Source: Saliphagus infecundisoli (GTDB lineage Archaea; Halobacteriota; Halobacteria; Halobacteriales; Natrialbaceae). Taken from it: a DNA stretch of 64,000 bases. Both the position numbers and the translations under genes were made by a program. The notes beneath the pieces are model-generated. The model did no database searches and had not been told where the DNA came from. It saw only the letters and a list, made by a program, of their open reading frames with translations. Positions 1-64,000 of this stretch are shown one piece after another. The stretch lies in NCBI RefSeq assembly GCF_020177375.1, contig NZ_JAIWHV010000004.1:1-64000 (forward strand). The letters are read 5' to 3'. Every line of letters begins with the position of its first letter. Position 1 is the first letter of the stretch.

Positions 1-156
1 GCCGCCGACAGCGACTGTCCAGTGCTGATCACCGTCTCCGCCACTCCTCCGACACTATCCGAGCACGGATCAGACCGGTTCAGCATGTTCTCAATGCATT
101 CGTGCGGTCACTGATGTGATCGACTGAAGTTCCCTCGAACGCTTCTCGAACCTTCT

Positions 157-549
157 TCAGCATCCACCGTCTGCCTGCTGGCCGTTGATTGCTGTCCGCT
201 TTAGGAGGACAAATCCGACCTTGGCAGTCAATCCGACAAACATCCCCAGTGCGAAGCTATGGATGGGGACGGTCGGTGGCCTGAACACCCAGATGACTCC
301 CCATACGATCGCTGTAACCGTGACTAGCACGAGGAATCGGCCACCAATGCCGATTCGGTCCCACCAATCATCGACTATTTGGCCCAGTTTAGTGCTGGAG
401 GCATACTCGCTGAATACGACTACTGACGTGAACATCCCCACCCCGAGTAAAACCCATGAAATGCTATTGGTCTCTCACAGTTGCACTAGTGGGGAGAGCA
501 TACCGAATAGTCCGATCCCGATCCAGAATAACAGTCGTCTATTGGTCAT
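157..549 (-). pseudogene. Small multi-pass membrane protein interrupted by an in-frame stop
   Basis: Reading from an ATG at 549, 24 codons encode a short basic start and one hydrophobic helix. An in-frame TGA follows at 475-477, and the same frame then runs on to 157 with about three more hydrophobic segments. The frame stays open and membrane-like on both sides of the stop, so this looks like one four-helix protein with a nonsense mutation. The downstream part alone, restarting at an ATG at 441, would give a 94-residue protein. No family was recognised. Base composition here is more AT-rich than most of the window. Confidence 0.5.
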
Positions 550-842
550 TTCAGACGGATGCTTCCCCCATTCGGTCATATCGAGTTTTTATCCTGTTGT
601 GGTATAAATATTGTCAGCCTTTTTCACACTCCGGCGAGCGTCAGACTGTTTTATTCTGCCATAGTAAGTATGTGACATCCATCAAATACAGCGACTTTGA
701 CCGGGATCAGGGGAACCTGAGCGCAAGTGTCGTTACCGACACTATTGATGATCTTCATTAGTACACTCCAGCAACGATTGAGTGAGCGGTGTCGTCTCCG
801 GACTCAGAAGTTATATTCATGGAGTAACACAATCGCTTAACA

Positions 843-1280
843 ATGCCCTCTCCATCAGTGTACGATCATTACTCTTCGACTGACACTGATTCTGTGGATG
901 GGGTTTACCGAGTGGTTGGCATTAGCGAAGAAGGTGTAACGCTCCTCAGAGTCGGGGACGCCGACGGTCAACGGGTCAATACCGGGGAAATCATAACAGT
1001 CAGATACGACGACCTCAACGGATTTGATTCAGCCGAGAATCCGGATGGAAACCGTCCCTTGGGGGACGCGGTCAAACCCAAGGCGGAGATGGTTTACTGG
1101 ACATTTCGAGTCTTTGTTCAGCAACTGGCTGCACATCCGCTGATGACGCTTCTCGCTGTCGCAGTACTAGTGGTGGGGAGCTTCGGGGAAGAGTTTCTAT
1201 CACTTCCAAGCTCTGCTTTTAGTATTCTGATAATTGGAGGGAGTCTCGGACTCGCCTACATCGGAAGTGGCCGCCTGTAG
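843..1280 (+). CDS. Hypothetical membrane protein, 145 aa
   Basis: Family not recognised. The N-terminal 80 residues are soluble and look like a small beta-rich domain. Two hydrophobic segments follow (about 97-112 and 122-142), with the C-terminus ending in the second. An AT-rich TATA-like stretch lies about 30 bases before the ATG, which suits a leaderless haloarchaeal transcript. GC content is lower than in the housekeeping genes further right, as in the preceding broken gene, so this end of the window may be acquired DNA. Confidence 0.6.
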   Translation: MPSPSVYDHYSSTDTDSVDGVYRVVGISEEGVTLLRVGDADGQRVNTGEIITVRYDDLNGFDSAENPDGNRPLGDAVKPKAEMVYWTFRVFVQQLAAHPLMTLLAVAVLVVGSFGEEFLSLPSSAFSILIIGGSLGLAYIGSGRL

Positions 1281-1501
1281 CGTCAGACGCCGCCAGCGCC
1301 GCCGCACGTTCCGGTAGCAGCACCCACGGCGCCTGTTTCGGCACAACTCGCCGCACTCGCATTCTCCGTCCCATCAATCACGCGCATAACGCGCGGATTG
1401 AGGGAGCTCTCTGGTCAAAGAGCGTTGTCTGATACGTTCTTCTCGGTGATCAAGCGCACGCTCGGTGACGCCGTACGTGCGCGAAGCTGGTATCGAGCGA
1501 A

Positions 1502-1509
1502 CCTTTATT
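1502..1509 (+). promoter_or_regulatory. TATA-like box of the aldolase gene
   Basis: A T/A-rich octamer is centred about 27 bases before the ATG at 1533. That is the spacing expected for archaeal TBP with transcription starting at or next to the start codon. Confidence 0.5.
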
Positions 1510-1532
1510 CACTTTCCAGTGGTCTCTCCCTC

Positions 1533-2321
1533 ATGGCGACGTCACCACGTACTAACGATCTCCAACGGATACTCGCGGACGACGCCGTCGCGCTCGGCAT
1601 CCTCGAGAACGCGTACGATCCGAGCCTGGTCGAGTTCTACGGCGAACTCGGCCTCGATTTCGTCTGGATCGACCTCGAGCACGCAGGGCCGAGTCCGTGG
1701 AACGGCCACCGCATGGAAGACCTGCTCCGGGCTGCCGACGTTGGGGGGACTGAACTGCTCGTTCGGCTGCCCGAACCCGATCCCGGCACGATTCGGAAAG
1801 CTCTGGACGCAGGCGTCAGAAACCTGTTCGTCTCGCGGATCGAGTCCGCCGACGAGGTGCGGCGAGCGGTCGAGGCCTCGCGATTCGAATACGACGGGGA
1901 GCCCGGTAAACGCGGCTTCGCGAGCCCGCGAGCGAGCCGCTGGGGGACGACCGACGACTACGCTGGCACCGAGGACGAGGAGGTCGTCCTCGGCGTGACG
2001 ATCGAGAACCCGACCGCCGTAGCGAATATAGCGGAGATCCTCGCTGTCCCCGAACTGGGGTTCGTTTTCGCCGGCCCACTCGATCTTGCGGTGTCGCTCG
2101 GCCACCCCGGTGAGCCGACCCACGACGAGGTCGAGGAACACGTCGAAGAGATCCGGGAGGCCGCGCTCAAGGCCGACGTTCCCCTCGGCGGTCTCGGCTT
2201 TGGGATGGACGACGTCAACGAGAAGGCGAACGCGGGGTACCAGATACTGAATCTAGGGAGTACGACCGGCGCACTGCAGAGCGTCGTGCGATCGTGGCTG
2301 GACGACTACGAAGAGGCGTAG
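1533..2321 (+). CDS. HpcH/HpaI-family aldolase
   Basis: 262-residue class II pyruvate aldolase of the HpcH/HpaI family (relatives: 2-keto-3-deoxy-glucarate aldolase, 4-hydroxy-2-oxovalerate-type aldolases), which cleave 2-keto-3-deoxy acids to pyruvate and an aldehyde with a divalent metal. Visible family landmarks are the catalytic-base His50 in IDLEH, Arg78 in LVRLP, metal ligand Glu158 in IENP and Asp184 in GPLDL. The ATG at 1533 was chosen over an upstream TTG because the family N-terminus aligns there and a TATA-like box lies about 27 bases before it. The gene stands alone, so the true substrate is unknown. Sugar-acid breakdown would fit the oxidative sugar genes elsewhere in the window. 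Confidence 0.85.
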   Translation: MATSPRTNDLQRILADDAVALGILENAYDPSLVEFYGELGLDFVWIDLEHAGPSPWNGHRMEDLLRAADVGGTELLVRLPEPDPGTIRKALDAGVRNLFVSRIESADEVRRAVEASRFEYDGEPGKRGFASPRASRWGTTDDYAGTEDEEVVLGVTIENPTAVANIAEILAVPELGFVFAGPLDLAVSLGHPGEPTHDEVEEHVEEIREAALKADVPLGGLGFGMDDVNEKANAGYQILNLGSTTGALQSVVRSWLDDYEEA

Positions 2322-2444
2322 ACGAGTTGGTACCGCCGCGTATCCCCCGCTTCCGCCCGGTCTCAGATCTCTCCATGGCGACCGGCTGGTGAATTCATCA
2401 GGTTCTCACTTCAGCTCCGACAGCTGAAGCTGATTTCGAGAAGT

Positions 2445-3003
2445 ATGCTCTTGTCGATCGATACGTTCGAGCGTTGTGATCCCACTGTGTTCGACGAATG
2501 GGAGACACCCGTACTCATCAACCTCTACACACTGCTCTCAGATATCCAACAGAGTGTGGGCGATCTTCAACGGGAGTCCGTGAAGTACTTCTCGACCGCC
2601 TTCACCACGACCAGTCGGTCCATAGACAGTACGGCGCGGTCCAGCGGACGACCCGCCGGAATCAATCGCTCAAAAACGACGACGAAGTCCTCCGCGGGCT
2701 CGAAGACGAGGGCATCCCCCGTGAACGTGTCATGGCCGTCGATCGCGAGAAAGTCGAAGACGCACTCGATGTGACCGAACTCGCCGACTCGGCGGTCTAC
2801 GAGATCGGAGAGAGTGAGTACGTCCGCAAAGCCGACGTCGACGAGGAGACCAAAGAAACCCGGCCCAGGGACTCAAAGATCAGCTTGCGTTGAGCGACGA
2901 GCCTGAAGCCAAGGATTTCCGTGAGGAAGTCGACGAACTCGAGGACCGGATCGAGGAACTAATCGAGTTCAGTCCGGGGAACGAGGTCGGCACACGCTCG
3001 TAA
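2445..3003 (+). pseudogene. Decayed gene spread over three reading frames
   Basis: Protein-like sequence passes through all three forward frames. The first frame opens at ATG 2445 and stays protein-like to about 2590. The second covers about 2595-2870 (a charged stretch with DEVLRGLEDEG and EKVEDALDV). The third runs from about 2870 to a stop at 3001-3003 (DFREEVDELEDRIEEL). Each segment has haloarchaeal acidic composition only in its own frame, so two single-base frameshifts are inferred. I do not recognise the family. The C-terminal piece looks coiled-coil. Confidence 0.45.
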
Positions 3004-3085
3004 CCCTCGCCCATTGTACGCACTTCACGTACTGATATCAAGTCAAGAATTCCGGGCTCCACTGGGGCCAACGCTGTAAACGGAG

Positions 3086-3205
3086 TTACTCGTCGTCGGG
3101 TTCAGGGTCGTCACCGTCTCCGCGAACGAGCGCGGTCTCTGCCGACGCACTGGACTGGTCCTGTTCTGGGGTCGGACCATTGAGGAGTGTGTTGAAATCG
3201 CGACC
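3086..3205 (-). pseudogene. C-terminal gene remnant (acidic tail)
   Basis: About 38 codons open on the minus strand and end in a very acidic tail (DDPEPDDE, then stop at 3086-3088), a typical haloarchaeal C-terminus. No start or domain is present, so it reads as the 3' end of a lost gene. Confidence 0.3.
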
Positions 3206-3227
3206 TCGCCGTACTGATCTTGATAGA

Positions 3228-3350
3228 TCAGAGTAACTTTCCTGCCGAAGTGACTTCGTACAGTCCCGAGCGTTCTGCTGTCCCGATCTTCCGCACGAGG
3301 CAGTAATCCTCGAGTACTGGCAGCCGCGTGTTGAGGTTAAGAGTTGAGCT
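3228..3350 (-). pseudogene. Winged-helix regulator C-terminal remnant
   Basis: About 40 minus-strand codons end at a TGA (3228-3230). They contain the pattern NLNTRLPVLEDYCLV followed by a Gly-Leu-Tyr-Glu-Val turn, like the recognition helix and wing of short haloarchaeal winged-helix regulators of the phiH-repressor type. The N-terminal helix and start codon are missing, so this is treated as a fragment. Confidence 0.35.
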
Positions 3351-3421
3351 ATGGATTATGAACTGCTCTACACCCCGATCTCGATGCAGCCAGTGACGAA
3401 CCGAACTGTCTCAACAATCTC

Positions 3422-3453
3422 CTACGGAAGAGCGATCGTATTTTCCACAAGGC
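3422..3453 (-). pseudogene. Detached 3' end of the HTH-10 regulator
   Basis: If the insertion sequence and one copy of its 6-bp target duplication are removed, this piece joins in frame to the regulator fragment starting at 4517. It supplies the missing ending VENTIALP and a TAG stop at 3422-3424, matching the usual terminus of HTH-10 proteins. Confidence 0.7.
3448..3453. repeat. Left target-site duplication
   Basis: CAAGGC directly abuts the left inverted repeat and is repeated exactly at 4517-4522 after the right one. Confidence 0.75.
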
Positions 3454-3468
3454 GAGCGTGTCATAGAA
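3454..3468 (+). repeat. Left terminal inverted repeat
   Basis: GAGCGTGTCATAGAA is the exact reverse complement of 4502-4516. It marks the left end of the insertion sequence. Confidence 0.85.
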
Positions 3469-3493
3469 AGCCTCCCAAGGGAGGCTGCAGGGC

Positions 3494-4495
3494 TTGGAAA
3501 CTGTGTCCAGCAGTACCAACGCCCTACAGGACGCAGCATCGGTAGACGACTTCTTGAATGCGGCGGCTACCGAAACAGTGCCGCTGTTCGAACACCTTGA
3601 GTTCGAGTTTCTCCTGGAGTACGACGTGTTCGCCCCCGCTCGCCGGGGGCGAACACGAGTTCATCACCCGCCAGATCTCTTTCGCGGCTTTCTACACTGC
3701 TACTACAAGAATATCTACGGTACACGCCTGGTTACACGCGAACTCCAGCACAGCCTCGTCTGGTACTACTGCGGACTCGACAAACCGCCATCCAGAGACA
3801 CCATTGACCGCTTTCTCACCGACCTCGAACACGTTGTTGACACTGTCTTCGACAGGCTCGTCGAGCAGGCCGCCGCCCGCGGCCTGCTCGACTCCACGTA
3901 CTCGATCGATTCGACCCATGTCGAAGCGATCCAATACAACGACGCTGCCTCATGGAATTACGATCCAACAGCCGAGGAGCACTACTACGGCTTCGGCTGT
4001 ACGATCGTCTCAACTGGCGAAAAGATCCCGATAGCAGCGGAATTCACACAAACCAAACAAGCGGATCAAGAGACGGCGATGCGCGTCACGCGTGACGCGC
4101 TCGCCGTCGACACACCGATCTGGATGCTTGGAGACAGCGCGTACGATATCCTTGATTGGCACGACCACCTGCTGGCCGCAGGGGTCGTGCCAATCGCTCC
4201 GTACAACCCGCGAAACACCGACGATCCACTCGATATCGAGTACAGGGTCGAAAACCGCATCGCCGAACACAGTGAGGACGTTCAGCTGAACCAATCTATC
4301 TTGGACGAGACGTACAACCACCGGACAGGCGTCGAACGAACCAACGATGCAGTCAAGGGCTGCGGCCTCGGGCACGTTCGCGCCCGAGGCCGCGTCCACG
4401 CACGAACAGAAGTGTACGTTGCGCTCTGCCTCCGAGTAGTCGTTGCAATCACCAACTACGAGCGAGGAAACGATCCGGGCTGCGAGAAGCTATGA
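3494..4495 (+). CDS. DDE transposase of the insertion sequence
   Basis: 333-residue transposase starting at TTG just inside the left inverted repeat. Likely catalytic acids are the Asp in SIDSTHVEA, the Asp in GDSAYD, and the Glu in the late segment TGVERTND (spacing typical of IS4/IS5 DDE enzymes with a Y-R-E-like signature). The frame is intact, so the element may be active. The coding sequence is unusual in containing at least five long perfect inverted repeats, for example 3626-3656, 3860-3892 and a 20-bp palindrome at 4081-4100, described separately. Confidence 0.88.
   Translation: METVSSSTNALQDAASVDDFLNAAATETVPLFEHLEFEFLLEYDVFAPARRGRTRVHHPPDLFRGFLHCYYKNIYGTRLVTRELQHSLVWYYCGLDKPPSRDTIDRFLTDLEHVVDTVFDRLVEQAAARGLLDSTYSIDSTHVEAIQYNDAASWNYDPTAEEHYYGFGCTIVSTGEKIPIAAEFTQTKQADQETAMRVTRDALAVDTPIWMLGDSAYDILDWHDHLLAAGVVPIAPYNPRNTDDPLDIEYRVENRIAEHSEDVQLNQSILDETYNHRTGVERTNDAVKGCGLGHVRARGRVHARTEVYVALCLRVVVAITNYERGNDPGCEKL
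3626..3656 (+). repeat. Perfect hairpin inside the transposase gene
   Basis: Arms 3626-3638 and 3644-3656 are exact 13-bp reverse complements with a 5-base loop, all within coding sequence. Confidence 0.8.
3860..3892 (+). repeat. Perfect hairpin inside the transposase gene
   Basis: Arms 3860-3873 and 3879-3892 are exact 14-bp reverse complements with a 5-base loop, within coding sequence. Confidence 0.8.
4081..4100 (+). repeat. 20-bp perfect palindrome in the transposase gene
   Basis: The ten bases 4081-4090 (GCGCGTCACG) are followed immediately by their exact reverse complement. Confidence 0.8.
4154..4195 (+). repeat. Perfect inverted repeat in the transposase gene
   Basis: Arms 4154-4166 and 4183-4195 are exact 13-bp reverse complements, separated by 16 bases that contain a smaller nested repeat. 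Confidence 0.75.
4362..4393 (+). repeat. Perfect inverted repeat in the transposase gene
   Basis: Arms 4362-4373 and 4382-4393 are exact 12-bp reverse complements with an 8-base loop, near the end of the transposase frame. Confidence 0.75.
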
Positions 4496-4501
4496 GATGC
4501 A

Positions 4502-4516
4502 TTCTATGACACGCTC
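4502..4516 (-). repeat. Right terminal inverted repeat
   Basis: Exact reverse complement of 3454-3468. It marks the right end of the insertion sequence. Confidence 0.85.
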
Positions 4517-4522
4517 CAAGGC
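4517..4522. repeat. Right target-site duplication
   Basis: CAAGGC, identical to 3448-3453. Confidence 0.75.
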
Positions 4523-4974
4523 TGGTATGGGCGCGGCGTAAACACTCAGAAGCTGCTTGGTGGGAGACGTCAAACTCGTTTGCTAACTCTTCCAGAGCAG
4601 CCCCGCGAGGAATGTCGTAATATCCACCGTCGAACGCGGCAATCATCATCTCGTACTGGTTTTCTATTAGGCCGAACCGTCCGTTTCGATCCTCCTTGAT
4701 GGCATATACCCTGTGTATCTCAAAGCCGATTCCGTGGTCTTGGTAGTGGTCATGGGTCTGTGAGACTGCTTCACGAGTTGGGAAGAGCAAGCGCAGCGTC
4801 CATCCTCCACTGGTTGCGTGTGCAGAAGTGATCGTACTTTCTTCTACCGTGAGTAGATCCAGTACGGTTGTAACCATCTCGTTCCATTTCGACGATCATA
4901 TCCGGCGCACTGGTCAGCGCGTGGTGGAGAGCGAAGTCATCCGCCTTGACGGTGAACTCGGCAATTACACTCAT
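4517..4974 (-). pseudogene. HTH-10 (bacterio-opsin activator-type) regulator, disrupted
   Basis: The N-terminus from ATG 4974 (MSVIAEFTVKADDFAL) is typical of haloarchaeal HTH-10 regulators. After about 33 residues the frame is lost, and the remaining protein continues in another frame from about 4877: part of the sensory domain, then the HTH-10 domain (ALEELANEFDVSHQAASECLRRAH). Intact family members are roughly 210 residues and this one sums to about 165, so an internal deletion plus frameshift is likely. The insertion sequence then replaced the last nine codons; the original ending is still readable at 3422-3453. The gene was probably already dead before the insertion. Confidence 0.75.
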
Positions 4975-5136
4975 ACAGTTTCCTTGGTCTCGGGAATCAT
5001 CAGGAAGAGGATTGGCGACAGACGACGCTCACTCTCTCGAAAAGCCGATAGCCAGCACTTCAGGATGCACCGGTGATCCACTGCTCATCGTTTTCACTCC
5101 TTCTTAGACAGGACGCAGGCTTTCTCGAGACATTCA

Positions 5137-5334
5137 TCATGCGTCTCCAACCGGGCGTTCGAAGATCAGGAACTTCGTTCCCCCGCCCGTGTAGTCGACC
5201 GTCTCGACGAGTCGCCAGCCGTCGCTCGCCAGGTCGTTGATCTCCGCTTTGGGGTCTACGGACTCCTTTTTCACCTCGCCGCGAGGGACTCGCAAGGTCT
5301 CGTACTCCCAGTGGTCGTCGGTTCGTTCACTCAT
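5137..5334 (-). CDS. DUF4177-like small protein, 65 aa
   Basis: A 65-residue cytoplasmic protein with the pattern of the DUF4177 family: an N-terminal strand (WEYETLRV), a helix with a Leu-Ala-x-x-Gly-Trp-Arg-Leu turn and a C-terminal strand (KFLIFERP). The function of the family is unknown. The ATG at 5334 gives exactly the family length; an upstream in-frame extension has no family support. It runs antiparallel to nothing essential and is followed by a lipoprotein gene upstream on the same strand. Confidence 0.7.
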   Translation of the reverse strand: MSERTDDHWEYETLRVPRGEVKKESVDPKAEINDLASDGWRLVETVDYTGGGTKFLIFERPVGDA

Positions 5335-5426
5335 TCGATGAAATACGGAGCGGGGAGTCGTATAACTGCTTCCGATCTCCGTCGGTCGCGGTCGTCGCAC
5401 GGATCGTCCCTCGAGCGACGGGAGGG

Positions 5427-5816
5427 CTACGGGACCGTCGAGCCCTCGACCGTCACGTTCTGTGTGGCCACGACGCTCCCGCTGGTGGTGTTGACCGCGT
5501 ACAGCGTCGCGGGCGCTCCGGTCGGCAGCGGAAGCGAGACCGTCGTCTGTCCGGCGTCGAGGGTCGTCGAGTAAAAGGAGCCGCCGCTCTCCGTGATGAC
5601 GTTCACCCGGCTCACCCCGTCGGCCGTCGTCGCCGAGGACGAGAACGTGACGGTCGCCTGGACCGACGACGTCCCCCACTGGTTGTCGGTCGTAACGTTT
5701 CGGAAGGTGTCCGAGTCGCCGGTTTCGACGGTCGGAGAGACGGTGAGACAGCCGCCCATGACGACCAGGGCGGCGACAACGAAGACCGCAGTCGAGGCGT
5801 TCCGCGTCGTATCCAT
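5427..5816 (-). CDS. Predicted lipoprotein with beta-rich domain, 129 aa
   Basis: The N-terminus has a hydrophobic helix (about 10-20) ending at MGGC, a lipobox with Cys23 as the probable lipidated residue. The rest is Ser/Thr-rich and beta-strand-like, resembling a small immunoglobulin-like fold (alternating strands such as VQATVTFSS and TVSLPLP). Several Asn-x-Thr sequons suggest surface glycosylation. The family is not recognised. The protein is expected to be anchored on the outer face of the membrane. The ATG at 5816 directly precedes the signal peptide. Confidence 0.65.
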   Translation of the reverse strand: MDTTRNASTAVFVVAALVVMGGCLTVSPTVETGDSDTFRNVTTDNQWGTSSVQATVTFSSSATTADGVSRVNVITESGGSFYSTTLDAGQTTVSLPLPTGAPATLYAVNTTSGSVVATQNVTVEGSTVP

Positions 5817-6027
5817 GTGGGGGTCCGTCCGCGAGCGAGCCTTATTACTCCACGGATGGCAGTCCGCTCGGAAACCCCCCGAATGCGGTGATCCTGCCGG
5901 GAGAACGGAGGGCTCAAGTGAGTCCTCCGTCTCGACGGAACCAGTAAATGACGCGCGCCGTGTACGAGGGTGCGGGCTCTCGCTCGCCGGTCTCGAGACC
6001 GGGCGGGACCCACGAGGGACCGAGGCC

Positions 6028-7101
6028 ATGAGCGACGACACCACCGAAAACGTCGACAGCCGCGAGGAGGACCCGAACCTCGACGCGTCCGACGTCGACG
6101 ACATCGGAACGGCGAACACGATGCGCGAGCGAGGCGGCGAGACCAAACTCAAGGTCTGGCTGACTCTCGACGGCCACCGCCTCGTCGTCGCGGGCCTGCT
6201 CGCGTTGCTCATCTTCGGCGTGTTCGTCTTCGGGGGGACGTTCTTCTACCAGTACTACCTCACCGACGCACAGACCGCCGACACCGTCGAGACGGTGTTC
6301 TCGACGATGATCAGTGCCATCATCACCGGCGTCACCCTGGTGTTGACCATCAGCCAGATCGTCATCTCCCAGGAGAACGGTCCGCTGGGCGACCAGCGCG
6401 ACCGCATGAACGGCACGATGGAGTTCCGGGAGTACACGAAGGAGATCACCGGAACGCCGACGCCCGCGGATCCGTCGGCGTTTCTCCGCGCGTTGATCTT
6501 GGAGAGCAAGGAGTACGCCGAGAGGCTCCGCGAATCGGTTCACGACAACGAGAGCGAGGACCTCCGGGGGGAGGTCGACGAGTTCACGAACAGCCTCGTC
6601 GGCAACGCGGAGGCAGCGGCGGACAAACTCGAAGGTCGGAAGTTCGGCTCCTACACTGTCGTCTCGGCGGCGCTCGACTACAACTACGGCTGGAAGATCT
6701 TCCAGGTCGAACGCATCACCGACGACCACAGCGATGCCCTCACGGAGGAGACGCGCGTGATCCTCGACGACCTGAAGACGGCGCTGTCGATGTTCGGTCC
6801 CGCCCGCGAGCACATCAAGACGCTGTACTTCGAGTGGGAACTCATCAGCCTCTCACAGAACATCCTCTACCTGTCGGTCCCGGCGCTCATCGTCGCCGGC
6901 TTCATGACGACGTACATCGGCGGGTCGTCGCTCCCCGGCGTGACCCTCGGCGTGCCGAACCTTATCTGGATCACGGCGGCGGCGTTCGCCGTGACGTCGC
7001 TCCCGTTCTTGTTGCTGATCTCCTACATCGCCCGGATCGCGACGATCGCGAAGCGGACGCTCGCCATCGGCCCGTTCATCCTCCGCGATTCACAGCGCTG
7101 A
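6028..7101 (+). CDS. Four-helix integral membrane protein, 357 aa
   Basis: An acidic N-terminus (1-45) is followed by two transmembrane helices (about 54-75 and 90-113), a cytoplasmic or external helical middle of about 170 residues, and two more helices (about 283-300 and 312-338). This 2+2 arrangement with a helical soluble insert is common among uncharacterised haloarchaeal membrane proteins. No catalytic motif is visible. The ATG at 6028 was chosen because upstream sequence in this frame loses haloarchaeal composition and overlaps the divergent lipoprotein gene. Confidence 0.7.
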   Translation: MSDDTTENVDSREEDPNLDASDVDDIGTANTMRERGGETKLKVWLTLDGHRLVVAGLLALLIFGVFVFGGTFFYQYYLTDAQTADTVETVFSTMISAIITGVTLVLTISQIVISQENGPLGDQRDRMNGTMEFREYTKEITGTPTPADPSAFLRALILESKEYAERLRESVHDNESEDLRGEVDEFTNSLVGNAEAAADKLEGRKFGSYTVVSAALDYNYGWKIFQVERITDDHSDALTEETRVILDDLKTALSMFGPAREHIKTLYFEWELISLSQNILYLSVPALIVAGFMTTYIGGSSLPGVTLGVPNLIWITAAAFAVTSLPFLLLISYIARIATIAKRTLAIGPFILRDSQR

Positions 7102-7319
7102 TCGGGCCACCCTCACACCCGATCCTGGTCCAACCGCTTCCGAGCACCGCGAGGAGCGAACGGCCACCGGTTTCGCCCCCCGATCGCGGCGGGTCGATGC
7201 AGTGATCCCCGGGAGCACCCCCAGTAGCGGGCCGATGACGACCGTGAGTGCGATCAGCAGGCCGTCGGGAACCGCCCGCGCGGGATCTCCGGCCGGAACG
7301 GCTTCGCTTTCGAACCCAC

Positions 7320-7628
7320 CTACTCCTCGAGCAGGGGGTCCTCGTCGTCGCTTCGATCCCACTCGAGTTCGAACTCGATCGAGCGTTCGACGCCGTCGTC
7401 CTCCCGCTCGTCCTCGATCTCGACCTCGAATTCGAGGGAGTCCGGCGGCGCGATCGTTACCGACTCGCCGTCGATTTCGACGTCGAAGGGACCTCCCTCC
7501 CGGAGGGTTCCGGCGAACGCCTCCAGGTGGTCGGCGACCTCCTCGCGCGAGACGTCCTCCCGCTCGACTTCCGCTTCGATCTCGTCGTCCTCGCTTTCGA
7601 CCTCGACGTCGGATTCGTCTTCGGACAT
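7320..7628 (-). CDS. Amphi-Trp domain protein, 102 aa
   Basis: Small, extremely acidic protein. The N-terminal 25 residues are almost all Asp/Glu. The rest fits the amphi-Trp family: a helix (REEVADHLEAFAGTL), a Gly-rich turn, then alternating beta strands ending in a conserved Glu-Leu-Glu-Trp. The role of the family is unknown; it is common and often duplicated in haloarchaea. The ATG at 7628 starts the family-like acidic leader. Confidence 0.75.
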   Translation of the reverse strand: MSEDESDVEVESEDDEIEAEVEREDVSREEVADHLEAFAGTLREGGPFDVEIDGESVTIAPPDSLEFEVEIEDEREDDGVERSIEFELEWDRSDDEDPLLEE

Positions 7629-7913
7629 CCCATCGGGGTACGCGGGGGGACCACCTAAAACGATCGCCGGAAACTGCGAGCCCGCTCGGTGATCGCTCCG
7701 GATCCTCGTCCCGGCCCTCGTCGGATTCCGGGGAGCCATCGCCGAGAGCGCGGTGTTCCCGGCCTGTCGGTCCGGGCGAGTCAGTCATCCCGTACGGGGG
7801 GTGCCCGACGCGGCGATAACGGCGCTCCCGGTGGGACCCGCTCCTCTCGGACCGTGGAATTACTACTGAGCATTTACGAAGATTTTTGTATGCAGGCTGT
7901 GTATCTCGGTTCA

Positions 7914-8309
7914 ATGAGCGTCCATCCCGCCCCCGACGTCGAAGCACCGATCGACCGCTGTCGACCCGCGGACGTCACCCCCGTCCGTCTGGAGGCCGAC
8001 GCCCTGGAATCGACCGCCCCCGACTACCTCCGCGAGCTGAAAGGCGAGTTCGCCGGCGAGGGACTCTCCCCCGCCGAACTCGCCGTCGAGGCCCGCTTCG
8101 AGGCCGACTGCTCGCTCCGGACCCAGAGCGAGGCCGACCGCCTCCGGGAGCTCGTCCGGGCGGGTACCTTCCTCGGCGTCGACCGGGTAACTGTGTCCTG
8201 TGACTCCGTCGCGAACCCGGAGAAGGTCCGCCCCGCCCTCGAAGCGTGTGCCGAACGCGCCGACCGCGAGGGGATCGCCTTCGAGGTCGACGGGCTCGAC
8301 CTCGCGTAG
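7914..8309 (+). CDS. Hypothetical cytoplasmic protein upstream of a METTL5-like gene
   Basis: 131 residues, no membrane segment, no recognised family. The sequence alternates helices and strands, with a cysteine-containing pair near residues 63 and 86. An ATG at 7890 could add eight residues. The stop is only two bases before the GTG of the methyltransferase gene, so the two are almost certainly cotranscribed and translationally coupled. A role beside that methyltransferase is inferred only from this spacing. Confidence 0.7.
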   Translation: MSVHPAPDVEAPIDRCRPADVTPVRLEADALESTAPDYLRELKGEFAGEGLSPAELAVEARFEADCSLRTQSEADRLRELVRAGTFLGVDRVTVSCDSVANPEKVRPALEACAERADREGIAFEVDGLDLA

Positions 8310-8311
8310 GC

Positions 8312-8956
8312 GTGGCCTCCCGGCAGGCTATCGAACGGCGCCTCGAGTCCGTCGCCGACTTCGCCGACCCCTCCATCGAGCTCGAGCAGTACCTGACGCC
8401 ACCCGAACTCGCGGCCAACCTCCTCCAGGTCGCCGCCCTCCGGGGCGACCTGACCGGCGAGACGGTCGTCGACCTCGGAACCGGGACGGGAACCCTCGCG
8501 GTCGGCGCCGCGCTCTTTTCGCCCGAGCGGGTCGTCGGGATCGACGTCGACCCCGGCGCGCTCGCCCTGGCTCGCGAGAACGAGCGCCGCGTCGCAGGCG
8601 AGCCGGTCGAGGGCGGCCGCGAGCCGACCCCGATCGACTGGCTCCGCGGCGACGTCCGCCGCCACCCCCTGCGGGCGCCGCGGCGGACCACCGTTCTTGC
8701 GAACCCCCCTTTCGGCGCCCAGCGGGGCGCCCGCCACGCAGACCGACCGTTCCTCGAGGCCGCGAGCGAACTCGCCGCCGTCTCCCTTTCGATCCACAAC
8801 GAGGGGAGTCGGGAGTTCGTCGAGCGCTTCGCCGGCGAACGGGGCGGCACGGTCACGGAGGCGTTCCGGGCGGCGTTTCCCGTCGACAATCGGTTTCCCT
8901 TCCACGACGAGGAGCGCCGCGAGCTCGCGGTCGAGGTCTTCCGGATCGAGTGGTGA
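8312..8956 (+). CDS. METTL5-like N6-adenine methyltransferase
   Basis: 214-residue SAM-dependent methyltransferase. Motif I is DLGTGTG (54-60), the acidic ribose-binding loop is GIDVDP (77-82) and the catalytic motif is NPPF (131-134), the N6-adenine type. The N-terminal EQYLTPPELAANLL element is typical of the METTL5 group, which in eukaryotes methylates 18S rRNA. Archaeal members are presumed RNA methyltransferases. The GTG at 8312 starts directly after the previous gene. Confidence 0.8.
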   Translation: MASRQAIERRLESVADFADPSIELEQYLTPPELAANLLQVAALRGDLTGETVVDLGTGTGTLAVGAALFSPERVVGIDVDPGALALARENERRVAGEPVEGGREPTPIDWLRGDVRRHPLRAPRRTTVLANPPFGAQRGARHADRPFLEAASELAAVSLSIHNEGSREFVERFAGERGGTVTEAFRAAFPVDNRFPFHDEERRELAVEVFRIEW

Positions 8957-9031
8957 CGGACCCCGTCGATCGACGCCGGTCACGATTCCCGGTGTCGATA
9001 CCGGGAACGCTCACGCGAGCCGCCGACGGGA

Positions 9032-10822
9032 TCACTCGAGCTCGCCGTACGTCTCGGCGCTCGCGACCTGGACGCGGGTGCCCTCGACGGCGCCGTAGAG
9101 CCCGCTTCCCTCGCGTTCGAACGTGACGGGGCCGAGCGTGACGCTCTCGCCGGGGTCGGGCAGTTCGGCGGTGGCGTTTACCTCCCCCTCGATCGCGACG
9201 CGGAACTCGCCGCCTTCAGGCACGATCGAGACGTCGTGGCCGGCGAGCGTGAGCGCGGCCCGGGCAGGACCCGAGGCGAAGGCGTGCTGGGGCTCGCCGC
9301 CGGCGGGTGCGAGCCAGACCTGGTAGGCGGTCTCCCCGCCGGTCGCGGTCCAGCCCGCCCGGGTCGCCGTCACCGACTCCCGCCAGCCCGGCCCGCCGAC
9401 GACGACGGTCGACCGGCCCGCGAAGGCCAGCTCTCCGGCCGGGACCGCGTCGGTCCAGATTTGGCGCTCGCTGCTCGAGACGATGACGCCGCCCGTCTCG
9501 ACGGTGGTCGCCGACTCGAGGGGACCGATATCGACCGCGCCGACGAGCCGGTTCTCGACGCCCTCGGCGTAGGTGATCGAGTAGTCCTCGACCGCGAGGG
9601 TCCCCTCCTCGCCCGCGTCCCCGGTGTCCCCCGAGACGACGAAGGCGTTGACTGGGATCGCGGGGCCGGCCATCGCCCCCAGGAGGACGAGGACGACGAC
9701 CAGGGCCGCTCCCCGTGGGCTCGCCGATGCAATCGTCCCCCGGAGCGAGCCGTCGGGTCCGCGTCCCGCGATCGCCTCGCGCAGCCGCTCGCTCGCGCTC
9801 CGCGAGCGGTCGCGTCCGCCGTCGGCCGAGGAGGCCGCGACCTGGCCCGCGGAGTCGCCGGGCGACCACCGCCCCAGCAGGGGCCGTTCGGGGCCGACCG
9901 CGGCGACCGCGAGGACGATCGCGAGCCAGGCGACGACGACGACGCCCAGTCCCCGGTAGAGGACGTAGGTCTCGCCCCCGCGAAACCAGTAGATCGCCCA
10001 GAACGACCGCGCGAAGCCAAAGAGCAACAGGCCGATCCAGAGCCGGCCCGGCGAGGGGAGCTCCCCCCGCCGGCGAAACAGCCAGAGGCCGAGCAGGAAG
10101 CCGATCAACAGCCCGACCGCGTGGCCCTGGATCGCGACCGTCGCCCACGAGGGCGCCGAGGGCGGGCTCGGCTGGGCGGTGACCTCGAGGACCGGCGTCC
10201 AGACCCCTCGGTAGATCGTAAACAGCGCGCTCTGGAGGACCGTCGTCGAGAGCAGCGTCGCGAGCGGGTACCGGACGACCGCGAAGCCGGCGAAGGCGTA
10301 GACGACCCCCGAGAAGCCGATGACGGGCCCGACCGCGAAGAGACTCGTCGCGAGCCCGACGGCGATCACGACCCCCGGGAAGACCACGAGCGCCCGGAGC
10401 CAGGGGTTCGTCTTCCACGTCGAGAACGCTTCCGACCCCCGCTTTCGGGGGTAGTGCCCCCAGGCGTACTCGGCGATCGGGGCGGCGGCGAGGGTCCCGA
10501 CGAGGTTGCCCGTCAGGTGGCCCGCGTCGGCGTGAGAGAACGAGCCGGTGAGCATCCCCAGCGGGTAGAAGTACGACCACGCCCGGTAGGGGAGGACGAC
10601 GGGGTCGTGCCAGTCGGTAATCCCGTCCTGGACGAACAGGTAGACCGCGAGTACGAACCCCATTACGACCAGCGTTCCCCAGGGAACTCCCATCACCAGC
10701 CGCGCCCGGACGGCGTCGCCGACCCGCGCCGCCCGCTCGCGATCCAGCCGCCCGACGACCGCGACCGACGCCATCAGCGCGACCACGACGAGGAGCGCCA
10801 GCGTTCCCCCGATCGAAACCAT
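9032..10822 (-). CDS. Rhomboid-family intramembrane serine protease
   Basis: 596-residue polytopic membrane protein. The N-terminal half carries a rhomboid domain with [11 protein letters not shown] (97-107, His and Asn of the oxyanion region), GFSG with nucleophile Ser171, and catalytic-partner His234 in QGHAVG. About nine hydrophobic segments are visible in total. The C-terminal 200 residues are extracellular-like and beta-rich after another helix, so this is longer than a minimal rhomboid. Its substrates are unknown. It is divergent from rpoL, with the start regions about 90 bases apart. Confidence 0.85.
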
Positions 10823-10912
10823 GTACGCTGGCTAGGGCCGGCGACGTATAGTGGTTTGTGGCCCGGAGAGGGCTTCGAAAGGTACAAGCGGCCGACGGCC
10901 CCACGAACGGCC

Positions 10913-11197
10913 ATGGAACTACGGGTCACCGAGAGCGCCGACACCGAGCTCTCGATCGAGATCGGGGGCGAGGACCACACGTTCATGAACGTCCTCAAGG
11001 GCGCCCTCCTCGAGAGCGACGACGTCACGACGGCGACCTACGACATGAACCCCGAGCAGTCGGGGGGCCAGACCGAGCCGATCCTGACGATCAAGACCCG
11101 CGAGGGCGTCGATCCCCTCGAAGCCCTAGAGGAGGCTGCGGGCACCGTCCGCGAGAAGACGACGTCGTTCCGCGAGTCCTTCGAGGCCGCCGCCTGA
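10913..11197 (+). CDS. rpoL: DNA-directed RNA polymerase subunit L
   Basis: 94-residue protein with the Rpb11/RpoL fold: MELRV start, the [14 protein letters not shown] helix that dimerises with RpoD, and a C-terminal helix. It acts in assembly of the archaeal RNA polymerase alpha-like platform. The length equals that of other archaeal RpoL proteins. The ATG at 10913 is the only sensible start; it is preceded by a promoter region shared with the divergent rhomboid gene. Confidence 0.92.
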
Positions 11198-11257
11198 TCT
11201 CCCGGCGAGTGCTCTTTTCGTGTGGCGGTTTGCTCGACTACTGACGGGAACGATCCG

Positions 11258-12076
11258 TCAACAGACTGCGTAGGTGACGAACACCGTTCCCTCGGGGCCG
11301 ACGTGGACGTCCATCCCCTCGGACGGCCGGTCGGCGAGGACGAGGTCCGCGTGGTCGGCGACGAGCCGGTCGGCGACCGCGTCCGCGAGGCCCCCGGGGT
11401 CGGCGTGGTCGTCGATCGACTCGAGTTCGACCGATCCGACGAGGAACCCGTCGCCCTCGCAGTCGGGATCGAACGCGCTCCAGTCGGGGTTATCGGGGGG
11501 CTCCTCTCCGCTGCGCTCGAGGACCGTCTGACGGTTTCGATACTCGGCGATTCCCGCCAGTCCCCCGTCGTACTCGCGGCTCTCGACGCCCCCGGCCTCG
11601 CGTTCGGTTTCGAGGCGGTCGTCGACCCCATGCTCGACGCTCTCGAGGTCGATCCCGGCGGCGGTCTCGGCCTCGCCGGGAGCCTCGGGCGGGGAGGGAG
11701 TCCCCGTCCCGGGAAAGAGCAGGGAAAGCGGGAGGATCCCCGTCGCAAAGAGCGCGAGGACCACGAGCGCGATAGCGAGGATCGGGAGGTAGGGACGGGC
11801 GACCTCGAGCCAGGTCGGGACCGCGAGTTCGTCCTCTAACCCGTCGTAGGTCTGTTCGACCTTCTCGAGTTCGTGGTTGCCACACCGCGAACACGGAGGG
11901 TTGTTCTTGACGTGCTGGCAGCCACAGTTCGAACAGACCCAGAGGTACTGGGTCCCGGTGTCGACGGTCTCGAACTCCGAGTCGGGCACCCTCTCGAACT
12001 CGCCGTGGCCACAGGAATCACACGGCGGCTCGTCGGAGTCGTGGGGCTTGCCACACCGCGTACACCGCCACTTCAC
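11258..12076 (-). CDS. Zinc-ribbon membrane protein with degenerate CAP-like domain
   Basis: 272 residues. Two Cys4 zinc ribbons lie at the N-terminus (CTRCGKPH...CDSCG and CSNCGCQH...CSRCG), followed by a single transmembrane helix (about 95-117) and an external domain. That domain resembles the CAP/SCP fold by its overall pattern (opening helix with Glu-Arg-Glu, AEYRNRQ helix, final GTVFVTYAVC strand) but lacks the usual His/Glu active-site residues. The zinc ribbons would be cytoplasmic. The function is unknown. Confidence 0.7.
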   Translation of the reverse strand: MKWRCTRCGKPHDSDEPPCDSCGHGEFERVPDSEFETVDTGTQYLWVCSNCGCQHVKNNPPCSRCGNHELEKVEQTYDGLEDELAVPTWLEVARPYLPILAIALVVLALFATGILPLSLLFPGTGTPSPPEAPGEAETAAGIDLESVEHGVDDRLETEREAGGVESREYDGGLAGIAEYRNRQTVLERSGEEPPDNPDWSAFDPDCEGDGFLVGSVELESIDDHADPGGLADAVADRLVADHADLVLADRPSEGMDVHVGPEGTVFVTYAVC

Positions 12077-12147
12077 TGTCGGAGGTTGGAGCGGCGAGCC
12101 AAAAGGGTGCCGGGACGGGGCGGTGGAATCGGACCTCTCGGCGCGGG

Positions 12148-12963
12148 CTACAGCCGGACCGGGACGCCCCGCTCGGCGAGGTACTCCTTGGTCTCCTCGA
12201 TCGTGTACTCCTCGAAGTGGAAGATCGAGGCCGCGAGTCCCGCGTCGGCGTTTGCCTCCGTAAAGACCTCGTACATGTCCTCGGGGCCGCCACAGCCCGA
12301 GGAGGCGATGACGGGGGTATCGACCGCGTCACAGACCGCCCGCGTCAGCGGCACGTCGTAGCCGTCCTTGGTCCCGTCCTTGTCGATCGAGTTGACGAAC
12401 AGTTCGCCGGCGCCCCGCTCCTCGGCCTCGTGGGCCCACTCGATCACGTCGATCCCCGTCCCCTCGCGGCCGCCCTTCTTCGTGCACTCAAACCAGCAGG
12501 ACTCGCCGTCGATCTCGACGTAGTGGTCGCCCTCGCCGTCGAACCGTCGGCGGGCGTCGACGCTGATCACGATACACTGGCTGCCGAAGGCGGCGGCGCC
12601 CTCGTCGATGAGGCCGGGGCGCTCCAGAGCCCCGGTCGTGATCGAGACCTTGTCGGCGCCCGCACGGAGGGTCTCCCGGATGTCCTCGGTGGTTCGGATG
12701 CCCCCGCCCACCGTCAGCGGGATGAAGACCTCGTCTGCGACCCGGGAGACGACGTCGAGCATCGTCTCGCGGCCGTGGGCGCTCGCGGTGATGTCGAGGA
12801 AGACGAACTCGTCTGCGCCCGCGCGGTTGTAGGCCTTGGCCATCTCGACGGGGTCACCGGTGTACTGGAGGTCCTCGAAGTGGACGCCCGTGTAGACCGC
12901 GGGGTTCCCGTCGTCGTCGACGTCGACGTCGATACAGGGGATGACGCGTTTCGTCAGGACCAT
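12148..12963 (-). CDS. hisF: Imidazole glycerol phosphate synthase subunit HisF
   Basis: 271-residue TIM-barrel cyclase of histidine biosynthesis. It uses ammonia from HisH to convert PRFAR to imidazole glycerol phosphate and AICAR. The start [16 protein letters not shown] carries the catalytic Asp near residue 11, VISVDARR carries the second catalytic Asp, and the two phosphate-binding Gly loops ([16 protein letters not shown]) are present. The ATG at 12963 gives the standard family N-terminus. A short GC-rich insert in the middle is common in haloarchaeal HisF. Confidence 0.93.
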
Positions 12964-13079
12964 TCGTTGGCCACGAGTTGGTGCCGAGGGTAATAAAGCG
13001 GTCCGGGTCGCCGCGATCACCGCCGACGGGCCCGACCGAGAGACGAGCGTTTAAGTACGAGTGCCGGATACGGCCGGGT

Positions 13080-13274
13080 ATGACCGCAGACGCCGACCAC
13101 GCGACCGACCCAGCCCACGACCATGACTCGGGCGCCGACGTCGGCCACGACCCCGAGGGGCGGACGACGGCACCGATGAGTGCGTACACGACCGACGACG
13201 TCGGGATCGGCTTCGCCGTCCTCGCCGTCGGCCTGCTCGTCGCCTTCGCCCTCCCGATCGTCCTCACGCTGTAA
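13080..13274 (+). CDS. Small His/Asp-rich membrane protein, 64 aa
   Basis: The N-terminal half is hydrophilic and rich in His and Asp. A single transmembrane helix occupies about 43-62, with the end of the protein at the membrane. Similar tiny membrane proteins with a TAPM-type segment before the helix are widespread in haloarchaea, without known function. The ATG at 13080 has a purine-rich region just upstream. It lies 61 bases before the GH32 gene and could share its transcript. Confidence 0.6.
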   Translation: MTADADHATDPAHDHDSGADVGHDPEGRTTAPMSAYTTDDVGIGFAVLAVGLLVAFALPIVLTL

Positions 13275-13335
13275 GCGGGCCGCGGCTCCCGCGGCGATCC
13301 GCCACGGTTTTCATCCGCTGTCCGGTAGGCTCGCC

Positions 13336-15468
13336 ATGACCCACTCGCCGACCCGCGTCGGAGTCCTCCAAGACGGTCCCCTCTCCGACGAACAGGACGC
13401 CGCCCTCGCCTGGCTCGAGGAGCGCCTTCCGGCGGAGGCGGTGTCGTTTTCCGCTCTCGAGACTCCGGTCGAGCGGTTCGACGTCCTCTGGTACCATCGC
13501 TCGACGCCCGTCGAGGGCGAGCCGCTGGCCGAGCGAGCGCCGACGATCGACGCCTTTCTGGAGGACGGCGGCGGCCTGCTCCTGACGCTCCGGGCGATGG
13601 CCGCCGTCGACGCCCTCGGCGTCGAGTCGGTGCCGCCCGAGACGGTCGGCGAGGGCGTGGCCGAACCGACCGGCGTCCTCTGGCGGTCGCTGTACGAGGA
13701 CCACCCCGCCGTGGCGGGGGCGGACTCGCTTCGGCTCCCGACCTGCGACCGCGGCTCCGTCGGGGTCGCCCGCTACGACTCCGTCCTCCCCGCGGCGGGC
13801 GAGGTGCTCGCCTCGACGGTCCGGGGCGACCGGGAGGTCCCCGGGGAGATGACCGTCGTCGGCTGGAACGCGGGAGCGGGCTCCGTGCTGGGCGTCGGCG
13901 CGCCGGTTCCCTTCGATGAACCGCTCCCCGAGGACCTCGCGGCGAACCGCGATCGGCTGATCGCCGGCTGTCTCGAATCACTCGCGGGGGACGACGGTCA
14001 GCCGCGGCCCCCACGCTCCGCGGGGGAGATGCGGGCGCTCCGCGAGCGGGCCGGCGACGACGCCCACCGACCCGACTACCATTTCACCCCGCCCGCGAAC
14101 TGGCTGAACGATCCCAACGGGCTGATCGCGTGGAACGGCCGCTACCACGCCTTCTACCAGTACAACCCGGCGGGACCGTTCCACGACACCATCCACTGGG
14201 GCCACGCGACCAGCGACGACCTCCTCTACTGGGACGACGAGCCGGTCGCGCTCTCGCCGTCTCCGGAGGGCCCCGACCGCGACGGCTGCTGGTCGGGCTG
14301 TGCGATCGACGACGGCGGGACGCCGACGCTGCTCTACACGGGCGGCCGCGGGCGCAAACAGCTTCCCTGTCTGGCGACGACGACCGACCCCGACCTGCGC
14401 CGGTGGGAGAAGTACGACGGCAACCCCGTGATCGCCGAACCCCCCGAGGACCTCGCGCTCCTCGAGACCGACCACTGGGAGGCCGAGTTTCGCGACCACT
14501 GCGTCTGGCGCGAGGGCGACCGCTGGCACCAGCTCATCGGTACCGGCCTCGCCGACGGCGGCGGCGCGGTGCTTCGCTACAGCTCCGAGAACCTCCGGGA
14601 GTGGCGCTACGAGGGGCCGTTCCTGGTCGACGAGGGGGGCAGCGAGGGAACCGTCTGGGAGTGTCCCGAACTGCTCGACTTCGGCGACTACAAACTGCTG
14701 CACGTCTCGAACTACGACGAGGTCGTCTATTTCATCGGCGAGGCCCGGGACGGCCGGTTCGAGATCGAACGCCGGGGCGTCCTCGACGGCGGCGACTTCT
14801 ACGCGCCACAGTCCATGCAGGACGGCGACCGCCACGTTACCTTCGGCTGGCTCCCCGAGGCCAGGGACGTCGGCGCCCAGTGGGACGCGGGCTGGTCGGG
14901 CGCGCTCTCCCTGCCCCGCGTCCTCTCGGTCGGGCCCGACGGCCGGCTCCGACAGCGCCCGGCCGAAGCGGTCGAGCGCCTCCGCGACCGGCGGGTCGCC
15001 GACGGGGAATCGTTCTCGCTGTCGGCCGGCGAGCGCCGCCCGCTGTCGGCCGCCGGACGTTCCCTCGAGATCGACCTGGAGGTCGCCCTCGAGGACGCCG
15101 AGGCGTTCGAGCTCTCGGTCCTCGAGGTCGGTCGGGACGAACGGACCGCGATCCGGTACACGGGCGAGGAGGTGGTCGTCGATCGGGGGGCGAGCGCGGA
15201 CCACCCGCCGGAGCCGACCACACAGCGAATGGCCGTCCCGCCGTACGACGAACCGCTCTCCATGCGTGCGTTCGTCGACGGCAGCGTTCTCGAGCTGTAC
15301 GCCAACGAGCGCCACTGTCTGACGAGCCGGGTCTACCCGAGCGAGGACGCCACGGGAGTCTCGGCGCGCGCCGAGGGCGGACGGGCGAGCGTCCGCTCGC
15401 TGTCGGCCTGGACGATGGAGCGAGCGGTCGGCCCCGGGCGGGACGACGAGCGGGCGACCACCCGGTGA
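13336..15468 (+). CDS. GH32 fructan hydrolase with N-terminal amidotransferase-like domain
   Basis: 710 residues. Residues 1-215 look like a class I glutamine-amidotransferase/ThuA-type sugar-associated domain (Rossmann-like, GGGLLLTL). Residues 245-560 form the five-bladed GH32 propeller: nucleophile Asp259 in NWLNDPNG, stabiliser Asp387 in EFRDH (the usual RDP has His instead of Pro) and acid/base Glu442 in WECPEL. Residues 580-705 match the GH32 C-terminal beta sandwich. The family hydrolyses sucrose, levan or inulin. No signal peptide is visible, so action is probably cytoplasmic. It faces the GH68 gene with only 19 bases between the stops, and the pair likely handles fructans. Confidence 0.87.
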   Translation: MTHSPTRVGVLQDGPLSDEQDAALAWLEERLPAEAVSFSALETPVERFDVLWYHRSTPVEGEPLAERAPTIDAFLEDGGGLLLTLRAMAAVDALGVESVPPETVGEGVAEPTGVLWRSLYEDHPAVAGADSLRLPTCDRGSVGVARYDSVLPAAGEVLASTVRGDREVPGEMTVVGWNAGAGSVLGVGAPVPFDEPLPEDLAANRDRLIAGCLESLAGDDGQPRPPRSAGEMRALRERAGDDAHRPDYHFTPPANWLNDPNGLIAWNGRYHAFYQYNPAGPFHDTIHWGHATSDDLLYWDDEPVALSPSPEGPDRDGCWSGCAIDDGGTPTLLYTGGRGRKQLPCLATTTDPDLRRWEKYDGNPVIAEPPEDLALLETDHWEAEFRDHCVWREGDRWHQLIGTGLADGGGAVLRYSSENLREWRYEGPFLVDEGGSEGTVWECPELLDFGDYKLLHVSNYDEVVYFIGEARDGRFEIERRGVLDGGDFYAPQSMQDGDRHVTFGWLPEARDVGAQWDAGWSGALSLPRVLSVGPDGRLRQRPAEAVERLRDRRVADGESFSLSAGERRPLSAAGRSLEIDLEVALEDAEAFELSVLEVGRDERTAIRYTGEEVVVDRGASADHPPEPTTQRMAVPPYDEPLSMRAFVDGSVLELYANERHCLTSRVYPSEDATGVSARAEGGRASVRSLSAWTMERAVGPGRDDERATTR

Positions 15469-15487
15469 TCTCCCGAGGAGGTCGGCC

Positions 15488-16846
15488 CTATTCTTCTACG
15501 GTGTCCCGGCCGGCGTACCCGCCGAACGGATAGCCTTGGGGTCCGGCGGGCTCGTCGCCATCGGCGAGCGCGTCCAGGTCGAGGGGCGGCCGCGTCGCCG
15601 GCTCCGGGAGGGGCTCCGCGGGCGTCGGGACCTCCCAGTGGGCGAGCGTTCCGAGGATCCGCGTTCGGTCGCGCTCGATTCCCAGCCGAACCGTCGGCGC
15701 GAGCGTCCCGCCGAACCGGCGGCGCTGTTCGGGAAGCGACAGCTCAGAGATCGCGTCCAGCGAGTCGCCCGCGAAGTCGAAGTAGTTGAAGAAGCCGACG
15801 ACGAGAATCTCCTCGCGGTGGGGGTAGGCCATCCACGAGTAAGCCTGGAACGGCGCTGTCGCGGGGTTCGCGAGGACCAACCCCGAGCCGTTCAGCGGGC
15901 GGTACTCCCCGTCCAGGGAGTCCGCGACGAAGCCGTAGAGGCCGTCGTAGCCCTCGAGGCCCGGCGCGAACGTGTGCATGTGACTCGAGACGAACAGGTA
16001 GTAGCGTCCGTCGCGGTGGACGACGTGGGGGCGTTCGAGCTCCTGGTTGACGCAGACGGCGTCCAGAATCGGGGGCCGGAGCTCCCACTCGGTAGGATCT
16101 CCCGAGGGCGAGACCGCCAGCCCGACGCAGCCGTTGAACTCCCGGCGGGCCGGATCGCCGTCACAGCGGTCGTCCTCGCGAACGGGCGTGTTGGCCTCGA
16201 ACAGCAGACAGGTCCGGCCCGTCTCGGGGTCCTCGAAGAACCACGGGTCCCGGAAGGTGTAGATCATCCCCTCGGATTGGTCGGCCGTCTCGTAGTGTTC
16301 GCCGTCGGGTTTGAACAGGACCTCGTGGGACCAGGTACTTTCGAGGGCGAGACCGTCTTCCGACGCCGAGAAACGTCCCCCGTGCCCGACCGCCGGGCGC
16401 TGGGTGTAGCTCAGTTCGGGGGCGTCGGCCTCGCCGGCGGCCGTGTAGTAGACGTAGAGGTCGCCGTCGTCTACGAGCGCGGAGCCGGCCCACTGGCGCT
16501 GGCCGAGGGCGTCAGCGAAGACGGGTCCCCCGTCGGTCCACTCGCGGCCGTCCCGCGAGTAGAAGTACCGGATCTCGGCGACGTCGTGGCGCGTGCCGGG
16601 AAGCAGGTCGGCGGGTGCCGTCAGCGAGAAGAGCACGCGATAGTCCCCGACGGTCGCGACCTCGCCGGTCCGCGTCCGCAGGAGCCAGGTGTCCCAGACG
16701 TGGAGGCCGTCGGCCGGGTCGGGTTCCGGCGGCTCAATCTTCGGAACTACGGTGTCGGCGGTCCGCCCGATGCCCGCGGCCTGCCCCTCAGTCCACCGCG
16801 ACCACGGTGGCCCCTCCCGGCGGCTCCCGTCCTCGTCGTGTCCCAT
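15488..16846 (-). CDS. GH68 fructosyltransferase (levansucrase/inulosucrase)
   Basis: 452-residue five-bladed propeller enzyme that splits sucrose and transfers the fructosyl unit to water, sugars or a growing fructan. Landmarks are nucleophile Asp52 in VWDTW, QWAGSA (118-123, usually EWSGSA), stabiliser Asp200 in FRDPW and acid/base Glu271 in ELERP. GH68 enzymes are mainly bacterial; a few haloarchaeal ones are known, including an inulosucrase from Halalkalicoccus. No Tat or Sec signal peptide is visible, so export is not evident. Levan versus inulin linkage cannot be decided by eye. Confidence 0.88.
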   Translation of the reverse strand: MGHDEDGSRREGPPWSRWTEGQAAGIGRTADTVVPKIEPPEPDPADGLHVWDTWLLRTRTGEVATVGDYRVLFSLTAPADLLPGTRHDVAEIRYFYSRDGREWTDGGPVFADALGQRQWAGSALVDDGDLYVYYTAAGEADAPELSYTQRPAVGHGGRFSASEDGLALESTWSHEVLFKPDGEHYETADQSEGMIYTFRDPWFFEDPETGRTCLLFEANTPVREDDRCDGDPARREFNGCVGLAVSPSGDPTEWELRPPILDAVCVNQELERPHVVHRDGRYYLFVSSHMHTFAPGLEGYDGLYGFVADSLDGEYRPLNGSGLVLANPATAPFQAYSWMAYPHREEILVVGFFNYFDFAGDSLDAISELSLPEQRRRFGGTLAPTVRLGIERDRTRILGTLAHWEVPTPAEPLPEPATRPPLDLDALADGDEPAGPQGYPFGGYAGRDTVEE

Positions 16847-17008
16847 GTGGGGCGTTTGCCCTACGGTCGATAAAACCCTTCACTCTCGGCTACCCTGTGA
16901 GCCCGACCGTTCGATCGGTCCCGGAACCGGTCCCGTGAGAGTGATTCACCCGCGAACGGAAGGGACTCCACAAACGATTTAACGCAGGTAATTATATCTA
17001 ATTACGCC

Positions 17009-17980
17009 ATGACCGACGACTTCCCCGACTACATCGATGTCGATTACACCGACGGCGAGGGCGAGGATCCCGCAGACTACCCACACGTCAACGACAAGAT
17101 CGAGAAGGCCATCGAGGTCACCCGCGAGGGCTTAGAGGAGTACGAGAACCCGGTCGTGATGTGGACCGGCGGGAAGGACTCGACGCTCACGCTGTACTTC
17201 GTCAAGGAGGTCGCAGAGCAGTACGACCTCGAGGTGCCCCCGGTCGTCTTCATCGACCACTACCAGCACTTCGACGAACTGATCGACTTCGTCGAGCACT
17301 GGGCCGACGAGTGGGACCTCGAGGTCATCTGGGCGCGCAACACCGACGTCGGCGACTACGTCGACGAAAACGGGCTCGAGCCCGGCGACGACATCCCCAT
17401 CGAGGAGCTCTCCGAACACAACCAGCACCACGTCCGCGAGATCCTCGAGTACGAGGAGGACACGTTCCCGTTCCTGCTCGACACCTACGTCGGCAACCAC
17501 CTGCTCAAGACCGTCGCGCTCAACGACGCCATCGAGGAGTACGACGTCGACGGCATCATCTCAGGCATCCGCTGGGACGAACAGGAGTCCCGCGCGGACG
17601 AGACGTTCTTCTCGCCGCGTCACGACCCGGACATCTACCCGCCCCACGACCGCATCCAGACCATCCTCCAGTTCGACGAGGCCGCCGTCTGGGAGGCCTT
17701 CTGGAACTTCGTCGTCCCCGACACCGTCGAGGCGTTCCCCGAGGAGGGCTACGTCCCCCAGGGCGCCGACGACCTCCCCGAGGGCGTCGAGAAAGAGGAC
17801 GTCCCCGTCTCGCCGAAGTACTTCGCCGGCTTCCGGTCGCTGGGAAGCGAGGTCTCCACCGACAAGGCCGCCGAGGAGCCCGCCTGGCTCCAGGATCTGG
17901 ACTCGACGACCGAGCGCGCGGGCCGCGCCCAGGACAAGGAGGACCTGATGGAGCGCCTGCGCGACCTCGGCTACATGTGA
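17009..17980 (+). CDS. PAPS reductase-family PP-loop protein
   Basis: 323 residues. A PP-loop ATP-pyrophosphatase motif is present as TGGKDST (about 53-59), followed by the family core with IDHYQHFDEL and a conserved ISGIRWDEQ segment. Such archaeal proteins are annotated as phosphoadenosine phosphosulfate reductase or sulfate adenylyltransferase-like. The CysH C-terminal Cys motif (ECGxH) is absent, so true PAPS reductase activity is doubtful. The promoter is AT-rich, with TATA-like boxes at 16975-17000. Confidence 0.8.
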   Translation: MTDDFPDYIDVDYTDGEGEDPADYPHVNDKIEKAIEVTREGLEEYENPVVMWTGGKDSTLTLYFVKEVAEQYDLEVPPVVFIDHYQHFDELIDFVEHWADEWDLEVIWARNTDVGDYVDENGLEPGDDIPIEELSEHNQHHVREILEYEEDTFPFLLDTYVGNHLLKTVALNDAIEEYDVDGIISGIRWDEQESRADETFFSPRHDPDIYPPHDRIQTILQFDEAAVWEAFWNFVVPDTVEAFPEEGYVPQGADDLPEGVEKEDVPVSPKYFAGFRSLGSEVSTDKAAEEPAWLQDLDSTTERAGRAQDKEDLMERLRDLGYM

Positions 17981-17997
17981 TCGGCTGAATCAACGCA

Positions 17998-18025
17998 ACG
18001 CCTTATCGACTCGCCTTTTTCAGTG
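17998..18025 (+). terminator. Possible T-rich terminator after the PP-loop gene
   Basis: A run of five T bases follows a GC-rich stretch shortly after the stop at 17980. Archaeal terminators are often simple U-tracts, so this is suggestive only. Confidence 0.25.
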
Positions 18026-18089
18026 TTCGAGATCGGTCGTTCCGGGATCGGATCGAGAACGCTCGTTCGAACTCGCTCGAGACCCGTCG

Positions 18090-18932
18090 TCAGTTCCAGG
18101 GCGCGTCGTCGGGATCGACCTCGCGGTTGATCCGGTCGATCGAGTCGATCATGTTCACCTCGTCGCTGTCGAGATCGATCGACAGCGACTCCCAGTTGTC
18201 CGCGATGTGATCCCGACCGGTCGCCTTCGGAATCGTCGTCACGCCCTTCTCGCGGGCCCAGGCGAGCGCGACCGCGGCCTCGCTCGTGTCGTGGTTTGCG
18301 GCGATCTCCCGGAGCTCCTCGACGTCGAAGACCTCGCCGCGGGCGATCGGCGAGTAGGCGACAACTTCGACGTCGTAATTCTCGCAGGCCTCCCGGATGT
18401 GCTCCTGGGGAAGGAGGGGATGGAGTTCGACCTGGTTCGCGAAGACGGGCGCGTCGAGTATGTCCATCGCCTCCTCGATGTGTCGGGGTTCGAAGTTCGA
18501 GACGCCGACGTTCTCGATCAGTCCCTTGTCGTACAGTTCGTCGAACGCGGAGAGGGTGTCCTCGGCGTCGTAGCTCCCCTTCGGCCAGTGGACGTACAGC
18601 AGGTCGATCGTCTCGACGCCCAGCCGGTCTGCACTCTCGTGGGCCGTCTCGAGGACGTCCTCGCTCGCCAGGTTCGAGGTGCTGACCTTCGTCGCGAGGA
18701 AGACGTCCTCGCGGGGGACGTCCGCGGCGGCGATTCCCTCGCCGACGGCCTCCTCGTTGTCGTAGGCCTGGGCCGTGTCGATGTGGCGATACCCCATCTC
18801 GAGGGCGGTCTCGATGCTCTCTGCACACTGGTCGGGATCGGTGTTCTGCCAGGTTCCGAGCCCGAGCATCGGCATCCCGCTGGCGGTCGGACAGGTACCG
18901 GCTGCGATCTCCTCGGCATCGTCTGTTGCCAT
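18090..18932 (-). CDS. Aldo/keto reductase
   Basis: 280-residue NADPH-dependent AKR barrel. The catalytic tetrad is visible: Asp and Tyr in IDTAQAYDNEE, Lys in FLATKVS and His in LYVHWPKG. The coenzyme-binding end IPKATGRDHIADN is also present. Family members reduce aldehydes, keto sugars or diketo-gluconates, and the substrate is unknown here. The ATG at 18932 gives the family length; the frame is open further upstream but with low-complexity composition. Confidence 0.87.
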   Translation of the reverse strand: MATDDAEEIAAGTCPTASGMPMLGLGTWQNTDPDQCAESIETALEMGYRHIDTAQAYDNEEAVGEGIAAADVPREDVFLATKVSTSNLASEDVLETAHESADRLGVETIDLLYVHWPKGSYDAEDTLSAFDELYDKGLIENVGVSNFEPRHIEEAMDILDAPVFANQVELHPLLPQEHIREACENYDVEVVAYSPIARGEVFDVEELREIAANHDTSEAAVALAWAREKGVTTIPKATGRDHIADNWESLSIDLDSDEVNMIDSIDRINREVDPDDAPWN

Positions 18933-19077
18933 GGGAGAATCGACGGACGGGACCGAAAAAGGGGTTGGGGTTGCGGGGGCCGGCGGGTCGGAAAGCCCGA
19001 CGAAAGAAAGCGAACTCCGGCGACGACCCGGCAATGGCATGCACGGTCGCTACCTCGCCGGCCTCGTACATCGGGGT

Positions 19078-19191
19078 ATGGCCGGAATCGTCGCCACCGT
19101 TCGATCGCTGCTGCTCAGGATCGTCAACTTCGTGATCTTCGTCGTGACGCTTCCGCTGCGACTGGTGAAGCGACTGCTCCAGTCAGTGTAG
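19078..19191 (+). CDS. Tiny membrane protein, 37 aa
   Basis: One amphipathic to hydrophobic helix (about 10-27) followed by a basic tail (RLVKRLLQSV). It starts at an ATG at 19078 and stops before the sucC promoter. Composition and position suggest a real small gene, but there is no family evidence. Confidence 0.35.
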   Translation: MAGIVATVRSLLLRIVNFVIFVVTLPLRLVKRLLQSV

Positions 19192-19311
19192 GACCGGTCC
19201 CGACGATCCGGAGGCACGATCTCACTCGCGAGCAGTCCCGTCCGTTCGGTCGTTCGGCAGCGATCGGTGTCGTTTGCGAGTCGGACCCGACCGTCGGACG
19301 CGGGGAATCCG

Positions 19312-19322
19312 TTGATTATAAC
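19312..19322 (+). promoter_or_regulatory. TATA-like box of sucCD
   Basis: TTGATTATAAC about 35 bases before the sucC ATG is the only strong A/T block in this intergenic stretch. Confidence 0.45.
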
Positions 19323-19355
19323 ACCGTCTGCGACCGACCCACGCACGAGTCATTG

Positions 19356-20504
19356 ATGAAACTCCACGAATATCAGGCGAAGCAGGTCTTCGCCGACGCC
19401 GGGATCCCGACGCCTCCCTCACAACTGGCCGAGGACGTCGATGGCGTCCTGTCGGCAGCCGGAGAGATTGGCTACCCGGTCGCGATCAAAGCGCAGGTAC
19501 AGGTCGGTGGCCGGGGGAAAGCCGGCGGGATCGAACTCGTCTCCGACGACGAGGAGGCCCGCGAGGCCGCCGACTCGATCCTCGGGATGGACCTGAAGGG
19601 AATTCACGTCGATCGCGTGTTGGTCGAGGGCGCAGTCGACTTCGTCAACGAACTCTACGTCGGGGTCACGATGGACCGCGGTGAGGGCAAGCCCGTCGCG
19701 ATGGTCTCGACGAAAGGCGGCGTCGACATCGAGGCGGTCGCAGAGGAGACCCCCGACGCCATCGTCCGCGAACACGTCGATCCCGCCTTCGGGATGCACC
19801 CCTACCAGGCCCGGAAGGCCGTCTACGACGCCGGCGTCGACCGCGAGGTCGCCCGCGACGTCGCCTCGGTGCTTACCACCCTCTACGAGCTCTGGGACGA
19901 CCGCGACGGCGCCGACGCCGAGATCAACCCGCTGATGGTCACCGACGACGACGAAGTGATCGCGGCCGACGCCGTGATGAACGTCGACGAGGACGCCCTC
20001 TTTCGACAACCCGAGATCGCGGAGATGCAAGAGGAGGCCGCAAGCGGCGACGAGCTAGAGCAGAAGGCCGACGAGTACGACTTCGACTACGTCCGCCTCG
20101 AGGGCGACGTCGGCATCATCGGCAACGGCGCCGGCCTCGTGATGACCACGCTGGACCTGGTCGATCACTACGGCGGCGAGCCCGCGAACTTCCTGGACGT
20201 CGGCGGCGGCGCGAAGGCAGAACGAATCACGAACGCCCTGGACATGGTGTTTTCGGACGACAACGTCGAGTCCGTGGTGTTCAACATCTTCGGGGGGATC
20301 ACTCGCGGCGACGAGGTCGCCCGGGGGATCAACGAGGCCCTGGAGGCGTTCGACGAGATCCCCAAGCCGGTGGTCGTCCGGCTCGCGGGAACCAACTGGG
20401 AGGAGGGCATGGAAATCTTGAACGAGGACCTCGTGACGGTCGAGGGGACTCTCGAGAGCGCGGTTCAGCGTGCCGTCGAGTACGCTGAGGAGGGACAAGC
20501 ATGA
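19356..20504 (+). CDS. sucC: Succinate-CoA ligase (ADP-forming) subunit beta
   Basis: 382-residue ATP-grasp subunit of succinyl-CoA synthetase. The TCA-cycle enzyme interconverts succinyl-CoA and succinate with substrate-level phosphorylation. [12 protein letters not shown] at the N-terminus, the ATP-grasp core and [13 protein letters not shown] near the C-terminus are diagnostic. The stop overlaps the sucD start by four bases (ATGA), so the two are cotranscribed and coupled. A TATA-like box lies near 19317. Confidence 0.94.
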
Positions 20505-21370
20505 GCGTACTAGTCGACGACGATACCCGCGTCGTGGTACAGGGGATCACCGGCGGCGAGGGGGAGTTCCACGCCGGCCAGATGATCGAGTACGGCACCA
20601 ACGTGGTCGCCGGTGCCGTTCCCGGAAAGGGCGGCCAGGAGGTCCACGGCGTCCCGGTCTACGACACCGTAGACCAGGCCGTCCGCGAGGAGGACGCGGA
20701 CGCCTCGGTGATCTTCGTCCCGCCCGCGTTCGCGGGCGACGCCATCTTCGAGGCCCTCGATACGGAACTCGACCTCGCGGTCGCGATCACCGAGGGCGTC
20801 CCGACCCAGGACATGGCGAAAGTCAACAAGCGCCTCACCGAGACCGACACGCGTCTTCTGGGTCCGAACTGCCCCGGGCTCATCACTCCTGGAGAAGCGA
20901 AACTCGGCATCCTCCCCGGGAACATCTTCGCGGAGGGCAACGTCGGATTGGTCTCCCGTTCCGGGACCTTGACCTACCAGGTCGTCGACAACCTCACGAA
21001 CCGCGGGATCGGCCAGTCGACCGCGATCGGGATCGGCGGCGACCCGATCATCGGGACCGACTTCGTCGACGCCCTCTCGCTGTTCGAGGACGATCCCGAG
21101 ACCGAAGCGATCGTGATGTGCGGCGAGATCGGCGGCGAGGACGAGGAGGAAGCGGCGGCGTTCATCGCGGACAACGTCGAGACGCCCGTCGCGGGCTTCA
21201 TCGCCGGCCGGACGGCACCCCCTGGAAAGCGGATGGGCCACGCCGGCGCCATCGTCTCCGGGTCGGGCACCGGCACTGCAGAGAGCAAGATCGACGCCCT
21301 GAACGACGCGGGCGTCCCCGTCGGCGACACCCCCGAGGAGGTCGCCGACCACGTCGAGGACCTGCTGTAG
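20501..21370 (+). CDS. sucD: Succinate-CoA ligase subunit alpha
   Basis: 289-residue CoA-binding subunit. The N-terminal Rossmann fold has [14 protein letters not shown] lies near 121-126, and the phosphorylated active-site His247 is in GHAGA. It forms the catalytic complex with SucC encoded immediately upstream through a four-base overlap. Confidence 0.94.
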
Positions 21371-21481
21371 CGCCGTCGATCCACTCCCGTTTTCGCCGTG
21401 GCGTCAGGTATCGCCCCTAGCGCCGGGACGCCGGTCTCGAAGACATCAAATTTTCTGTCTTTCAGAATTGTCTGTTTTACA

Positions 21482-21516
21482 TGAGAAACGGGTATAATCC
21501 GGGCGTGAGAAACGGG
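21482..21516 (+). promoter_or_regulatory. TATA-like box flanked by direct repeats
   Basis: TGAGAAACGGG occurs at 21482-21492 and again at 21506-21516, with GTATAAT between them. The block lies 15-50 bases before the ATG at 21531. The same TGAGAAAC core recurs at 55535-55542 and 55656-55663. A regulator site is plausible but unproven. Confidence 0.4.
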
Positions 21517-21530
21517 GCTCAGGAAGCGAT

Positions 21531-22481
21531 ATGGTTGCACCAGATAGACTTCAACTGCTCGTGGATCTTTCCGATGGCGTCGTCGAGGAGTACATCCCCG
21601 ACGTGGACGAGTCGGGCCAGGTATCCTACCCGAACGCGGAGAGCACCGTCGGCGAGGAGGCCAACGCGGTCCTAGAGGGGCTGGCCGACCGGGACCTCCT
21701 CTATCAGGAGTTCGAGGAGAAGGTCTACATCTGTCCGTCGTGTGATACGGAGGGGATGCAGTACACGACGGTCTGTCCGTTCTGTGAGTCGCCCTACGCC
21801 GTCGAGGCCGAACTGCTCGAGTGCCGGGAGTGCAAGACCAAACGGCCCAGAGACGAGTTCTACGAGCGCGATCAACTCGAGTGTCCGAGTTGTAATGCCT
21901 CGCTGACCGAGGACAACGTCTACGAGTCCGAGGGCTACGCCTGTCACGACTGCGAGGAGTGTGCGACCTCGCCCGAACACCGGCTCTGGTGTCGGGACTG
22001 CGACCGGATCACCCTCCTGGAGAACGGCACCGAGCGCGTGCTCTGTCGGTACGGGTTGAACCAGACGGGCTACGAGTGGCTCGTCTCCCAGCTCGAGGCC
22101 CGCGAGACGATCCAGGAGGCACTCGCCTCCCGCGGCTTCGAGACTCGAACCGACGAGCGCGTCGAGGCCGGCGGGGAGACCACGACCATCCACGTCTACG
22201 GCGAGGACCCGCTGCTGGATCGGTCGGTCGTCGTCGACGTCCACGACCTGACGACCCTAGAGGACATCGAGCGACTCCAGACCGCCCGCGGGACGGGGAG
22301 TGCGATCCTCGTGACGACCTCCGGCTCGGTCGACGAGCCGATCGCGAACTTCGCGCGCGATCACGGGATCAAGATCCTGAGCACGGGCCAGGACGGGAGC
22401 CTCCGCTCGGAGTTCGACGTTTCGGAGGGCTCCTCGAAGCCGACGCTCATCCAGCGCTTTACGTCGGCGGTCTCCCAGTAG
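21531..22481 (+). CDS. Multi-zinc-ribbon protein (TackOD1-like)
   Basis: 316 residues. After an N-terminal helical region (1-60), five CxxC pairs appear between about 65 and 165 (CPSC, CPFC, CREC, CPSC, CHDCEEC, CRDC), indicating several zinc-binding knuckles. The arrangement resembles the TackOD1 metal-binding output domain of archaea. The C-terminal third (about 225-300) looks like an alpha/beta endonuclease-like or Rossmann-like fold (RSVVVDVHDLT, GSAILVTTSG) without a clear active site. It may be a nucleic-acid-binding protein; the function is unknown. Confidence 0.65.
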   Translation: MVAPDRLQLLVDLSDGVVEEYIPDVDESGQVSYPNAESTVGEEANAVLEGLADRDLLYQEFEEKVYICPSCDTEGMQYTTVCPFCESPYAVEAELLECRECKTKRPRDEFYERDQLECPSCNASLTEDNVYESEGYACHDCEECATSPEHRLWCRDCDRITLLENGTERVLCRYGLNQTGYEWLVSQLEARETIQEALASRGFETRTDERVEAGGETTTIHVYGEDPLLDRSVVVDVHDLTTLEDIERLQTARGTGSAILVTTSGSVDEPIANFARDHGIKILSTGQDGSLRSEFDVSEGSSKPTLIQRFTSAVSQ

Positions 22482-22535
22482 CTCCCGGCGGCGAACCGTG
22501 ACAGTCAAACCGGGGGAGCGAGTCCCTCCAGCCGG

Positions 22536-23705
22536 ATGGCAGAGCGCGGATTCGACATCGGGAGGGGAGAGCGGTCCGAAGGCGGCGGGTTACGGCCGGT
22601 CGATCGCGTCGCCGAACGGGGATACTTCGCCGGCCCGGTCGCGGGGGAGCTCCCGGTACTCGACGGCGAGGAGCGGCTGGTGTTCGCCTCGAACAACTAC
22701 CTGGGACTGACTGCCGACGACCGCGTCCAGAACGCCGCACGGCAGGCGGCGGCCGCCGTCGGCACCGGCGCGGGCGCGAGTCGGCTCGAGACGGGCGACA
22801 CGATGGTCCACCATGACCTCGAAAGGGCGCTGGCCGAGACCCTCGGCACCGAGCGCGCGCTCGCTTTCCCCTCAAGGTACGCCGCAGTCGTCGGAACGAT
22901 CGCCGCCCTCCGGCCCGACGTCGTCGTCTCCGATGCCAGGAACGGCCCCGGAGTCGCCGATGGCTGCCGGCTCGCGGGCACGACCCACCTTGAGTACGAC
23001 CACCGCTCGGCGTCGGACCTGCGGGCGACCCTCGAAAAGCGCGACGGCGAGTCCCGGCTGGTCGTCACCGAGTCGACGTTCGCCGCCGACGGAACCGTCG
23101 CGCCCATCGAGGGGATCTGCGACGCCGCCGAGGAGACCGGTGCGTGGGTGATGGTCGACGAATCCGACGCCGTCGGCCTCTACGCGGGCGGGGGCGGGGT
23201 CGTCCAAGCCGCGGGCCTCGAGGACCGCGTCCGGGTCCAGGTCGGAAGCCTTTCGGCGGCGCTCGCGAGCCAGGGGGGGTACGTCGCCGGGAGCGGGCCG
23301 CTGATCGATCGGCTCGTCGAGGGAGCGCCACAGTTCGCCCACTGTGCGGGCCTCGCCCCGCCGGCGGCGGCCGCCGCGAGCGAGGCGCTTCACGTCTCCC
23401 GTCACGGCGACGCCCGAGACCGTCTCTGGGAGACCGTCGCCCACCTCCGGGACGGCCTCCGGACGATGGGGTACGAGGTATTAGGCGACTCACAGCTCCT
23501 GCCGGTCGCCATCGACGAGCCCGCCCGGGCGCGGGAACTCCGGGAGGAGCTCTACGACCGCGGCGTCGTCGCCGCCGCCGTTCGATCGCCTCCCGACGGA
23601 GAGGGGCGGGTCGGGCTCGCGCCGATGGCGACCCACGACCAGGAGGACGTGATCGACTGCCTGGAGGCGTTCCGGGCCGTCGGCGACCACCTCGGTCTCG
23701 TCTGA
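22536..23705 (+). CDS. BioF-like alpha-oxoamine synthase homologue lacking the PLP lysine
   Basis: 389 residues with the full fold-type I architecture of 8-amino-7-oxononanoate synthase (SNNYLGLTA at 52-60, GAGASRLETG near 79-88). Key cofactor residues are changed. The internal-aldimine Lys of GTxSKAxGSQGG is Ala241 (GSLSAALASQGG). The His of the DEAH-like motif is Asp211 (VDESDAVG). The His of the NHAS motif is Gly137 (RNGPG). The PLP-ring Asp208 remains. Classical KAPA synthesis from pimeloyl-CoA and alanine therefore seems impossible. The frame is intact, so this is a retained pseudoenzyme or has a new role. No other biotin gene lies nearby. Confidence 0.8.
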   Translation: MAERGFDIGRGERSEGGGLRPVDRVAERGYFAGPVAGELPVLDGEERLVFASNNYLGLTADDRVQNAARQAAAAVGTGAGASRLETGDTMVHHDLERALAETLGTERALAFPSRYAAVVGTIAALRPDVVVSDARNGPGVADGCRLAGTTHLEYDHRSASDLRATLEKRDGESRLVVTESTFAADGTVAPIEGICDAAEETGAWVMVDESDAVGLYAGGGGVVQAAGLEDRVRVQVGSLSAALASQGGYVAGSGPLIDRLVEGAPQFAHCAGLAPPAAAAASEALHVSRHGDARDRLWETVAHLRDGLRTMGYEVLGDSQLLPVAIDEPARARELREELYDRGVVAAAVRSPPDGEGRVGLAPMATHDQEDVIDCLEAFRAVGDHLGLV

Positions 23706-23784
23706 TTCGGAGGAGCACGACGATGTACCGTTCGATCGCATCACCATACCGCCGTCCACCGATAGAACGGATCCGCCGCTCCCA

Positions 23785-23958
23785 TCACGGCGAGCGCGGC
23801 GACCGACCGTCGGGGTCAGTCGAGCGCTCGCGGTCGGCGTGTTCGACGGCGTAGACCGCGAGTTCGGACTTGCGGTGTTCGACCTCGAGGTGGACGCGAA
23901 GCCGGTCCCGGTCGTCGTAGCTATCGGTACAGAGCAGACAGTCGTGGGTCGGGCCCAT
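23785..23958 (-). CDS. C2H2 zinc-finger mini-protein, 57 aa
   Basis: A short minus-strand frame from ATG 23958. It encodes one zinc-finger-like unit, CLLC followed by a helix RVHLEVEH, i.e. Cys-x2-Cys then two His, and a polar tail. Single-finger proteins of this size are common in haloarchaea and several act as regulators. It sits between the BioF-like gene and rfcL. Confidence 0.6.
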   Translation of the reverse strand: MGPTHDCLLCTDSYDDRDRLRVHLEVEHRKSELAVYAVEHADRERSTDPDGRSPRSP

Positions 23959-24033
23959 CCTCGATCACCGCGCGGGGAGTCCACGCCCACCTCCCTAACG
24001 GTACCGACGGTCGGAGTTCCGACGTGTCTCTCG

Positions 24034-25512
24034 CTACATGAAGTCGCTCAGTCCCGACTGGTCGTCCCCCTCGGCGTCCTGTTCGGCCGCGCCGTCGGCG
24101 TCGTCGGCTCGCTCGCCGTCCCCGTCGTTCCCGCTCTCACCGTTCCCGTCCGCGCCACCGCCGGCGTCGGTCGCTTCGGTCGGCTTCTCCCCGTCGTTCT
24201 CCCGGGCGACGAAGGCGTCGCCGCCGCTCTCGAGAACCCGGTCGCCGACGCGCTCCTCGGCGTCTTCGACGATCGCGGCGACCTTGTTCGTGTCCTCGCC
24301 GCTGCCCGTGATGAAGGACACCTCGGCGGCGTCTAACTCGTAGGCCGCGGCCATCCGAACCGTCAGCTCGCGGTTTGAGCAGTGGTGGGTCACCGTCTTC
24401 AGGTACGGAAGGAGCTCCCGGCGGGCGGTCGCCAGGCTCGTCCCCTCGCGTTCGGCGATCCGGCGGGAGATCGAGTCCCGGGTGTCGCGTTTGCCACTGG
24501 TGCGTCCGAGCTTCGACCAGTAACTCGGCGGGCCGTAGCGGGTCCACCCCCCTTTGGGTTCGCGGCGGGAGGCCGCGATCCCCGCCGTCATGTTGTCGGT
24601 CGCGTACCGCCAGTAGGAGTAGTTCTGGGTCGCCCGGACCCGTCCGAGCCACCGGTCTGCGTTGGAGAGAAACTCGTAGGCGTCGGCGAGTTCGGCTCCC
24701 GCGTAGTCTTTGGGAACGTTATCCTCGAGCCAGTTGATCATGTCGTCGGGCGTCTCATCGACGTCGTAGGAGGCCCGCAGGGCCTCCTCGGCGCTCGCCT
24801 CCTTGATGACGGTATCCAGAAAGTCGAAGATCCCCTCCGTGCGGTCGCGCTCGCTCGTGACGACGTCCTCGGCGGTGAGGGTCTCGGCCTTCTCGGCGAC
24901 CGCCTGGAGGTCGTTGATCGCGGACCTGAGGTCGCCGCTCGTCGAGTCGGCGATCTCCCTGAGGGCGTCCTCTTCGAACTCGACGCCCTCCTTGCGGCAG
25001 ATGTCCCGGAGGACGGGGACGATCGAGCGCGCGGAGACGTCCCGGAACTCGATCGTCTCGCAGGCGTTTCTGAGACCCTGGCTCATGTCGTAGAACTCGT
25101 TGCCGACGAGAACGATCGGCTGGTTGGCCTCCTTGACGACCCGGGTGACCTCCCGCGCGCCACCGTAGTCGGCGTTGCCGTGGAAGTTGTCGGCCTCGTC
25201 CAGAATCACGAGGCGCCGTCCCGCGCCGCCCGCGGCGAGCGTCCCGGTTTTTGCGGCCTCGCCCGCGATCCGCTCGACGACGTCGGCGCCCCGGTCGTCG
25301 CTCGCGTTGAGTTCCATCACGGGCCAGCCCATGTCGTTTGCGAGCGCGTGGGCCGCGGAGGTCTTTCCGATCCCCGGGCTACCATGGACGATCACCGCCT
25401 TCCGGTGGTCACTCCAGGTTTCCGCCCACTCCTCGAGTTCGTCGCGGGCCTTGTCGTTGCCCCGGACCTCCGAGAGGGTCGTCGGACGGTACGTTTCGGT
25501 CCAGTCGGCCAT
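24034..25512 (-). CDS. rfcL: Replication factor C large subunit
   Basis: 492-residue AAA+ clamp-loader subunit that opens the PCNA ring with RfcS. Walker A is GSPGIGKT (44-51), Walker B is ILDEADN, and the archaeal RfcL helical collar follows. The C-terminal 70 residues are highly acidic and end in QSGLSDFM, which fits a PCNA-interacting (PIP) box at the very end. The ATG at 25512 gives the conserved MADWTETYRP start. Confidence 0.93.
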   Translation of the reverse strand: MADWTETYRPTTLSEVRGNDKARDELEEWAETWSDHRKAVIVHGSPGIGKTSAAHALANDMGWPVMELNASDDRGADVVERIAGEAAKTGTLAAGGAGRRLVILDEADNFHGNADYGGAREVTRVVKEANQPIVLVGNEFYDMSQGLRNACETIEFRDVSARSIVPVLRDICRKEGVEFEEDALREIADSTSGDLRSAINDLQAVAEKAETLTAEDVVTSERDRTEGIFDFLDTVIKEASAEEALRASYDVDETPDDMINWLEDNVPKDYAGAELADAYEFLSNADRWLGRVRATQNYSYWRYATDNMTAGIAASRREPKGGWTRYGPPSYWSKLGRTSGKRDTRDSISRRIAEREGTSLATARRELLPYLKTVTHHCSNRELTVRMAAAYELDAAEVSFITGSGEDTNKVAAIVEDAEERVGDRVLESGGDAFVARENDGEKPTEATDAGGGADGNGESGNDGDGERADDADGAAEQDAEGDDQSGLSDFM

Positions 25513-25555
25513 CGAAAATCGATAGGGCCCTCCCGCGTTTAGTGGTTGCGAAGGG

Positions 25556-25929
25556 TCACTCCTCGCGCGCGGTTCGGAGGTCGAGCCGAGGAGCGATATC
25601 GTCGTGTGCCCCGTCGCTCGAGACGATCGTGTCGCCGTCCGATTCGACGAGGTGGAGCGCATCGAACGGCGTGAACCCTCGATCCTCGACGTACGACGCT
25701 GCGGCGACGACCGTCTCCACGTCGCCGCGGACATCGACGAGAGAGGCGGCATTCGTTACGACCCGTTCGGCGTCGCGGTCCTCTCGGTAGGCGACTAAGA
25801 GGAGTTCGATGAGCGTGAACTGGGCGTCCACAGCTCCTCGCTGTGCTCCCGATAGACGGACACGGCAGCATCGCCGAGCCAGTCGTCGTCCTTGACGAGC
25901 GCGAGCAGGAAATCCGTTTCCGCGTACAT
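25556..25929 (-). pseudogene. vapC: VapC-type PIN toxin, frameshifted
   Basis: The ATG at 25929 directly follows the antitoxin stop and encodes MYAETDFLLALVKDDDW, the classic haloarchaeal VapC start. The frame runs into a stop shortly after EELWT (codon 35, ending at 25825). The rest of the PIN domain continues one base out of frame from about 25822 (AQFTLIELL, then TPFDALHLV, IVSSD). All four acidic metal ligands are still encoded but split across two frames, so a one-base indel at about 25823-25825 is inferred. The toxin RNase is probably dead. Confidence 0.8.
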
Positions 25930-26160
25930 CTACCGTCCGGCCTCGTCGAGTGCCATCTCTCGTGCCTCCTCGCGGAGTTCGTCCGCCGACTTCTCGACGC
26001 CCTCGAACTCCTCTCGAAGGGCTTCGAGGGGATCGTCGGCGATCGGCACCAGCTTGATCCCGTCGTGGAGCTCGACGACGTGATACCGATCCCCGTGGCG
26101 CTCGCGTACGTCCTTCGGAAGCGTGAGACGGCCGCGGGCATCCAGCGTCACGTCGGACAT
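25930..26160 (-). CDS. vapB: AbrB-family VapB antitoxin
   Basis: 76 residues with an N-terminal swapped-hairpin AbrB DNA-binding domain (LDARGRLTLPKDVRERHG) and an acidic C-terminal helical tail for toxin binding. Its stop codon abuts the toxin ATG. Such pairs autoregulate through the antitoxin. The frame is intact even though the partner toxin is broken. Confidence 0.85.
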   Translation of the reverse strand: MSDVTLDARGRLTLPKDVRERHGDRYHVVELHDGIKLVPIADDPLEALREEFEGVEKSADELREEAREMALDEAGR

Positions 26161-26221
26161 GTTTCAGAGTATAGTGGGAACGGACAAGAATCTTCCCCGC
26201 GATCTCGATCTAACCCATCGT

Positions 26222-26740
26222 TCACTCCTCGCCGATCGGACGCGCGACCAACTCCCCCCAGGGCTCGAAGCCGTGGCGCTCGTAGAACGCCCCTGCTCGT
26301 TCGTTGTCGGGATCGACGTCGAGGACGAGGCGCTCGAGAGGAAGGTCCTGACTCTCGACGACGGCGACCGCCCGCTCCATCAATCGATCCGCGAGGCCCG
26401 TTCCGCGTTCGGGTTCGGCAACGAAGAACTCGTTTAGTACTGCTGCGTCCCACACATATGAAAACGAGTCGGGGAGCACGAAGACGTAGCCGACCAGTCC
26501 CTCCTCCCCGGCGGCGACGATGACCGCCTCCGGCTCCGCGTCGAGACAGCGAGCGACCCACTCGAGGTAGCCCTCACGGTAGTCGGTAGTGAGTTTGTCC
26601 TCGTACGTCCGTTCTTTTTCCGCGCCGCCGGTGCCCGTCCCGAGGGCGCGCTCGAAGGCCTGCTTGAGATCCCATAGCTCCTCGGGGTCGGTTTCGGGGT
26701 CGTAGGGACGGATCTCCGGCGACTCCGGGGACGTGGTCAT
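26222..26740 (-). CDS. GNAT-family acetyltransferase
   Basis: 172-residue Gcn5-related N-acetyltransferase. The acetyl-CoA-binding motif A is visible as VAEPERGTGLADRLMERA (about 110-127), and the C-terminal NERAGAFYERHGFEPWG gives the typical beta-bulge end. The substrate is unknown. It is divergent from the neighbouring HTH gene, with about 80 bases between them. Confidence 0.85.
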   Translation of the reverse strand: MTTSPESPEIRPYDPETDPEELWDLKQAFERALGTGTGGAEKERTYEDKLTTDYREGYLEWVARCLDAEPEAVIVAAGEEGLVGYVFVLPDSFSYVWDAAVLNEFFVAEPERGTGLADRLMERAVAVVESQDLPLERLVLDVDPDNERAGAFYERHGFEPWGELVARPIGEE

Positions 26741-26821
26741 GGGCGGGCTTCGAAACCCCCCGCCCTGAGCCTGTCGGTCGGGTTCGGTAGCTACTTGGGC
26801 GGACTCGCCGAGAGAAGAGAC

Positions 26822-27532
26822 ATGAGCGGGCGCGGAGCCAAGGCGGAACTCGCGGAGAAGATCGCCGGCGAGATCACCCTGAGCGACGACCCCGGTGCGA
26901 CGCTCCGCAAGTGGCGCACGGACTTCGACGTCTCCCAGACGGATCTCGCGGACGAACTCGAGGTTTCCTCATCGGTGATCTCGGACTACGAGAGCGGGCG
27001 ACGCGAGAGCCCGGGGATCGCCGTCGTCGCCCGGCTGGTCTCCGGTCTGCTCGCGATCGACGAACGCCGCGGAGGTGATCGGATCCGCCAGTACGGCCGG
27101 GTGCTCTCGGCGGGGTTCGAAAGCGACGTCGTCTACGACCTCCGGGAGTACTCGGGATCGGTCCCCCTCTCCCGGCTCCACGGGGCGATCGACGCGACCG
27201 AGATCGTCTCGGGCACCGACGACCGGGTGAGCGGCCACACCGTCATCGACAGCATCGAGGCGATCACTCGGCTCTCCAGCGAGGAGTTCTTCCGGCTCTA
27301 CGGCCAGAGCACGAACCGTGCGCTGGTCTTTACGAACGTCACCCGCGGCGAGGGCGTCGGCATCGCTCTGCGAGTCCTGAATCCGACGCCCAACGCCGTC
27401 GTCCTCCACGGAATCGCCGAGGACGAACTCTGGGAGCACGCAGAGGACTTAGCGCGGATCGACGGCTACTCGCTCGCGGTGACGAACCGCCCCCTAGATG
27501 ACGTTCTCGAAGAACTCGCCGCCCTCGAGTGA
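26822..27532 (+). CDS. HTH regulator with C-terminal sensory domain (COG1709-like)
   Basis: 236 residues. A Cro/C1-type HTH lies at about 38-80 (ATLRKWRTDFDVSQTDLADE, then SSSVISDYESGRR). The C-terminal 140 residues form a conserved archaeal domain of unknown ligand (ALVFTNVTRGEGVGIALRV). The ATG at 26822 was chosen over an upstream in-frame start because the family begins there. Targets are unknown. Confidence 0.78.
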   Translation: MSGRGAKAELAEKIAGEITLSDDPGATLRKWRTDFDVSQTDLADELEVSSSVISDYESGRRESPGIAVVARLVSGLLAIDERRGGDRIRQYGRVLSAGFESDVVYDLREYSGSVPLSRLHGAIDATEIVSGTDDRVSGHTVIDSIEAITRLSSEEFFRLYGQSTNRALVFTNVTRGEGVGIALRVLNPTPNAVVLHGIAEDELWEHAEDLARIDGYSLAVTNRPLDDVLEELAALE

Positions 27533-27577
27533 TTCGCCCGTCGAGGGATTGATGATCCACGGGGATCAGGGAGGGCC

Positions 27578-28573
27578 ATGGAACCCGATCCCACGATCCT
27601 GGTGACGATATCCGAAGGCACCCTCAGGGAGAGCTTCTTCCCGCCCGAGCTTCGCGAACGCCTCGAGGGAATCGGCGAGATCGAGTGGGCCAGCGAGGAG
27701 CTCACGGAGGTCGACCTCCGCGAGCGGGTCGAGGGGGTGGACGTCTGTGTCACCGGCTGGGGGAGTCCGCAGGTCACGAGCGAGGTCGTCGAGCGGGCGG
27801 ACTCGCTCGAACTGATCGCCCACACCGGCGGCAGCGTCGCGACCATCGCCTCCCCTGCGGCCTACGACGCCGGAATCCGGGTCGTCAGCGCGAACGACCC
27901 GATGGCGGAGTTCGTCGCCGAACACGTCCTCGGGACGATGCTCGCCGCCCGCCGCCGGCTCCCCGAGTTCGATCGGGCGATGAAAGAAGGCAAAGGGACC
28001 GATTCGATCCCCGTCGAGAGCCTCATCGGCGCCGAGATCGGTCTCGTCGGACTCGGCTCGATCGGCCGGCACCTCCTCGCTCACCTCCGGTCGTTCGACG
28101 TCTCGGTTACGATCTACGACCCCTACCTCGCCGAGGGTACCCTCGCAGAGTACGGGTTCGCCGAACGAACCGATCTCGAGACGGTTCTCTCGGGGTCCGA
28201 CGTCGTCTCGATCCACGCCTCCCGGACGCCCGAGACCGTCGAGATGCTCGATTCCGAACGGCTCGCGACGCTCGACGACGACACCCTGCTGGTCAACACC
28301 GCCCGGGCGGAACTCGTCGTCGAGGAGGCGCTGCTCGCCGAACTCCGGTCGGGGCGAATCTCCGCGGCTCTCGACGTCTTCCACGAGGAACCCCTCCCCG
28401 TAGACCACGAACTCCGAGGGATGGACAACGTCCTCTTGACCCCGCACGTCGGCGGCTCGCGGATCCGCCCGCCGCTGACCGAGGCCGTCCTCGACGACGC
28501 CGAGAACTACCTCGCGGGCGACCCTCTCGCCCACGAGATCCCCCGCGAGCAGTGGGAACTGATGACGCGATAA
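27578..28573 (+). CDS. D-2-hydroxyacid dehydrogenase
   Basis: 331-residue NAD(P)-dependent dehydrogenase of the SerA/GhrA superfamily. The Rossmann motif is GLVGLGSIGRHL. The catalytic set is Arg in VNTARAELV, Glu in DVFHEEPL and His in LTPHVGG. The central helix FVAEHVLGTMLA is typical. The substrate could be a sugar-derived 2-keto or hydroxy acid. It lies 45 bases after the HTH gene. Confidence 0.85.
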   Translation: MEPDPTILVTISEGTLRESFFPPELRERLEGIGEIEWASEELTEVDLRERVEGVDVCVTGWGSPQVTSEVVERADSLELIAHTGGSVATIASPAAYDAGIRVVSANDPMAEFVAEHVLGTMLAARRRLPEFDRAMKEGKGTDSIPVESLIGAEIGLVGLGSIGRHLLAHLRSFDVSVTIYDPYLAEGTLAEYGFAERTDLETVLSGSDVVSIHASRTPETVEMLDSERLATLDDDTLLVNTARAELVVEEALLAELRSGRISAALDVFHEEPLPVDHELRGMDNVLLTPHVGGSRIRPPLTEAVLDDAENYLAGDPLAHEIPREQWELMTR

Positions 28574-28610
28574 CCCCGAATACTTGGGCCGCGTCGCCCT
28601 ACCAGTTCGT

Positions 28611-29630
28611 GTGAACGAAACCAACCACGCGTTCCTGCTCTCTGACCGCCCCGAGGGCGAACCCGACCGCGATGACTTCGACCTGATCGAACGCGAGGTC
28701 CCCGATCCGGGCCCCGGCGAGGCCGTCGTCCGGACGCTCTTCCTCTCGGTCGATCCCTACATGCGCGGCCGGATGGACGCCGGCGAGTCCTACGCCGACC
28801 CCTGGGCGGTCGGCGAGCCCCTCCAGGGAGCGGTCGTCGGCGAGGTCGTCGCCGAATCCGGCACCGGACTCGAGGAAGGCGCGGTCGTGGCCGGCCCCGG
28901 CGAGTGGGCCGAGTACGTGGCCGTTTCCGGACATCGACTCCAGCCCGTCGATCCCGATGTGGCGCCGATCTCGACTTCCCTGGGCGTCCTCGGGATGCCC
29001 GGCCGGACCGCTTACTTCGGCGTCCGCGAGATCGCGAAACCCCGGGCGGGTGACACCGTCGTCGTCACGGGCGCGGCCGGCGCCGTCGGCTCCGCGGCGG
29101 GCCAGATCGCGGCCCTCCAGGGCGCAAACGTCGTCGGCTTCGCGGGCAGCGACCGGAAAGTCGAGGTAGTCGAGGAGGAGTTCGGCTTCGACGCGGGGAT
29201 CAACTACGCGACGACCGACGACTACGCCGGTGCCATAGACGAGGTCGCGCCCGACGGCGTGGACGTCTACTTCGACAACGTCGGCGGTCCCATCACCGAC
29301 GCCGTCTTCTCGCGGCTGGCCCTCGACGCCAGAGTCGCCGTCTGCGGCCAGATCTCCCAGTACAACGCCGAGGAGGCTCCGACGGGACCCCGCAAACTCG
29401 GGACACTGATCGAGAAACGCGCCAGCGTCGAGGGCTTTCTCGTAAGCGACTTCCAGCCCCGGTTCGAGGAGGCCACCCGAACCATCTCGGCGTGGGTCGA
29501 GTCGGGCGTCCTCCAGTATCGCGAGACGGTCGTCGAGGACATCGAGAACGCTCCCGATGCCTTCCTGGGGCTGTTCTCGGGCGAGAACGTCGGCAAACAG
29601 CTCGTCCGGGTCGGCGAGCGGGAGCGCTGA
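28611..29630 (+). CDS. MDR-family NADP-dependent oxidoreductase
   Basis: 339 residues, zinc-free medium-chain reductase of the leukotriene B4 12-hydroxydehydrogenase/CurA type. It has SVDPYMRGRM early, the nucleotide-binding GAAGAVGSAAGQIA and DVYFDNVGGPITD. It reduces double bonds of enones or related quinone-like substrates. The GTG at 28611 gives the family start (VNETNHAFLL). Confidence 0.85.
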   Translation: MNETNHAFLLSDRPEGEPDRDDFDLIEREVPDPGPGEAVVRTLFLSVDPYMRGRMDAGESYADPWAVGEPLQGAVVGEVVAESGTGLEEGAVVAGPGEWAEYVAVSGHRLQPVDPDVAPISTSLGVLGMPGRTAYFGVREIAKPRAGDTVVVTGAAGAVGSAAGQIAALQGANVVGFAGSDRKVEVVEEEFGFDAGINYATTDDYAGAIDEVAPDGVDVYFDNVGGPITDAVFSRLALDARVAVCGQISQYNAEEAPTGPRKLGTLIEKRASVEGFLVSDFQPRFEEATRTISAWVESGVLQYRETVVEDIENAPDAFLGLFSGENVGKQLVRVGERER

Positions 29631-29661
29631 TCCGCCAGCAGGCGAAAGCCGATCGGCGGGT

Positions 29662-29973
29662 TCAGTCCGGACGATCGTGGTCGCGGACCGCCTCCAGGAG
29701 CGGTCTGACGTTCTCGAACCCGGGGCCGGGTCTCAGTTCGCCGCCCTCGCGGTCCCACTCGAGCAAGCCCTCGTCCTCGAGTTTCGGGAGATGGAGGTGA
29801 ACCAACTCGATCGCGTCCCCCCGGTCGGCCGCTCCGACGAGGTCGTCCTGGGCGAGCGGGGGCTCATCGGGGACCGAAAGCGATCGGAGGACCTCCCGGC
29901 GGGAGGCGTTCGCGAGCGCCCCGAGGGCCCCGTCGAGTTCCTCGCGCGAGGACGACGGCAGGTCCCGACTCAT
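29662..29973 (-). CDS. Small winged-helix protein (DUF7344-like)
   Basis: 103 residues with a winged-helix shape: the helix ALANASRREVLRSL, then HLHLPKLEDEGLLEWD forming the recognition helix and wing. It is typical of short haloarchaeal ArsR-like regulators of unknown ligand. The ATG at 29973 gives this length; the open frame further upstream is not protein-like. Confidence 0.7.
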   Translation of the reverse strand: MSRDLPSSSREELDGALGALANASRREVLRSLSVPDEPPLAQDDLVGAADRGDAIELVHLHLPKLEDEGLLEWDREGGELRPGPGFENVRPLLEAVRDHDRPD

Positions 29974-30280
29974 CTCTCGCGACGGGAGGGGTGTTCCCCG
30001 CTTTCGAGCGCCTCGTCCGTGCCGGCGGCGGTCGTCGGTCCTCCGATGGGTATCGACCCGTCGATGCCGTGGATCATGCCGACCACTGGGCGAGCGACGA
30101 GGAAAGGAGTGGCCACTCATATGTTCGACTACGCACTCCGAAAACGTACTATATCGGTGTACTGCGACGCGACCGCCGCGAACGCGGGGTCCGATCCGCT
30201 CTCCGGCATCGTGCTCGTCACGATACCCGGCGATGGTTTCCATCGACGGAAACGACGTTTGCCCCACGCCGCGTGGCCGA
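29974..30280. other. Gene-free stretch
   Basis: 307 bases with no convincing coding frame. AT content rises at 30115-30165, where GTACTATATCGG could be a TATA box on either strand. Confidence 0.4.
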
Positions 30281-30940
30281 TTAGTCCCCGGCGAGCGACC
30301 GGACCATCCCCGAGACGAACTCCATCTCGTCGTCGTTGACCCCGTGGCCCATCCCCTCGTAGATCCGTTCGGTCACCTCCCCTCCCAGGTCTTCGAGGAC
30401 GGACGTCGTCTCCTTTACCCGCTCCAGGGGAATGTGTGGATCCCGATTGCTGCAGCCGACGAAGACGGGGGTGTCCTCGAGCGAGCCGTCGTACTCCCGA
30501 GGGGTGCCCTCGGGACCGATTAGTCCACCCGAGAGGACGGCCAGGCCGCCGTAGCGGGTCGCGTTTCGCGCGACGAACTCGCTTGCGAGACAGGCGCCCT
30601 GGGAGAACCCCAGTAACATGATCCGCTCGCGGGCGATGCCGGCGTCGGTCGCCGCCTCGATGGCCGCGCCGACCGCGGCCAGCCCGGAGTCGAGGCCCGG
30701 CTGGTTGGTCTCCATGGGCTCGAGAAAGGAGTTGGGGTACCAGGTGTTTCCCGCGGCCTGGGGTGCGAGATACGCAACACCCTGGACGTCGAACTCGCCG
30801 CCCATCCCGAGGATGCTCTTGGCACTCGCACCGCGGCCGTGGACCATGACGACGGCGGCTTCGGCGTCGGCGAGGTCCGCGCCCGCAGTCACGAGCGGCT
30901 GGTCGCCGTGGGGGTCCTCGCCGGAATGGGCGCGGGCCAT
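30281..30940 (-). CDS. Phospholipase/carboxylesterase-family hydrolase (MhqD-like)
   Basis: 219-residue alpha/beta hydrolase. The nucleophile Ser is in GFSQGA, the oxyanion strand is VVMVHGRGAS, and the late Asp (SNRDPHIP) and His (GMGHGV) complete the triad. Its start directly abuts the stop of the ring-cleaving dioxygenase gene. The same pairing occurs in Bacillus mhq operons, which protect against quinones, so a role in quinone or aromatic detoxification is inferred from context. Confidence 0.83.
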   Translation of the reverse strand: MARAHSGEDPHGDQPLVTAGADLADAEAAVVMVHGRGASAKSILGMGGEFDVQGVAYLAPQAAGNTWYPNSFLEPMETNQPGLDSGLAAVGAAIEAATDAGIARERIMLLGFSQGACLASEFVARNATRYGGLAVLSGGLIGPEGTPREYDGSLEDTPVFVGCSNRDPHIPLERVKETTSVLEDLGGEVTERIYEGMGHGVNDDEMEFVSGMVRSLAGD

Positions 30941-31876
30941 CTACCGCACCTCCGCGGGCCCGTCTTCGAGGGGCGCGAGGCTCCGTTCGATTCGCTCGCG
31001 GTCGTCCTCGAGCCAGTCGGGGAGTTTGAGTTCCTCGCCCAGCGCGTCGACGGGCTCGTCCCGGTCGAACCCCGGCCCGTCGGTCGCGATCTCGAAGAGG
31101 ATCCCGCCGGGCTCCCGGAAGTAGATCGACCGGAAGTACTGGCGGTCCTTCCGTGGGGTGACCCGCTGGCCCATCGTCGTGAGGCGCTCGCGCCAGTCGT
31201 CCTGACTCTCGTCGTCAGCAGTTCGAAAGGCGACGTGGTGGACGGTGCCCGGTCCCCCGGTTCCGGCGGGAGCGTCGTCGGTCCGCACCTCGATTCCGGT
31301 CGAGCGGTCGCCGGGTGCCTCGAACCGGATCCGGTCGCCGTCGTCCTCGCGGCGCTCGTAGCCCAGTTCCTCGAGGACCTCCTCCGTGGCTTCGGGGTCC
31401 GTGGGGTGAAGGGTGACGCTCTCGACGCCCCGGATCGCGTGTTCGGCCGGCACCGATCCCCCGTCCCAGGGCTCGATTCCGTCGTTGGAACCGGCGACGA
31501 GCTCGAGGCGCTGGCCGTCGGGGTCGTAGACGGCGAGGCCGTCCCGACCGTCGAGGGGCTCGTGATCGACCCCACGGTCGGCGAGGTGCTCGCGCCAGTA
31601 CGCGAGGCTTCCCTCGGGGACCGCGAGCCGGGTCGCGGTCGCCTGTCCCCTCCCGGAGCGTCCCGACCGTCCCTCGCCGAAGGGGAAGAAGGTGAGGATC
31701 GTCCCAGGAGAGCCGACCTCGTCGCCGTAGTAGAGGTGGTACGTCGAGGGATCGTCGAAGTTGACCGTCTTCTTGACCAGCCGCAGGCCGAGGACCTCGG
31801 TGTAAAAGTCGAGGTTCCGTTCGGGGTCGCCCGCGACGAAGGTGACGTGGTGGATCCCGGGGACGGCGTCGCTCAT
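30941..31876 (-). CDS. VOC-family ring-cleaving dioxygenase (MhqO/MhqA-like)
   Basis: 311 residues made of two vicinal-oxygen-chelate modules. The first opens with GIHHVTFVAG (metal His), the second with VHHVAFRTADD, and the late EPGGILFEIATD supplies the Glu ligand. The family cleaves hydroquinone- or catechol-like rings with Fe or Mn. It is first in a two-gene operon with the hydrolase. Confidence 0.86.
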   Translation of the reverse strand: MSDAVPGIHHVTFVAGDPERNLDFYTEVLGLRLVKKTVNFDDPSTYHLYYGDEVGSPGTILTFFPFGEGRSGRSGRGQATATRLAVPEGSLAYWREHLADRGVDHEPLDGRDGLAVYDPDGQRLELVAGSNDGIEPWDGGSVPAEHAIRGVESVTLHPTDPEATEEVLEELGYERREDDGDRIRFEAPGDRSTGIEVRTDDAPAGTGGPGTVHHVAFRTADDESQDDWRERLTTMGQRVTPRKDRQYFRSIYFREPGGILFEIATDGPGFDRDEPVDALGEELKLPDWLEDDRERIERSLAPLEDGPAEVR

Positions 31877-32034
31877 CGTCCCCTCCCTGCGGGTCCGCCG
31901 GCTGTCGCTGTCGATATCATCGTGTTACCGGGTAGGCTCCACCGTCGGTTATGTCTTCCTGACGAAACGGTTACCCGCTGACGCCGGGGTTACTCGCCGC
32001 CGCATACTTCACTTCGAACGGCCAAGGACGGGAC

Positions 32035-33255
32035 ATGGACGACAGCACCGACGCCCGTCCGCGGGCCGGCCGGTTCGCCTACGACCCGCCCGCGATCCGC
32101 TTCGGCAGGGGCTCCGCCGACGATCTGGCCGAGGAACTCCGAGAGCAGGATCTCGGGCGTGCGCTCGTGGTCTGTGGCTCGACCGTCGGCGAGACGGAGG
32201 CGGTGATCGGCCCCGTTCGGGAGGGCCTGGGCGACCGGCTCGCGGGCGTCTTCGCCGAGACTACCCCCGAGAAGCGCCTCTCGACTGCCGCCGCGGCGGC
32301 CGAGGCCGTCAGCGAGGTCGGCGCCGACGTCCTCGTCGGGCTGGGCGGCGGGAGCAGCCTCGACGTCGCGAAACTCGCGAGCGTCCTCGCGGCCGACGAC
32401 CGTCCGTTCGAGACGGTCGCCGACGAGCTCGAAGAGCGCGGAACGATTACAGTCCCCGACGGCGACCTCCTCCCGATCGTCTCCGTTCCGACGACGCTCG
32501 CCGGCGCCGACCTCTCCCAGGGAGCGGGAATCACCGTCGAGACCGACGACGGCTCCGCAACTGGCGGCGTCTCCGACCCCCGACTGATGCCCGCGGCGGC
32601 GGTCTACGATCCCGAACTGGTGGCGACCACCCCCAGGAGAGTGCTCGCGGGATCGGCGATGAACGGCTTCGACAAGGGGATCGAGACGCTGTACGCCCCC
32701 GACCGGACCCCGATCACCGACGCGACCGCCATGCGGGGGCTCTCGCGGTTCCGGGAGGGCCTCGAGGGGATCGGCGAGGCCGAGAACCCGCCGATCGAAG
32801 CGGTCGCGGCGGCCCTCGAGGGTGCTCTCCTGGTTCAGTACGGGATCTCCCGACCCGGCGGCTCGACGCTGTCGGTCGTCCACGCCTTCGGCCACGCGCT
32901 GCGCGATCACGGGAACGTCCAGCAGGGCGTCGCCCACGCGGTCGTCGTCCCCCACGCCCTCGCGTACCTCTTCGAGCATACCCACGCCCGCCGGGACCTG
33001 CTCGCGGAGGCTCTCGGCGTCCCCCGGGAAGGACGTTCGGAGGAGGCGATCGCGGAGGAAGTCGTCGATCGGGTCGCGAGCGTCCGGGACGCGCTCGGGT
33101 TACCGAGTCGGCTCCGGGACCTCGAAGGCGTCTCCCGGGAGACGTTTCCCGGGATCGCGCGGGCGACCCTCGAGGACCGGTTCATGGCGAACGCGCCGCC
33201 GGGCCTGGAGCCGACGGCCGGGGGGGTAGAGGAGGTCCTCGAGCGGGCGTGGTAA
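32035..33255 (+). CDS. Iron-containing alcohol dehydrogenase family protein
   Basis: 406 residues. The NAD-binding GLGGGSSLDVAK and metal-site segments (GFDKGIE, HAFGHAL, VPHALAYLFEH) place it in the group III alcohol dehydrogenase/glycerol dehydrogenase/maleylacetate reductase superfamily. Proximity to the ring-cleaving dioxygenase (divergent, 158 bases apart) makes a maleylacetate-reductase-like role conceivable but unproven. Confidence 0.83.
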   Translation: MDDSTDARPRAGRFAYDPPAIRFGRGSADDLAEELREQDLGRALVVCGSTVGETEAVIGPVREGLGDRLAGVFAETTPEKRLSTAAAAAEAVSEVGADVLVGLGGGSSLDVAKLASVLAADDRPFETVADELEERGTITVPDGDLLPIVSVPTTLAGADLSQGAGITVETDDGSATGGVSDPRLMPAAAVYDPELVATTPRRVLAGSAMNGFDKGIETLYAPDRTPITDATAMRGLSRFREGLEGIGEAENPPIEAVAAALEGALLVQYGISRPGGSTLSVVHAFGHALRDHGNVQQGVAHAVVVPHALAYLFEHTHARRDLLAEALGVPREGRSEEAIAEEVVDRVASVRDALGLPSRLRDLEGVSRETFPGIARATLEDRFMANAPPGLEPTAGGVEEVLERAW

Positions 33256-33278
33256 CCGGCCGAGACCGGTTCCCGGAG

Positions 33279-33662
33279 TCAGGCGATCTGTTTCTCGTAC
33301 TCCTCGGCCGAGAGGAGGTCGTCGGACTCCGCTTCGGTCTCGACCTCGAGCATCCAGCCCTCCCCGAAGGGGTCGTCGTTGACGAGTTCCGGCGAGTCGA
33401 ACAGCGTTTCGTTGACGGCCACGACCTCGCCGGAAACCGGCGCGTAGAGATCGGAGACGGCCTTGATCGACTCGATGACGCCGAACTCCTCGCCGGCCTC
33501 GATCGTCTCTCCCTCGTCGGGGAGTTCGACGAAGACGACGTCGCCGAGTTCGTCCTGGGCGAAGTCCGTGATTCCGATCCGGACGCGTCCGTCGGCCTCG
33601 GCGGGCGCGGCCCACTCGTGCGATTCCAGATACCGTCTGTCGGTTGGTGGTTCGAAGCTCAT
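33279..33662 (-). CDS. gcvH: Glycine cleavage system H protein
   Basis: 127-residue lipoyl carrier. The lipoylated Lys is in the hairpin [11 protein letters not shown], flanked by the typical beta barrel ([25 protein letters not shown]). It shuttles the aminomethyl group from GcvP to GcvT. The start overlaps the gcvT stop by four bases, so gcvT-gcvH is an operon. gcvP is not in the window. Confidence 0.93.
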
Positions 33663-34756
33663 TGTGTCTCGATAAAGGGCAGCGGTTCGACGCGTGCTTT
33701 CTTCGACTGACCCCGGACGACGACCCGGAGCGTCGTGCCGGGGTCGGCGTACTCGACGGGGACGTAACCCAGCCCGATGGCGGCCTCAAGGGTGGGACTC
33801 ATCGTCCCGCTCGTGACCGCGCCGATCACGCGTCCGTCGGTGTTCGTGATGTCGTAGCCGTGGCGCGGGACGCCCCGATCGACCAGCCGGAAGCCGGCGA
33901 GTTCCTCCTCGACGCCCTCCTCTTTGGCTCGCTCCAAGGCGTCCCGGCCGACGAACTCGGTGTCGAGTTTTACCGTGAATCCGAGGCCGGCCTCGTAGGG
34001 CGTTCGGGGATTCGACTCGTGGTCGAAGTCCTGGCCCGCGAGCACGAGGCCGGCCTCCAGGCGAAGGGTGTCGCGGGCGCCCAGGCCGCAGGGCTGGCAG
34101 TCGAACGCGCCCCAGACCGTCGTCGCCTCCCGCCAGGGCGCGAGGATCTCGAAGCCGTCCTCGCCGGTGTAGCCGGTGCGGGCGAGCCAGCACTCGATCC
34201 CTTCGATCTCGACCTCCCTGGCCTCGAACCGGCCGATGTCGGCGACCGATCCCGTCGTGACCTCGCCGACGAGGACGGGGGCGTCGGGCCCCTGGACCGC
34301 GAACATGGCGTACTCGTCGGTCCGGTTGTCGATCGTCGCGTCGAGCTCCCACTCGTTTCGGTGGTCGATCCAGCGCTCGTGGGTCGCCTCGTCGTTGCCC
34401 GCGTTAGGGACGAACAGATACGCCGCCTCGCCGTCCTCGTCGGGGAAGCGGTAGACGACGGTGTCGTCGATCAGGAGCCCCTCCTCGTCGGTGATCGTCG
34501 TGTACTGGGCGTCGCCGACCTCGAGGACCGTCACGTCGTTGGTCGTCAGCCGGTTCATCAGCCGAGTCGCGTCCGGTCCCGTGACGTGGATCTCGCCCAT
34601 GTGGGAGACGTCGAAGATCCCTGCTTGCTCCCGTACCGCCTCGTGTTCGGCGCGGATCGAGTCGAACTCGACCGGCATGTCCCAGCCGCCGAACTCCGTG
34701 AACTTCGCGCCCCGCTCGGCGTGGAGCCCGCGCAACGGCGGCGTCTGAAGCGGCAT
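33659..34756 (-). CDS. gcvT: Glycine cleavage system aminomethyltransferase (T protein)
   Basis: 365-residue folate-dependent T protein. It has [10 protein letters not shown], the catalytic Asp region in FDVSHMGEI, folate-site segments and the C-terminal barrel ([18 protein letters not shown]). It releases ammonia and forms 5,10-methylene-THF from H-protein-bound aminomethyl. The ATG at 34756 gives the conserved [12 protein letters not shown] start. Confidence 0.93.
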
Positions 34757-34827
34757 ACCCCCTCCCACTCCCTCGGGGTAGTAATGTCTTTTCGTCGGGA
34801 GCGATCCGCCCCGCGGCTCGATGTCCC

Positions 34828-34838
34828 GCACGTATATG
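34828..34838 (+). promoter_or_regulatory. TATA-like box of the nucleoside phosphorylase gene
   Basis: The CACGTATATGC block is centred about 30 bases before the ATG at 34863. Spacing suits a leaderless transcript. Confidence 0.5.
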
Positions 34839-34862
34839 CCGCCGCCGCCGCAAGTCATCTCC

Positions 34863-35681
34863 ATGCCAGGCGACAGCGAGGACCCGAACGCGGAGGTACA
34901 GTACCATCTCGAGGTCGGCCCCGAGGACGTCGCCGATAGCGTCCTCCTGCCGGGCAACCCCGAGCGCGTCGAAAAGATCGCCGGCTGCTGGGACGACGGC
35001 GAGGAACGGGCTCACCACCGGGAGTACCGCACCGTCACCGGCAGCCACGAGGGAACGCCGATCTCGGTCACCTCGACGGGGATCGGCAGCCCGTCGGCGG
35101 CGATCGCCGTCGAGGAGCTCGCCCGGGTCGGCGTCGACACGCTCATCCGGGTCGGCTCCTGTGGATCGATCCGCGAGGAGGCGTCGGTCGGCGACCTCGT
35201 GATCACCACCGGCGCGGTCCGCCAGGAGGGAACCAGCGAGGAGTACGTCCGCGAGGACTACCCCGCGAGCGCCGATTACGAGGTCGTCTCGGCGCTCGTC
35301 GCCGCCGCCGAACGGCTGGGATACGACTACCACACCGGGATCACGATGAGCGCCGACTCCTTTTATCCGGGCCAGGGACGACCTGGCTTCGAGGGCTTTT
35401 CGGCCGCCGGAAGCGACGACCTCGTCTCCGATCTCCGGGAGGCCAACGTCACCAACATCGAGATGGAGGCCAGCGCCATCCTCACGCTCGCGTCGATCTA
35501 CGGTCTGCGGGCCGGCGCGGTCTGTAGCGTCTACGCCAACCGCGAGACCGGCGAGTTCCGGACGGAAGGCGAACTCCGGGCCGCAGAAACCGCCTCGCTG
35601 GCGGTTACCCTTCTGGCCCGGATGGACGAAGTGAAACGAGAGGCCGGCGTCGATCGATGGCACGCCGGCCTCTCGGTCTGA
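34863..35681 (+). CDS. Uridine phosphorylase-like nucleoside phosphorylase
   Basis: 272-residue PNP/UDP-family phosphorylase. It has the start pattern LLPGNPERVEKIA, the phosphate-binding RVGSCGSIREE, and the nucleoside-site segment TNIEMEASAI. It splits a nucleoside with phosphate to base and ribose-1-phosphate; uridine is the likeliest substrate by motif. The ATG at 34863 was chosen over one at 34821 because of the TATA spacing. Confidence 0.88.
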   Translation: MPGDSEDPNAEVQYHLEVGPEDVADSVLLPGNPERVEKIAGCWDDGEERAHHREYRTVTGSHEGTPISVTSTGIGSPSAAIAVEELARVGVDTLIRVGSCGSIREEASVGDLVITTGAVRQEGTSEEYVREDYPASADYEVVSALVAAAERLGYDYHTGITMSADSFYPGQGRPGFEGFSAAGSDDLVSDLREANVTNIEMEASAILTLASIYGLRAGAVCSVYANRETGEFRTEGELRAAETASLAVTLLARMDEVKREAGVDRWHAGLSV

Positions 35682-36040
35682 GATACGAAAATCGGACTAT
35701 TCCCAATTCCATTCTGATCTCGTATACTTCGTTCGTCCGGGTGGCCTGATTCCGTTCTCCCGAGATACGGACGCATACGGCGAGAAGGCAGTCGATATCG
35801 AGCCTAGACCGAAACAGACGAATATTGGCCTCGATACGGCAGTATGTACCCACTGACGCTCCATAATGCTCTGTATCCGAAGCAGGATCGATCCCATACG
35901 GAACCAGAGACATACTTAGGCCATCTATTAACCTATACTGGTAGTTATGGGGTGGATCGCTTTCGACCACCCGTCCCGAAACGCCGGTCGAGACGGACAA
36001 CGACGATAGATTTATGAACGCCACCTCGGAGGGAACCCAC
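35682..36040. other. Gene-free, relatively AT-rich stretch
   Basis: No convincing gene. The sequence is more AT-rich than its neighbours. It marks the left border of the polysaccharide island and contains a TATA-like ATTTATG at 36006-36013, about 30 bases before the GH4 start. Confidence 0.45.
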
Positions 36041-37348
36041 ATGCCACGGATCGCGTTCGTCGGGGCCGGAAGCATGGTGTTCGCGAAGACGCTCGTCGGC
36101 GATCTCCTCTCGTTTCCGGAACTCGCCGACAGCGAGATCGTCCTGATGGACGTCGACGAGCACCGACTCGAGCAGACGGCCCGCGTCGCCCGCGCGATGG
36201 TCGACAACGGCGACGTCGGGGCGACGATCGAGGCGACGACCGACCGCCGGGAGGCTCTGGAGGGTGCCGATTACGTCCTCAATATGATCAACGTCGGCGG
36301 CACCGAGCCGTTCGAAAACGAGATCCGCATCCCCGAAAAATACGGCGTCGAGCAGGCGATCGGCGACACGTTAGGGCCGGGCGGGATCTTCCGTGGTCTG
36401 CGGACGATCCCGACGATGCTCGGCATCGCGGCGGACATGGAGGAGCTCTGTCCCGACGCCCTCCTCCTGAACTACACGAACCCGATGGCGATCTGCTGTG
36501 GAGCGATCCACGAGGCGACCGACGTCGAGACCGTCGGCCTCTGTCACAGCGTTCCCCACACGGCCGAAGCGATCGCCGACTATCTCGGGGTGGCCCAGGA
36601 GGAACTCGACTACTGGGTCGCCGGCATCAACCACATGGCGTGGTTTCTCACCCTCGAGCACGACGGCGAGGACCTCTATCCCCGACTCCGGGAGGCGATG
36701 GCCGACGACGAGATCTACGAGCGCGACACCGTCCGCTTCGAGATGCTGAAACACTTCGGCGCGTTCGTCACCGAGTCGAGTCACCACATGAGCGAGTACG
36801 TCCCCTACTTCCGGACCGATCCCGACACGATCGAGGCGATGACGGGGACCGACTACGCCGGACGCATGGAGACCGCGACCTACCTCGAGGGCTGGAAGGA
36901 ACGCTCAGACGACCGGGACGGTGCCCTCGCCGACGTCGATACGGAGGACATCGGGATCGAACGCTCCGAGGAGTACGCCTCCCGGATGATCCATTCGCTC
37001 GAGACCGACACCACCCGCCGGCTGAACCTGAACGTCTCCAACCGGACGGACGCGATTTCGAACCTCCCCGACGACGCCTGTGTCGAGGTCCCCTGCCTCG
37101 TGGACGGGACCGGCGTCCACCCCTGCTCAGTTGGCGACCTCCCGACCGAACTCGCCGCACTGGACCGGACGAACGTCAACGTCCAGCAACTCGCGATCCA
37201 GGGTGCCGTCGAGAACGACCGCAATGCGGTCCACCGGGCGGTCAAGCTCGACCCGCTGACCGCCGCCGAGCTGTCCTTGGGTGAGATCCACGAAATGACC
37301 GAGGAGCTGCTCGAGGCGAACGCGGCGTACCTGCCGGAGCTGGACTGA
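36041..37348 (+). CDS. GH4 alpha-galactosidase/alpha-glucosidase-type glycosidase
   Basis: 435 residues, NAD- and Mn-dependent glycosidase. The N-terminal Rossmann motif is FVGAGSMVFAK, NYTNPM lies at 144-149, the metal Cys and His in CHSVPH at 168-173, and GINHMAW near 195-201. The CHS form is usual in alpha-glycoside-specific GH4 enzymes such as MelA. It probably releases galactose from alpha-galactosides in the cytoplasm. An ATG at 36014 is possible, but 36041 has the family start, a purine-rich region and leaderless TATA spacing. It converges with the GH2 gene. Confidence 0.85.
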   Translation: MPRIAFVGAGSMVFAKTLVGDLLSFPELADSEIVLMDVDEHRLEQTARVARAMVDNGDVGATIEATTDRREALEGADYVLNMINVGGTEPFENEIRIPEKYGVEQAIGDTLGPGGIFRGLRTIPTMLGIAADMEELCPDALLLNYTNPMAICCGAIHEATDVETVGLCHSVPHTAEAIADYLGVAQEELDYWVAGINHMAWFLTLEHDGEDLYPRLREAMADDEIYERDTVRFEMLKHFGAFVTESSHHMSEYVPYFRTDPDTIEAMTGTDYAGRMETATYLEGWKERSDDRDGALADVDTEDIGIERSEEYASRMIHSLETDTTRRLNLNVSNRTDAISNLPDDACVEVPCLVDGTGVHPCSVGDLPTELAALDRTNVNVQQLAIQGAVENDRNAVHRAVKLDPLTAAELSLGEIHEMTEELLEANAAYLPELD

Positions 37349-37375
37349 ACGAGGGCGCCGGGGGACCGATGCGGA

Positions 37376-40018
37376 CTAAGGGAGGCCTTCGAGGAGGTCC
37401 GCGAGCAACGCCCGTCCGACCGGCTGGTCCCCCGAACCGACCCGGAGCGTACACGCCGTCACCGTTCCGTCGCCGACCTCACGGGTAGAGACCGCCGCCG
37501 CCCGGTTCGAGAGCCAGCCCTCGAGATAGCCGAGGCGAACCTCGTCGCCGTCGACCTCCATCGCCACCGCGTACGGATAGCAGCCCTTGAGCTCCCAGCC
37601 CGGGACCCGGTCGACGTACTCGGGGAGGTCGACGGCGTAGAGAAGCGAGGCCACCAGGTTCCAGCTCTCGGTTTCGGGCAGCTCCCGGTAGGCGAAGAAC
37701 TCGTCGTCGGCCATCGAGCCGTCGGCGTCGGGGACGACGACGACCCGTCCGCCGCTCTCGGCGTACGCCCTGACCGACTCGTCGGGATCGACGACGGCGG
37801 CGGCGTCGGCCGCCTCGAGCGCGTCGGCCGTCTCGAAGCCGAGGGCGGCGACCCGCGAGGCGAGGGCCTCCCCGTCGGCGTAGACCGTGAGATCGTTCCC
37901 GGGCGCCGGCTCGGGGACGACGGTGATCGGCTCGTCGTTGTCCGGCGCCCTCGGATGGGAGACGCGAACCTCGTCACCCAGCGGCGTTTCCGACGACGGA
38001 ACCGGAGCCGAAACCGCACCCTCGATCCGCTCGGTGGCGAACGCCGGGACTTCGACCGGGATCGTTCCCGACTTCTCGAAGACCGACCACTCGACGTCGC
38101 CCTCGATGGGGTCCGCGGAGTCGTTGACGACGACGAGATCCGCCCGTAGCTCCCCGCCGGCCTCGATGGCGTGGGAGGCCGGATCGATCCGGAGCAGTCT
38201 CGGACTATTGATCCGGGCGAACTCCTCGGCGAAGGCCTTCGGTTCGCGGCGGTAGTCCAGGAGCCCGTTGAACTCCCACTCGATGTCCGAGAACTCGGTG
38301 ATGACGTAGCCGTCGACCCCGGAGTGGACCCGCATCCGCTCGATGACGTCCTTGATCGAGCGGTACTCCCGGTACTGCCAGGCCGTCGCGAGATCCGACC
38401 AGTCGTCGAAGACGTCGGGAAGCGGCGACGCCTCGAAGCGGCCACGGTAGCCCGCGGGCCGTTTGAGCCCGTCCAGGAACTCGTGGTCGTACCACGGCGG
38501 CCGTCCTCCATAGAACTCCTCGATCGCGGGCGCGTCGCACATCCCCCAGGTGCCGAACTCGGAGACGATCAGGGGGGCCGCGGCGGGATCGGTCTCGGTC
38601 GCCGCGTAGTTCTCCTCGGGCGAGGTCGCGAGCGCCTCAAGGCGGTCGTCCCACGCGCCCGCTCGATCGGGACTGACGAAGTACTCGTGGTAGTCGTTGA
38701 CGTCGGTCGCGACGTGGGCCCAGCCGGAATTATCGCAGACCAGCCGCGTCGGATCGCACTCGCGGGTCTCCTCGTAGAGGTCCACGAGGTACTCCTGTTT
38801 GTCCTCGTCGTCCCATAGCGAGGTCTCGTCGTCGAGTCCCTGGGGGTTGCCGATCCCCCACTCCTCGTTGTAGAGGCTCCAGACGACGACGCTCGGGTGG
38901 TTGTAGTCTCTGTCCATCATTCCGAACAGTTGATCTCGAACCTCCCGGCGCGAGCGCTCGGTGTGGACCGTCGGGTTCGCGGGCTCCTCCCAGACGAGCA
39001 GTCCCTGGCGGTCTGCGGCCTCCAGAAAGTCGGGGTGGGCCGGCTTGATGTGCTTTCGCAACAGGTTGAAGCCGAGGTCCTTCGCGATCTCGACCTCGCG
39101 GGCGAAGAGGTCGGGCTCGAACGGCCGGTAGAAGGTTTCGGGATAGTAGCCCTGGTCCAGAGCACCCCGGATCGGGTAGGGCTCGCCGTTCAGGTGGACC
39201 TGGCCGTCGTCCACGTCGACGCTTCGCATCCCGAAGTAGTCCTCGTAGCAGTCGACGACCTCTCCCTCGCGCTCGAGGGCGACGCCGACGTCGTACAGTG
39301 CGGGCTCCTCGGGCGACCAGTAGTCGGGGTCTGCAAGCGCGATCGTCGTCGAGCCCTGGCCCCGCTCGATCGGCGCGTCGGCGCTCGCGACGACGTCCCC
39401 CTCCCGGCGGAGTTCGATCGCCGCCGACAGCGCGGTCGTCCCCGTCGTTCCGGACCCGATCACGTCGACGGCGACCGAAACCGAGTCGTCCGCGAGGTCG
39501 GGCGTCGCCCGGAGACCGGCGACCCGCAGTGCCGGGACGACCTCGAGGGAGACCGGCTGCCAGATCCCGCTGACGCGGGTGTACCAGGGTTCGCCCTGTT
39601 TCCCGTGGGGGATCTCGCTCAGGTCATCGGGGTCGACCACCTCGACGACGAGCTCGTTCTCCCCGGCGGTCGCGGCGTCGGTGGCGTCGACGGCGAACGG
39701 GAGGTACCCCCCGCGGTTCGAGCCGACCTCCTTGCCGTTGACCCGGACCGTCGCCTCGTAGTCGACCGCGCCGAACCGGAGGAGCACGCGCTCGCCCGCT
39801 CCGGGGTCGGCCGCGAACGTCCGGCGATACCAGGCCCGCCCGGTGTACTCCCGATAGGCGTCCAGTTCCTGCCAGGCGTGGGGAACCTCGACGGTCGTCG
39901 CGCGGTCGGGCCAGTCGGCCCCCGGCTCCGACCAGCCTGCCGTGCGGCCCTCGTCGTCGGGATCGGTGACGAACTCCCAGCTCCCGGTAAGCGGCGTCTC
40001 CCGCCGGTGGTTGCTCAT
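37376..40018 (-). CDS. GH2 beta-galactosidase-family glycosidase (first copy)
   Basis: 880 residues: a jelly-roll sugar-binding domain (about 10-165), immunoglobulin-like domain, TIM barrel (about 275-590) and C-terminal beta domains. The acid/base is Glu385 in SLYNEEWG and the nucleophile Glu487 in VSEFGTW. Family members cleave beta-galactosides, beta-mannosides, beta-glucuronides or alpha-L-arabinopyranosides. No signal peptide is present, so the enzyme is cytoplasmic. It is last in the co-directional run that begins with the sugar-binding protein. An ATG at 40048 would add ten residues. Confidence 0.87.
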   Translation of the reverse strand: MSNHRRETPLTGSWEFVTDPDDEGRTAGWSEPGADWPDRATTVEVPHAWQELDAYREYTGRAWYRRTFAADPGAGERVLLRFGAVDYEATVRVNGKEVGSNRGGYLPFAVDATDAATAGENELVVEVVDPDDLSEIPHGKQGEPWYTRVSGIWQPVSLEVVPALRVAGLRATPDLADDSVSVAVDVIGSGTTGTTALSAAIELRREGDVVASADAPIERGQGSTTIALADPDYWSPEEPALYDVGVALEREGEVVDCYEDYFGMRSVDVDDGQVHLNGEPYPIRGALDQGYYPETFYRPFEPDLFAREVEIAKDLGFNLLRKHIKPAHPDFLEAADRQGLLVWEEPANPTVHTERSRREVRDQLFGMMDRDYNHPSVVVWSLYNEEWGIGNPQGLDDETSLWDDEDKQEYLVDLYEETRECDPTRLVCDNSGWAHVATDVNDYHEYFVSPDRAGAWDDRLEALATSPEENYAATETDPAAAPLIVSEFGTWGMCDAPAIEEFYGGRPPWYDHEFLDGLKRPAGYRGRFEASPLPDVFDDWSDLATAWQYREYRSIKDVIERMRVHSGVDGYVITEFSDIEWEFNGLLDYRREPKAFAEEFARINSPRLLRIDPASHAIEAGGELRADLVVVNDSADPIEGDVEWSVFEKSGTIPVEVPAFATERIEGAVSAPVPSSETPLGDEVRVSHPRAPDNDEPITVVPEPAPGNDLTVYADGEALASRVAALGFETADALEAADAAAVVDPDESVRAYAESGGRVVVVPDADGSMADDEFFAYRELPETESWNLVASLLYAVDLPEYVDRVPGWELKGCYPYAVAMEVDGDEVRLGYLEGWLSNRAAAVSTREVGDGTVTACTLRVGSGDQPVGRALLADLLEGLP

Positions 40019-40060
40019 GAACGACCGTCGGTTGTACGGGGTCCCCAAAGAAGGTCCCGA

Positions 40061-42727
40061 TCAGTCAGCCCCGGCGAGGTGGGAAATCAGTCCGAGGGTA
40101 AGCGCCGTCACGACCGGGTGGGTGCCGACCTCGCCGCGGAACGTACAGGCGATGAGCCGGCCGTCGCCGACCGGCCGTTCGACCAGCGACCCGCCCCAGT
40201 CGGCCAGCCACCCCCGGACGTGGCCCGCGTGGACAACGTCCTCGTCGGGGTCCGGCTCCGAGACGACCGCGTAGGGGTACGCGTCCTCGAACTCCCAGCC
40301 CAGACGGGCCTCCGGAGAGAGCCCGTCGAGCAGCGGCGAGTCCTGGTAGAAAAAGGAGGCCGTGCTGGCCCGGCCATCCGTCCGGGCCAGCTCCCGGAAC
40401 TCGAAGCAGTCGCTGTCGGCCATTCCACCGTCGTCCTGGGGGATTTGGATGGCGGCCCCGCCGCGTTCGACGAACTCCCTCACCTCGCCGGCGTCGCTCG
40501 TGAACGCGACGTCGGCCCCCTCGAGCCGGTGGGTGACCGAAACCCCTGCCCGCGAGAGCGCGGCCGCGAGCCCCCCCTCGGCGTAGACGACAGGCTCCCG
40601 GGGGACCGGAAGCGACGAGGGGACGACCGTGATCGGCTCCTCGCAGGCGAGGTCCCCGCCCGCTCCGTCCTCGACGACGACCGGCTCGGTCCGGGGCTCC
40701 TCGAGAGCGGGAACCGGGAGGGCGATCGGATCGCTCTCGGCGACCGAGTGGGCGGGTGCCGTCAGCCGACAGGTTCCTTCGGCTTCGCCGAACCGCCACT
40801 CGAACTCGCGGGCGACCTCGCTGTCCGTGTCGTTGACGAGCGCGAGCTCGAGTCGGCGGCTCCTCCCGCCCCAGGCGACGTGGGAGTCGACGGTCGCCAC
40901 GAGGGCGACCTCGCGGTTGATCGCGGCGAGGCGGTCGGTGAACCCCTTTGGCTCCCGGCGGTAGTCGAGGAGCCCGTTTGCCTCCCACTCGACGTCGGTA
41001 AGCTGGGTCAGGACGTACCCCGAGACGTCCTCGCGCTGGCGGAACTCGCCGATGGCGTGTGAAAGCGAGTCGAGCGCACGGCGCTCCCAGGCCTTCCGCA
41101 GCGCGTCGAGCGAGCCGAAGACGCTTTCGAGGCCGGTCCGCTCGAAGCAGGCCTCGACGTCGCTGGGTCGTTTCCTCGCTTCGGCGGGGAACTCACCGGC
41201 GAACCAGGGCGGCTCCCGGCCGTAGTGCTCTGCGAGCGCCTCGACGTCGGGCAGGGCCCAGCACCCGAACTCCGAGATCACGACCGGGGCGTCGGGCTCG
41301 GCCCACCGGCGGGTCGCGTAGTTGTCCCCGCGGTGGTGGAGCAGATGTTCTAAGGCCCCGCTCCACTCGGTCGCCCGGTCGGGGCTCGCGACGTAGCGAT
41401 GGTAGTCGTTGAGGTCGGTGTCGACGTGGGCCCATCCGGAGTTATCGCAGACCAGCCGCGTCGGGTCACGCTCCCGGACGGCCTCGACGGTCGAGGCGAG
41501 GGCCGCCTGCTTTGCCTCGTCGGTCCAGAGAGGCTCCTCGGCGGGGTCGTGGCCGATCCCTCGCTCCTCGTCGTAGACTCCCCAGAGCACGACGCTGGGG
41601 CGGTTGTAGTCCCGGCCGATCAGCCCGAACAGCTCTTCTTCCGTGGCCTCCCGCGACCGGTCGGTGTACCGCGTCGGGCCCGCGGGTTCGGCCCAGACGA
41701 GCAGCCCCTGACGGTCTGCGGCCTCCAGAAAATCGGGACGGCCCGGCTTTCCCTGTGTCCGGACGAGATTGAAGCCGAGGTCCCGGATCCGCTCGACCTC
41801 GCGCTCTGCACTCCACCCCGCCGGCGGCCGGTAGAGCGTCTCCGGGTAGTAGCCCCGGTCGACGACCCCTCGAAGCCGGATCGGCTCGCCGTTGAGGAGG
41901 AGTACGCCCGCACCGTCGCGCTCGAGCGCCCGCATCCCGAACGTGTCGGCGTAGCGGTCGACGACCGCTCTCCCGGCCCGCAGCGTGACCTCGAGGTCGT
42001 AGAGCGCGGGCGCGTCGGGCGACCAGTAGTCGGGGTCGTCGAACTCGAGCGTCACGCTCCCCTCCGCGCCGGCGCTCGCCAGGGCCGCGACCGATCCCCC
42101 CCGGGTCGCCCGGACGATCGCCCGAAGGTCCTCCCCGTCGCGTCCTCCGGGATCGATGTCGAGGGAGACGGTCGCCGTGTCGCTCTCGAGGTCGGGCGTG
42201 ACCCGGGCGTCGACGACGTGGCTCTCGGGACGGAGCGAGAGCGAGACCGACTGCCAGATCCCGCTGACGCGGGTGTACCACGGCTCGCCCTGGTTCCCGT
42301 GGGGGATCTCGCGTAGGTCCTCGGGGTCGTGGACGGCGACGGTGACGGTGTTCTCGCCGGCTCCAAGCACCTCGGTCACCTCGAACTCGAAGGGGAGGTA
42401 GCCGCCGCGGTGGTCGCCGACCCGCTCGCCGTCGACCCAGACCGTCGCCCAGTAGTCGACCGCGCCGAACTCGAGGAACGCCCGACGGGAGTCGAGGGCG
42501 CCCTCCTCGAGGTCGAACGAACGGTGGTACCACGCGGTCCCCGCGTACCCCCGCAGGTCGTCTGTCTCCTGCCAGACGTGGGGAACGTCCACGGGATTGG
42601 CCTCGGTCACCCAGATCGCGGGCTCGGTTCCCCATCCCGCGGACATCCCGACTGCGTCGGGGTCGACGTCGAACAGCCACTCCCCGTCGAGCGATCGCGA
42701 CCGTCGGGGATCACCGTCCTCTCGCAT
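40061..42727 (-). CDS. GH2 glycosidase (second copy, variant acid/base motif)
   Basis: 888 residues with the same domain order as the following gene and clear similarity along the whole length (for example PHGNQGEPWYTRVSGIW and LEAADRQGLLVW), so the pair is a tandem duplication. The nucleophile is Glu486 (ISEFGCW). At the acid/base site the usual Asn-Glu is Asp386-Glu387 (GVYDEERG). The Asn normally contacts the sugar O2, so specificity may differ from the sister enzyme. Confidence 0.85.
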   Translation of the reverse strand: MREDGDPRRSRSLDGEWLFDVDPDAVGMSAGWGTEPAIWVTEANPVDVPHVWQETDDLRGYAGTAWYHRSFDLEEGALDSRRAFLEFGAVDYWATVWVDGERVGDHRGGYLPFEFEVTEVLGAGENTVTVAVHDPEDLREIPHGNQGEPWYTRVSGIWQSVSLSLRPESHVVDARVTPDLESDTATVSLDIDPGGRDGEDLRAIVRATRGGSVAALASAGAEGSVTLEFDDPDYWSPDAPALYDLEVTLRAGRAVVDRYADTFGMRALERDGAGVLLLNGEPIRLRGVVDRGYYPETLYRPPAGWSAEREVERIRDLGFNLVRTQGKPGRPDFLEAADRQGLLVWAEPAGPTRYTDRSREATEEELFGLIGRDYNRPSVVLWGVYDEERGIGHDPAEEPLWTDEAKQAALASTVEAVRERDPTRLVCDNSGWAHVDTDLNDYHRYVASPDRATEWSGALEHLLHHRGDNYATRRWAEPDAPVVISEFGCWALPDVEALAEHYGREPPWFAGEFPAEARKRPSDVEACFERTGLESVFGSLDALRKAWERRALDSLSHAIGEFRQREDVSGYVLTQLTDVEWEANGLLDYRREPKGFTDRLAAINREVALVATVDSHVAWGGRSRRLELALVNDTDSEVAREFEWRFGEAEGTCRLTAPAHSVAESDPIALPVPALEEPRTEPVVVEDGAGGDLACEEPITVVPSSLPVPREPVVYAEGGLAAALSRAGVSVTHRLEGADVAFTSDAGEVREFVERGGAAIQIPQDDGGMADSDCFEFRELARTDGRASTASFFYQDSPLLDGLSPEARLGWEFEDAYPYAVVSEPDPDEDVVHAGHVRGWLADWGGSLVERPVGDGRLIACTFRGEVGTHPVVTALTLGLISHLAGAD

Positions 42728-42759
42728 ACGACATCCTCCGGCCCGGGACGGTTAAGTGT

Positions 42760-44680
42760 TCACTCCCCGGTGCGCGGACTCGTCGTCCGGAGCCAGACGG
42801 CCATCTCGCCGGGTTCGCGCTCGTCCCACGCGTAGTAGGGGACCGCGGTGATCGGCTTCCGGACCCGCTCGGTCGGCGCCTCGCGGTAGAGTTCGCCCTC
42901 CCATCCCCCCATCTCCGGCACGCTCGCGTCGGCCTCGACGGCCACGACGCCGCCGAGGAGGTCGGGCCGGTAGTCGGGGTCGAACGTCGTCTCTCCGTCG
43001 AGGACGTACTGCGAGAGCGGCCGGTCGTGGTCCGCGCCCTCGAGACAGTAGACCAGCGGCCCGCGGGCGAGCGCGACCCGGCCGGCGTCCGCTTCGACCG
43101 CGGGGTGGGCCTCAAGCCGGCGAACGGGCTGATCGAAGACGATTTCGACGGTCTCTCCGGACCACTCCCGGTCGATCTCGGCGTAGCCCGTCCCCTCGAC
43201 TCCCACGGGCTCGCCGTCGACCGCGACCTCGACCTCCCGACACCAGCCGGGGACCCGGACGGCGAGGGTGAAGGCGGTCGGTTCGGCCGTCTCCACCGCC
43301 AGGGTCACCTCGTCCTCCCAGGGGTAGTTCGTTCGCTGAGTCACGGTCACGTCGCGTCCCCCGATGTCGGTCTCGAGTTCGCTGCCGACGAACTGGTTGA
43401 CGTACACCGTCCGGTCGGCGGTCGCGTAGAGGTAGTCCTCGAGGGAGCCAAACAGCCGCGCGAGGTTCGGCGGACAGCAGGCACACTCGAACCACCCCTC
43501 GCGGTGGTGGTCACCCGCGCTCTCGAGGCGGTTGTCGTAGAAGAACTCGGTGCCGTCGAGCGAGATCCCCGCGAGGACGGCGTTGTACAGCGTCCGCTCG
43601 ATCAGATCCTGATACTTCGCCTCGCCCGTCAGTTCGAACAGTCGGTGGTTCCAGAAGACGCTCCCGATCGCCGCACAGGTCTCGGCGTAGGCCGTGTCGT
43701 TCGGCAGGTCGTAGTCGTCGGTAAAGCGCTCACCCTCCCGGCTGGAGCCGATCCCGCCCGTGACGTAGGTGCGTTTGTGGGCCATGTTCTCCCAGAGTGC
43801 CTCGAGATGGGCGAGATACTCCTCGTTCCCGGTTTCTGCGACCACGTCGGCGACCTCCGTGAGGAAGTACGTCGCGCGGACCGCGTGGCCCTCGACGGCC
43901 ACCTGGTCTAGGAACGGGGCGTGGGCCTGGGCGTAGCTGCCGTCGTAGGCGCCGTCCTCGTAGAACACGTCCCGCGCGTCGGTCGCGATCCCCGCCTCGT
44001 AGCCCGCGATCTCCTCGATGGTCTCGAACTCCTCCTCGAACCGCCCGCGGCCTCGTTGCTCGACGAAGTACTCAGAGAGGTCGACGTACCGCTGCTCGCC
44101 CGTGACCCGGGCAAGGGAGACGAGCGCGAGTTCGATTCCCTCGTGGCCAGGCGGCCCCTCGACCTCGTCGCCGAACGTCGAATCGACGTGGTCGGCGAGC
44201 CGTATCGCGACCGCCAGGAACTCCCGGGAGCCCGTCGCGCGGTGGTGGGCGACCGCAGCCTCGATCAGGTGGCCCGCACAGTAGAGCTCGTGCATCGTGT
44301 TGAGGTTGGTCCACCGCTTGTCAGGGACTTCCAGGGCGAAGTAGGTGTTCAGGTAGCCGTCGTCGTCCTGGGCGTCGGCGACCAGCCCGACACAGTCCTC
44401 GACCCGTCGCGCTAGGTCGGGGTCGTCCTCGCTCGCCAGGACGTAGCTCGCGGCTTCGATCCACTTGTAGAGGTCCGAGTCGGCGAACCACATCCCTCGA
44501 ACCCGCCCGCTTCGCCGGCGGCCGCCCGCCGGAAGTTCTCGAGACAACCCGTCTCTACGAGCTGGTCGTACTGGTACTGATGGTCCGCTCGCGATTGGTC
44601 TCGAGACGGGGGGTCCAGAACGGATCGTCGATCGTCACGGCCGGGAGCGCCGGCACCGTCGGTCCGGAAGCGTCTGCCAT
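42760..44680 (-). pseudogene. GH127 beta-L-arabinofuranosidase, N-terminally frameshifted
   Basis: The barrel is clear: WFADSDLYKWIEAASY, NTMHELYCAGHL and the catalytic Cys region CACCPPN, all typical of GH127 (former DUF1680) enzymes that remove beta-L-arabinofuranose. The natural start is at ATG 44680 (ALPAVTIDDPFWTPRLETNRERTI). The frame shifts at about 44578 and again just before 44493; each shift is consistent with loss of one G. Translation from 44547 alone would yield a 595-residue protein without the proper N-terminus. It is either a recent pseudogene or carries two sequence errors. Confidence 0.8.
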
Positions 44681-44745
44681 CGTCGGAGAAACCGTCCGCG
44701 GGCCTAAAGCTCTTCGCGACGAACGCCCGGTTCAGGTGGGGCGGA

Positions 44746-45888
44746 TCAGGTGGCTTCCTCGGTCCGTGGGGCAGCCTCGCGTTCGCGTTCGCGCTCGACC
44801 AGCAGGTTCTCGCCGGTCCGGCGGTCGAAGAGGTGGATGTCGTCGGGGGCGAACGTGATCTCGACCCGGTCGCCGACCGACGGCTTGATCGCGCCGCTCA
44901 CCCTGACACAACACTCCTGACCCTCGATGTCGAGGTAGACGAAGTTGTCGCTGCCCGCGACCTCGACGACGTCGACGGTCGCGGCGATCGCGTTCTCGCC
45001 GCCCCCGAGGGTGATGTCCTCGGGACGGATCCCGAGTTCGAGGTCGTCGGCCCCGCGAGCCGTCTCCGCGATCGAGGCCGGGAGCCCGTAAGTGAAGCCG
45101 TCGCCGACGAGCCGGGAGCCCTCGAGACTGACGTCGAAGAAGTTCATCGAGGGGCTCCCGATGAAGTCGGCGACGAACCGGTTTGCCGGGTTGTCGTAGA
45201 TCTCCTCGGGGGTCGCGAACTGCTGGAGTTCGCCCGCGTTCAGCACGACGATCCGGTCGCTCATCGTCAGCGCCTCGTGTTGGTCGTGGGTGACGTAGAT
45301 CGTCGTCGTCCCCAACTCCTCCTGGAGCCGTTGGAGCTCCGTGCGCATGTGGACCTTGAGCTTCGCGTCGAGGTTCGAGAGGGGTTCGTCCATCAGGAAG
45401 ATCTTCGGGTCCCGGACGATCGCCCGCCCGGTCGCGACGCGCTGTTGTTGGCCCCCCGAGAGCTCGCTCGGCTTGCTGTCTAACTGGTCGCCGATCCCCA
45501 TCATCTCAGCGGTCTCCTCGACGCTCCGGTCGATCTCGTCGTCGGACATGTCGGTCGTCAGCTTCAGGCCGTAGGACATGTTCTTCCGGACGCTCATGTG
45601 GGGGTAGAGCGCGTAGTTCTGGAACACCATCGCGATCCCCCGGTCCTGGGGTTCGACCCCCTTGATGCTCCGATCGCCGATCCGGATGTCGCCGCCGGTG
45701 ATCGACTCGAGGCCGGCGACCATCCGCAACAGCGTCGACTTCCCCGATCCCGAGGGGCCGACGATGGTGATTAACTCGCCGTCCTCGATGTAGGCGTCGA
45801 AGCCGTCGATCGCGACGAAGTCGTCGCTGTAGACCTTCCGGACGTTCTCGAACGTTACGGACGCCGTCTCGTTGGTACTGTTGCTCAT
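44746..45888 (-). CDS. Sugar ABC transporter ATPase (MalK/UgpC type)
   Basis: 380 residues. Walker A is GPSGSGKST, the signature is LSGGQQQR, Walker B is IFLMDEP and the H-loop is THDQHEA. The C-terminal 140 residues are TOBE-type regulatory beta domains (LELGIRPEDI). It energises the two permeases encoded just upstream. The ATG at 45888 gives a family-length protein; an upstream extension is not conserved-looking. Confidence 0.9.
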   Translation of the reverse strand: MSNSTNETASVTFENVRKVYSDDFVAIDGFDAYIEDGELITIVGPSGSGKSTLLRMVAGLESITGGDIRIGDRSIKGVEPQDRGIAMVFQNYALYPHMSVRKNMSYGLKLTTDMSDDEIDRSVEETAEMMGIGDQLDSKPSELSGGQQQRVATGRAIVRDPKIFLMDEPLSNLDAKLKVHMRTELQRLQEELGTTTIYVTHDQHEALTMSDRIVVLNAGELQQFATPEEIYDNPANRFVADFIGSPSMNFFDVSLEGSRLVGDGFTYGLPASIAETARGADDLELGIRPEDITLGGGENAIAATVDVVEVAGSDNFVYLDIEGQECCVRVSGAIKPSVGDRVEITFAPDDIHLFDRRTGENLLVEREREREAAPRTEEAT

Positions 45889-45976
45889 TGTCGTGTCTCC
45901 GTCTGATTCCGCCTGCACTGGCGCTGGTTCGCCCGCGTTCGGGGAGTCCATGCGTGGCCGCTCGTCCGATCGCCGG

Positions 45977-46609
45977 TCACTGTCGGACACCTCCCTCGAG
46001 GGAGTCGGTCCCGGAGACCGTCGCGACGAACTCGACGTGGAGCGCGCCGGCAACGCCCGCGAACAGCAGGGCCACGGCGACCATCAGGACCGACGTGAAC
46101 GCGAACAGCGCGACGGTTACGGTGCCGAGTGCGGCCGCGCCGACCGCGTGCCGGGCCGTCCAGAGGTAGCCCTCCCGGACGGCGACGGTCGGCGACTTTC
46201 CTTCGGCCAGTCCGAGCAGCGTCGGGATCGAGACGAGCCAGGCGTAGAGCCCGACGTAGCCACAGCCGAGCGCGAGCAGGCCCGCCGCGACCGTCCCGCT
46301 CGCGAGGTAGGCGAGCGCGTAGTTCGCCGCGAGCGCGACCAACACGACCGGGACGAGTCCCAGCAGCGTCGCGTGGACGAACTGGCTCCGGACGGTCGCG
46401 AGGACCGTCGACCGGTCGACGCGGCCGTTCTCGCGAAGCGATAGGACGGCGCGGTAGGCGCCGACCGTCGCCGGGCCGATCGTGACGACCGGGAGGACCG
46501 CGAGGAACCAGCCGACGCTGATCGCGACCACCGCGGGGAGGTTCTCCCAGGTCAGGCGGGTCGTCCGCCGGAGGGAGGCGTACATCGGGTCGAGTTCCGC
46601 CCCCGTCAT
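45977..46609 (-). CDS. YesL-like (DUF624) membrane protein
   Basis: 210 residues with about five to six transmembrane helices, among them AVVAISVGWFLAVLPVVTIG and ALFAFTSVLMVAVALLFAG. YesL-type proteins are found within bacterial carbohydrate ABC operons, often for pectin or oligosaccharides, with unknown function. The start overlaps the stop of the preceding permease by four bases, so it belongs to the same operon. Confidence 0.7.
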   Translation of the reverse strand: MTGAELDPMYASLRRTTRLTWENLPAVVAISVGWFLAVLPVVTIGPATVGAYRAVLSLRENGRVDRSTVLATVRSQFVHATLLGLVPVVLVALAANYALAYLASGTVAAGLLALGCGYVGLYAWLVSIPTLLGLAEGKSPTVAVREGYLWTARHAVGAAALGTVTVALFAFTSVLMVAVALLFAGVAGALHVEFVATVSGTDSLEGGVRQ

Positions 46610-47475
46610 TTGGTCGTCCCCTGCATTTCGACCGCCTGGACGAGCTGTTTTTGCATCACCAGAAAGACCAGGAGCAACGGTACCGACGCGATGACCGCCG
46701 AGGTCATGATGACGCCGGGCTCGGTGACCCCGAGGTTGTCCTGGAGGGTCACCAGCCCGATCGGGAGCGTGTACATCGTCTCGCGCTGGAAGATCAGCAG
46801 CGGCCAGACGAAGGAGTTCCACGTCCAGATGAAGATGAACAGCCCGAGTGCCGCAAGCGGCGAACGCATCAGCGGCAGGACGATGTGGCTGAACACCCGC
46901 AGACGCGAGAACCCGTCGAGGCGTGCTGCCTCCTCGAGTTCCTCGGGGATGTCCTTGAAGAACTGGACGAGCATGAAGACCCCCAGCGGGTTGGCGGCGC
47001 TGGGAAGCACCACGCCCCACACCGAGTTGACCAGCCCGAGTTCGCTCGCGATGATGTAGACCGGGACGAGGTTGATGATCCCCGGCACCATGAAGCTGGC
47101 CACGATGACCCCGAAGATGACCCGGCGGCCGGGCCACTCGAGGCGGGTCAGCGAGTAGGCGATCATCGCGTCGACGACGATGACGAACAGCGTCGTGATC
47201 CCCGCCAGGATGAGCGTGTTGACCGTCCACATCCCGATCAGGGAGTTGTCGATCAGGTACTGGTACCAGTAGGTCGTCACCTCCCAGGGGATCAGGTAGG
47301 GCGTTTCCGAGTAGACCAGCTCGCGAGTCATAAAGGACGTCGCGAACATGTACCAGTAGGGGATCAAGAACAGCGCGGCCGTTCCGTATAGACCGACGTA
47401 CAGCGCGATCGTCCGCAGCCGGGTGTTCGTAAGCGAGACGCCGTCGAGCAGGCCGCCGCGTGTATCGGTACTCAT
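46606..47475 (-). CDS. Sugar ABC transporter permease (MalG type)
   Basis: 289 residues with six transmembrane helices. The cytoplasmic EAA loop that docks on the ATPase is EAARLDGFSRLRVFSHIVLP. It begins four bases before the end of the preceding permease gene. Confidence 0.9.
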   Translation of the reverse strand: MSTDTRGGLLDGVSLTNTRLRTIALYVGLYGTAALFLIPYWYMFATSFMTRELVYSETPYLIPWEVTTYWYQYLIDNSLIGMWTVNTLILAGITTLFVIVVDAMIAYSLTRLEWPGRRVIFGVIVASFMVPGIINLVPVYIIASELGLVNSVWGVVLPSAANPLGVFMLVQFFKDIPEELEEAARLDGFSRLRVFSHIVLPLMRSPLAALGLFIFIWTWNSFVWPLLIFQRETMYTLPIGLVTLQDNLGVTEPGVIMTSAVIASVPLLLVFLVMQKQLVQAVEMQGTTK

Positions 47476-48377
47476 CGTCTATCACCCGCGAGGAAGTAGT
47501 AGTTGGTCGCCGAGATGGCGATCAGGATCATGAAGAGGACGTAGCCGACGGCGGCGGCGTAGCCGAACTGCCGGCTGGTAAAGGCCGTCTCGTACAGGTA
47601 GAGGACGACCGTCGTCGTCGAGCTGGAGGGGCCCCCGTCGGTCATGATGTAGGGCTGGCCGAACACCTGAAAGGAGCCGACGAACGTCACGATCACGACG
47701 AACACTAACGGATTTCGCATCTGCGGGATCGTGATGTCGCGCATCATCCGCCAGGTGCTCGCGCCGTCGAGTTTCGCCGCCTCGTACAGCCGGTCGGAGA
47801 CGTTCTGGCGTGCGGCCAGCAGGATGATGAAGTTGAAGGCGAGTTGCCACCAGACCGTCGCGATGGCGATCGCGGGCATCGCGAGATCGTAGGAGGTCAG
47901 CCAGTTGCCGCCGCCGATGTAGTAGGCGACGAGCCCCGAGGCGTTGAAGATCTCCGTCCAGAGCAGGCCGACGACGGCGACCGTCAGCACGTACGGGCTG
48001 AAGAAGATCGTCCGCAACAGCCACTTGCCCCGCACGTCGCGGTTGACCCCGAGGGCCAGAAGCAGGGAGCCGACAATGATCGGCGGCACCGTGAGCACGA
48101 CGAAGTAGACGGTGTTTCGCAGCGCCGTCCAGAAGTCGGGGTCCCCGACCAGCGTCCGGTAGTTCTCGAGGCCGACGAACTGCGACTGGGCCGGGGCGAG
48201 GGCGTTCCAGTCGTGGACGCTCATGTAGAGTGCAATCGCGAGCGGACCGAACAGGAACAGGAGCGCGGTCACCAGATACGGGATCGCGAACGTCGTTCCC
48301 GCGATCCACTCCCGGGTCGCAGACCGGGTGAGGTCGATGCGTCCCGACTCCTCGTTCGATTGGGTTGATCCTGCCAT
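47472..48377 (-). CDS. Sugar ABC transporter permease (MalF type)
   Basis: 301 residues with six transmembrane helices and the EAA loop EAAKLDGASTWRMMRDITIP. It lies two bases after the binding-protein gene and overlaps the next permease. Together they form the membrane channel for an oligosaccharide importer. Confidence 0.9.
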   Translation of the reverse strand: MAGSTQSNEESGRIDLTRSATREWIAGTTFAIPYLVTALLFLFGPLAIALYMSVHDWNALAPAQSQFVGLENYRTLVGDPDFWTALRNTVYFVVLTVPPIIVGSLLLALGVNRDVRGKWLLRTIFFSPYVLTVAVVGLLWTEIFNASGLVAYYIGGGNWLTSYDLAMPAIAIATVWWQLAFNFIILLAARQNVSDRLYEAAKLDGASTWRMMRDITIPQMRNPLVFVVIVTFVGSFQVFGQPYIMTDGGPSSSTTTVVLYLYETAFTSRQFGYAAAVGYVLFMILIAISATNYYFLAGDRR

Positions 48378-48379
48378 AG

Positions 48380-49687
48380 TTACTGATCGAACGTCCTCCT
48401 GACGCCCGTCGTGGCCGTCTCGATGGCCTCCTCGGGCGTGATGTTGCCCGTTCGCATGTCGTCTAAGGGCTGGTAGATCGCCTCCATGTACTCCTGGACG
48501 TTCGGCGTCGCGGGCGGACGGATGTACTGTCCGGAGTCGACCATCCCGTAGAACGTCTCGAGGGTCTTATCCCAGGTGTCCGAGTCGCGGAGTTGGTCGC
48601 TCTCGATGGCCGCCTGGCTCGCCGGGAGGTGGCCGGCGTCGTACCCCCACCTGGCGTTGAACTCCTGGGTGAGCAGCCGGATGAACTCGATCGCGTCCTC
48701 GAGTCCTTCCTGGCCGCGTTCCTCGCTCTCGGGGATGATCAGCATGTGGCTGTCCCCGACCGTCACGGGGTCGTCGGCGCCGGGCATGACGAACGGCTCG
48801 GCCATGCCGAACTCGAACCCGGCCTCGCGGACGACGCTGATGTGCCACGTGCCCTCGATCTTCATCCCGACCTCGCCCCGGTTCCAGGCGTTCCAGCCGG
48901 TGTCGGGATCGGTGGGTGCCCACTCGTGTTCGTGGACCCAGTCGTACATCTCCTGGACGACGGCCCTCCCGCTTTCGGTGTCGATGGCGGGCTCGTACTC
49001 CTCGGTGATGAGCTGGCCGCCGAGCCCGTGTACCATCATCCGCATCGTCTCGGCGCCGTTTACTCCCCCCGGGTAGTCAAAGGCCCAGTAGTCGGTGTTC
49101 TCGGCGATGGTGCGTGCGGCCTCGGCGAAGCGTTCGGGCGTGTTCGGCGGCTCCTCCGGATCGAGCCCGACCTCCTCGAAGATCTCCTTGTTGTAGTAGA
49201 GTCCGAACGGGTGCGTATCGAGGGGGACGGCGAGCTGTTCGCCGTCGACGACCCCGCCCTGGGCGAGCTCCTCGAGGTAGGGGTCGGTCCCGATTTCGTC
49301 GGTCACGGGGACGAGACTGTCCTGATACACCATCATCATTCGGGAGTGCATCACCGCGACGTCGGGGGGATTGCCGCCGACCATCGAGGTGTAGAGCCGG
49401 CTGTAGTGTTCGTCCCACGGGACCCGCTGGCGGTTGACCTGGAGGTCGTACTCGCCGCTTTCGTTTATCCCGTCCACCATCGACTCCATGGTTGCGCCGT
49501 CGCCGCCGCCGAACAGCGTCCAGTACTCGATTCCCTCCTGGGCGCTGCCGACGTACCCCGTACAGCCGGCGAGGCCGGCGAGGCCGGCGGCGCCGCCGGC
49601 CTGAAGGAGTCCGCGGCGGCTCACCCGGCAGCGATCGGTCGTGTCTGGGGGAAGCCCGATCCGCTCCCCGATCTCGTCCGGTGGCAT
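48380..49687 (-). CDS. Sugar-binding lipoprotein of the ABC importer
   Basis: 435 residues. The twin-arginine signal with lipobox is RRGLLQAGGAAGLAGLAGC, so it is exported folded and lipid-anchored outside. The body is a family 1 solute-binding fold (EYWTLFGGGDG, AVPLDTHPFGLYYNKEIF). It probably captures arabinose- or galactose-containing oligosaccharides, judging by the glycosidases downstream. The ATG at 49687 matches a TATA box about 28 bases upstream. Confidence 0.9.
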   Translation of the reverse strand: MPPDEIGERIGLPPDTTDRCRVSRRGLLQAGGAAGLAGLAGCTGYVGSAQEGIEYWTLFGGGDGATMESMVDGINESGEYDLQVNRQRVPWDEHYSRLYTSMVGGNPPDVAVMHSRMMMVYQDSLVPVTDEIGTDPYLEELAQGGVVDGEQLAVPLDTHPFGLYYNKEIFEEVGLDPEEPPNTPERFAEAARTIAENTDYWAFDYPGGVNGAETMRMMVHGLGGQLITEEYEPAIDTESGRAVVQEMYDWVHEHEWAPTDPDTGWNAWNRGEVGMKIEGTWHISVVREAGFEFGMAEPFVMPGADDPVTVGDSHMLIIPESEERGQEGLEDAIEFIRLLTQEFNARWGYDAGHLPASQAAIESDQLRDSDTWDKTLETFYGMVDSGQYIRPPATPNVQEYMEAIYQPLDDMRTGNITPEEAIETATTGVRRTFDQ

Positions 49688-49709
49688 ACGAGCACACCAA
49701 TTAAACATG

Positions 49710-49723
49710 AACGTATATACGTT
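49710..49723 (-). promoter_or_regulatory. Palindromic TATA region of the importer operon
   Basis: AACGTATATACGTT is a perfect 14-bp palindrome centred about 30 bases before the importer start codon. It overlaps the expected TATA position, so a dimeric regulator bound here would block or remodel TBP binding. Confidence 0.55.
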
Positions 49724-49770
49724 GCGATGGAACACGTCCCACGCGAACACGTCACAGGATTCGCGCCGGC

Positions 49771-50541
49771 TCAGAGCGCGCTGTCGGCGAACCCGCCATC
49801 GACGGTCAGCACCTCTCCCGTGACGAACGAGGCGGCGTCGCTGGCGAGGTACATCGCCGCCCCGACCAGCTCCTCGCGGTCGCCGACCCGGCCCAGCGGC
49901 GTCCGCTCGTCGATCGTCCGCCGTTTCTCGGTTCCCTCGGCGTACGTGTCCTCGTTCTGGGGCGTGATGAAGAAGCCGGGCGCGATCGCGTTCACCCGGA
50001 TCTCGGGCGCGAGTTCCTTCGCCGACGCGCGGGTCAGCGCCTCGACGCCGCCTTTCGCCGCGGTGTAGGCCGGGAGGTCGGCCATCGCGAGCCGCGCGGT
50101 CAGCGACGAGATGTTGATGATGGCCCCTTCCTCCATCGCGGGCGCGAACGTCTGGGTCACCCGCCGGACGCCGTCGAGGGCGACGCTCGTGACGAACTCC
50201 CAGTCGTCGTCCTCGATATCCAGAAGCGATTTCCGGCTGATCGCCCCCTGGGAGGCGACGACGGCGTCGACCCCGCCGAGTTCGTCCTCGACGACCTCCC
50301 GGAGAGCCTCTAGGGAGTCGCCGTCGGTGACGTCACAGGTCACGCGTGCGGTGTCGGCGCCGTGGTCCTCGATGAGGTCGGCGGTCTCCTCGACTGCGTC
50401 CGCGCCCCGGCTTGAGGCGATCACGTCGGCGCCATCCGCAGCGAAGCCGACCGACATCGCCCGTCCGAGCCCGCTCGTGCCGCCGACGACCACGATTCGC
50501 TTTCCCGCGACCGACACCGGCGTGTGAGTATAGTCCTCCAT
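49771..50541 (-). CDS. SDR-family dehydrogenase
   Basis: 256-residue classical short-chain dehydrogenase. The cofactor motif is GGTSGLGRAM, followed by Asn-Ile-Ser-Ser and the YTAAKGG catalytic Tyr/Lys. Family relatives include gluconate 5-dehydrogenase and sugar dehydrogenases. Its place upstream of the importer suggests oxidation of released sugar, such as arabinose or galactose, but this is inferred. Confidence 0.85.
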   Translation of the reverse strand: MEDYTHTPVSVAGKRIVVVGGTSGLGRAMSVGFAADGADVIASSRGADAVEETADLIEDHGADTARVTCDVTDGDSLEALREVVEDELGGVDAVVASQGAISRKSLLDIEDDDWEFVTSVALDGVRRVTQTFAPAMEEGAIINISSLTARLAMADLPAYTAAKGGVEALTRASAKELAPEIRVNAIAPGFFITPQNEDTYAEGTEKRRTIDERTPLGRVGDREELVGAAMYLASDAASFVTGEVLTVDGGFADSAL

Positions 50542-50614
50542 ACGCGGGCATTCATCGGGGTCGAAAAGAACGTTCGGGTCCTCCGCGGGTCACGACGATG
50601 GGGGATCCACCGAA

Positions 50615-50624
50615 GCTATAACCC
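50615..50624 (+). promoter_or_regulatory. TATA-like box of the zinc dehydrogenase gene
   Basis: GCTATAACCC about 26 bases before the ATG at 50645. Confidence 0.5.
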
Positions 50625-50644
50625 TCGCGTACGGACCGGAGCAC

Positions 50645-51688
50645 ATGCGCGGACTCGCCAAGACCGACCGCACCGAGGGCGCGATGGAACTGATCGACGT
50701 CGACCGTCCCGAGCCCGGACCGGGCGAGGCGCTCGTCGAGGTCGCCTACGCCGGCCTCTGTGGCAGCGACGCCGGCATCTACGAGTTCGAATCGGCCTTC
50801 GAACGGATGGAACTGCCGACGATCATCGGCCACGAGTACGCGGGAACGATCGTCGAAACCGGCACCGACGTGGCCGAGTACGAGGTCGGCGACCGCGTCG
50901 TCGAACGCCCGATCCGGGGCTGTGGGGAGTGTTACCAGTGTCGGATCGGCGAGGAGAACGTCTGTCGGAACTCGACCATCACCGGCGTCGATCACCACGG
51001 CGCGTACACCCAGTTCGTCGCCGTTCCCGAAGGCGCGCTCCATCCGATCCCCGACGGCCTCGCGCTCGCGGACGCCGCCATCGTCGAGCCCACGAGTATC
51101 GGTGCCCGTGCGGTCATCCAGAACTCCCGGACGAGTCCCGGCGACCGCGTGCTCGTCGCCGGCCCCGGACCGATCGGCCAGCTCACCGCCCAGATCGCCC
51201 GCGCACAGGGCGGCGACGTCGCCGTCGCCGGCGTCGGCCAGGACGCCGACTATCGGCTTCCCCTCGCAGAGGAGTTGGGCTTCGACACGATCAACGTCGA
51301 GGAGGCAGACCTCGACGCGATTCGCGAGGAGCGCACCGACGGCGTCGGCTACGACGTCGTCTTCGACACGACGGGTCATCCCTCGGGGCTGACGATGGCC
51401 GTCGACGAGGTCCGCAAGGGTGGCCAGATCGTCCTCGTCGGCCAGACCGGCGAGACTACCATGCCCTACTCACCGCTCGTGCGGGGAGAGATCGACCTCC
51501 AATGTTCGTACGCCTCGATGTACGAGGACTTCGAGCGCTCGCTTCGCATGATCGATTCGGGCACCGTCGACACCGACAGCTTCGTCGACGACCGCTTCTC
51601 GCTTCTGGAGGCCGACGACGCCTTCGAGGCGTTCGTCGCCGGCCAAACGTGCAAACCTCGCTTCGACGTCTCCGAACTTCACGCCTGA
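50645..51688 (+). CDS. Zinc-dependent sugar/polyol alcohol dehydrogenase
   Basis: 347-residue medium-chain dehydrogenase. Catalytic zinc ligands lie in GLCGSDAG and GHEYAG. The structural zinc cluster is CGECYQC followed by a later Cys, and the Rossmann segment is VAGPGPIGQLTAQIA. Relatives include threonine, sorbitol, galactitol and glucose dehydrogenases. It probably oxidises a sugar from the island; the exact substrate is unknown. Confidence 0.87.
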   Translation: MRGLAKTDRTEGAMELIDVDRPEPGPGEALVEVAYAGLCGSDAGIYEFESAFERMELPTIIGHEYAGTIVETGTDVAEYEVGDRVVERPIRGCGECYQCRIGEENVCRNSTITGVDHHGAYTQFVAVPEGALHPIPDGLALADAAIVEPTSIGARAVIQNSRTSPGDRVLVAGPGPIGQLTAQIARAQGGDVAVAGVGQDADYRLPLAEELGFDTINVEEADLDAIREERTDGVGYDVVFDTTGHPSGLTMAVDEVRKGGQIVLVGQTGETTMPYSPLVRGEIDLQCSYASMYEDFERSLRMIDSGTVDTDSFVDDRFSLLEADDAFEAFVAGQTCKPRFDVSELHA

Positions 51689-51783
51689 TCGGTCCGTCCG
51701 TTCTCCGGTTCTTCTCACACGGAAACGCCGCCTCCGACACAGCGATCGCTGGCGGGCGTGAACACGAAACGGAAACGATGGGA

Positions 51784-53277
51784 TTACGACAGCGAGAGCG
51801 TCGCGACCGACGCTGCCGGCAGCTCGACCGTTACGGTACCTCCGTTGAGGTCGGCGTCGAGATCCGCGGGTTCGAACTCGGCGGCGTTGTCCTTGCTGAC
51901 CTCCGCCTTGGGGTCCTGGTCGCCGAAGAGGAGTTGGCCGTCGACGGCTTCGGGATCGGTTCCCTCGAGAGAGACCGTCACCGTGTGGTCCTCCCGGCAG
52001 TCGCGGTTGGTGAGGGTGACGAACGTGTCGTCGTCGCCGGTCGAGGCCGACCCGCCGACCAGCGGGAGTTCCTCGTCGTCCTCGAGTTCGCGCGAGGGGG
52101 TGTCGACGGTCGTACGGACACCCTCGTTGCCCTTGTGGGGGGCGTAGGCGTCGAAGACGTGGTAGGTCGGGCGGGCCCACGCCTCCTCGGCGTCGGTCTC
52201 GACGAGACACTGGAGGACGTTGATCGTCTGGGCAATGTTCGTCATTGTCACGACGTCGCTGTGATCGTTGAACACGTCGAGGACCACCGCCGCCGACAGG
52301 GCGTCGAGTGCGGTGCCGGGCTGTTCGAGGCCGTTCTCGGAGATGGCTTCCGTGTGCCAGGCGCCCCACTCGTCGATGATCACGCCGATGTCCCGCGTCG
52401 TCGCGACCGCGTTGATCGCGCCCGCGATCCGGGTGATGTGGTCGTCCATCTCGAGGGCGCCCGCGAGGAACGAGTCGAAATCGTCCTCGTCGGCTTCGGC
52501 GACGCTCATCGTCCGCCCGTAGTAGTGATGGAAGGTGAGGTGATCGAGCGGGAAGTCCGCACCCCACGCGGACTTCGAGACCTCCTCCAAGAACCGACGG
52601 TTCCACTCGTGGTCCTCGAACCCACACGCGATGAGCTCGAGGTCGTGATCCAACATGAGCCCCGACTGGGTGCCGACGTAGGTCGCAAAGCGGCGGTACT
52701 CGCGGGCGTACTGCTCGGGACTCATCCGGCCGCCACAGCCCCAGTTCTCGTTGCCCAGGCCCCAGTACTTCACCTCGTAGGGGTCGTCGTGGCCGTTCTC
52801 GCGCCGGCGGTCGGCGAGTTCGGTGTCGCCGTCGTAGTTGCAGTACTCGACCCAGTTCGCCGCTTCCTGGGGATCGCCCGAGCCGACGTTCGCCGCCAGA
52901 TAGGGTTCGGTGCCGACGTCCTCGCAGAACTGGAGGAACTCGTCGGTGCCGAAGGCGTTCGATTCTTCGGGAAGCTCCTCGGGACCCTGCGCCCAGAAGA
53001 GGTTGCGCCGGCGCGGGCGCTCGTCTTTGGGTCCGACGCCGTCCTCCCAGTGGTAGTCGTCGGCGAAACAGCCCCCGGGCCACCGGAGGACGGGGATCTC
53101 GAGGTCGGCGAGCAGTTCCTTGACGTCCTCGCGGACGCCCTCGCCGTCGGCCTCGTCGGCCTCCCAGATCCCCTCGTAGATACACCGCCCGAGGTGCTCC
53201 GAGAAGTGGCCGTGGGTCTCGGGGTCGATCCGTCCGATCGTCGCGTCGGTATGCACCGTGAACTCTGCGTCCGACAT
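51784..53277 (-). CDS. GH51 alpha-L-arabinofuranosidase
   Basis: 497 residues: a TIM barrel with a C-terminal beta sandwich. The acid/base is Glu177 in GLGNENWG and the nucleophile Glu303 in IIDEWGAW, with the family start GRIDPETHGHFSEHLGRCIYEG. It removes alpha-L-arabinofuranosyl groups from arabinan, arabinoxylan or arabinogalactan pieces. No signal peptide is present, so it acts on imported oligosaccharides. It is divergent from the GH93-IclR gene about 170 bases away, a natural arrangement for regulation by that protein. Confidence 0.92.
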   Translation of the reverse strand: MSDAEFTVHTDATIGRIDPETHGHFSEHLGRCIYEGIWEADEADGEGVREDVKELLADLEIPVLRWPGGCFADDYHWEDGVGPKDERPRRRNLFWAQGPEELPEESNAFGTDEFLQFCEDVGTEPYLAANVGSGDPQEAANWVEYCNYDGDTELADRRRENGHDDPYEVKYWGLGNENWGCGGRMSPEQYAREYRRFATYVGTQSGLMLDHDLELIACGFEDHEWNRRFLEEVSKSAWGADFPLDHLTFHHYYGRTMSVAEADEDDFDSFLAGALEMDDHITRIAGAINAVATTRDIGVIIDEWGAWHTEAISENGLEQPGTALDALSAAVVLDVFNDHSDVVTMTNIAQTINVLQCLVETDAEEAWARPTYHVFDAYAPHKGNEGVRTTVDTPSRELEDDEELPLVGGSASTGDDDTFVTLTNRDCREDHTVTVSLEGTDPEAVDGQLLFGDQDPKAEVSKDNAAEFEPADLDADLNGGTVTVELPAASVATLSLS

Positions 53278-53447
53278 GTGGACTACCGTTTCCCCACACC
53301 GATCATAAATGGTCGGGTTCCGGCGGGCGAGCCGCAAGGATAAGGCCGTCGGCCTCGAACCGAGGCCATGGCCCACGCACGCACGAACCGGGACGCCCGA
53401 CGGCGGTCCCCGAGGTACTCGACCGATCGGCCCCGGACGGGAGGGCG

Positions 53448-55514
53448 ATGAGCGAGGGGACGGACGCTGGCGACCGTCCCGACCGCGAGGGCGAGGTGTT
53501 GTACGGCCCGCCGGAGTGGGCGCCGGTCCCCGGCGCGATGTACCCGACGGTCGTCCGGCTCGGCCTCGACCCGGAGACGCTCCTTGCCACCTTCGAGTGC
53601 TACGAGACGACCGGGAGCGACGGGACCGAGGAGCCGTTCTTCCCGATCTACCGGAGCACCGACGGCGGCCGGACCTGGAACGAGTTCGCAGAGCTCCGCG
53701 ACACCCAGCACGGTTGGGGGCTTCGATACCAGCCGGTGCTGTTCGAAGTTCCCGAGCGCCTGGAGGCCTGGGAGACCGGAACCGTCCTCGCGGCGGGCAA
53801 CGCGATTCCGGCCGACCGCTCGGAGACGAGTATCGATCTCTACGCGAGCGAGGACGGCGGCCGGAGCTGGACCTACGTCAGTACGGTCGCTGCCGGCGGG
53901 CGGGCCGTGCCGGGTCGCGGGGAGTCGCCGGTCTGGGACCCCGAACTGGGGGTCGACGCCGACGGAAACCTCGTCTGTTACTTCTCGGACGAGCGCCACT
54001 CGGGGAAGGGCTACGACCAGCTCGTCGGCCATCGCGTCAGCGAGGACGGCGGCCGGAGCTGGGGCCCTCAGTCCATCGACGCGGCGATCGACGACGGCGA
54101 GTCCCGGCCCGGACGGCCGGTCGTCGAACGGCTGCCGACCGGAGGGTACGTCCTCGCGTTCCACGTCGACGGCCCGACCCACGGCGGCGGCGTCTTCCTG
54201 AAGACCTCGCCTAACGGACGCGATTGGGGCGAACCCGACGACCTCGGTGCCCCGGTCAGAACCGACGACGGGCTCCAGCTCAACGAGGGGCCGTACGTGA
54301 CGTGGGTGCCCGACGGCGCCGGCGGCCGGCTGGTCGCCGCGGGAAAGACCCTCCGGAACCGCCACCGGAACGCCGTCGAAGGGAGCGGGGGGGTCCTGCT
54401 CGCGACCGACGACCTCTCGGGCGAGGGGCCCTGGACACCCGTTCGGGCCCCGCTCTCGTTCGCCGACGAACTCGAGACCGGCCATCGGTCGGTCGCCTGG
54501 ACGACGCCACTCGTTCCCGTCGGCGACCATCTCTTCCAGTGTACCTCGACGTACGCAGCCCACGGCAAGACCGAGATCAGGTACGCCCGGACACCCCTAG
54601 AGACGCTCTTCGAACCCGCCGACATCGCCGGCGAGGAGCGATCGTCCGGCGCGAGCGGCCCCGCCAGTCGGCCCGACCGCGAGGGGAGGGGGTTCCCGGA
54701 GCCACCCTCCGACGAGGACGCGGAACCACACCACGTCAAGTCGATCGTGAAGACCTTCGAACTGCTCGAGGCCGTCGAACGGGAGGGGCCGATCGGCGTC
54801 ACCGAACTCGCCGGCCGGACGGGGATCGGAAAGAGCTCGGTCTACAAGTACCTCGACACGCTCCGCCACCTCGGGTTCGTGACGAACGAGGACGGGCAGT
54901 ACGCGACGTCGCTTCGATTCTTTCGGTTCGGACAGCGGGTCCTCTCGCGGTACGAGATCAACGAGATCGCCCGCCCGCGCATCGAGACCCTCGCCGAACG
55001 GATCGGCGAGACGGTGTCGCTGCTCGTCTGCGAGGCGGGTGACGCCGTCTACCTCCAGACGACGGGCGAGGGCGGCCCCGGCGGGATCGAGCCGGGCCAC
55101 CGGCTCCCGGTCCACCTCTCGACCGGCGGCAAGGCCATCCTCTCGTACCTGCCCGACGACCGCGTCGAGGGGATCCTCGAGGCGGCCGGCGCCGAGGTCG
55201 ATCGCCGGAGCCTCCGGACCGAACTGGAGCGAGCCCGGGACAACCGGGTCGTCGTCGACCGGAAGACGACGAACCGCCTGGAGTACAGCGCGGGGATGCT
55301 CGAGGGAACGCGCCACGGCACGGGCCAACAGCGTGTCGACGAACGCCTCCGCCGGGTCGCCGTCCCGATCCGGGACGGCGAGGACCGCGCGATCGCCGCG
55401 ATCGAGGTCGCCGGCCCCGAGTTCGGCGTCGACTCGCGGCGCCTCGAGGAGGACGTCGTTCCGCTGCTGGTCTCGACCGGCAAGTCGATCGAGATCGACC
55501 TCCTGAATCGGTGA
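53448..55514 (+). CDS. GH93-like beta-propeller fused to IclR transcription factor
   Basis: 688 residues in one uninterrupted frame. Residues about 15-390 form a sialidase-like propeller with four Asp-boxes (69-77, 133-141, 197-205, 252-260). The pattern MYPTVVRL, ESPVWDPEL (159-167) and LVCYFSDERHSGKGYDQLV resembles GH93 exo-arabinanases. A disordered acidic linker (about 393-428) joins an IclR winged helix (about 429-490: VKSIVKTFELLEAV, GIGKSSVYKYLDTL) and an IclR ligand domain (about 505-685, with LPVHLSTGGKAIL). No signal peptide. Inferred role: a cytoplasmic regulator whose propeller senses or processes arabino-oligosaccharides and controls the island. Catalytic activity is unproven. 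Confidence 0.88.
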   Translation: MSEGTDAGDRPDREGEVLYGPPEWAPVPGAMYPTVVRLGLDPETLLATFECYETTGSDGTEEPFFPIYRSTDGGRTWNEFAELRDTQHGWGLRYQPVLFEVPERLEAWETGTVLAAGNAIPADRSETSIDLYASEDGGRSWTYVSTVAAGGRAVPGRGESPVWDPELGVDADGNLVCYFSDERHSGKGYDQLVGHRVSEDGGRSWGPQSIDAAIDDGESRPGRPVVERLPTGGYVLAFHVDGPTHGGGVFLKTSPNGRDWGEPDDLGAPVRTDDGLQLNEGPYVTWVPDGAGGRLVAAGKTLRNRHRNAVEGSGGVLLATDDLSGEGPWTPVRAPLSFADELETGHRSVAWTTPLVPVGDHLFQCTSTYAAHGKTEIRYARTPLETLFEPADIAGEERSSGASGPASRPDREGRGFPEPPSDEDAEPHHVKSIVKTFELLEAVEREGPIGVTELAGRTGIGKSSVYKYLDTLRHLGFVTNEDGQYATSLRFFRFGQRVLSRYEINEIARPRIETLAERIGETVSLLVCEAGDAVYLQTTGEGGPGGIEPGHRLPVHLSTGGKAILSYLPDDRVEGILEAAGAEVDRRSLRTELERARDNRVVVDRKTTNRLEYSAGMLEGTRHGTGQQRVDERLRRVAVPIRDGEDRAIAAIEVAGPEFGVDSRRLEEDVVPLLVSTGKSIEIDLLNR

Positions 55515-55529
55515 TCTATCGGCTCGTAT

Positions 55530-55542
55530 CTCATTGAGAAAC
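55530..55542 (+). repeat. 13-mer direct repeat, copy 1
   Basis: CTCATTGAGAAAC, identical to 55651-55663. With the preceding T it contains the perfect 11-bp dyad TCTCATTGAGA. Confidence 0.6.
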
Positions 55543-55650
55543 ACCCCGATACCGACGGCTTTCCCGGATCCGTCGGCGTCTCTCCGACGTGACCGACGGC
55601 TACGTGACGCCCATACGGCTGTAATATCGCTCGCGTTCGTCGTTCCGTCC

Positions 55651-55663
55651 CTCATTGAGAAAC
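55651..55663 (+). repeat. 13-mer direct repeat, copy 2
   Basis: CTCATTGAGAAAC, identical to 55530-55542, at 121-base spacing. Confidence 0.6.
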
Positions 55664-55829
55664 GACTTCCGGCACGTCGGGCGACCACGGACGCGGATCA
55701 CCTCGGAAGGGGTCCCACCGGTGGCCCGGCGGGGGAAGACCCGTCGCTCGTCGTCGGTATAACAGTGGTCTCGAGGAACCCGCTACCGGCGCCCTCCCGG
55801 CCGGAAGCGGTCGACACTCCCGGTGCCGG

Positions 55830-56606
55830 CTACCGGTTGTCGTGCTTCCAGCTGTCGATCGGGACCTGGCCGCCGTCGACGCGGAGCTCGTGGCCGTTGA
55901 CGTAGTCGCTGGCCGGCGAGGAGAGGAACGTGACCGCGTCGGCGATCTCCTCGGGTTCGGCGTACCGATTGAGGGGATTCAGTTCCCGGATCTGTTCGTG
56001 GGTCTCCTCGGTGAAGTCGTCGGTCATCCGCGTGTTCACCCAGCCCGGCGCGACGGCGTTGACCCGGACGCCCTCCCGGCCCAGCTCGAGGGCCAGTGAC
56101 TTCGTCAGTCCGAGCAGGCTGTACTTCCCGACGTCGTACTCGGGGGACATCCCGACGGCGTTTTTCGTGTGGATCGACGTCACGTTCACGATCTTGCCGT
56201 AGCCCGCCTCGGCCATCTCGTCGGCGACGGCGTCGATGCAGTTGATCGACCCCCAGAGATGGACGTCGAGGTTCTCCCCGAACAGCGAGGTGTCGTCGTT
56301 CTCGAGGAACGGCCCTGCCGCCCCGATCCCGGCGTTGTTGACGAGGATATCGACCGGTCCCAACTCCTCGCGGACGTCCTCGACCATCGAATAGACGGCG
56401 TCGGCCTCGCTCACGTCGGCGACGAACGCCGCGGCGGTGCCGCCCGTCTCGGAGATCAGTTCGACCGTCTCCTCGGCGGATCCGTCCTCGAGATCGTTGA
56501 CCGCGACGCTGGCGCCGTGGTCGGCCAGCGAGCGCGCGATCGCCCGTCCGTTGCCGCGTCCGGCGCCGGTCACGAGCGCGACGCGATCGGAGAGATCGGT
56601 GTCCAT
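55830..56606 (-). CDS. SDR-family dehydrogenase (second)
   Basis: 258 residues. The cofactor motif is GAGRGNGRAIA, the conserved NNAG is in ILVNNAGIG, a Ser lies in NVTSIHTK, and the catalytic Tyr/Lys are in EYDVGKYS. Glucose- or other sugar-dehydrogenase-like activity is plausible from the setting at the right edge of the polysaccharide island. It is convergent with the GH93-IclR gene. Confidence 0.85.
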   Translation of the reverse strand: MDTDLSDRVALVTGAGRGNGRAIARSLADHGASVAVNDLEDGSAEETVELISETGGTAAAFVADVSEADAVYSMVEDVREELGPVDILVNNAGIGAAGPFLENDDTSLFGENLDVHLWGSINCIDAVADEMAEAGYGKIVNVTSIHTKNAVGMSPEYDVGKYSLLGLTKSLALELGREGVRVNAVAPGWVNTRMTDDFTEETHEQIRELNPLNRYAEPEEIADAVTFLSSPASDYVNGHELRVDGGQVPIDSWKHDNR

Positions 56607-57279
56607 GGCGGGCGTTCAACACCCGTCGGGATAGTCGTTTTCCCTGAGGTAGTGGTTCGGCCTGTCCGCCCGTCCGGTATCCCTCGCGTGTGGGCAAGCG
56701 GCCCGACGACCGGCCAGATACCCGTCGGCCCGTTCTGGTCCGCAAGGAACGCGACCGCTCGACCGGCGAACACGCCACGCCGACAGCGACCGGTTATCAG
56801 AAATATGACTTTATTGAATTAGTATATACTTACTGATGTACTACGCCAACCTCCTCCGAACAACATGCTCGAACGCCGTTCGGGACCCGGATCGTGGGAA
56901 TCGACCGTCGAAGGGTGCGCGTCCCGAGTCTGAATTCGGGTTCGAAATCGAAAGCATTCGGGGTTCCGGAACGGTTCGATCCGGCGCGGACCGTCACCGG
57001 TCGAGAGACGACCCGACCCTTCGAGGCCGGCGCCCCTCGAGCGCGGTTTCTTCGATGAAACTGGGCAGAACTATTCGAATTCATCTTTGTATTCAAATTC
57101 GATAGGATCGCTGAGACCGGCGAGCCGCGTCGGGCCGGAGCGCGGCGGTCGTCGGGGCACCCCGAGGACGGCCCTCGAGTAATCGGTCGTATCCGACCGT
57201 CTCGAGCCCCAAAGTCCCGTTACCGCCCGAAACGGCGACCACGAGTTATGCCGCCCAGCGACGAGGACGGATCGGAGAC
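56607..57279. other. Gene-free stretch of about 670 bases
   Basis: Short frames here lack haloarchaeal protein composition. AT-rich patches occur at 56795-56836 (including the near-palindrome TTAGTATATACTTA) and 57065-57105. It separates the polysaccharide island from the redox genes. Confidence 0.45.
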
Positions 57280-59502
57280 ATGACAGCGAACCACCGCACG
57301 CCGCCGTCGATCGGCCGACCGTCGCGCCGGACCTTCCTGAAGGCGACCGCCGGCACCGGGATCGCCGCGGGACTGGCCGCCACCGGGACCGCCCAGGAGC
57401 TCGAAGGAGGCGAGATCGAACTCGGCGGTCTCACCGCCGGCTGGGAGGGCCGGTCGCCCGAGGACATCGCGGGCGAGACGAACCCGACGCTCTCGCTTTC
57501 CTCCGGGGAGACGTATACGATCACGTGGGAGAACGTCGACGGCCTCCCCCACGACCTCGTGATCCTCGACGATGCGGGCGAGGAGATCGTCGGGACCGAG
57601 ATCATGGACGCAGAGGGCGAGACGTTGAGCCTTGAGTTCGAGGCCACGCCGGAGATGGCCGAGTACTACTGCTCGGTCCATCCGACGACGATGCGCGGTT
57701 CGATCGAGATCGGCGAGGACGACGCCAACAATGGGGCCGCGAACGAAACCAACGAAACCAACGAAACCAACGAGACGGACGGGGAGGACGTCGCGGAGGA
57801 CGCGACGGAGATCATCGGCGAGGGGCCGACGGTCGGGCTCGAGCGCGTCGCCGAGGGGTTCGTCTCGCCGGTCGGCTTCGAGGTCGCGCCCGGCGAGGAC
57901 GACCGCTACTACGTCCTGGATCAACCGGGCCAGATCTACGTCGTCGAGGACGGGACCAGCGAGCTCTTCCTCGATCTCTCGGACCGGATGGTTGACGTCG
58001 GCGCCGCGACGGGCGGCGGGTTCGACGAGCGGGGACTGCTGGGGATGGCGTTCCATCCGGAGTACCGGGACAACCGGCGCCTGTTCGTCTACTACAGTGC
58101 GCCGCTCCGTGATGGGACGGGAATCGACGCCGGCGATGACCTCCTTGAGGAGGACGACGACAACGAGACGGTCGATAACGAAACCGACAATGGGACGACC
58201 GAGGAGGGCGACGACGGCGGGGAAGGCGACGGAGAGGAAGGGTACAACCACACCGCGGTCCTCGCCGAGTTCGAGGCGACCGGGAACTTCAACTGCGCCG
58301 ATCCGGACTCCGAGCGGACGCTGCTGGAGGTGCCCGAGCCCCAGTTCAATCACAACGGCGGTCCCGTCCTCTTCGGGCCAGACGGCTACCTCTACTGGGC
58401 GCTCGGCGACGGCGGCGGCGCCAACGACGACGAGTTCGGCCACGTCGAGGACTGGTATGCGGAGAACGCGGGCGGGAACGGCCAGGACACGACCGAGAAC
58501 CTCCTGGGCGGGATCCACCGGATCGACGTCGATAGCGAGGGCGACGACGGCGAACCTTACGCGATCCCCGAGGACAACCCCTTCGTCGGCAGCGACGAGG
58601 GGCTGGACGAGTACTTCGCCTGGGGGCTTCGCAACCCCTGGCGGGCGTCGTTCGACGGCGACGGACGGCTGTTCGTCGCCGACGTCGGCCAGAACCTCTT
58701 CGAGGAGGTCGATGTCGTCGAGTCGGGCGGCAACTACGGCTGGAACGTTCGGGAGGGCATCGAGTGTTTCAGCACCGAGTCGCCGAACGACCCCTCCGAG
58801 GAGTGTCCCACGGAGACGCCGGCGGACGTCCGCGGCGGCGAGCCCCTGATCGATCCGGTCATCCAGTACCCCCACCAGGTCGGCGACGAGACGATCGGGA
58901 TCTCGATCACCGGCGGCTACGTCTACGAGAACGACACGATCCCCGAACTCCAGGGCACCTACGTCTTCGGCGACTGGAGCGACTCCTTCGGGGCCCCTTC
59001 GGGGAACCTGTTTCACTCGCCCGTCGAGGAGTACGAGCCGATCGCGGGCCGCACCGAGGACGAACTCTGGGACATCAACCGACTCTCGGTCGCGAACGCG
59101 CCCGGCGAGGAACTCAGCCGATTCGTGCTCACCTTTGGACAGGACAACGACGGCGAGCTCTACGTCCTGACGACTGCCCGCTACAGCGACGGCGAGACCG
59201 GCGAGGTGTTCCGGATCGTCCCCGCCGACGAGGGCGAGGAGATCGGCGCCCCAGAGAACCCGATCACGCCCCAGGCCGAGGAAACGGACGACGAGGAGGA
59301 AACGGCCAACGAGACGGAGGAGATCGGTAACGAGACCGCGAACGAGACTGTCAACGAAACCGAAAACGAGACGACTGACGGAACCGACAACGAGACGGTC
59401 GGGAACGACACCGGCAACGAGACCATCGGCAGCAGCGAGACCGGGAACGAGACGGCCAACGAAACCGAAAACGAGACCGACGACGGAGACGACGGGTTCT
59501 GA
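57280..59502 (+). CDS. Exported cupredoxin-PQQ sugar dehydrogenase fusion
   Basis: 740 residues. A Tat signal is present (SRRTFLKATAG, residues 15-25). A cupredoxin domain (45-145) has type 1 copper ligands His91, Cys131, His134 and Met138. A linker of NET repeats leads to a glucose/sorbosone dehydrogenase propeller (about 165-640: GLLGMAFHPEY, HNGGPVLFGPDGYLY, WGLRNPWR, NYGWN). A long acidic NET-rich tail carries many N-glycosylation sequons. It likely oxidises a sugar outside the cell with PQQ and passes electrons to its own copper domain. Confidence 0.85.
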   Translation: MTANHRTPPSIGRPSRRTFLKATAGTGIAAGLAATGTAQELEGGEIELGGLTAGWEGRSPEDIAGETNPTLSLSSGETYTITWENVDGLPHDLVILDDAGEEIVGTEIMDAEGETLSLEFEATPEMAEYYCSVHPTTMRGSIEIGEDDANNGAANETNETNETNETDGEDVAEDATEIIGEGPTVGLERVAEGFVSPVGFEVAPGEDDRYYVLDQPGQIYVVEDGTSELFLDLSDRMVDVGAATGGGFDERGLLGMAFHPEYRDNRRLFVYYSAPLRDGTGIDAGDDLLEEDDDNETVDNETDNGTTEEGDDGGEGDGEEGYNHTAVLAEFEATGNFNCADPDSERTLLEVPEPQFNHNGGPVLFGPDGYLYWALGDGGGANDDEFGHVEDWYAENAGGNGQDTTENLLGGIHRIDVDSEGDDGEPYAIPEDNPFVGSDEGLDEYFAWGLRNPWRASFDGDGRLFVADVGQNLFEEVDVVESGGNYGWNVREGIECFSTESPNDPSEECPTETPADVRGGEPLIDPVIQYPHQVGDETIGISITGGYVYENDTIPELQGTYVFGDWSDSFGAPSGNLFHSPVEEYEPIAGRTEDELWDINRLSVANAPGEELSRFVLTFGQDNDGELYVLTTARYSDGETGEVFRIVPADEGEEIGAPENPITPQAEETDDEEETANETEEIGNETANETVNETENETTDGTDNETVGNDTGNETIGSSETGNETANETENETDDGDDGF

Positions 59503-59588
59503 TTCCCCGAGAAGGGGGCGAGAGCCCCCGAACCGTGTTCGGGAACGGGAGATCGAACGCCGTCAACGGGCAATCGACTCGAGGATCA

Positions 59589-60278
59589 ATGACTCGACCG
59601 ACACGCCGATCGCGACGGAACGCACTCCGGCTGATCGCGGGGTCGGGCGCCGCCGTCCTCGCCGGCTGTGGAGCCCCCGAGAGTGGAGACGATGGTGACG
59701 GGGCCGGTCCCGAGGAGGGGGAGGAGCCGGGAGACGACGAAGAGCCGGGAGCGGACGAGGAGCGGGAGACGCCGACCGAGGAGGACGGGGAGAGCGAAGA
59801 CGAAACGGAACAGCAAGAGACCGACGGTGGCGGTGAAGGTGGTGAGGAAGGTGGCAATGAAGACGAAGAGGGAGCCAGTGAGGGGGGAGAAGACGGTGCA
59901 GACGGGGACGACGGCACCGGGGACGGCGCCGCAACCGGCGAGTGGACCGAGGGAGACGAGATCGTCCTCGACGGCTTCACCGCCGGCTGGGAGGGTGTCG
60001 AGCCCGCGGCGATCGAGGGGGAGACGAACCCGGCGCTCGTCTTGACCGAGGGAGTCGAGTACGACCTCGTCTGGGAGAACGCCGACGGCCAGCCCCACAA
60101 CATCGAGATCCACGACGGCGACGGGGAGATCGTCGACGACTACAGCACCGAGATCGTCGAGGAAGAAGGCGAGACGCAGACGCTCACGATCGAGGCCACG
60201 GCGGAGATGGCCGAGTACGTCTGTATCGTCCACCCGACGACCATGGTCGGACCGATCGAGATCGACGACGACGGCTGA
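59589..60278 (+). CDS. Cupredoxin (halocyanin-like) lipoprotein
   Basis: 229 residues. A Tat-type signal with lipobox (RRNALRLIAGSGAAVLAGC, Cys27) is followed by about 90 residues made mostly of Asp, Glu and Gly, then a cupredoxin domain (about 120-225) with His170, Cys212, His215 and Met219. The domain is plainly paralogous to the N-terminal domain of the preceding dehydrogenase (shared TAGWEG, EMAEY and VHPTTM). It probably accepts electrons from it at the membrane surface. Confidence 0.87.
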   Translation: MTRPTRRSRRNALRLIAGSGAAVLAGCGAPESGDDGDGAGPEEGEEPGDDEEPGADEERETPTEEDGESEDETEQQETDGGGEGGEEGGNEDEEGASEGGEDGADGDDGTGDGAATGEWTEGDEIVLDGFTAGWEGVEPAAIEGETNPALVLTEGVEYDLVWENADGQPHNIEIHDGDGEIVDDYSTEIVEEEGETQTLTIEATAEMAEYVCIVHPTTMVGPIEIDDDG

Positions 60279-60282
60279 TCCG

Positions 60283-60531
60283 CTACTCCCGGTAGTCCGC
60301 CCGCCCGGTCGCCGCCCAGTAGGCCTGGGAGACGACCGTGACGGCGAGGATCGCCGCGAGGAGGCCCCCGACCGCGATCCCCGCTCCTCGGCCGAGCAGG
60401 TAGCCCGCGAGCGCTCCGCCGACGACGACGAGGACGACCGCGCCGGCGACGAGCTCGAGTACCTCCCACAGGCTCCGGCGGCTCGTCGACACGTCGACGT
60501 ACTCTTCTTCGATCCGGTCGATGACGCCCAT
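60283..60531 (-). CDS. Small two-helix membrane protein, 82 aa
   Basis: Two adjacent hydrophobic helices (about 24-45 and 48-70) follow a short charged N-terminus starting MGVIDRIEEEY. No family was recognised. It converges with the cupredoxin gene, four bases apart. Confidence 0.6.
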   Translation of the reverse strand: MGVIDRIEEEYVDVSTSRRSLWEVLELVAGAVVLVVVGGALAGYLLGRGAGIAVGGLLAAILAVTVVSQAYWAATGRADYRE

Positions 60532-60613
60532 CGGGGACGAGTAAGACGTCGGGAAAGGTGACAGTGTCGATCCCGAAAGCCACGTTTATCCGTCCGAGCG
60601 GCGATGGGGAGGT

Positions 60614-60814
60614 ATGGAAGCCAGACTCCGACTCGACCGTGCGTTGACCCGAGCACGTTACGCAGCCATCGGCGCGGCGGCGGGCGCCGCCGTCGGCGGG
60701 CTGTTCGGCCGATCGGCCGCGAGCACCGGCGGCGCCGTCGGCGCGCTGGCCGGCGCGACCGTCGGCGAGGTCCGCGCGGGCGCTGACGGCCTGATCGACG
60801 TTCGCAACGAGTAG
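60614..60814 (+). CDS. Small glycine-zipper protein, 66 aa
   Basis: A Gly/Ala-rich hydrophobic hairpin (about 19-52, repeated GAAAGAAVGGL and GGAVGALAGATVG) follows a basic helix. This resembles glycine-zipper membrane proteins. The function is unknown. Confidence 0.55.
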   Translation: MEARLRLDRALTRARYAAIGAAAGAAVGGLFGRSAASTGGAVGALAGATVGEVRAGADGLIDVRNE

Positions 60815-60864
60815 TCCCCTCGCGGGGACCAACGTATTTCACCCCCCACCTCGTAGCCGTTGGC

Positions 60865-61521
60865 ATGGAGTTCGTTATCGTGGGCTACGGGCGGGTCGGA
60901 TCGCGGACGGCACGCATCTTAGAGGGGGAGGGCCATGGGGTCGTCGTCGTCGACAATGACCACGGCCGGATCGAGCGCGCGGAGGGCGACGGCTTCGCGA
61001 CCGTCCAAGGCGGGGGGGACGACGAGGACACCCTGCTCGCGGCGGGGATCGAGACGGCCGACGGGATCGGCGCGTTCACCCCCGACCTGAACGTCAACTT
61101 CGCGGCCTGCATGGTCGGGACCCACCACGGCTGTCGGACAGTCCTCCGGATCGACGAGGACTACCGCGAGGACATCTACGAGCAGTACGCCCGGGACGTA
61201 GACGAGGTCATCTACCCCGAACGCCTCGGTGCTGCGGGCGCCAAGACCGCGATGCTCGGCGGCGATTTCAACGTCGTCGCCGACCTCGCGGCGAACCTCC
61301 AGTTGACGGTGATCGAGATCGACGACGGCTCGCCGGCGGTCGGCCGGCGGATGAGCGAACTCGACCTCCCCGAGAGCGCCCGGATCTACGCCCACGGGCG
61401 GGCCCACGAGCCGCTGACGATCCCGCTTCCGGGGACCGAACTCGACGCCGGCGACGAGGTCGCGGTCATCGCCGAGACCGACCGCGTCGGCGACGTCCGG
61501 GCGGCGCTGCTCGCGGGGTAA
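60865..61521 (+). CDS. TrkA-N/TrkA-C potassium channel regulatory protein
   Basis: 218 residues: an N-terminal NAD-binding RCK domain (VIVGYGRVGSRTARIL, then the acidic VVVVDND) and a C-terminal TrkA-C-like beta domain (about 145-215). Such proteins gate Trk/Ktr potassium uptake or potassium channels in response to nucleotides. No membrane partner lies in the window. Confidence 0.88.
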   Translation: MEFVIVGYGRVGSRTARILEGEGHGVVVVDNDHGRIERAEGDGFATVQGGGDDEDTLLAAGIETADGIGAFTPDLNVNFAACMVGTHHGCRTVLRIDEDYREDIYEQYARDVDEVIYPERLGAAGAKTAMLGGDFNVVADLAANLQLTVIEIDDGSPAVGRRMSELDLPESARIYAHGRAHEPLTIPLPGTELDAGDEVAVIAETDRVGDVRAALLAG

Positions 61522-61673
61522 GGGAAGGCGCGCAGGGAAGGATGGGAGAGAAGTACGGTGCGCGCCCGCCAAGAGGTCGGGCCGGGGAGATCATAAAAGT
61601 GCGTCAGACGGGGCGCTGACGGCCGTCACGCGCCTTCGGGCGCCCGAGAGACGGGTCGCCGACTGCGACGCGG

Positions 61674-62732
61674 TCAGCCGGCCCGGAAGACGAGGACGTG
61701 TTGGTGGACCATCGAGGGGACGAACGCGTGGGGATAGCCGTAGACGTGGAGGTCCTTCGAGGGGTCGTACCAGATCAGATCCGCCGCGAGCGACAGGTCC
61801 GTCCCGCCGTCGATCGCTTCGGCGAGCTCCGCCGAGAGGAACTCGTAGGAACTCCCCCGGTACATGTCCCCGATGAAGACGACCGCGTGGGCGCCCGGCG
61901 CGAGGACGTCCTCGAAGGCCGCGAAGGCGTCGGCCATCGTCTCGAGCCACTCTTCTTTCGTCGTTGCGGACCCCTCCTCCGGACCTCCCTCGGCGGCGAA
62001 CGCACCCAGCTTGCTCTCGCGGGTCTCGCGTTCGTTCCGGGTCTGCTCGCGCTCGTCCATGTCCCAGTAGGGGACGTCCGTGAGCAGGAGGTCTACCTCC
62101 CGGTCGACCTCCGCGACGAGCTCGAGGCAGTCGCCGTGACGTAGCTCCTGGTCGGCCAGCGGCGGCTCCCCGCGGGCGCGACGGTCGGCGTTCTCGCGCT
62201 CTAGAACTTCCCCGTAGAGCTCGATCCAGCGCTCGACGCGCTCGAACCCGATCGCCTCCCGGAGGCCGCTTCCCTCGTGTTCACAGAGGCTCGCGCCCAG
62301 CAAGGTGCCCCCGACGCCGGCGAAGGGATCGAGGACGAGGTCGTCGGCTTTCGAGAACCGGCCGATCAGCTCCGCACAGAGGCGGGGCGGTTTCTGGCCG
62401 CCGTGTTCGCTCCGCAGGTCGTGCTGGAGGTCCGGAGGATACCCTTCCGCGAGTACGGACTTCGTCGCGTACTTCCACTCCCGGCCGGTGAGGTCGTTGA
62501 CGGCGTTGCGCTCGTCGTAGATCCCGCGGCCCTCGACGTATCGCTGGTGGTCGGCCAGGTCGTCGGTATCGACGAGTTCGCCGTCTTCGACGGGCAGGGA
62601 CCGAGCGCGGGCCCGGTCTGTGTCGAAGCCGCCCTCGCTGTCGGTGACCAGGCGGCTCTGGCGGTAGCTCTCGCCGTCGTCGTCGTCACCTCCCCCCTCG
62701 ATGCCGCCATCGTCGATACCCTCCTCGCTCAT
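61674..62732 (-). CDS. Solitary DNA methyltransferase with DVPY motif
   Basis: 352 residues. The SAM-binding motif I is DPFAGVGGT (135-143); the catalytic motif IV is TDVPYWDM (218-225), where Val replaces the first Pro of the usual DPPY. The order I then IV is not that of the beta class. The first 25 residues are acidic and disordered. No restriction enzyme lies beside it, so it is probably an orphan epigenetic methylase of adenine N6 or cytosine N4. Confidence 0.8.
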   Translation of the reverse strand: MSEEGIDDGGIEGGGDDDDGESYRQSRLVTDSEGGFDTDRARARSLPVEDGELVDTDDLADHQRYVEGRGIYDERNAVNDLTGREWKYATKSVLAEGYPPDLQHDLRSEHGGQKPPRLCAELIGRFSKADDLVLDPFAGVGGTLLGASLCEHEGSGLREAIGFERVERWIELYGEVLERENADRRARGEPPLADQELRHGDCLELVAEVDREVDLLLTDVPYWDMDEREQTRNERETRESKLGAFAAEGGPEEGSATTKEEWLETMADAFAAFEDVLAPGAHAVVFIGDMYRGSSYEFLSAELAEAIDGGTDLSLAADLIWYDPSKDLHVYGYPHAFVPSMVHQHVLVFRAG

Positions 62733-62807
62733 GGTCGGTCTCTCGCTCCCGACGACAAAAGTGGTGCTACTAAGCGCCAGGAGTCAACTGGGGCGGTAGC
62801 GCGGAGT

Positions 62808-62850
62808 CCCCGTCTTCAAGGTGCGACCGACGGGAGCGAGTAGGGCGGGG
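62808..62850 (+). ncRNA. TnpB-element right-end/omegaRNA-like hairpin
   Basis: CCCCGTCTT (62808-62816) can pair with AGGGCGGGG (62842-62850) over nine positions, allowing G-U pairs. The enclosed GAGCGAGT-like core and the following GAGGA match the 3' ends of haloarchaeal IS1341-type tnpB elements as I remember them. No tnpB gene is present upstream. Confidence 0.35.
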
Positions 62851-63374
62851 AGGAGCGCGTTCGTATAGCTGGGCACATACACCGAAAACGCAAGACTTAG
62901 GCCGCCATAATCCGTGTTACCACATAGCCACCGACGGGCTACAGACAGCCCCGCAAGGGGTGCCCGGCCACGTTTCGGTGCGGCCAAGGACGGGTTATCT
63001 CGGCGGTGGCGGGCACCGGTCACCGTGCCCAGCGGACCGGACTGAGTGGTCACTGCAACACCTGAATATCCAGAAGGAACGTGGCGATCTAGTTCTCAGC
63101 GACGCTCGGAGGCTTGTTTAATCGGGAAATCCACTCGTGGTGAGAAGCGCTTTGAGCCGGAGCCTGTGATGCGTATTCATCCATTGCGCTAATCACTCCG
63201 TCCGGTCCGTGAAGGACGGACCGACGACGGTGAACGTGATGCCACGAGCCTCTCCGTTCCCCGCTTTGGGGATAGAACCCGAGGTCACGTCCAATTACAT
63301 TGCCGCTGCCGGCCGACCGCACCGGCACACAAGGGCGAAGGACGCCACAAAGCCTCCAACGTCCGCCATGCAAG

Positions 63375-63417
63375 CCCCACCCTCAGCGAGCGTCCGAAGG
63401 ACGCGAGTAGGGTGGGG
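63375..63417 (+). ncRNA. Second right-end/omegaRNA-like hairpin
   Basis: CCCCACCCT (63375-63383) pairs perfectly with AGGGTGGGG (63409-63417). Inside, GCGTCC (63390-63395) pairs with GGACGC (63399-63404) around a GAA loop, followed by GAGT as in the first hairpin. It abuts the broken end of the protease gene. Confidence 0.4.
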
Positions 63418-64000
63418 TCGGTGACTCCAAGTTTAATGTCTTCCTTTCCTTTCTCCGATTCATCTTCTTCAACTCCTTCATCCTCCTCAAATGGCGTTGC
63501 ATAAAACGTCGCGGAATGAACTCCTAGGAGAAATATGGATTTAGAACGGTTGTCTGGGACCTCTCCCCGTAACGACATCATGTTTTTTGATTCCATGACT
63601 ACCGGGCTGCCACTTGTGCCAGGATGCATACGCGCATCAGTCACGAAGAAGGGTCTATCTTCGAAGGGGTGCCCATATGGACTGGAAATTAACGCGTTCC
63701 GTCGGACAGGGAACCAAGTGGATCTATCCACAAAGTCAGCAGGGTATCCGATAACAGAAACACGTTGGTCGGGTTGTACATTCTCGTGAATGAAATGGTC
63801 AAAAGTATAGGCTAAACTTCCTGAATTTGGACTTTGGTCTTCATCCTCCAGCGCGTCCAAACTGCTGAGTTGAGGATGAAGAGGAATCGCTGCAAGATCT
63901 ATCTCAGTAGGAATTTCAGGATATTCATACCATTTTGGTTTTCCATCTTTCATTAGACGAATAGTGCTGCGGTGAGCTTGACCTGGGTTTGTGGCATCTC
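63418..64000 (-). pseudogene. Trypsin-like serine protease, cut at both ends
   Basis: The frame is open to the window edge at 64000 with no start needed, so the 5' part (including the catalytic His) lies outside. Visible parts are the catalytic Asp region EIDLAAIPLHPQL, GYPADFVD, and the Ser loop HPGTSGSPVV. Homology-like sequence stops at about 63425 (LGVTD), exactly where the hairpin relic begins. The frame then runs on through the relic to a stop at 63285, giving a foreign tail. GC is lower than in the rest of the window. Confidence 0.65.

Follow-up and report, generated by a model that had tools for sequence, protein, structure and literature searches.

A GH93-type propeller fused to an IclR regulator in Natrialbaceae, a possible sensor of arabino-oligosaccharides

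The typical IclR regulator is built from two domains, a helix-turn-helix (HTH) and an effector domain (PMC11519228). In a stretch of 64,000 nucleotides from Saliphagus infecundisoli (assembly GCF_020177375.1, contig NZ_JAIWHV010000004.1, positions 1 to 64,000), which we call the window, an enzyme-like domain seemed to stand in front of these two, and the locus was originally predicted, from its letters alone, to encode either an enzyme-derived sensor that reads arabino-oligosaccharides directly or a trigger enzyme that destroys its own inducer. Here, we ask whether the fusion is real, whether its propeller can still be an enzyme, and what the propeller may do in a regulator.

The fused gene and its distribution

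The gene and its parts are as follows:

53448..55514 (+): fused gene, GH93-like propeller, linker and IclR regulator, 688 aa (open frame and homology)
53496..54605 (+): GH93-type six-bladed propeller, residues ~17-386 (phmmer and predicted structure comparison)
54606..54728 (+): linker, varying in length and sequence between genomes, with neither a stop nor an in-frame start codon
54741..54887 (+): IclR winged helix-turn-helix, residues 432-480 (Pfam HTH_IclR, 7e-11)
54936..55511 (+): IclR C-terminal effector domain, from residue 497 (Pfam IclR_C, 3e-14)

The frame runs uninterrupted from ATG to stop over 688 codons. Since long spurious frames occur in this GC-rich genome (for example, one 768-aa frame with an IclR match has a front part that runs antisense to a different gene), homology is the decisive test for a fusion. 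In phmmer searches against solved structures, residues 17-304 matched the Penicillium exo-arabinanase 3a71 (E 1e-54), the front half matched the Fusarium GH93 enzyme Arb93A (2w5n, E 7e-47), and the back half matched IclR proteins; in Pfam, BNR_2, HTH_IclR and IclR_C were all found within the single 688-aa protein. The IclR regulator is complete and occupies residues ~428-688 (PF09339, 42 bits at a cut-off of 22; PF01614, 53 bits at a cut-off of 24), and TIGR02431 aligned at residues 428-682 with a score under the model's own cut-off. The single intact frame that had been claimed is thus borne out by phmmer and Pfam on both halves and by five other genomes. Spurious read-through of GC-rich DNA was ruled out, since both halves are homologous in one frame in six genomes, and so were two genes with an internal start, since the linker of the window gene contains 0 stops and 0 in-frame ATG, GTG or TTG codons. 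Across the fused proteins the linker is weakly conserved.

We surveyed 125 genomes of Natrialbaceae and 392 genomes drawn from the order. The propeller is encoded in 12 of the 125, fused to IclR in six and as a separate gene in the others. The six fused genomes span four genera, and their frames of 723-765 codons include the IclR half; the five besides the window, from three more genera, have open frames of 694-704 aa. Propeller matches outside Natrialbaceae lie in frames of 188-536 codons, with no IclR half in those sequences inspected. Two of the fused genes, WP_013875845.1 (701 aa) of Halopiger xanaduensis SH-6 and WP_247004427.1 of Halosolutus gelatinilyticus, lie on complete replicons, where each is annotated as one CDS and described only as a 'helix-turn-helix domain-containing protein', and this conservation in complete genomes excludes a sequencing error between the halves, which had been raised as a possible source of the fusion.

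Each half also has relatives encoded alone. Stand-alone IclR relatives, 45-61% identical over the IclR half, start right at the HTH (MGPPKHHVKSV, MSGTSHHVKSV) and lie beside GH2, GH51 and ABC genes. About 6 kb separate a stand-alone relative of the fused IclR from an intact stand-alone GH93 gene in one genome (L053/L080), an arrangement that could resemble the pre-fusion state. No stand-alone GH93 gene was found in the fused genomes. In phylogenetic trees, the six fused propellers form one clade (support 100/100), as do the six fused IclR halves (support 100/99), and the branching within both clades is identical, which argues for one fusion followed by joint descent. Homologues in two separate genes, named at the outset as a challenge to the fusion, do exist, but they fall outside the well-supported fused clade. 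Taken together, these results show that the GH93-IclR fusion is genuine.

Fold, catalytic residues and selection in the propeller

The original prediction counted four Asp boxes in the propeller; we find three full boxes and a partial one (residues 70-77, 134-141, 198-205 and 254-260). In an AlphaFold model of the whole protein, built with four sequences, the propeller was good (block means mostly 70-95) and the IclR half was poor (pLDDT mostly <50). The propeller model matched 3a71 with a Z of 38.5 and an rmsd of 2.6 over 324 residues, and 2w5o with a Z likewise of ~38, whereas sialidases scored far below the GH93 structures (Z ~26); the top Foldseek matches were 2ydt, 2w5n and 3a71 (TMt 0.77-0.79). 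Inspection of the N-terminus revealed no hydrophobic segment, in line with the signal peptide having been called absent.

The catalytic residues of GH93 are E170, E242 and Y337 (PMC11813348). Our comparison covers E170 and E242, the alignments to the fungal chains stopping before Y337, and at a constant alignment offset of 14 these two positions correspond to:

53937..53939 (+): residue 164, acid/base Glu position (Arb93A E170), Asp in the window by alignment
54162..54164 (+): residue 239, nucleophile Glu position (Arb93A E242), His in the window by alignment

Across the six fused proteins, the E170 position holds D, A, A, A, V and V, and the E242 position holds H, F, F, F, Y and Y. Both Glu residues are retained in all 19 stand-alone haloarchaeal propellers compared, in a Chloroflexota relative and in both fungal enzymes, and a broken stand-alone GH93 copy (L039, 5098-6419) has both on its first fragment. 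Because the fused set is one clade, the loss in all six members counts as a single evolutionary event. Of the 100 columns that do not vary among the 19 stand-alone propellers, 78 are kept without exception by the six fused proteins, and only four (the catalytic pair, N280 and T287) are lost throughout the fused set. By our own arithmetic, the chance that both catalytic columns would be among four random losses out of 100 is ~0.001. The two sites kept varying within the clade (D/A/V and H/F/Y) while the rest held, a pattern of release from catalysis. By sequence, then, the propeller has the homology and the six-bladed fold of GH93 and lacks both the acid/base and the nucleophile Glu, and it looks like a catalytically dead enzyme.

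Loss of catalysis need not mean loss of binding, since PDB 2ydp, the E242A mutant of Arb93A, contains a bound iminosugar, so a GH93 protein lacking the nucleophile is still able to bind a ligand. Of the 62 columns common to the stand-alone and fungal enzymes, 49 have not changed in any fused protein, and these include aromatic and Arg residues adjoining the lost catalytic pair. Around the pocket, whose absence had been named as a challenge to the prediction, the conserved framework is largely kept. Some fused proteins differ at further conserved positions (R34 is T in the window alone, five have R for Q191 and three have T for R220), which could mean another ligand or a partial loss of the pocket. 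In pairwise comparisons of the propeller, dN is far below dS (for example, 0.031 vs 0.222 and 0.079 vs 0.705). In the wider comparisons, identity is higher in the propeller than in the IclR half (70 vs 61% between the window and the fused locus L029, and 75 vs 71%); in the two closest pairs the propeller is slightly the less conserved of the two. By these substitution patterns, the remainder of the propeller is under purifying selection roughly as strong as that on the regulator half, and the domain is retained rather than decaying.

The arabinan island and the proposed receptor

The neighbours of the fused gene that bear on its function are:

51784..53277 (-): GH51-type alpha-L-arabinofuranosidase, divergent to the fused gene (Pfam Alpha-L-AF_C, 1e-34)
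42760..44547 (-): GH127 beta-L-arabinofuranosidase (Pfam PF07944, 7e-100)
44746..49687 (-): sugar ABC importer (MalK-type ATPase, two permeases, solute-binding protein)

Besides GH51, GH127 and the importer, the island of the window contains GH4, two GH2, and SDR and zinc dehydrogenase genes, and most relatives are surrounded by similar gene sets. The importer was recognised from the Pfam matches of its ATPase (with TOBE/MalK domains) and solute-binding protein and from permease orthologues in related islands. The GH51 gene lies divergent to the fused gene as described. The fused gene had been noted as the only regulator candidate in the window island, and no second IclR gene was seen there; other fused islands have a second, ordinary IclR gene nearby. 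Arabinan is a growth substrate of some haloarchaea, including Halobacterium hubeiense isolates (PMC9726719). A stand-alone GH93 gene is present and intact in H. hubeiense.

Several observations concern the stand-alone relatives. At L034, L035, L037 and L039, the island carries two GH93 paralogues, one with a twin-arginine or lipoprotein-like N-terminus and the other without an obvious signal, which suggests an exo-arabinanase outside and another inside the cell. The broken copy at L039 consists of two overlapping frames with an apparent frameshift, and the same island has an intact paralogue. Two nearly identical IclR genes (L075 and L079; genome G095, contig C2), with GH2 and ABC genes alongside, are apparently a recent duplication. 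A GH93 protein of Dictyobacter kobayashii (Chloroflexota; L028:5635-7569), its catalytic pair intact, has an extra C-terminal domain.

A 17-bp palindrome, GTTTCT-N5-AGAAAC, accompanies the IclR subfamily of the fused gene, whose stand-alone relatives are nearly identical to it around the recognition helix in the alignment. Shared inverted repeats were sought in 34 promoter regions of regulator-bearing loci; TTTCT-N5-AGAAA turned up in 5 of them, and no shuffle gave more than 2. When as many as two mismatches are allowed, GTTTCT-N5-AGAAAC occurs at every locus with this IclR subfamily and at only 2 of 15 loci that have a stand-alone GH93 gene but no such regulator. In the held-out loci L075-L080, it lies directly 5' of the IclR gene, mostly ~-50 to -34 from the start codon. 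In a whole-genome scan allowing one mismatch, the palindrome was only modestly above the control in several genomes. A weight matrix made without the window sites was used to scan the last 34 kb of the window and 20 shuffles, which gave two candidate sites:

55526..55542 (no strand assigned): candidate operator GTATCTCATTGAGAAAC, 26.0 bits (best shuffle 11.4), just past the stop codon
55647..55663 (no strand assigned): second candidate operator GTCCCTCATTGAGAAAC, 16.6 bits (best shuffle 11.4)

These two best sites of the window are 3' of the fused gene, not 5' of GH51 or the importer; they lie where the fused gene and an SDR gene face each other with their 3' ends, without an evident promoter, and at L073 the candidate operators are likewise behind the IclR gene. 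The pair separates the fused gene from GH2 in L029-L031, and GH2 from the dehydrogenase gene in L032-L033. The window sites are spaced 121 bp apart and seven other loci have pairs at 122-124 bp, a near-constant spacing that would suit a tetramer gripping two sites.

On the other side of the gene, a 27-codon frame (MAHART...; 53368-53451) overlaps the ATG of the fused gene with its TGA. Of the five other fused loci, four have a similar overlapping frame. Such frames also precede several stand-alone genes for cytoplasmic GH93 proteins, with none before the stand-alone IclR genes inspected, and a conserved AATAAGG-like element lies ~30 bases 5' of the short frame. A translated leader peptide was considered and rejected: the substitutions in the frame are not biased by codon position, which makes selection on an encoded peptide improbable, and the frame may be due to chance.

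We propose, with a probability of about 0.6, that the protein is an IclR regulator in which a catalytically dead GH93 propeller, descended from an enzyme that releases arabinobiose, is kept as the ligand-binding domain and main sensor. This reading draws on the conserved fusion, the catalytic loss, the purifying selection and the location in an arabinan island, all of them read from sequence, and a GH93-derived propeller placed before a whole IclR protein in an arabinan/arabinofuranoside island lends support to the first of the two alternatives of the original prediction, the enzyme-derived sensor. In the proposed mechanism, short arabino-oligosaccharides, most likely arabinobiose, would be imported by the ABC transporter and would bind in the propeller pocket, where they would stay uncut. 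Binding would alter the state of an IclR dimer or tetramer on the GTTTCT-N5-AGAAAC palindromes, and this change would switch the arabinan genes; the IclR effector domain might retain an input of its own or act mainly in oligomerisation. We infer the arabino-oligosaccharide ligand, its binding, the signalling to the IclR half and the activation of the island. By analogy, activation seems more likely than repression, because the characterised haloarchaeal sugar IclR regulators XacR, GacR, RhcR and MscR are described as activators (PMC11519228). A fuller statement, to which we give even odds, is that a regulator acquired a glycoside hydrolase in one fusion, and that this hydrolase lost its catalytic residues and now serves as a cytoplasmic receptor that reads intact arabino-oligosaccharides directly, in place of sensing by the IclR effector domain.

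Other explanations were weighed against the receptor reading. One variant of it, which we consider rather unlikely, is that the protein integrates two inputs, the propeller sensing an oligosaccharide and the IclR effector domain a small ligand of its own, such as arabinose or a catabolite. IclR_C is indeed retained, being recognisable in all fused proteins tested with dN below dS, but at residue 636, which aligns to a conserved Cys in 1mkm, all six fused proteins have Arg and the stand-alone relatives have Ser, and several residues conserved in those relatives are lost from the C-terminal part of the fused IclR. The conserved Cys of the IclR ligand pocket is not common to all IclR members; the Arg at this position hints that the effector domain's own pocket was changed at the fusion. 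Less probable still is a propeller that binds no sugar and serves only for oligomerisation, stability or protein contacts. The alteration of both catalytic residues and of some further conserved ones would fit such a scaffold, but the shared columns that stayed intact in all six proteins and the persistence of the gene in an arabinan island argue against it.

The trigger enzyme, in which an active exo-arabinanase propeller would remove the inducer while the IclR half controls transcription, appears very improbable, and this alternative of the original prediction was not upheld. It could draw on the GH93 homology over the whole domain and on the Asp, a related acid, at the acid/base position in the window; however, none of the six fused proteins has the nucleophile Glu, its place being taken by His, Phe or Tyr, five have Ala or Val as the acid/base residue, and all stand-alone relatives compared keep both. 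A sequencing or assembly error that joined two separate genes has a negligible chance, for relatives do carry each half as a gene of its own, but the fusion recurs in six genomes and as one CDS in complete replicons, and the window linker has no in-frame start.

Comparison with known systems

Our search of the open-licence literature found no description of a regulator, IclR or other, fused to a glycoside hydrolase or gluconolactonase, in agreement with the statement that no example had been described. The fused protein shares the six-bladed propeller and most invariant residues with Arb93A of Fusarium graminearum, Abnx of Penicillium chrysogenum and the stand-alone haloarchaeal GH93 proteins. 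In contrast to these GH93 exo-1,5-alpha-L-arabinanases, it has both catalytic Glu residues replaced, carries a DNA-binding regulator and lacks a signal peptide. Like XacR, GacR, RhcR and MscR, it has an IclR winged HTH and effector domain, and its gene sits in a sugar catabolic island, but it adds ~420 residues of propeller and linker before the HTH of a haloarchaeal sugar IclR protein. Its stand-alone IclR relatives (L073-L080) have the same palindrome nearby but start directly before the HTH, without a propeller.

The anti-sigma factors RsgI of Clostridium thermocellum have glycoside-hydrolase or carbohydrate-binding sensor domains. The likeness is that a domain resembling a polysaccharide enzyme senses for the expression of polysaccharide-degrading genes. 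RsgI sensing is reviewed in PMC12203970. RsgI differs in being membrane-bound, in sensing outside the cell and in signalling through a sigma factor, and we do not claim homology.

If our main reading holds, the fused protein would be an intracellular receptor that binds arabino-oligosaccharides directly, whereas monosaccharides or phosphorylated products are the signal for many sugar regulators. It would suggest a modular design for oligosaccharide biosensors in haloarchaea, and it would offer a clean natural case of an enzyme turned sensor, with relatives of both parents, the fused descendants and the exact lost residues visible in living species. The reuse of an enzyme fold as a gene-control sensor is familiar from the ROK repressors NagC and Mlc, from Gal80 and Gal3, and from BlaR1, but these have other folds and belong to other families, and we know of none among them that pairs a glycoside-hydrolase propeller with an IclR HTH. 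If the receptor reading is true, no earlier transcription factor whose receptor derives from GH93 is known to us.
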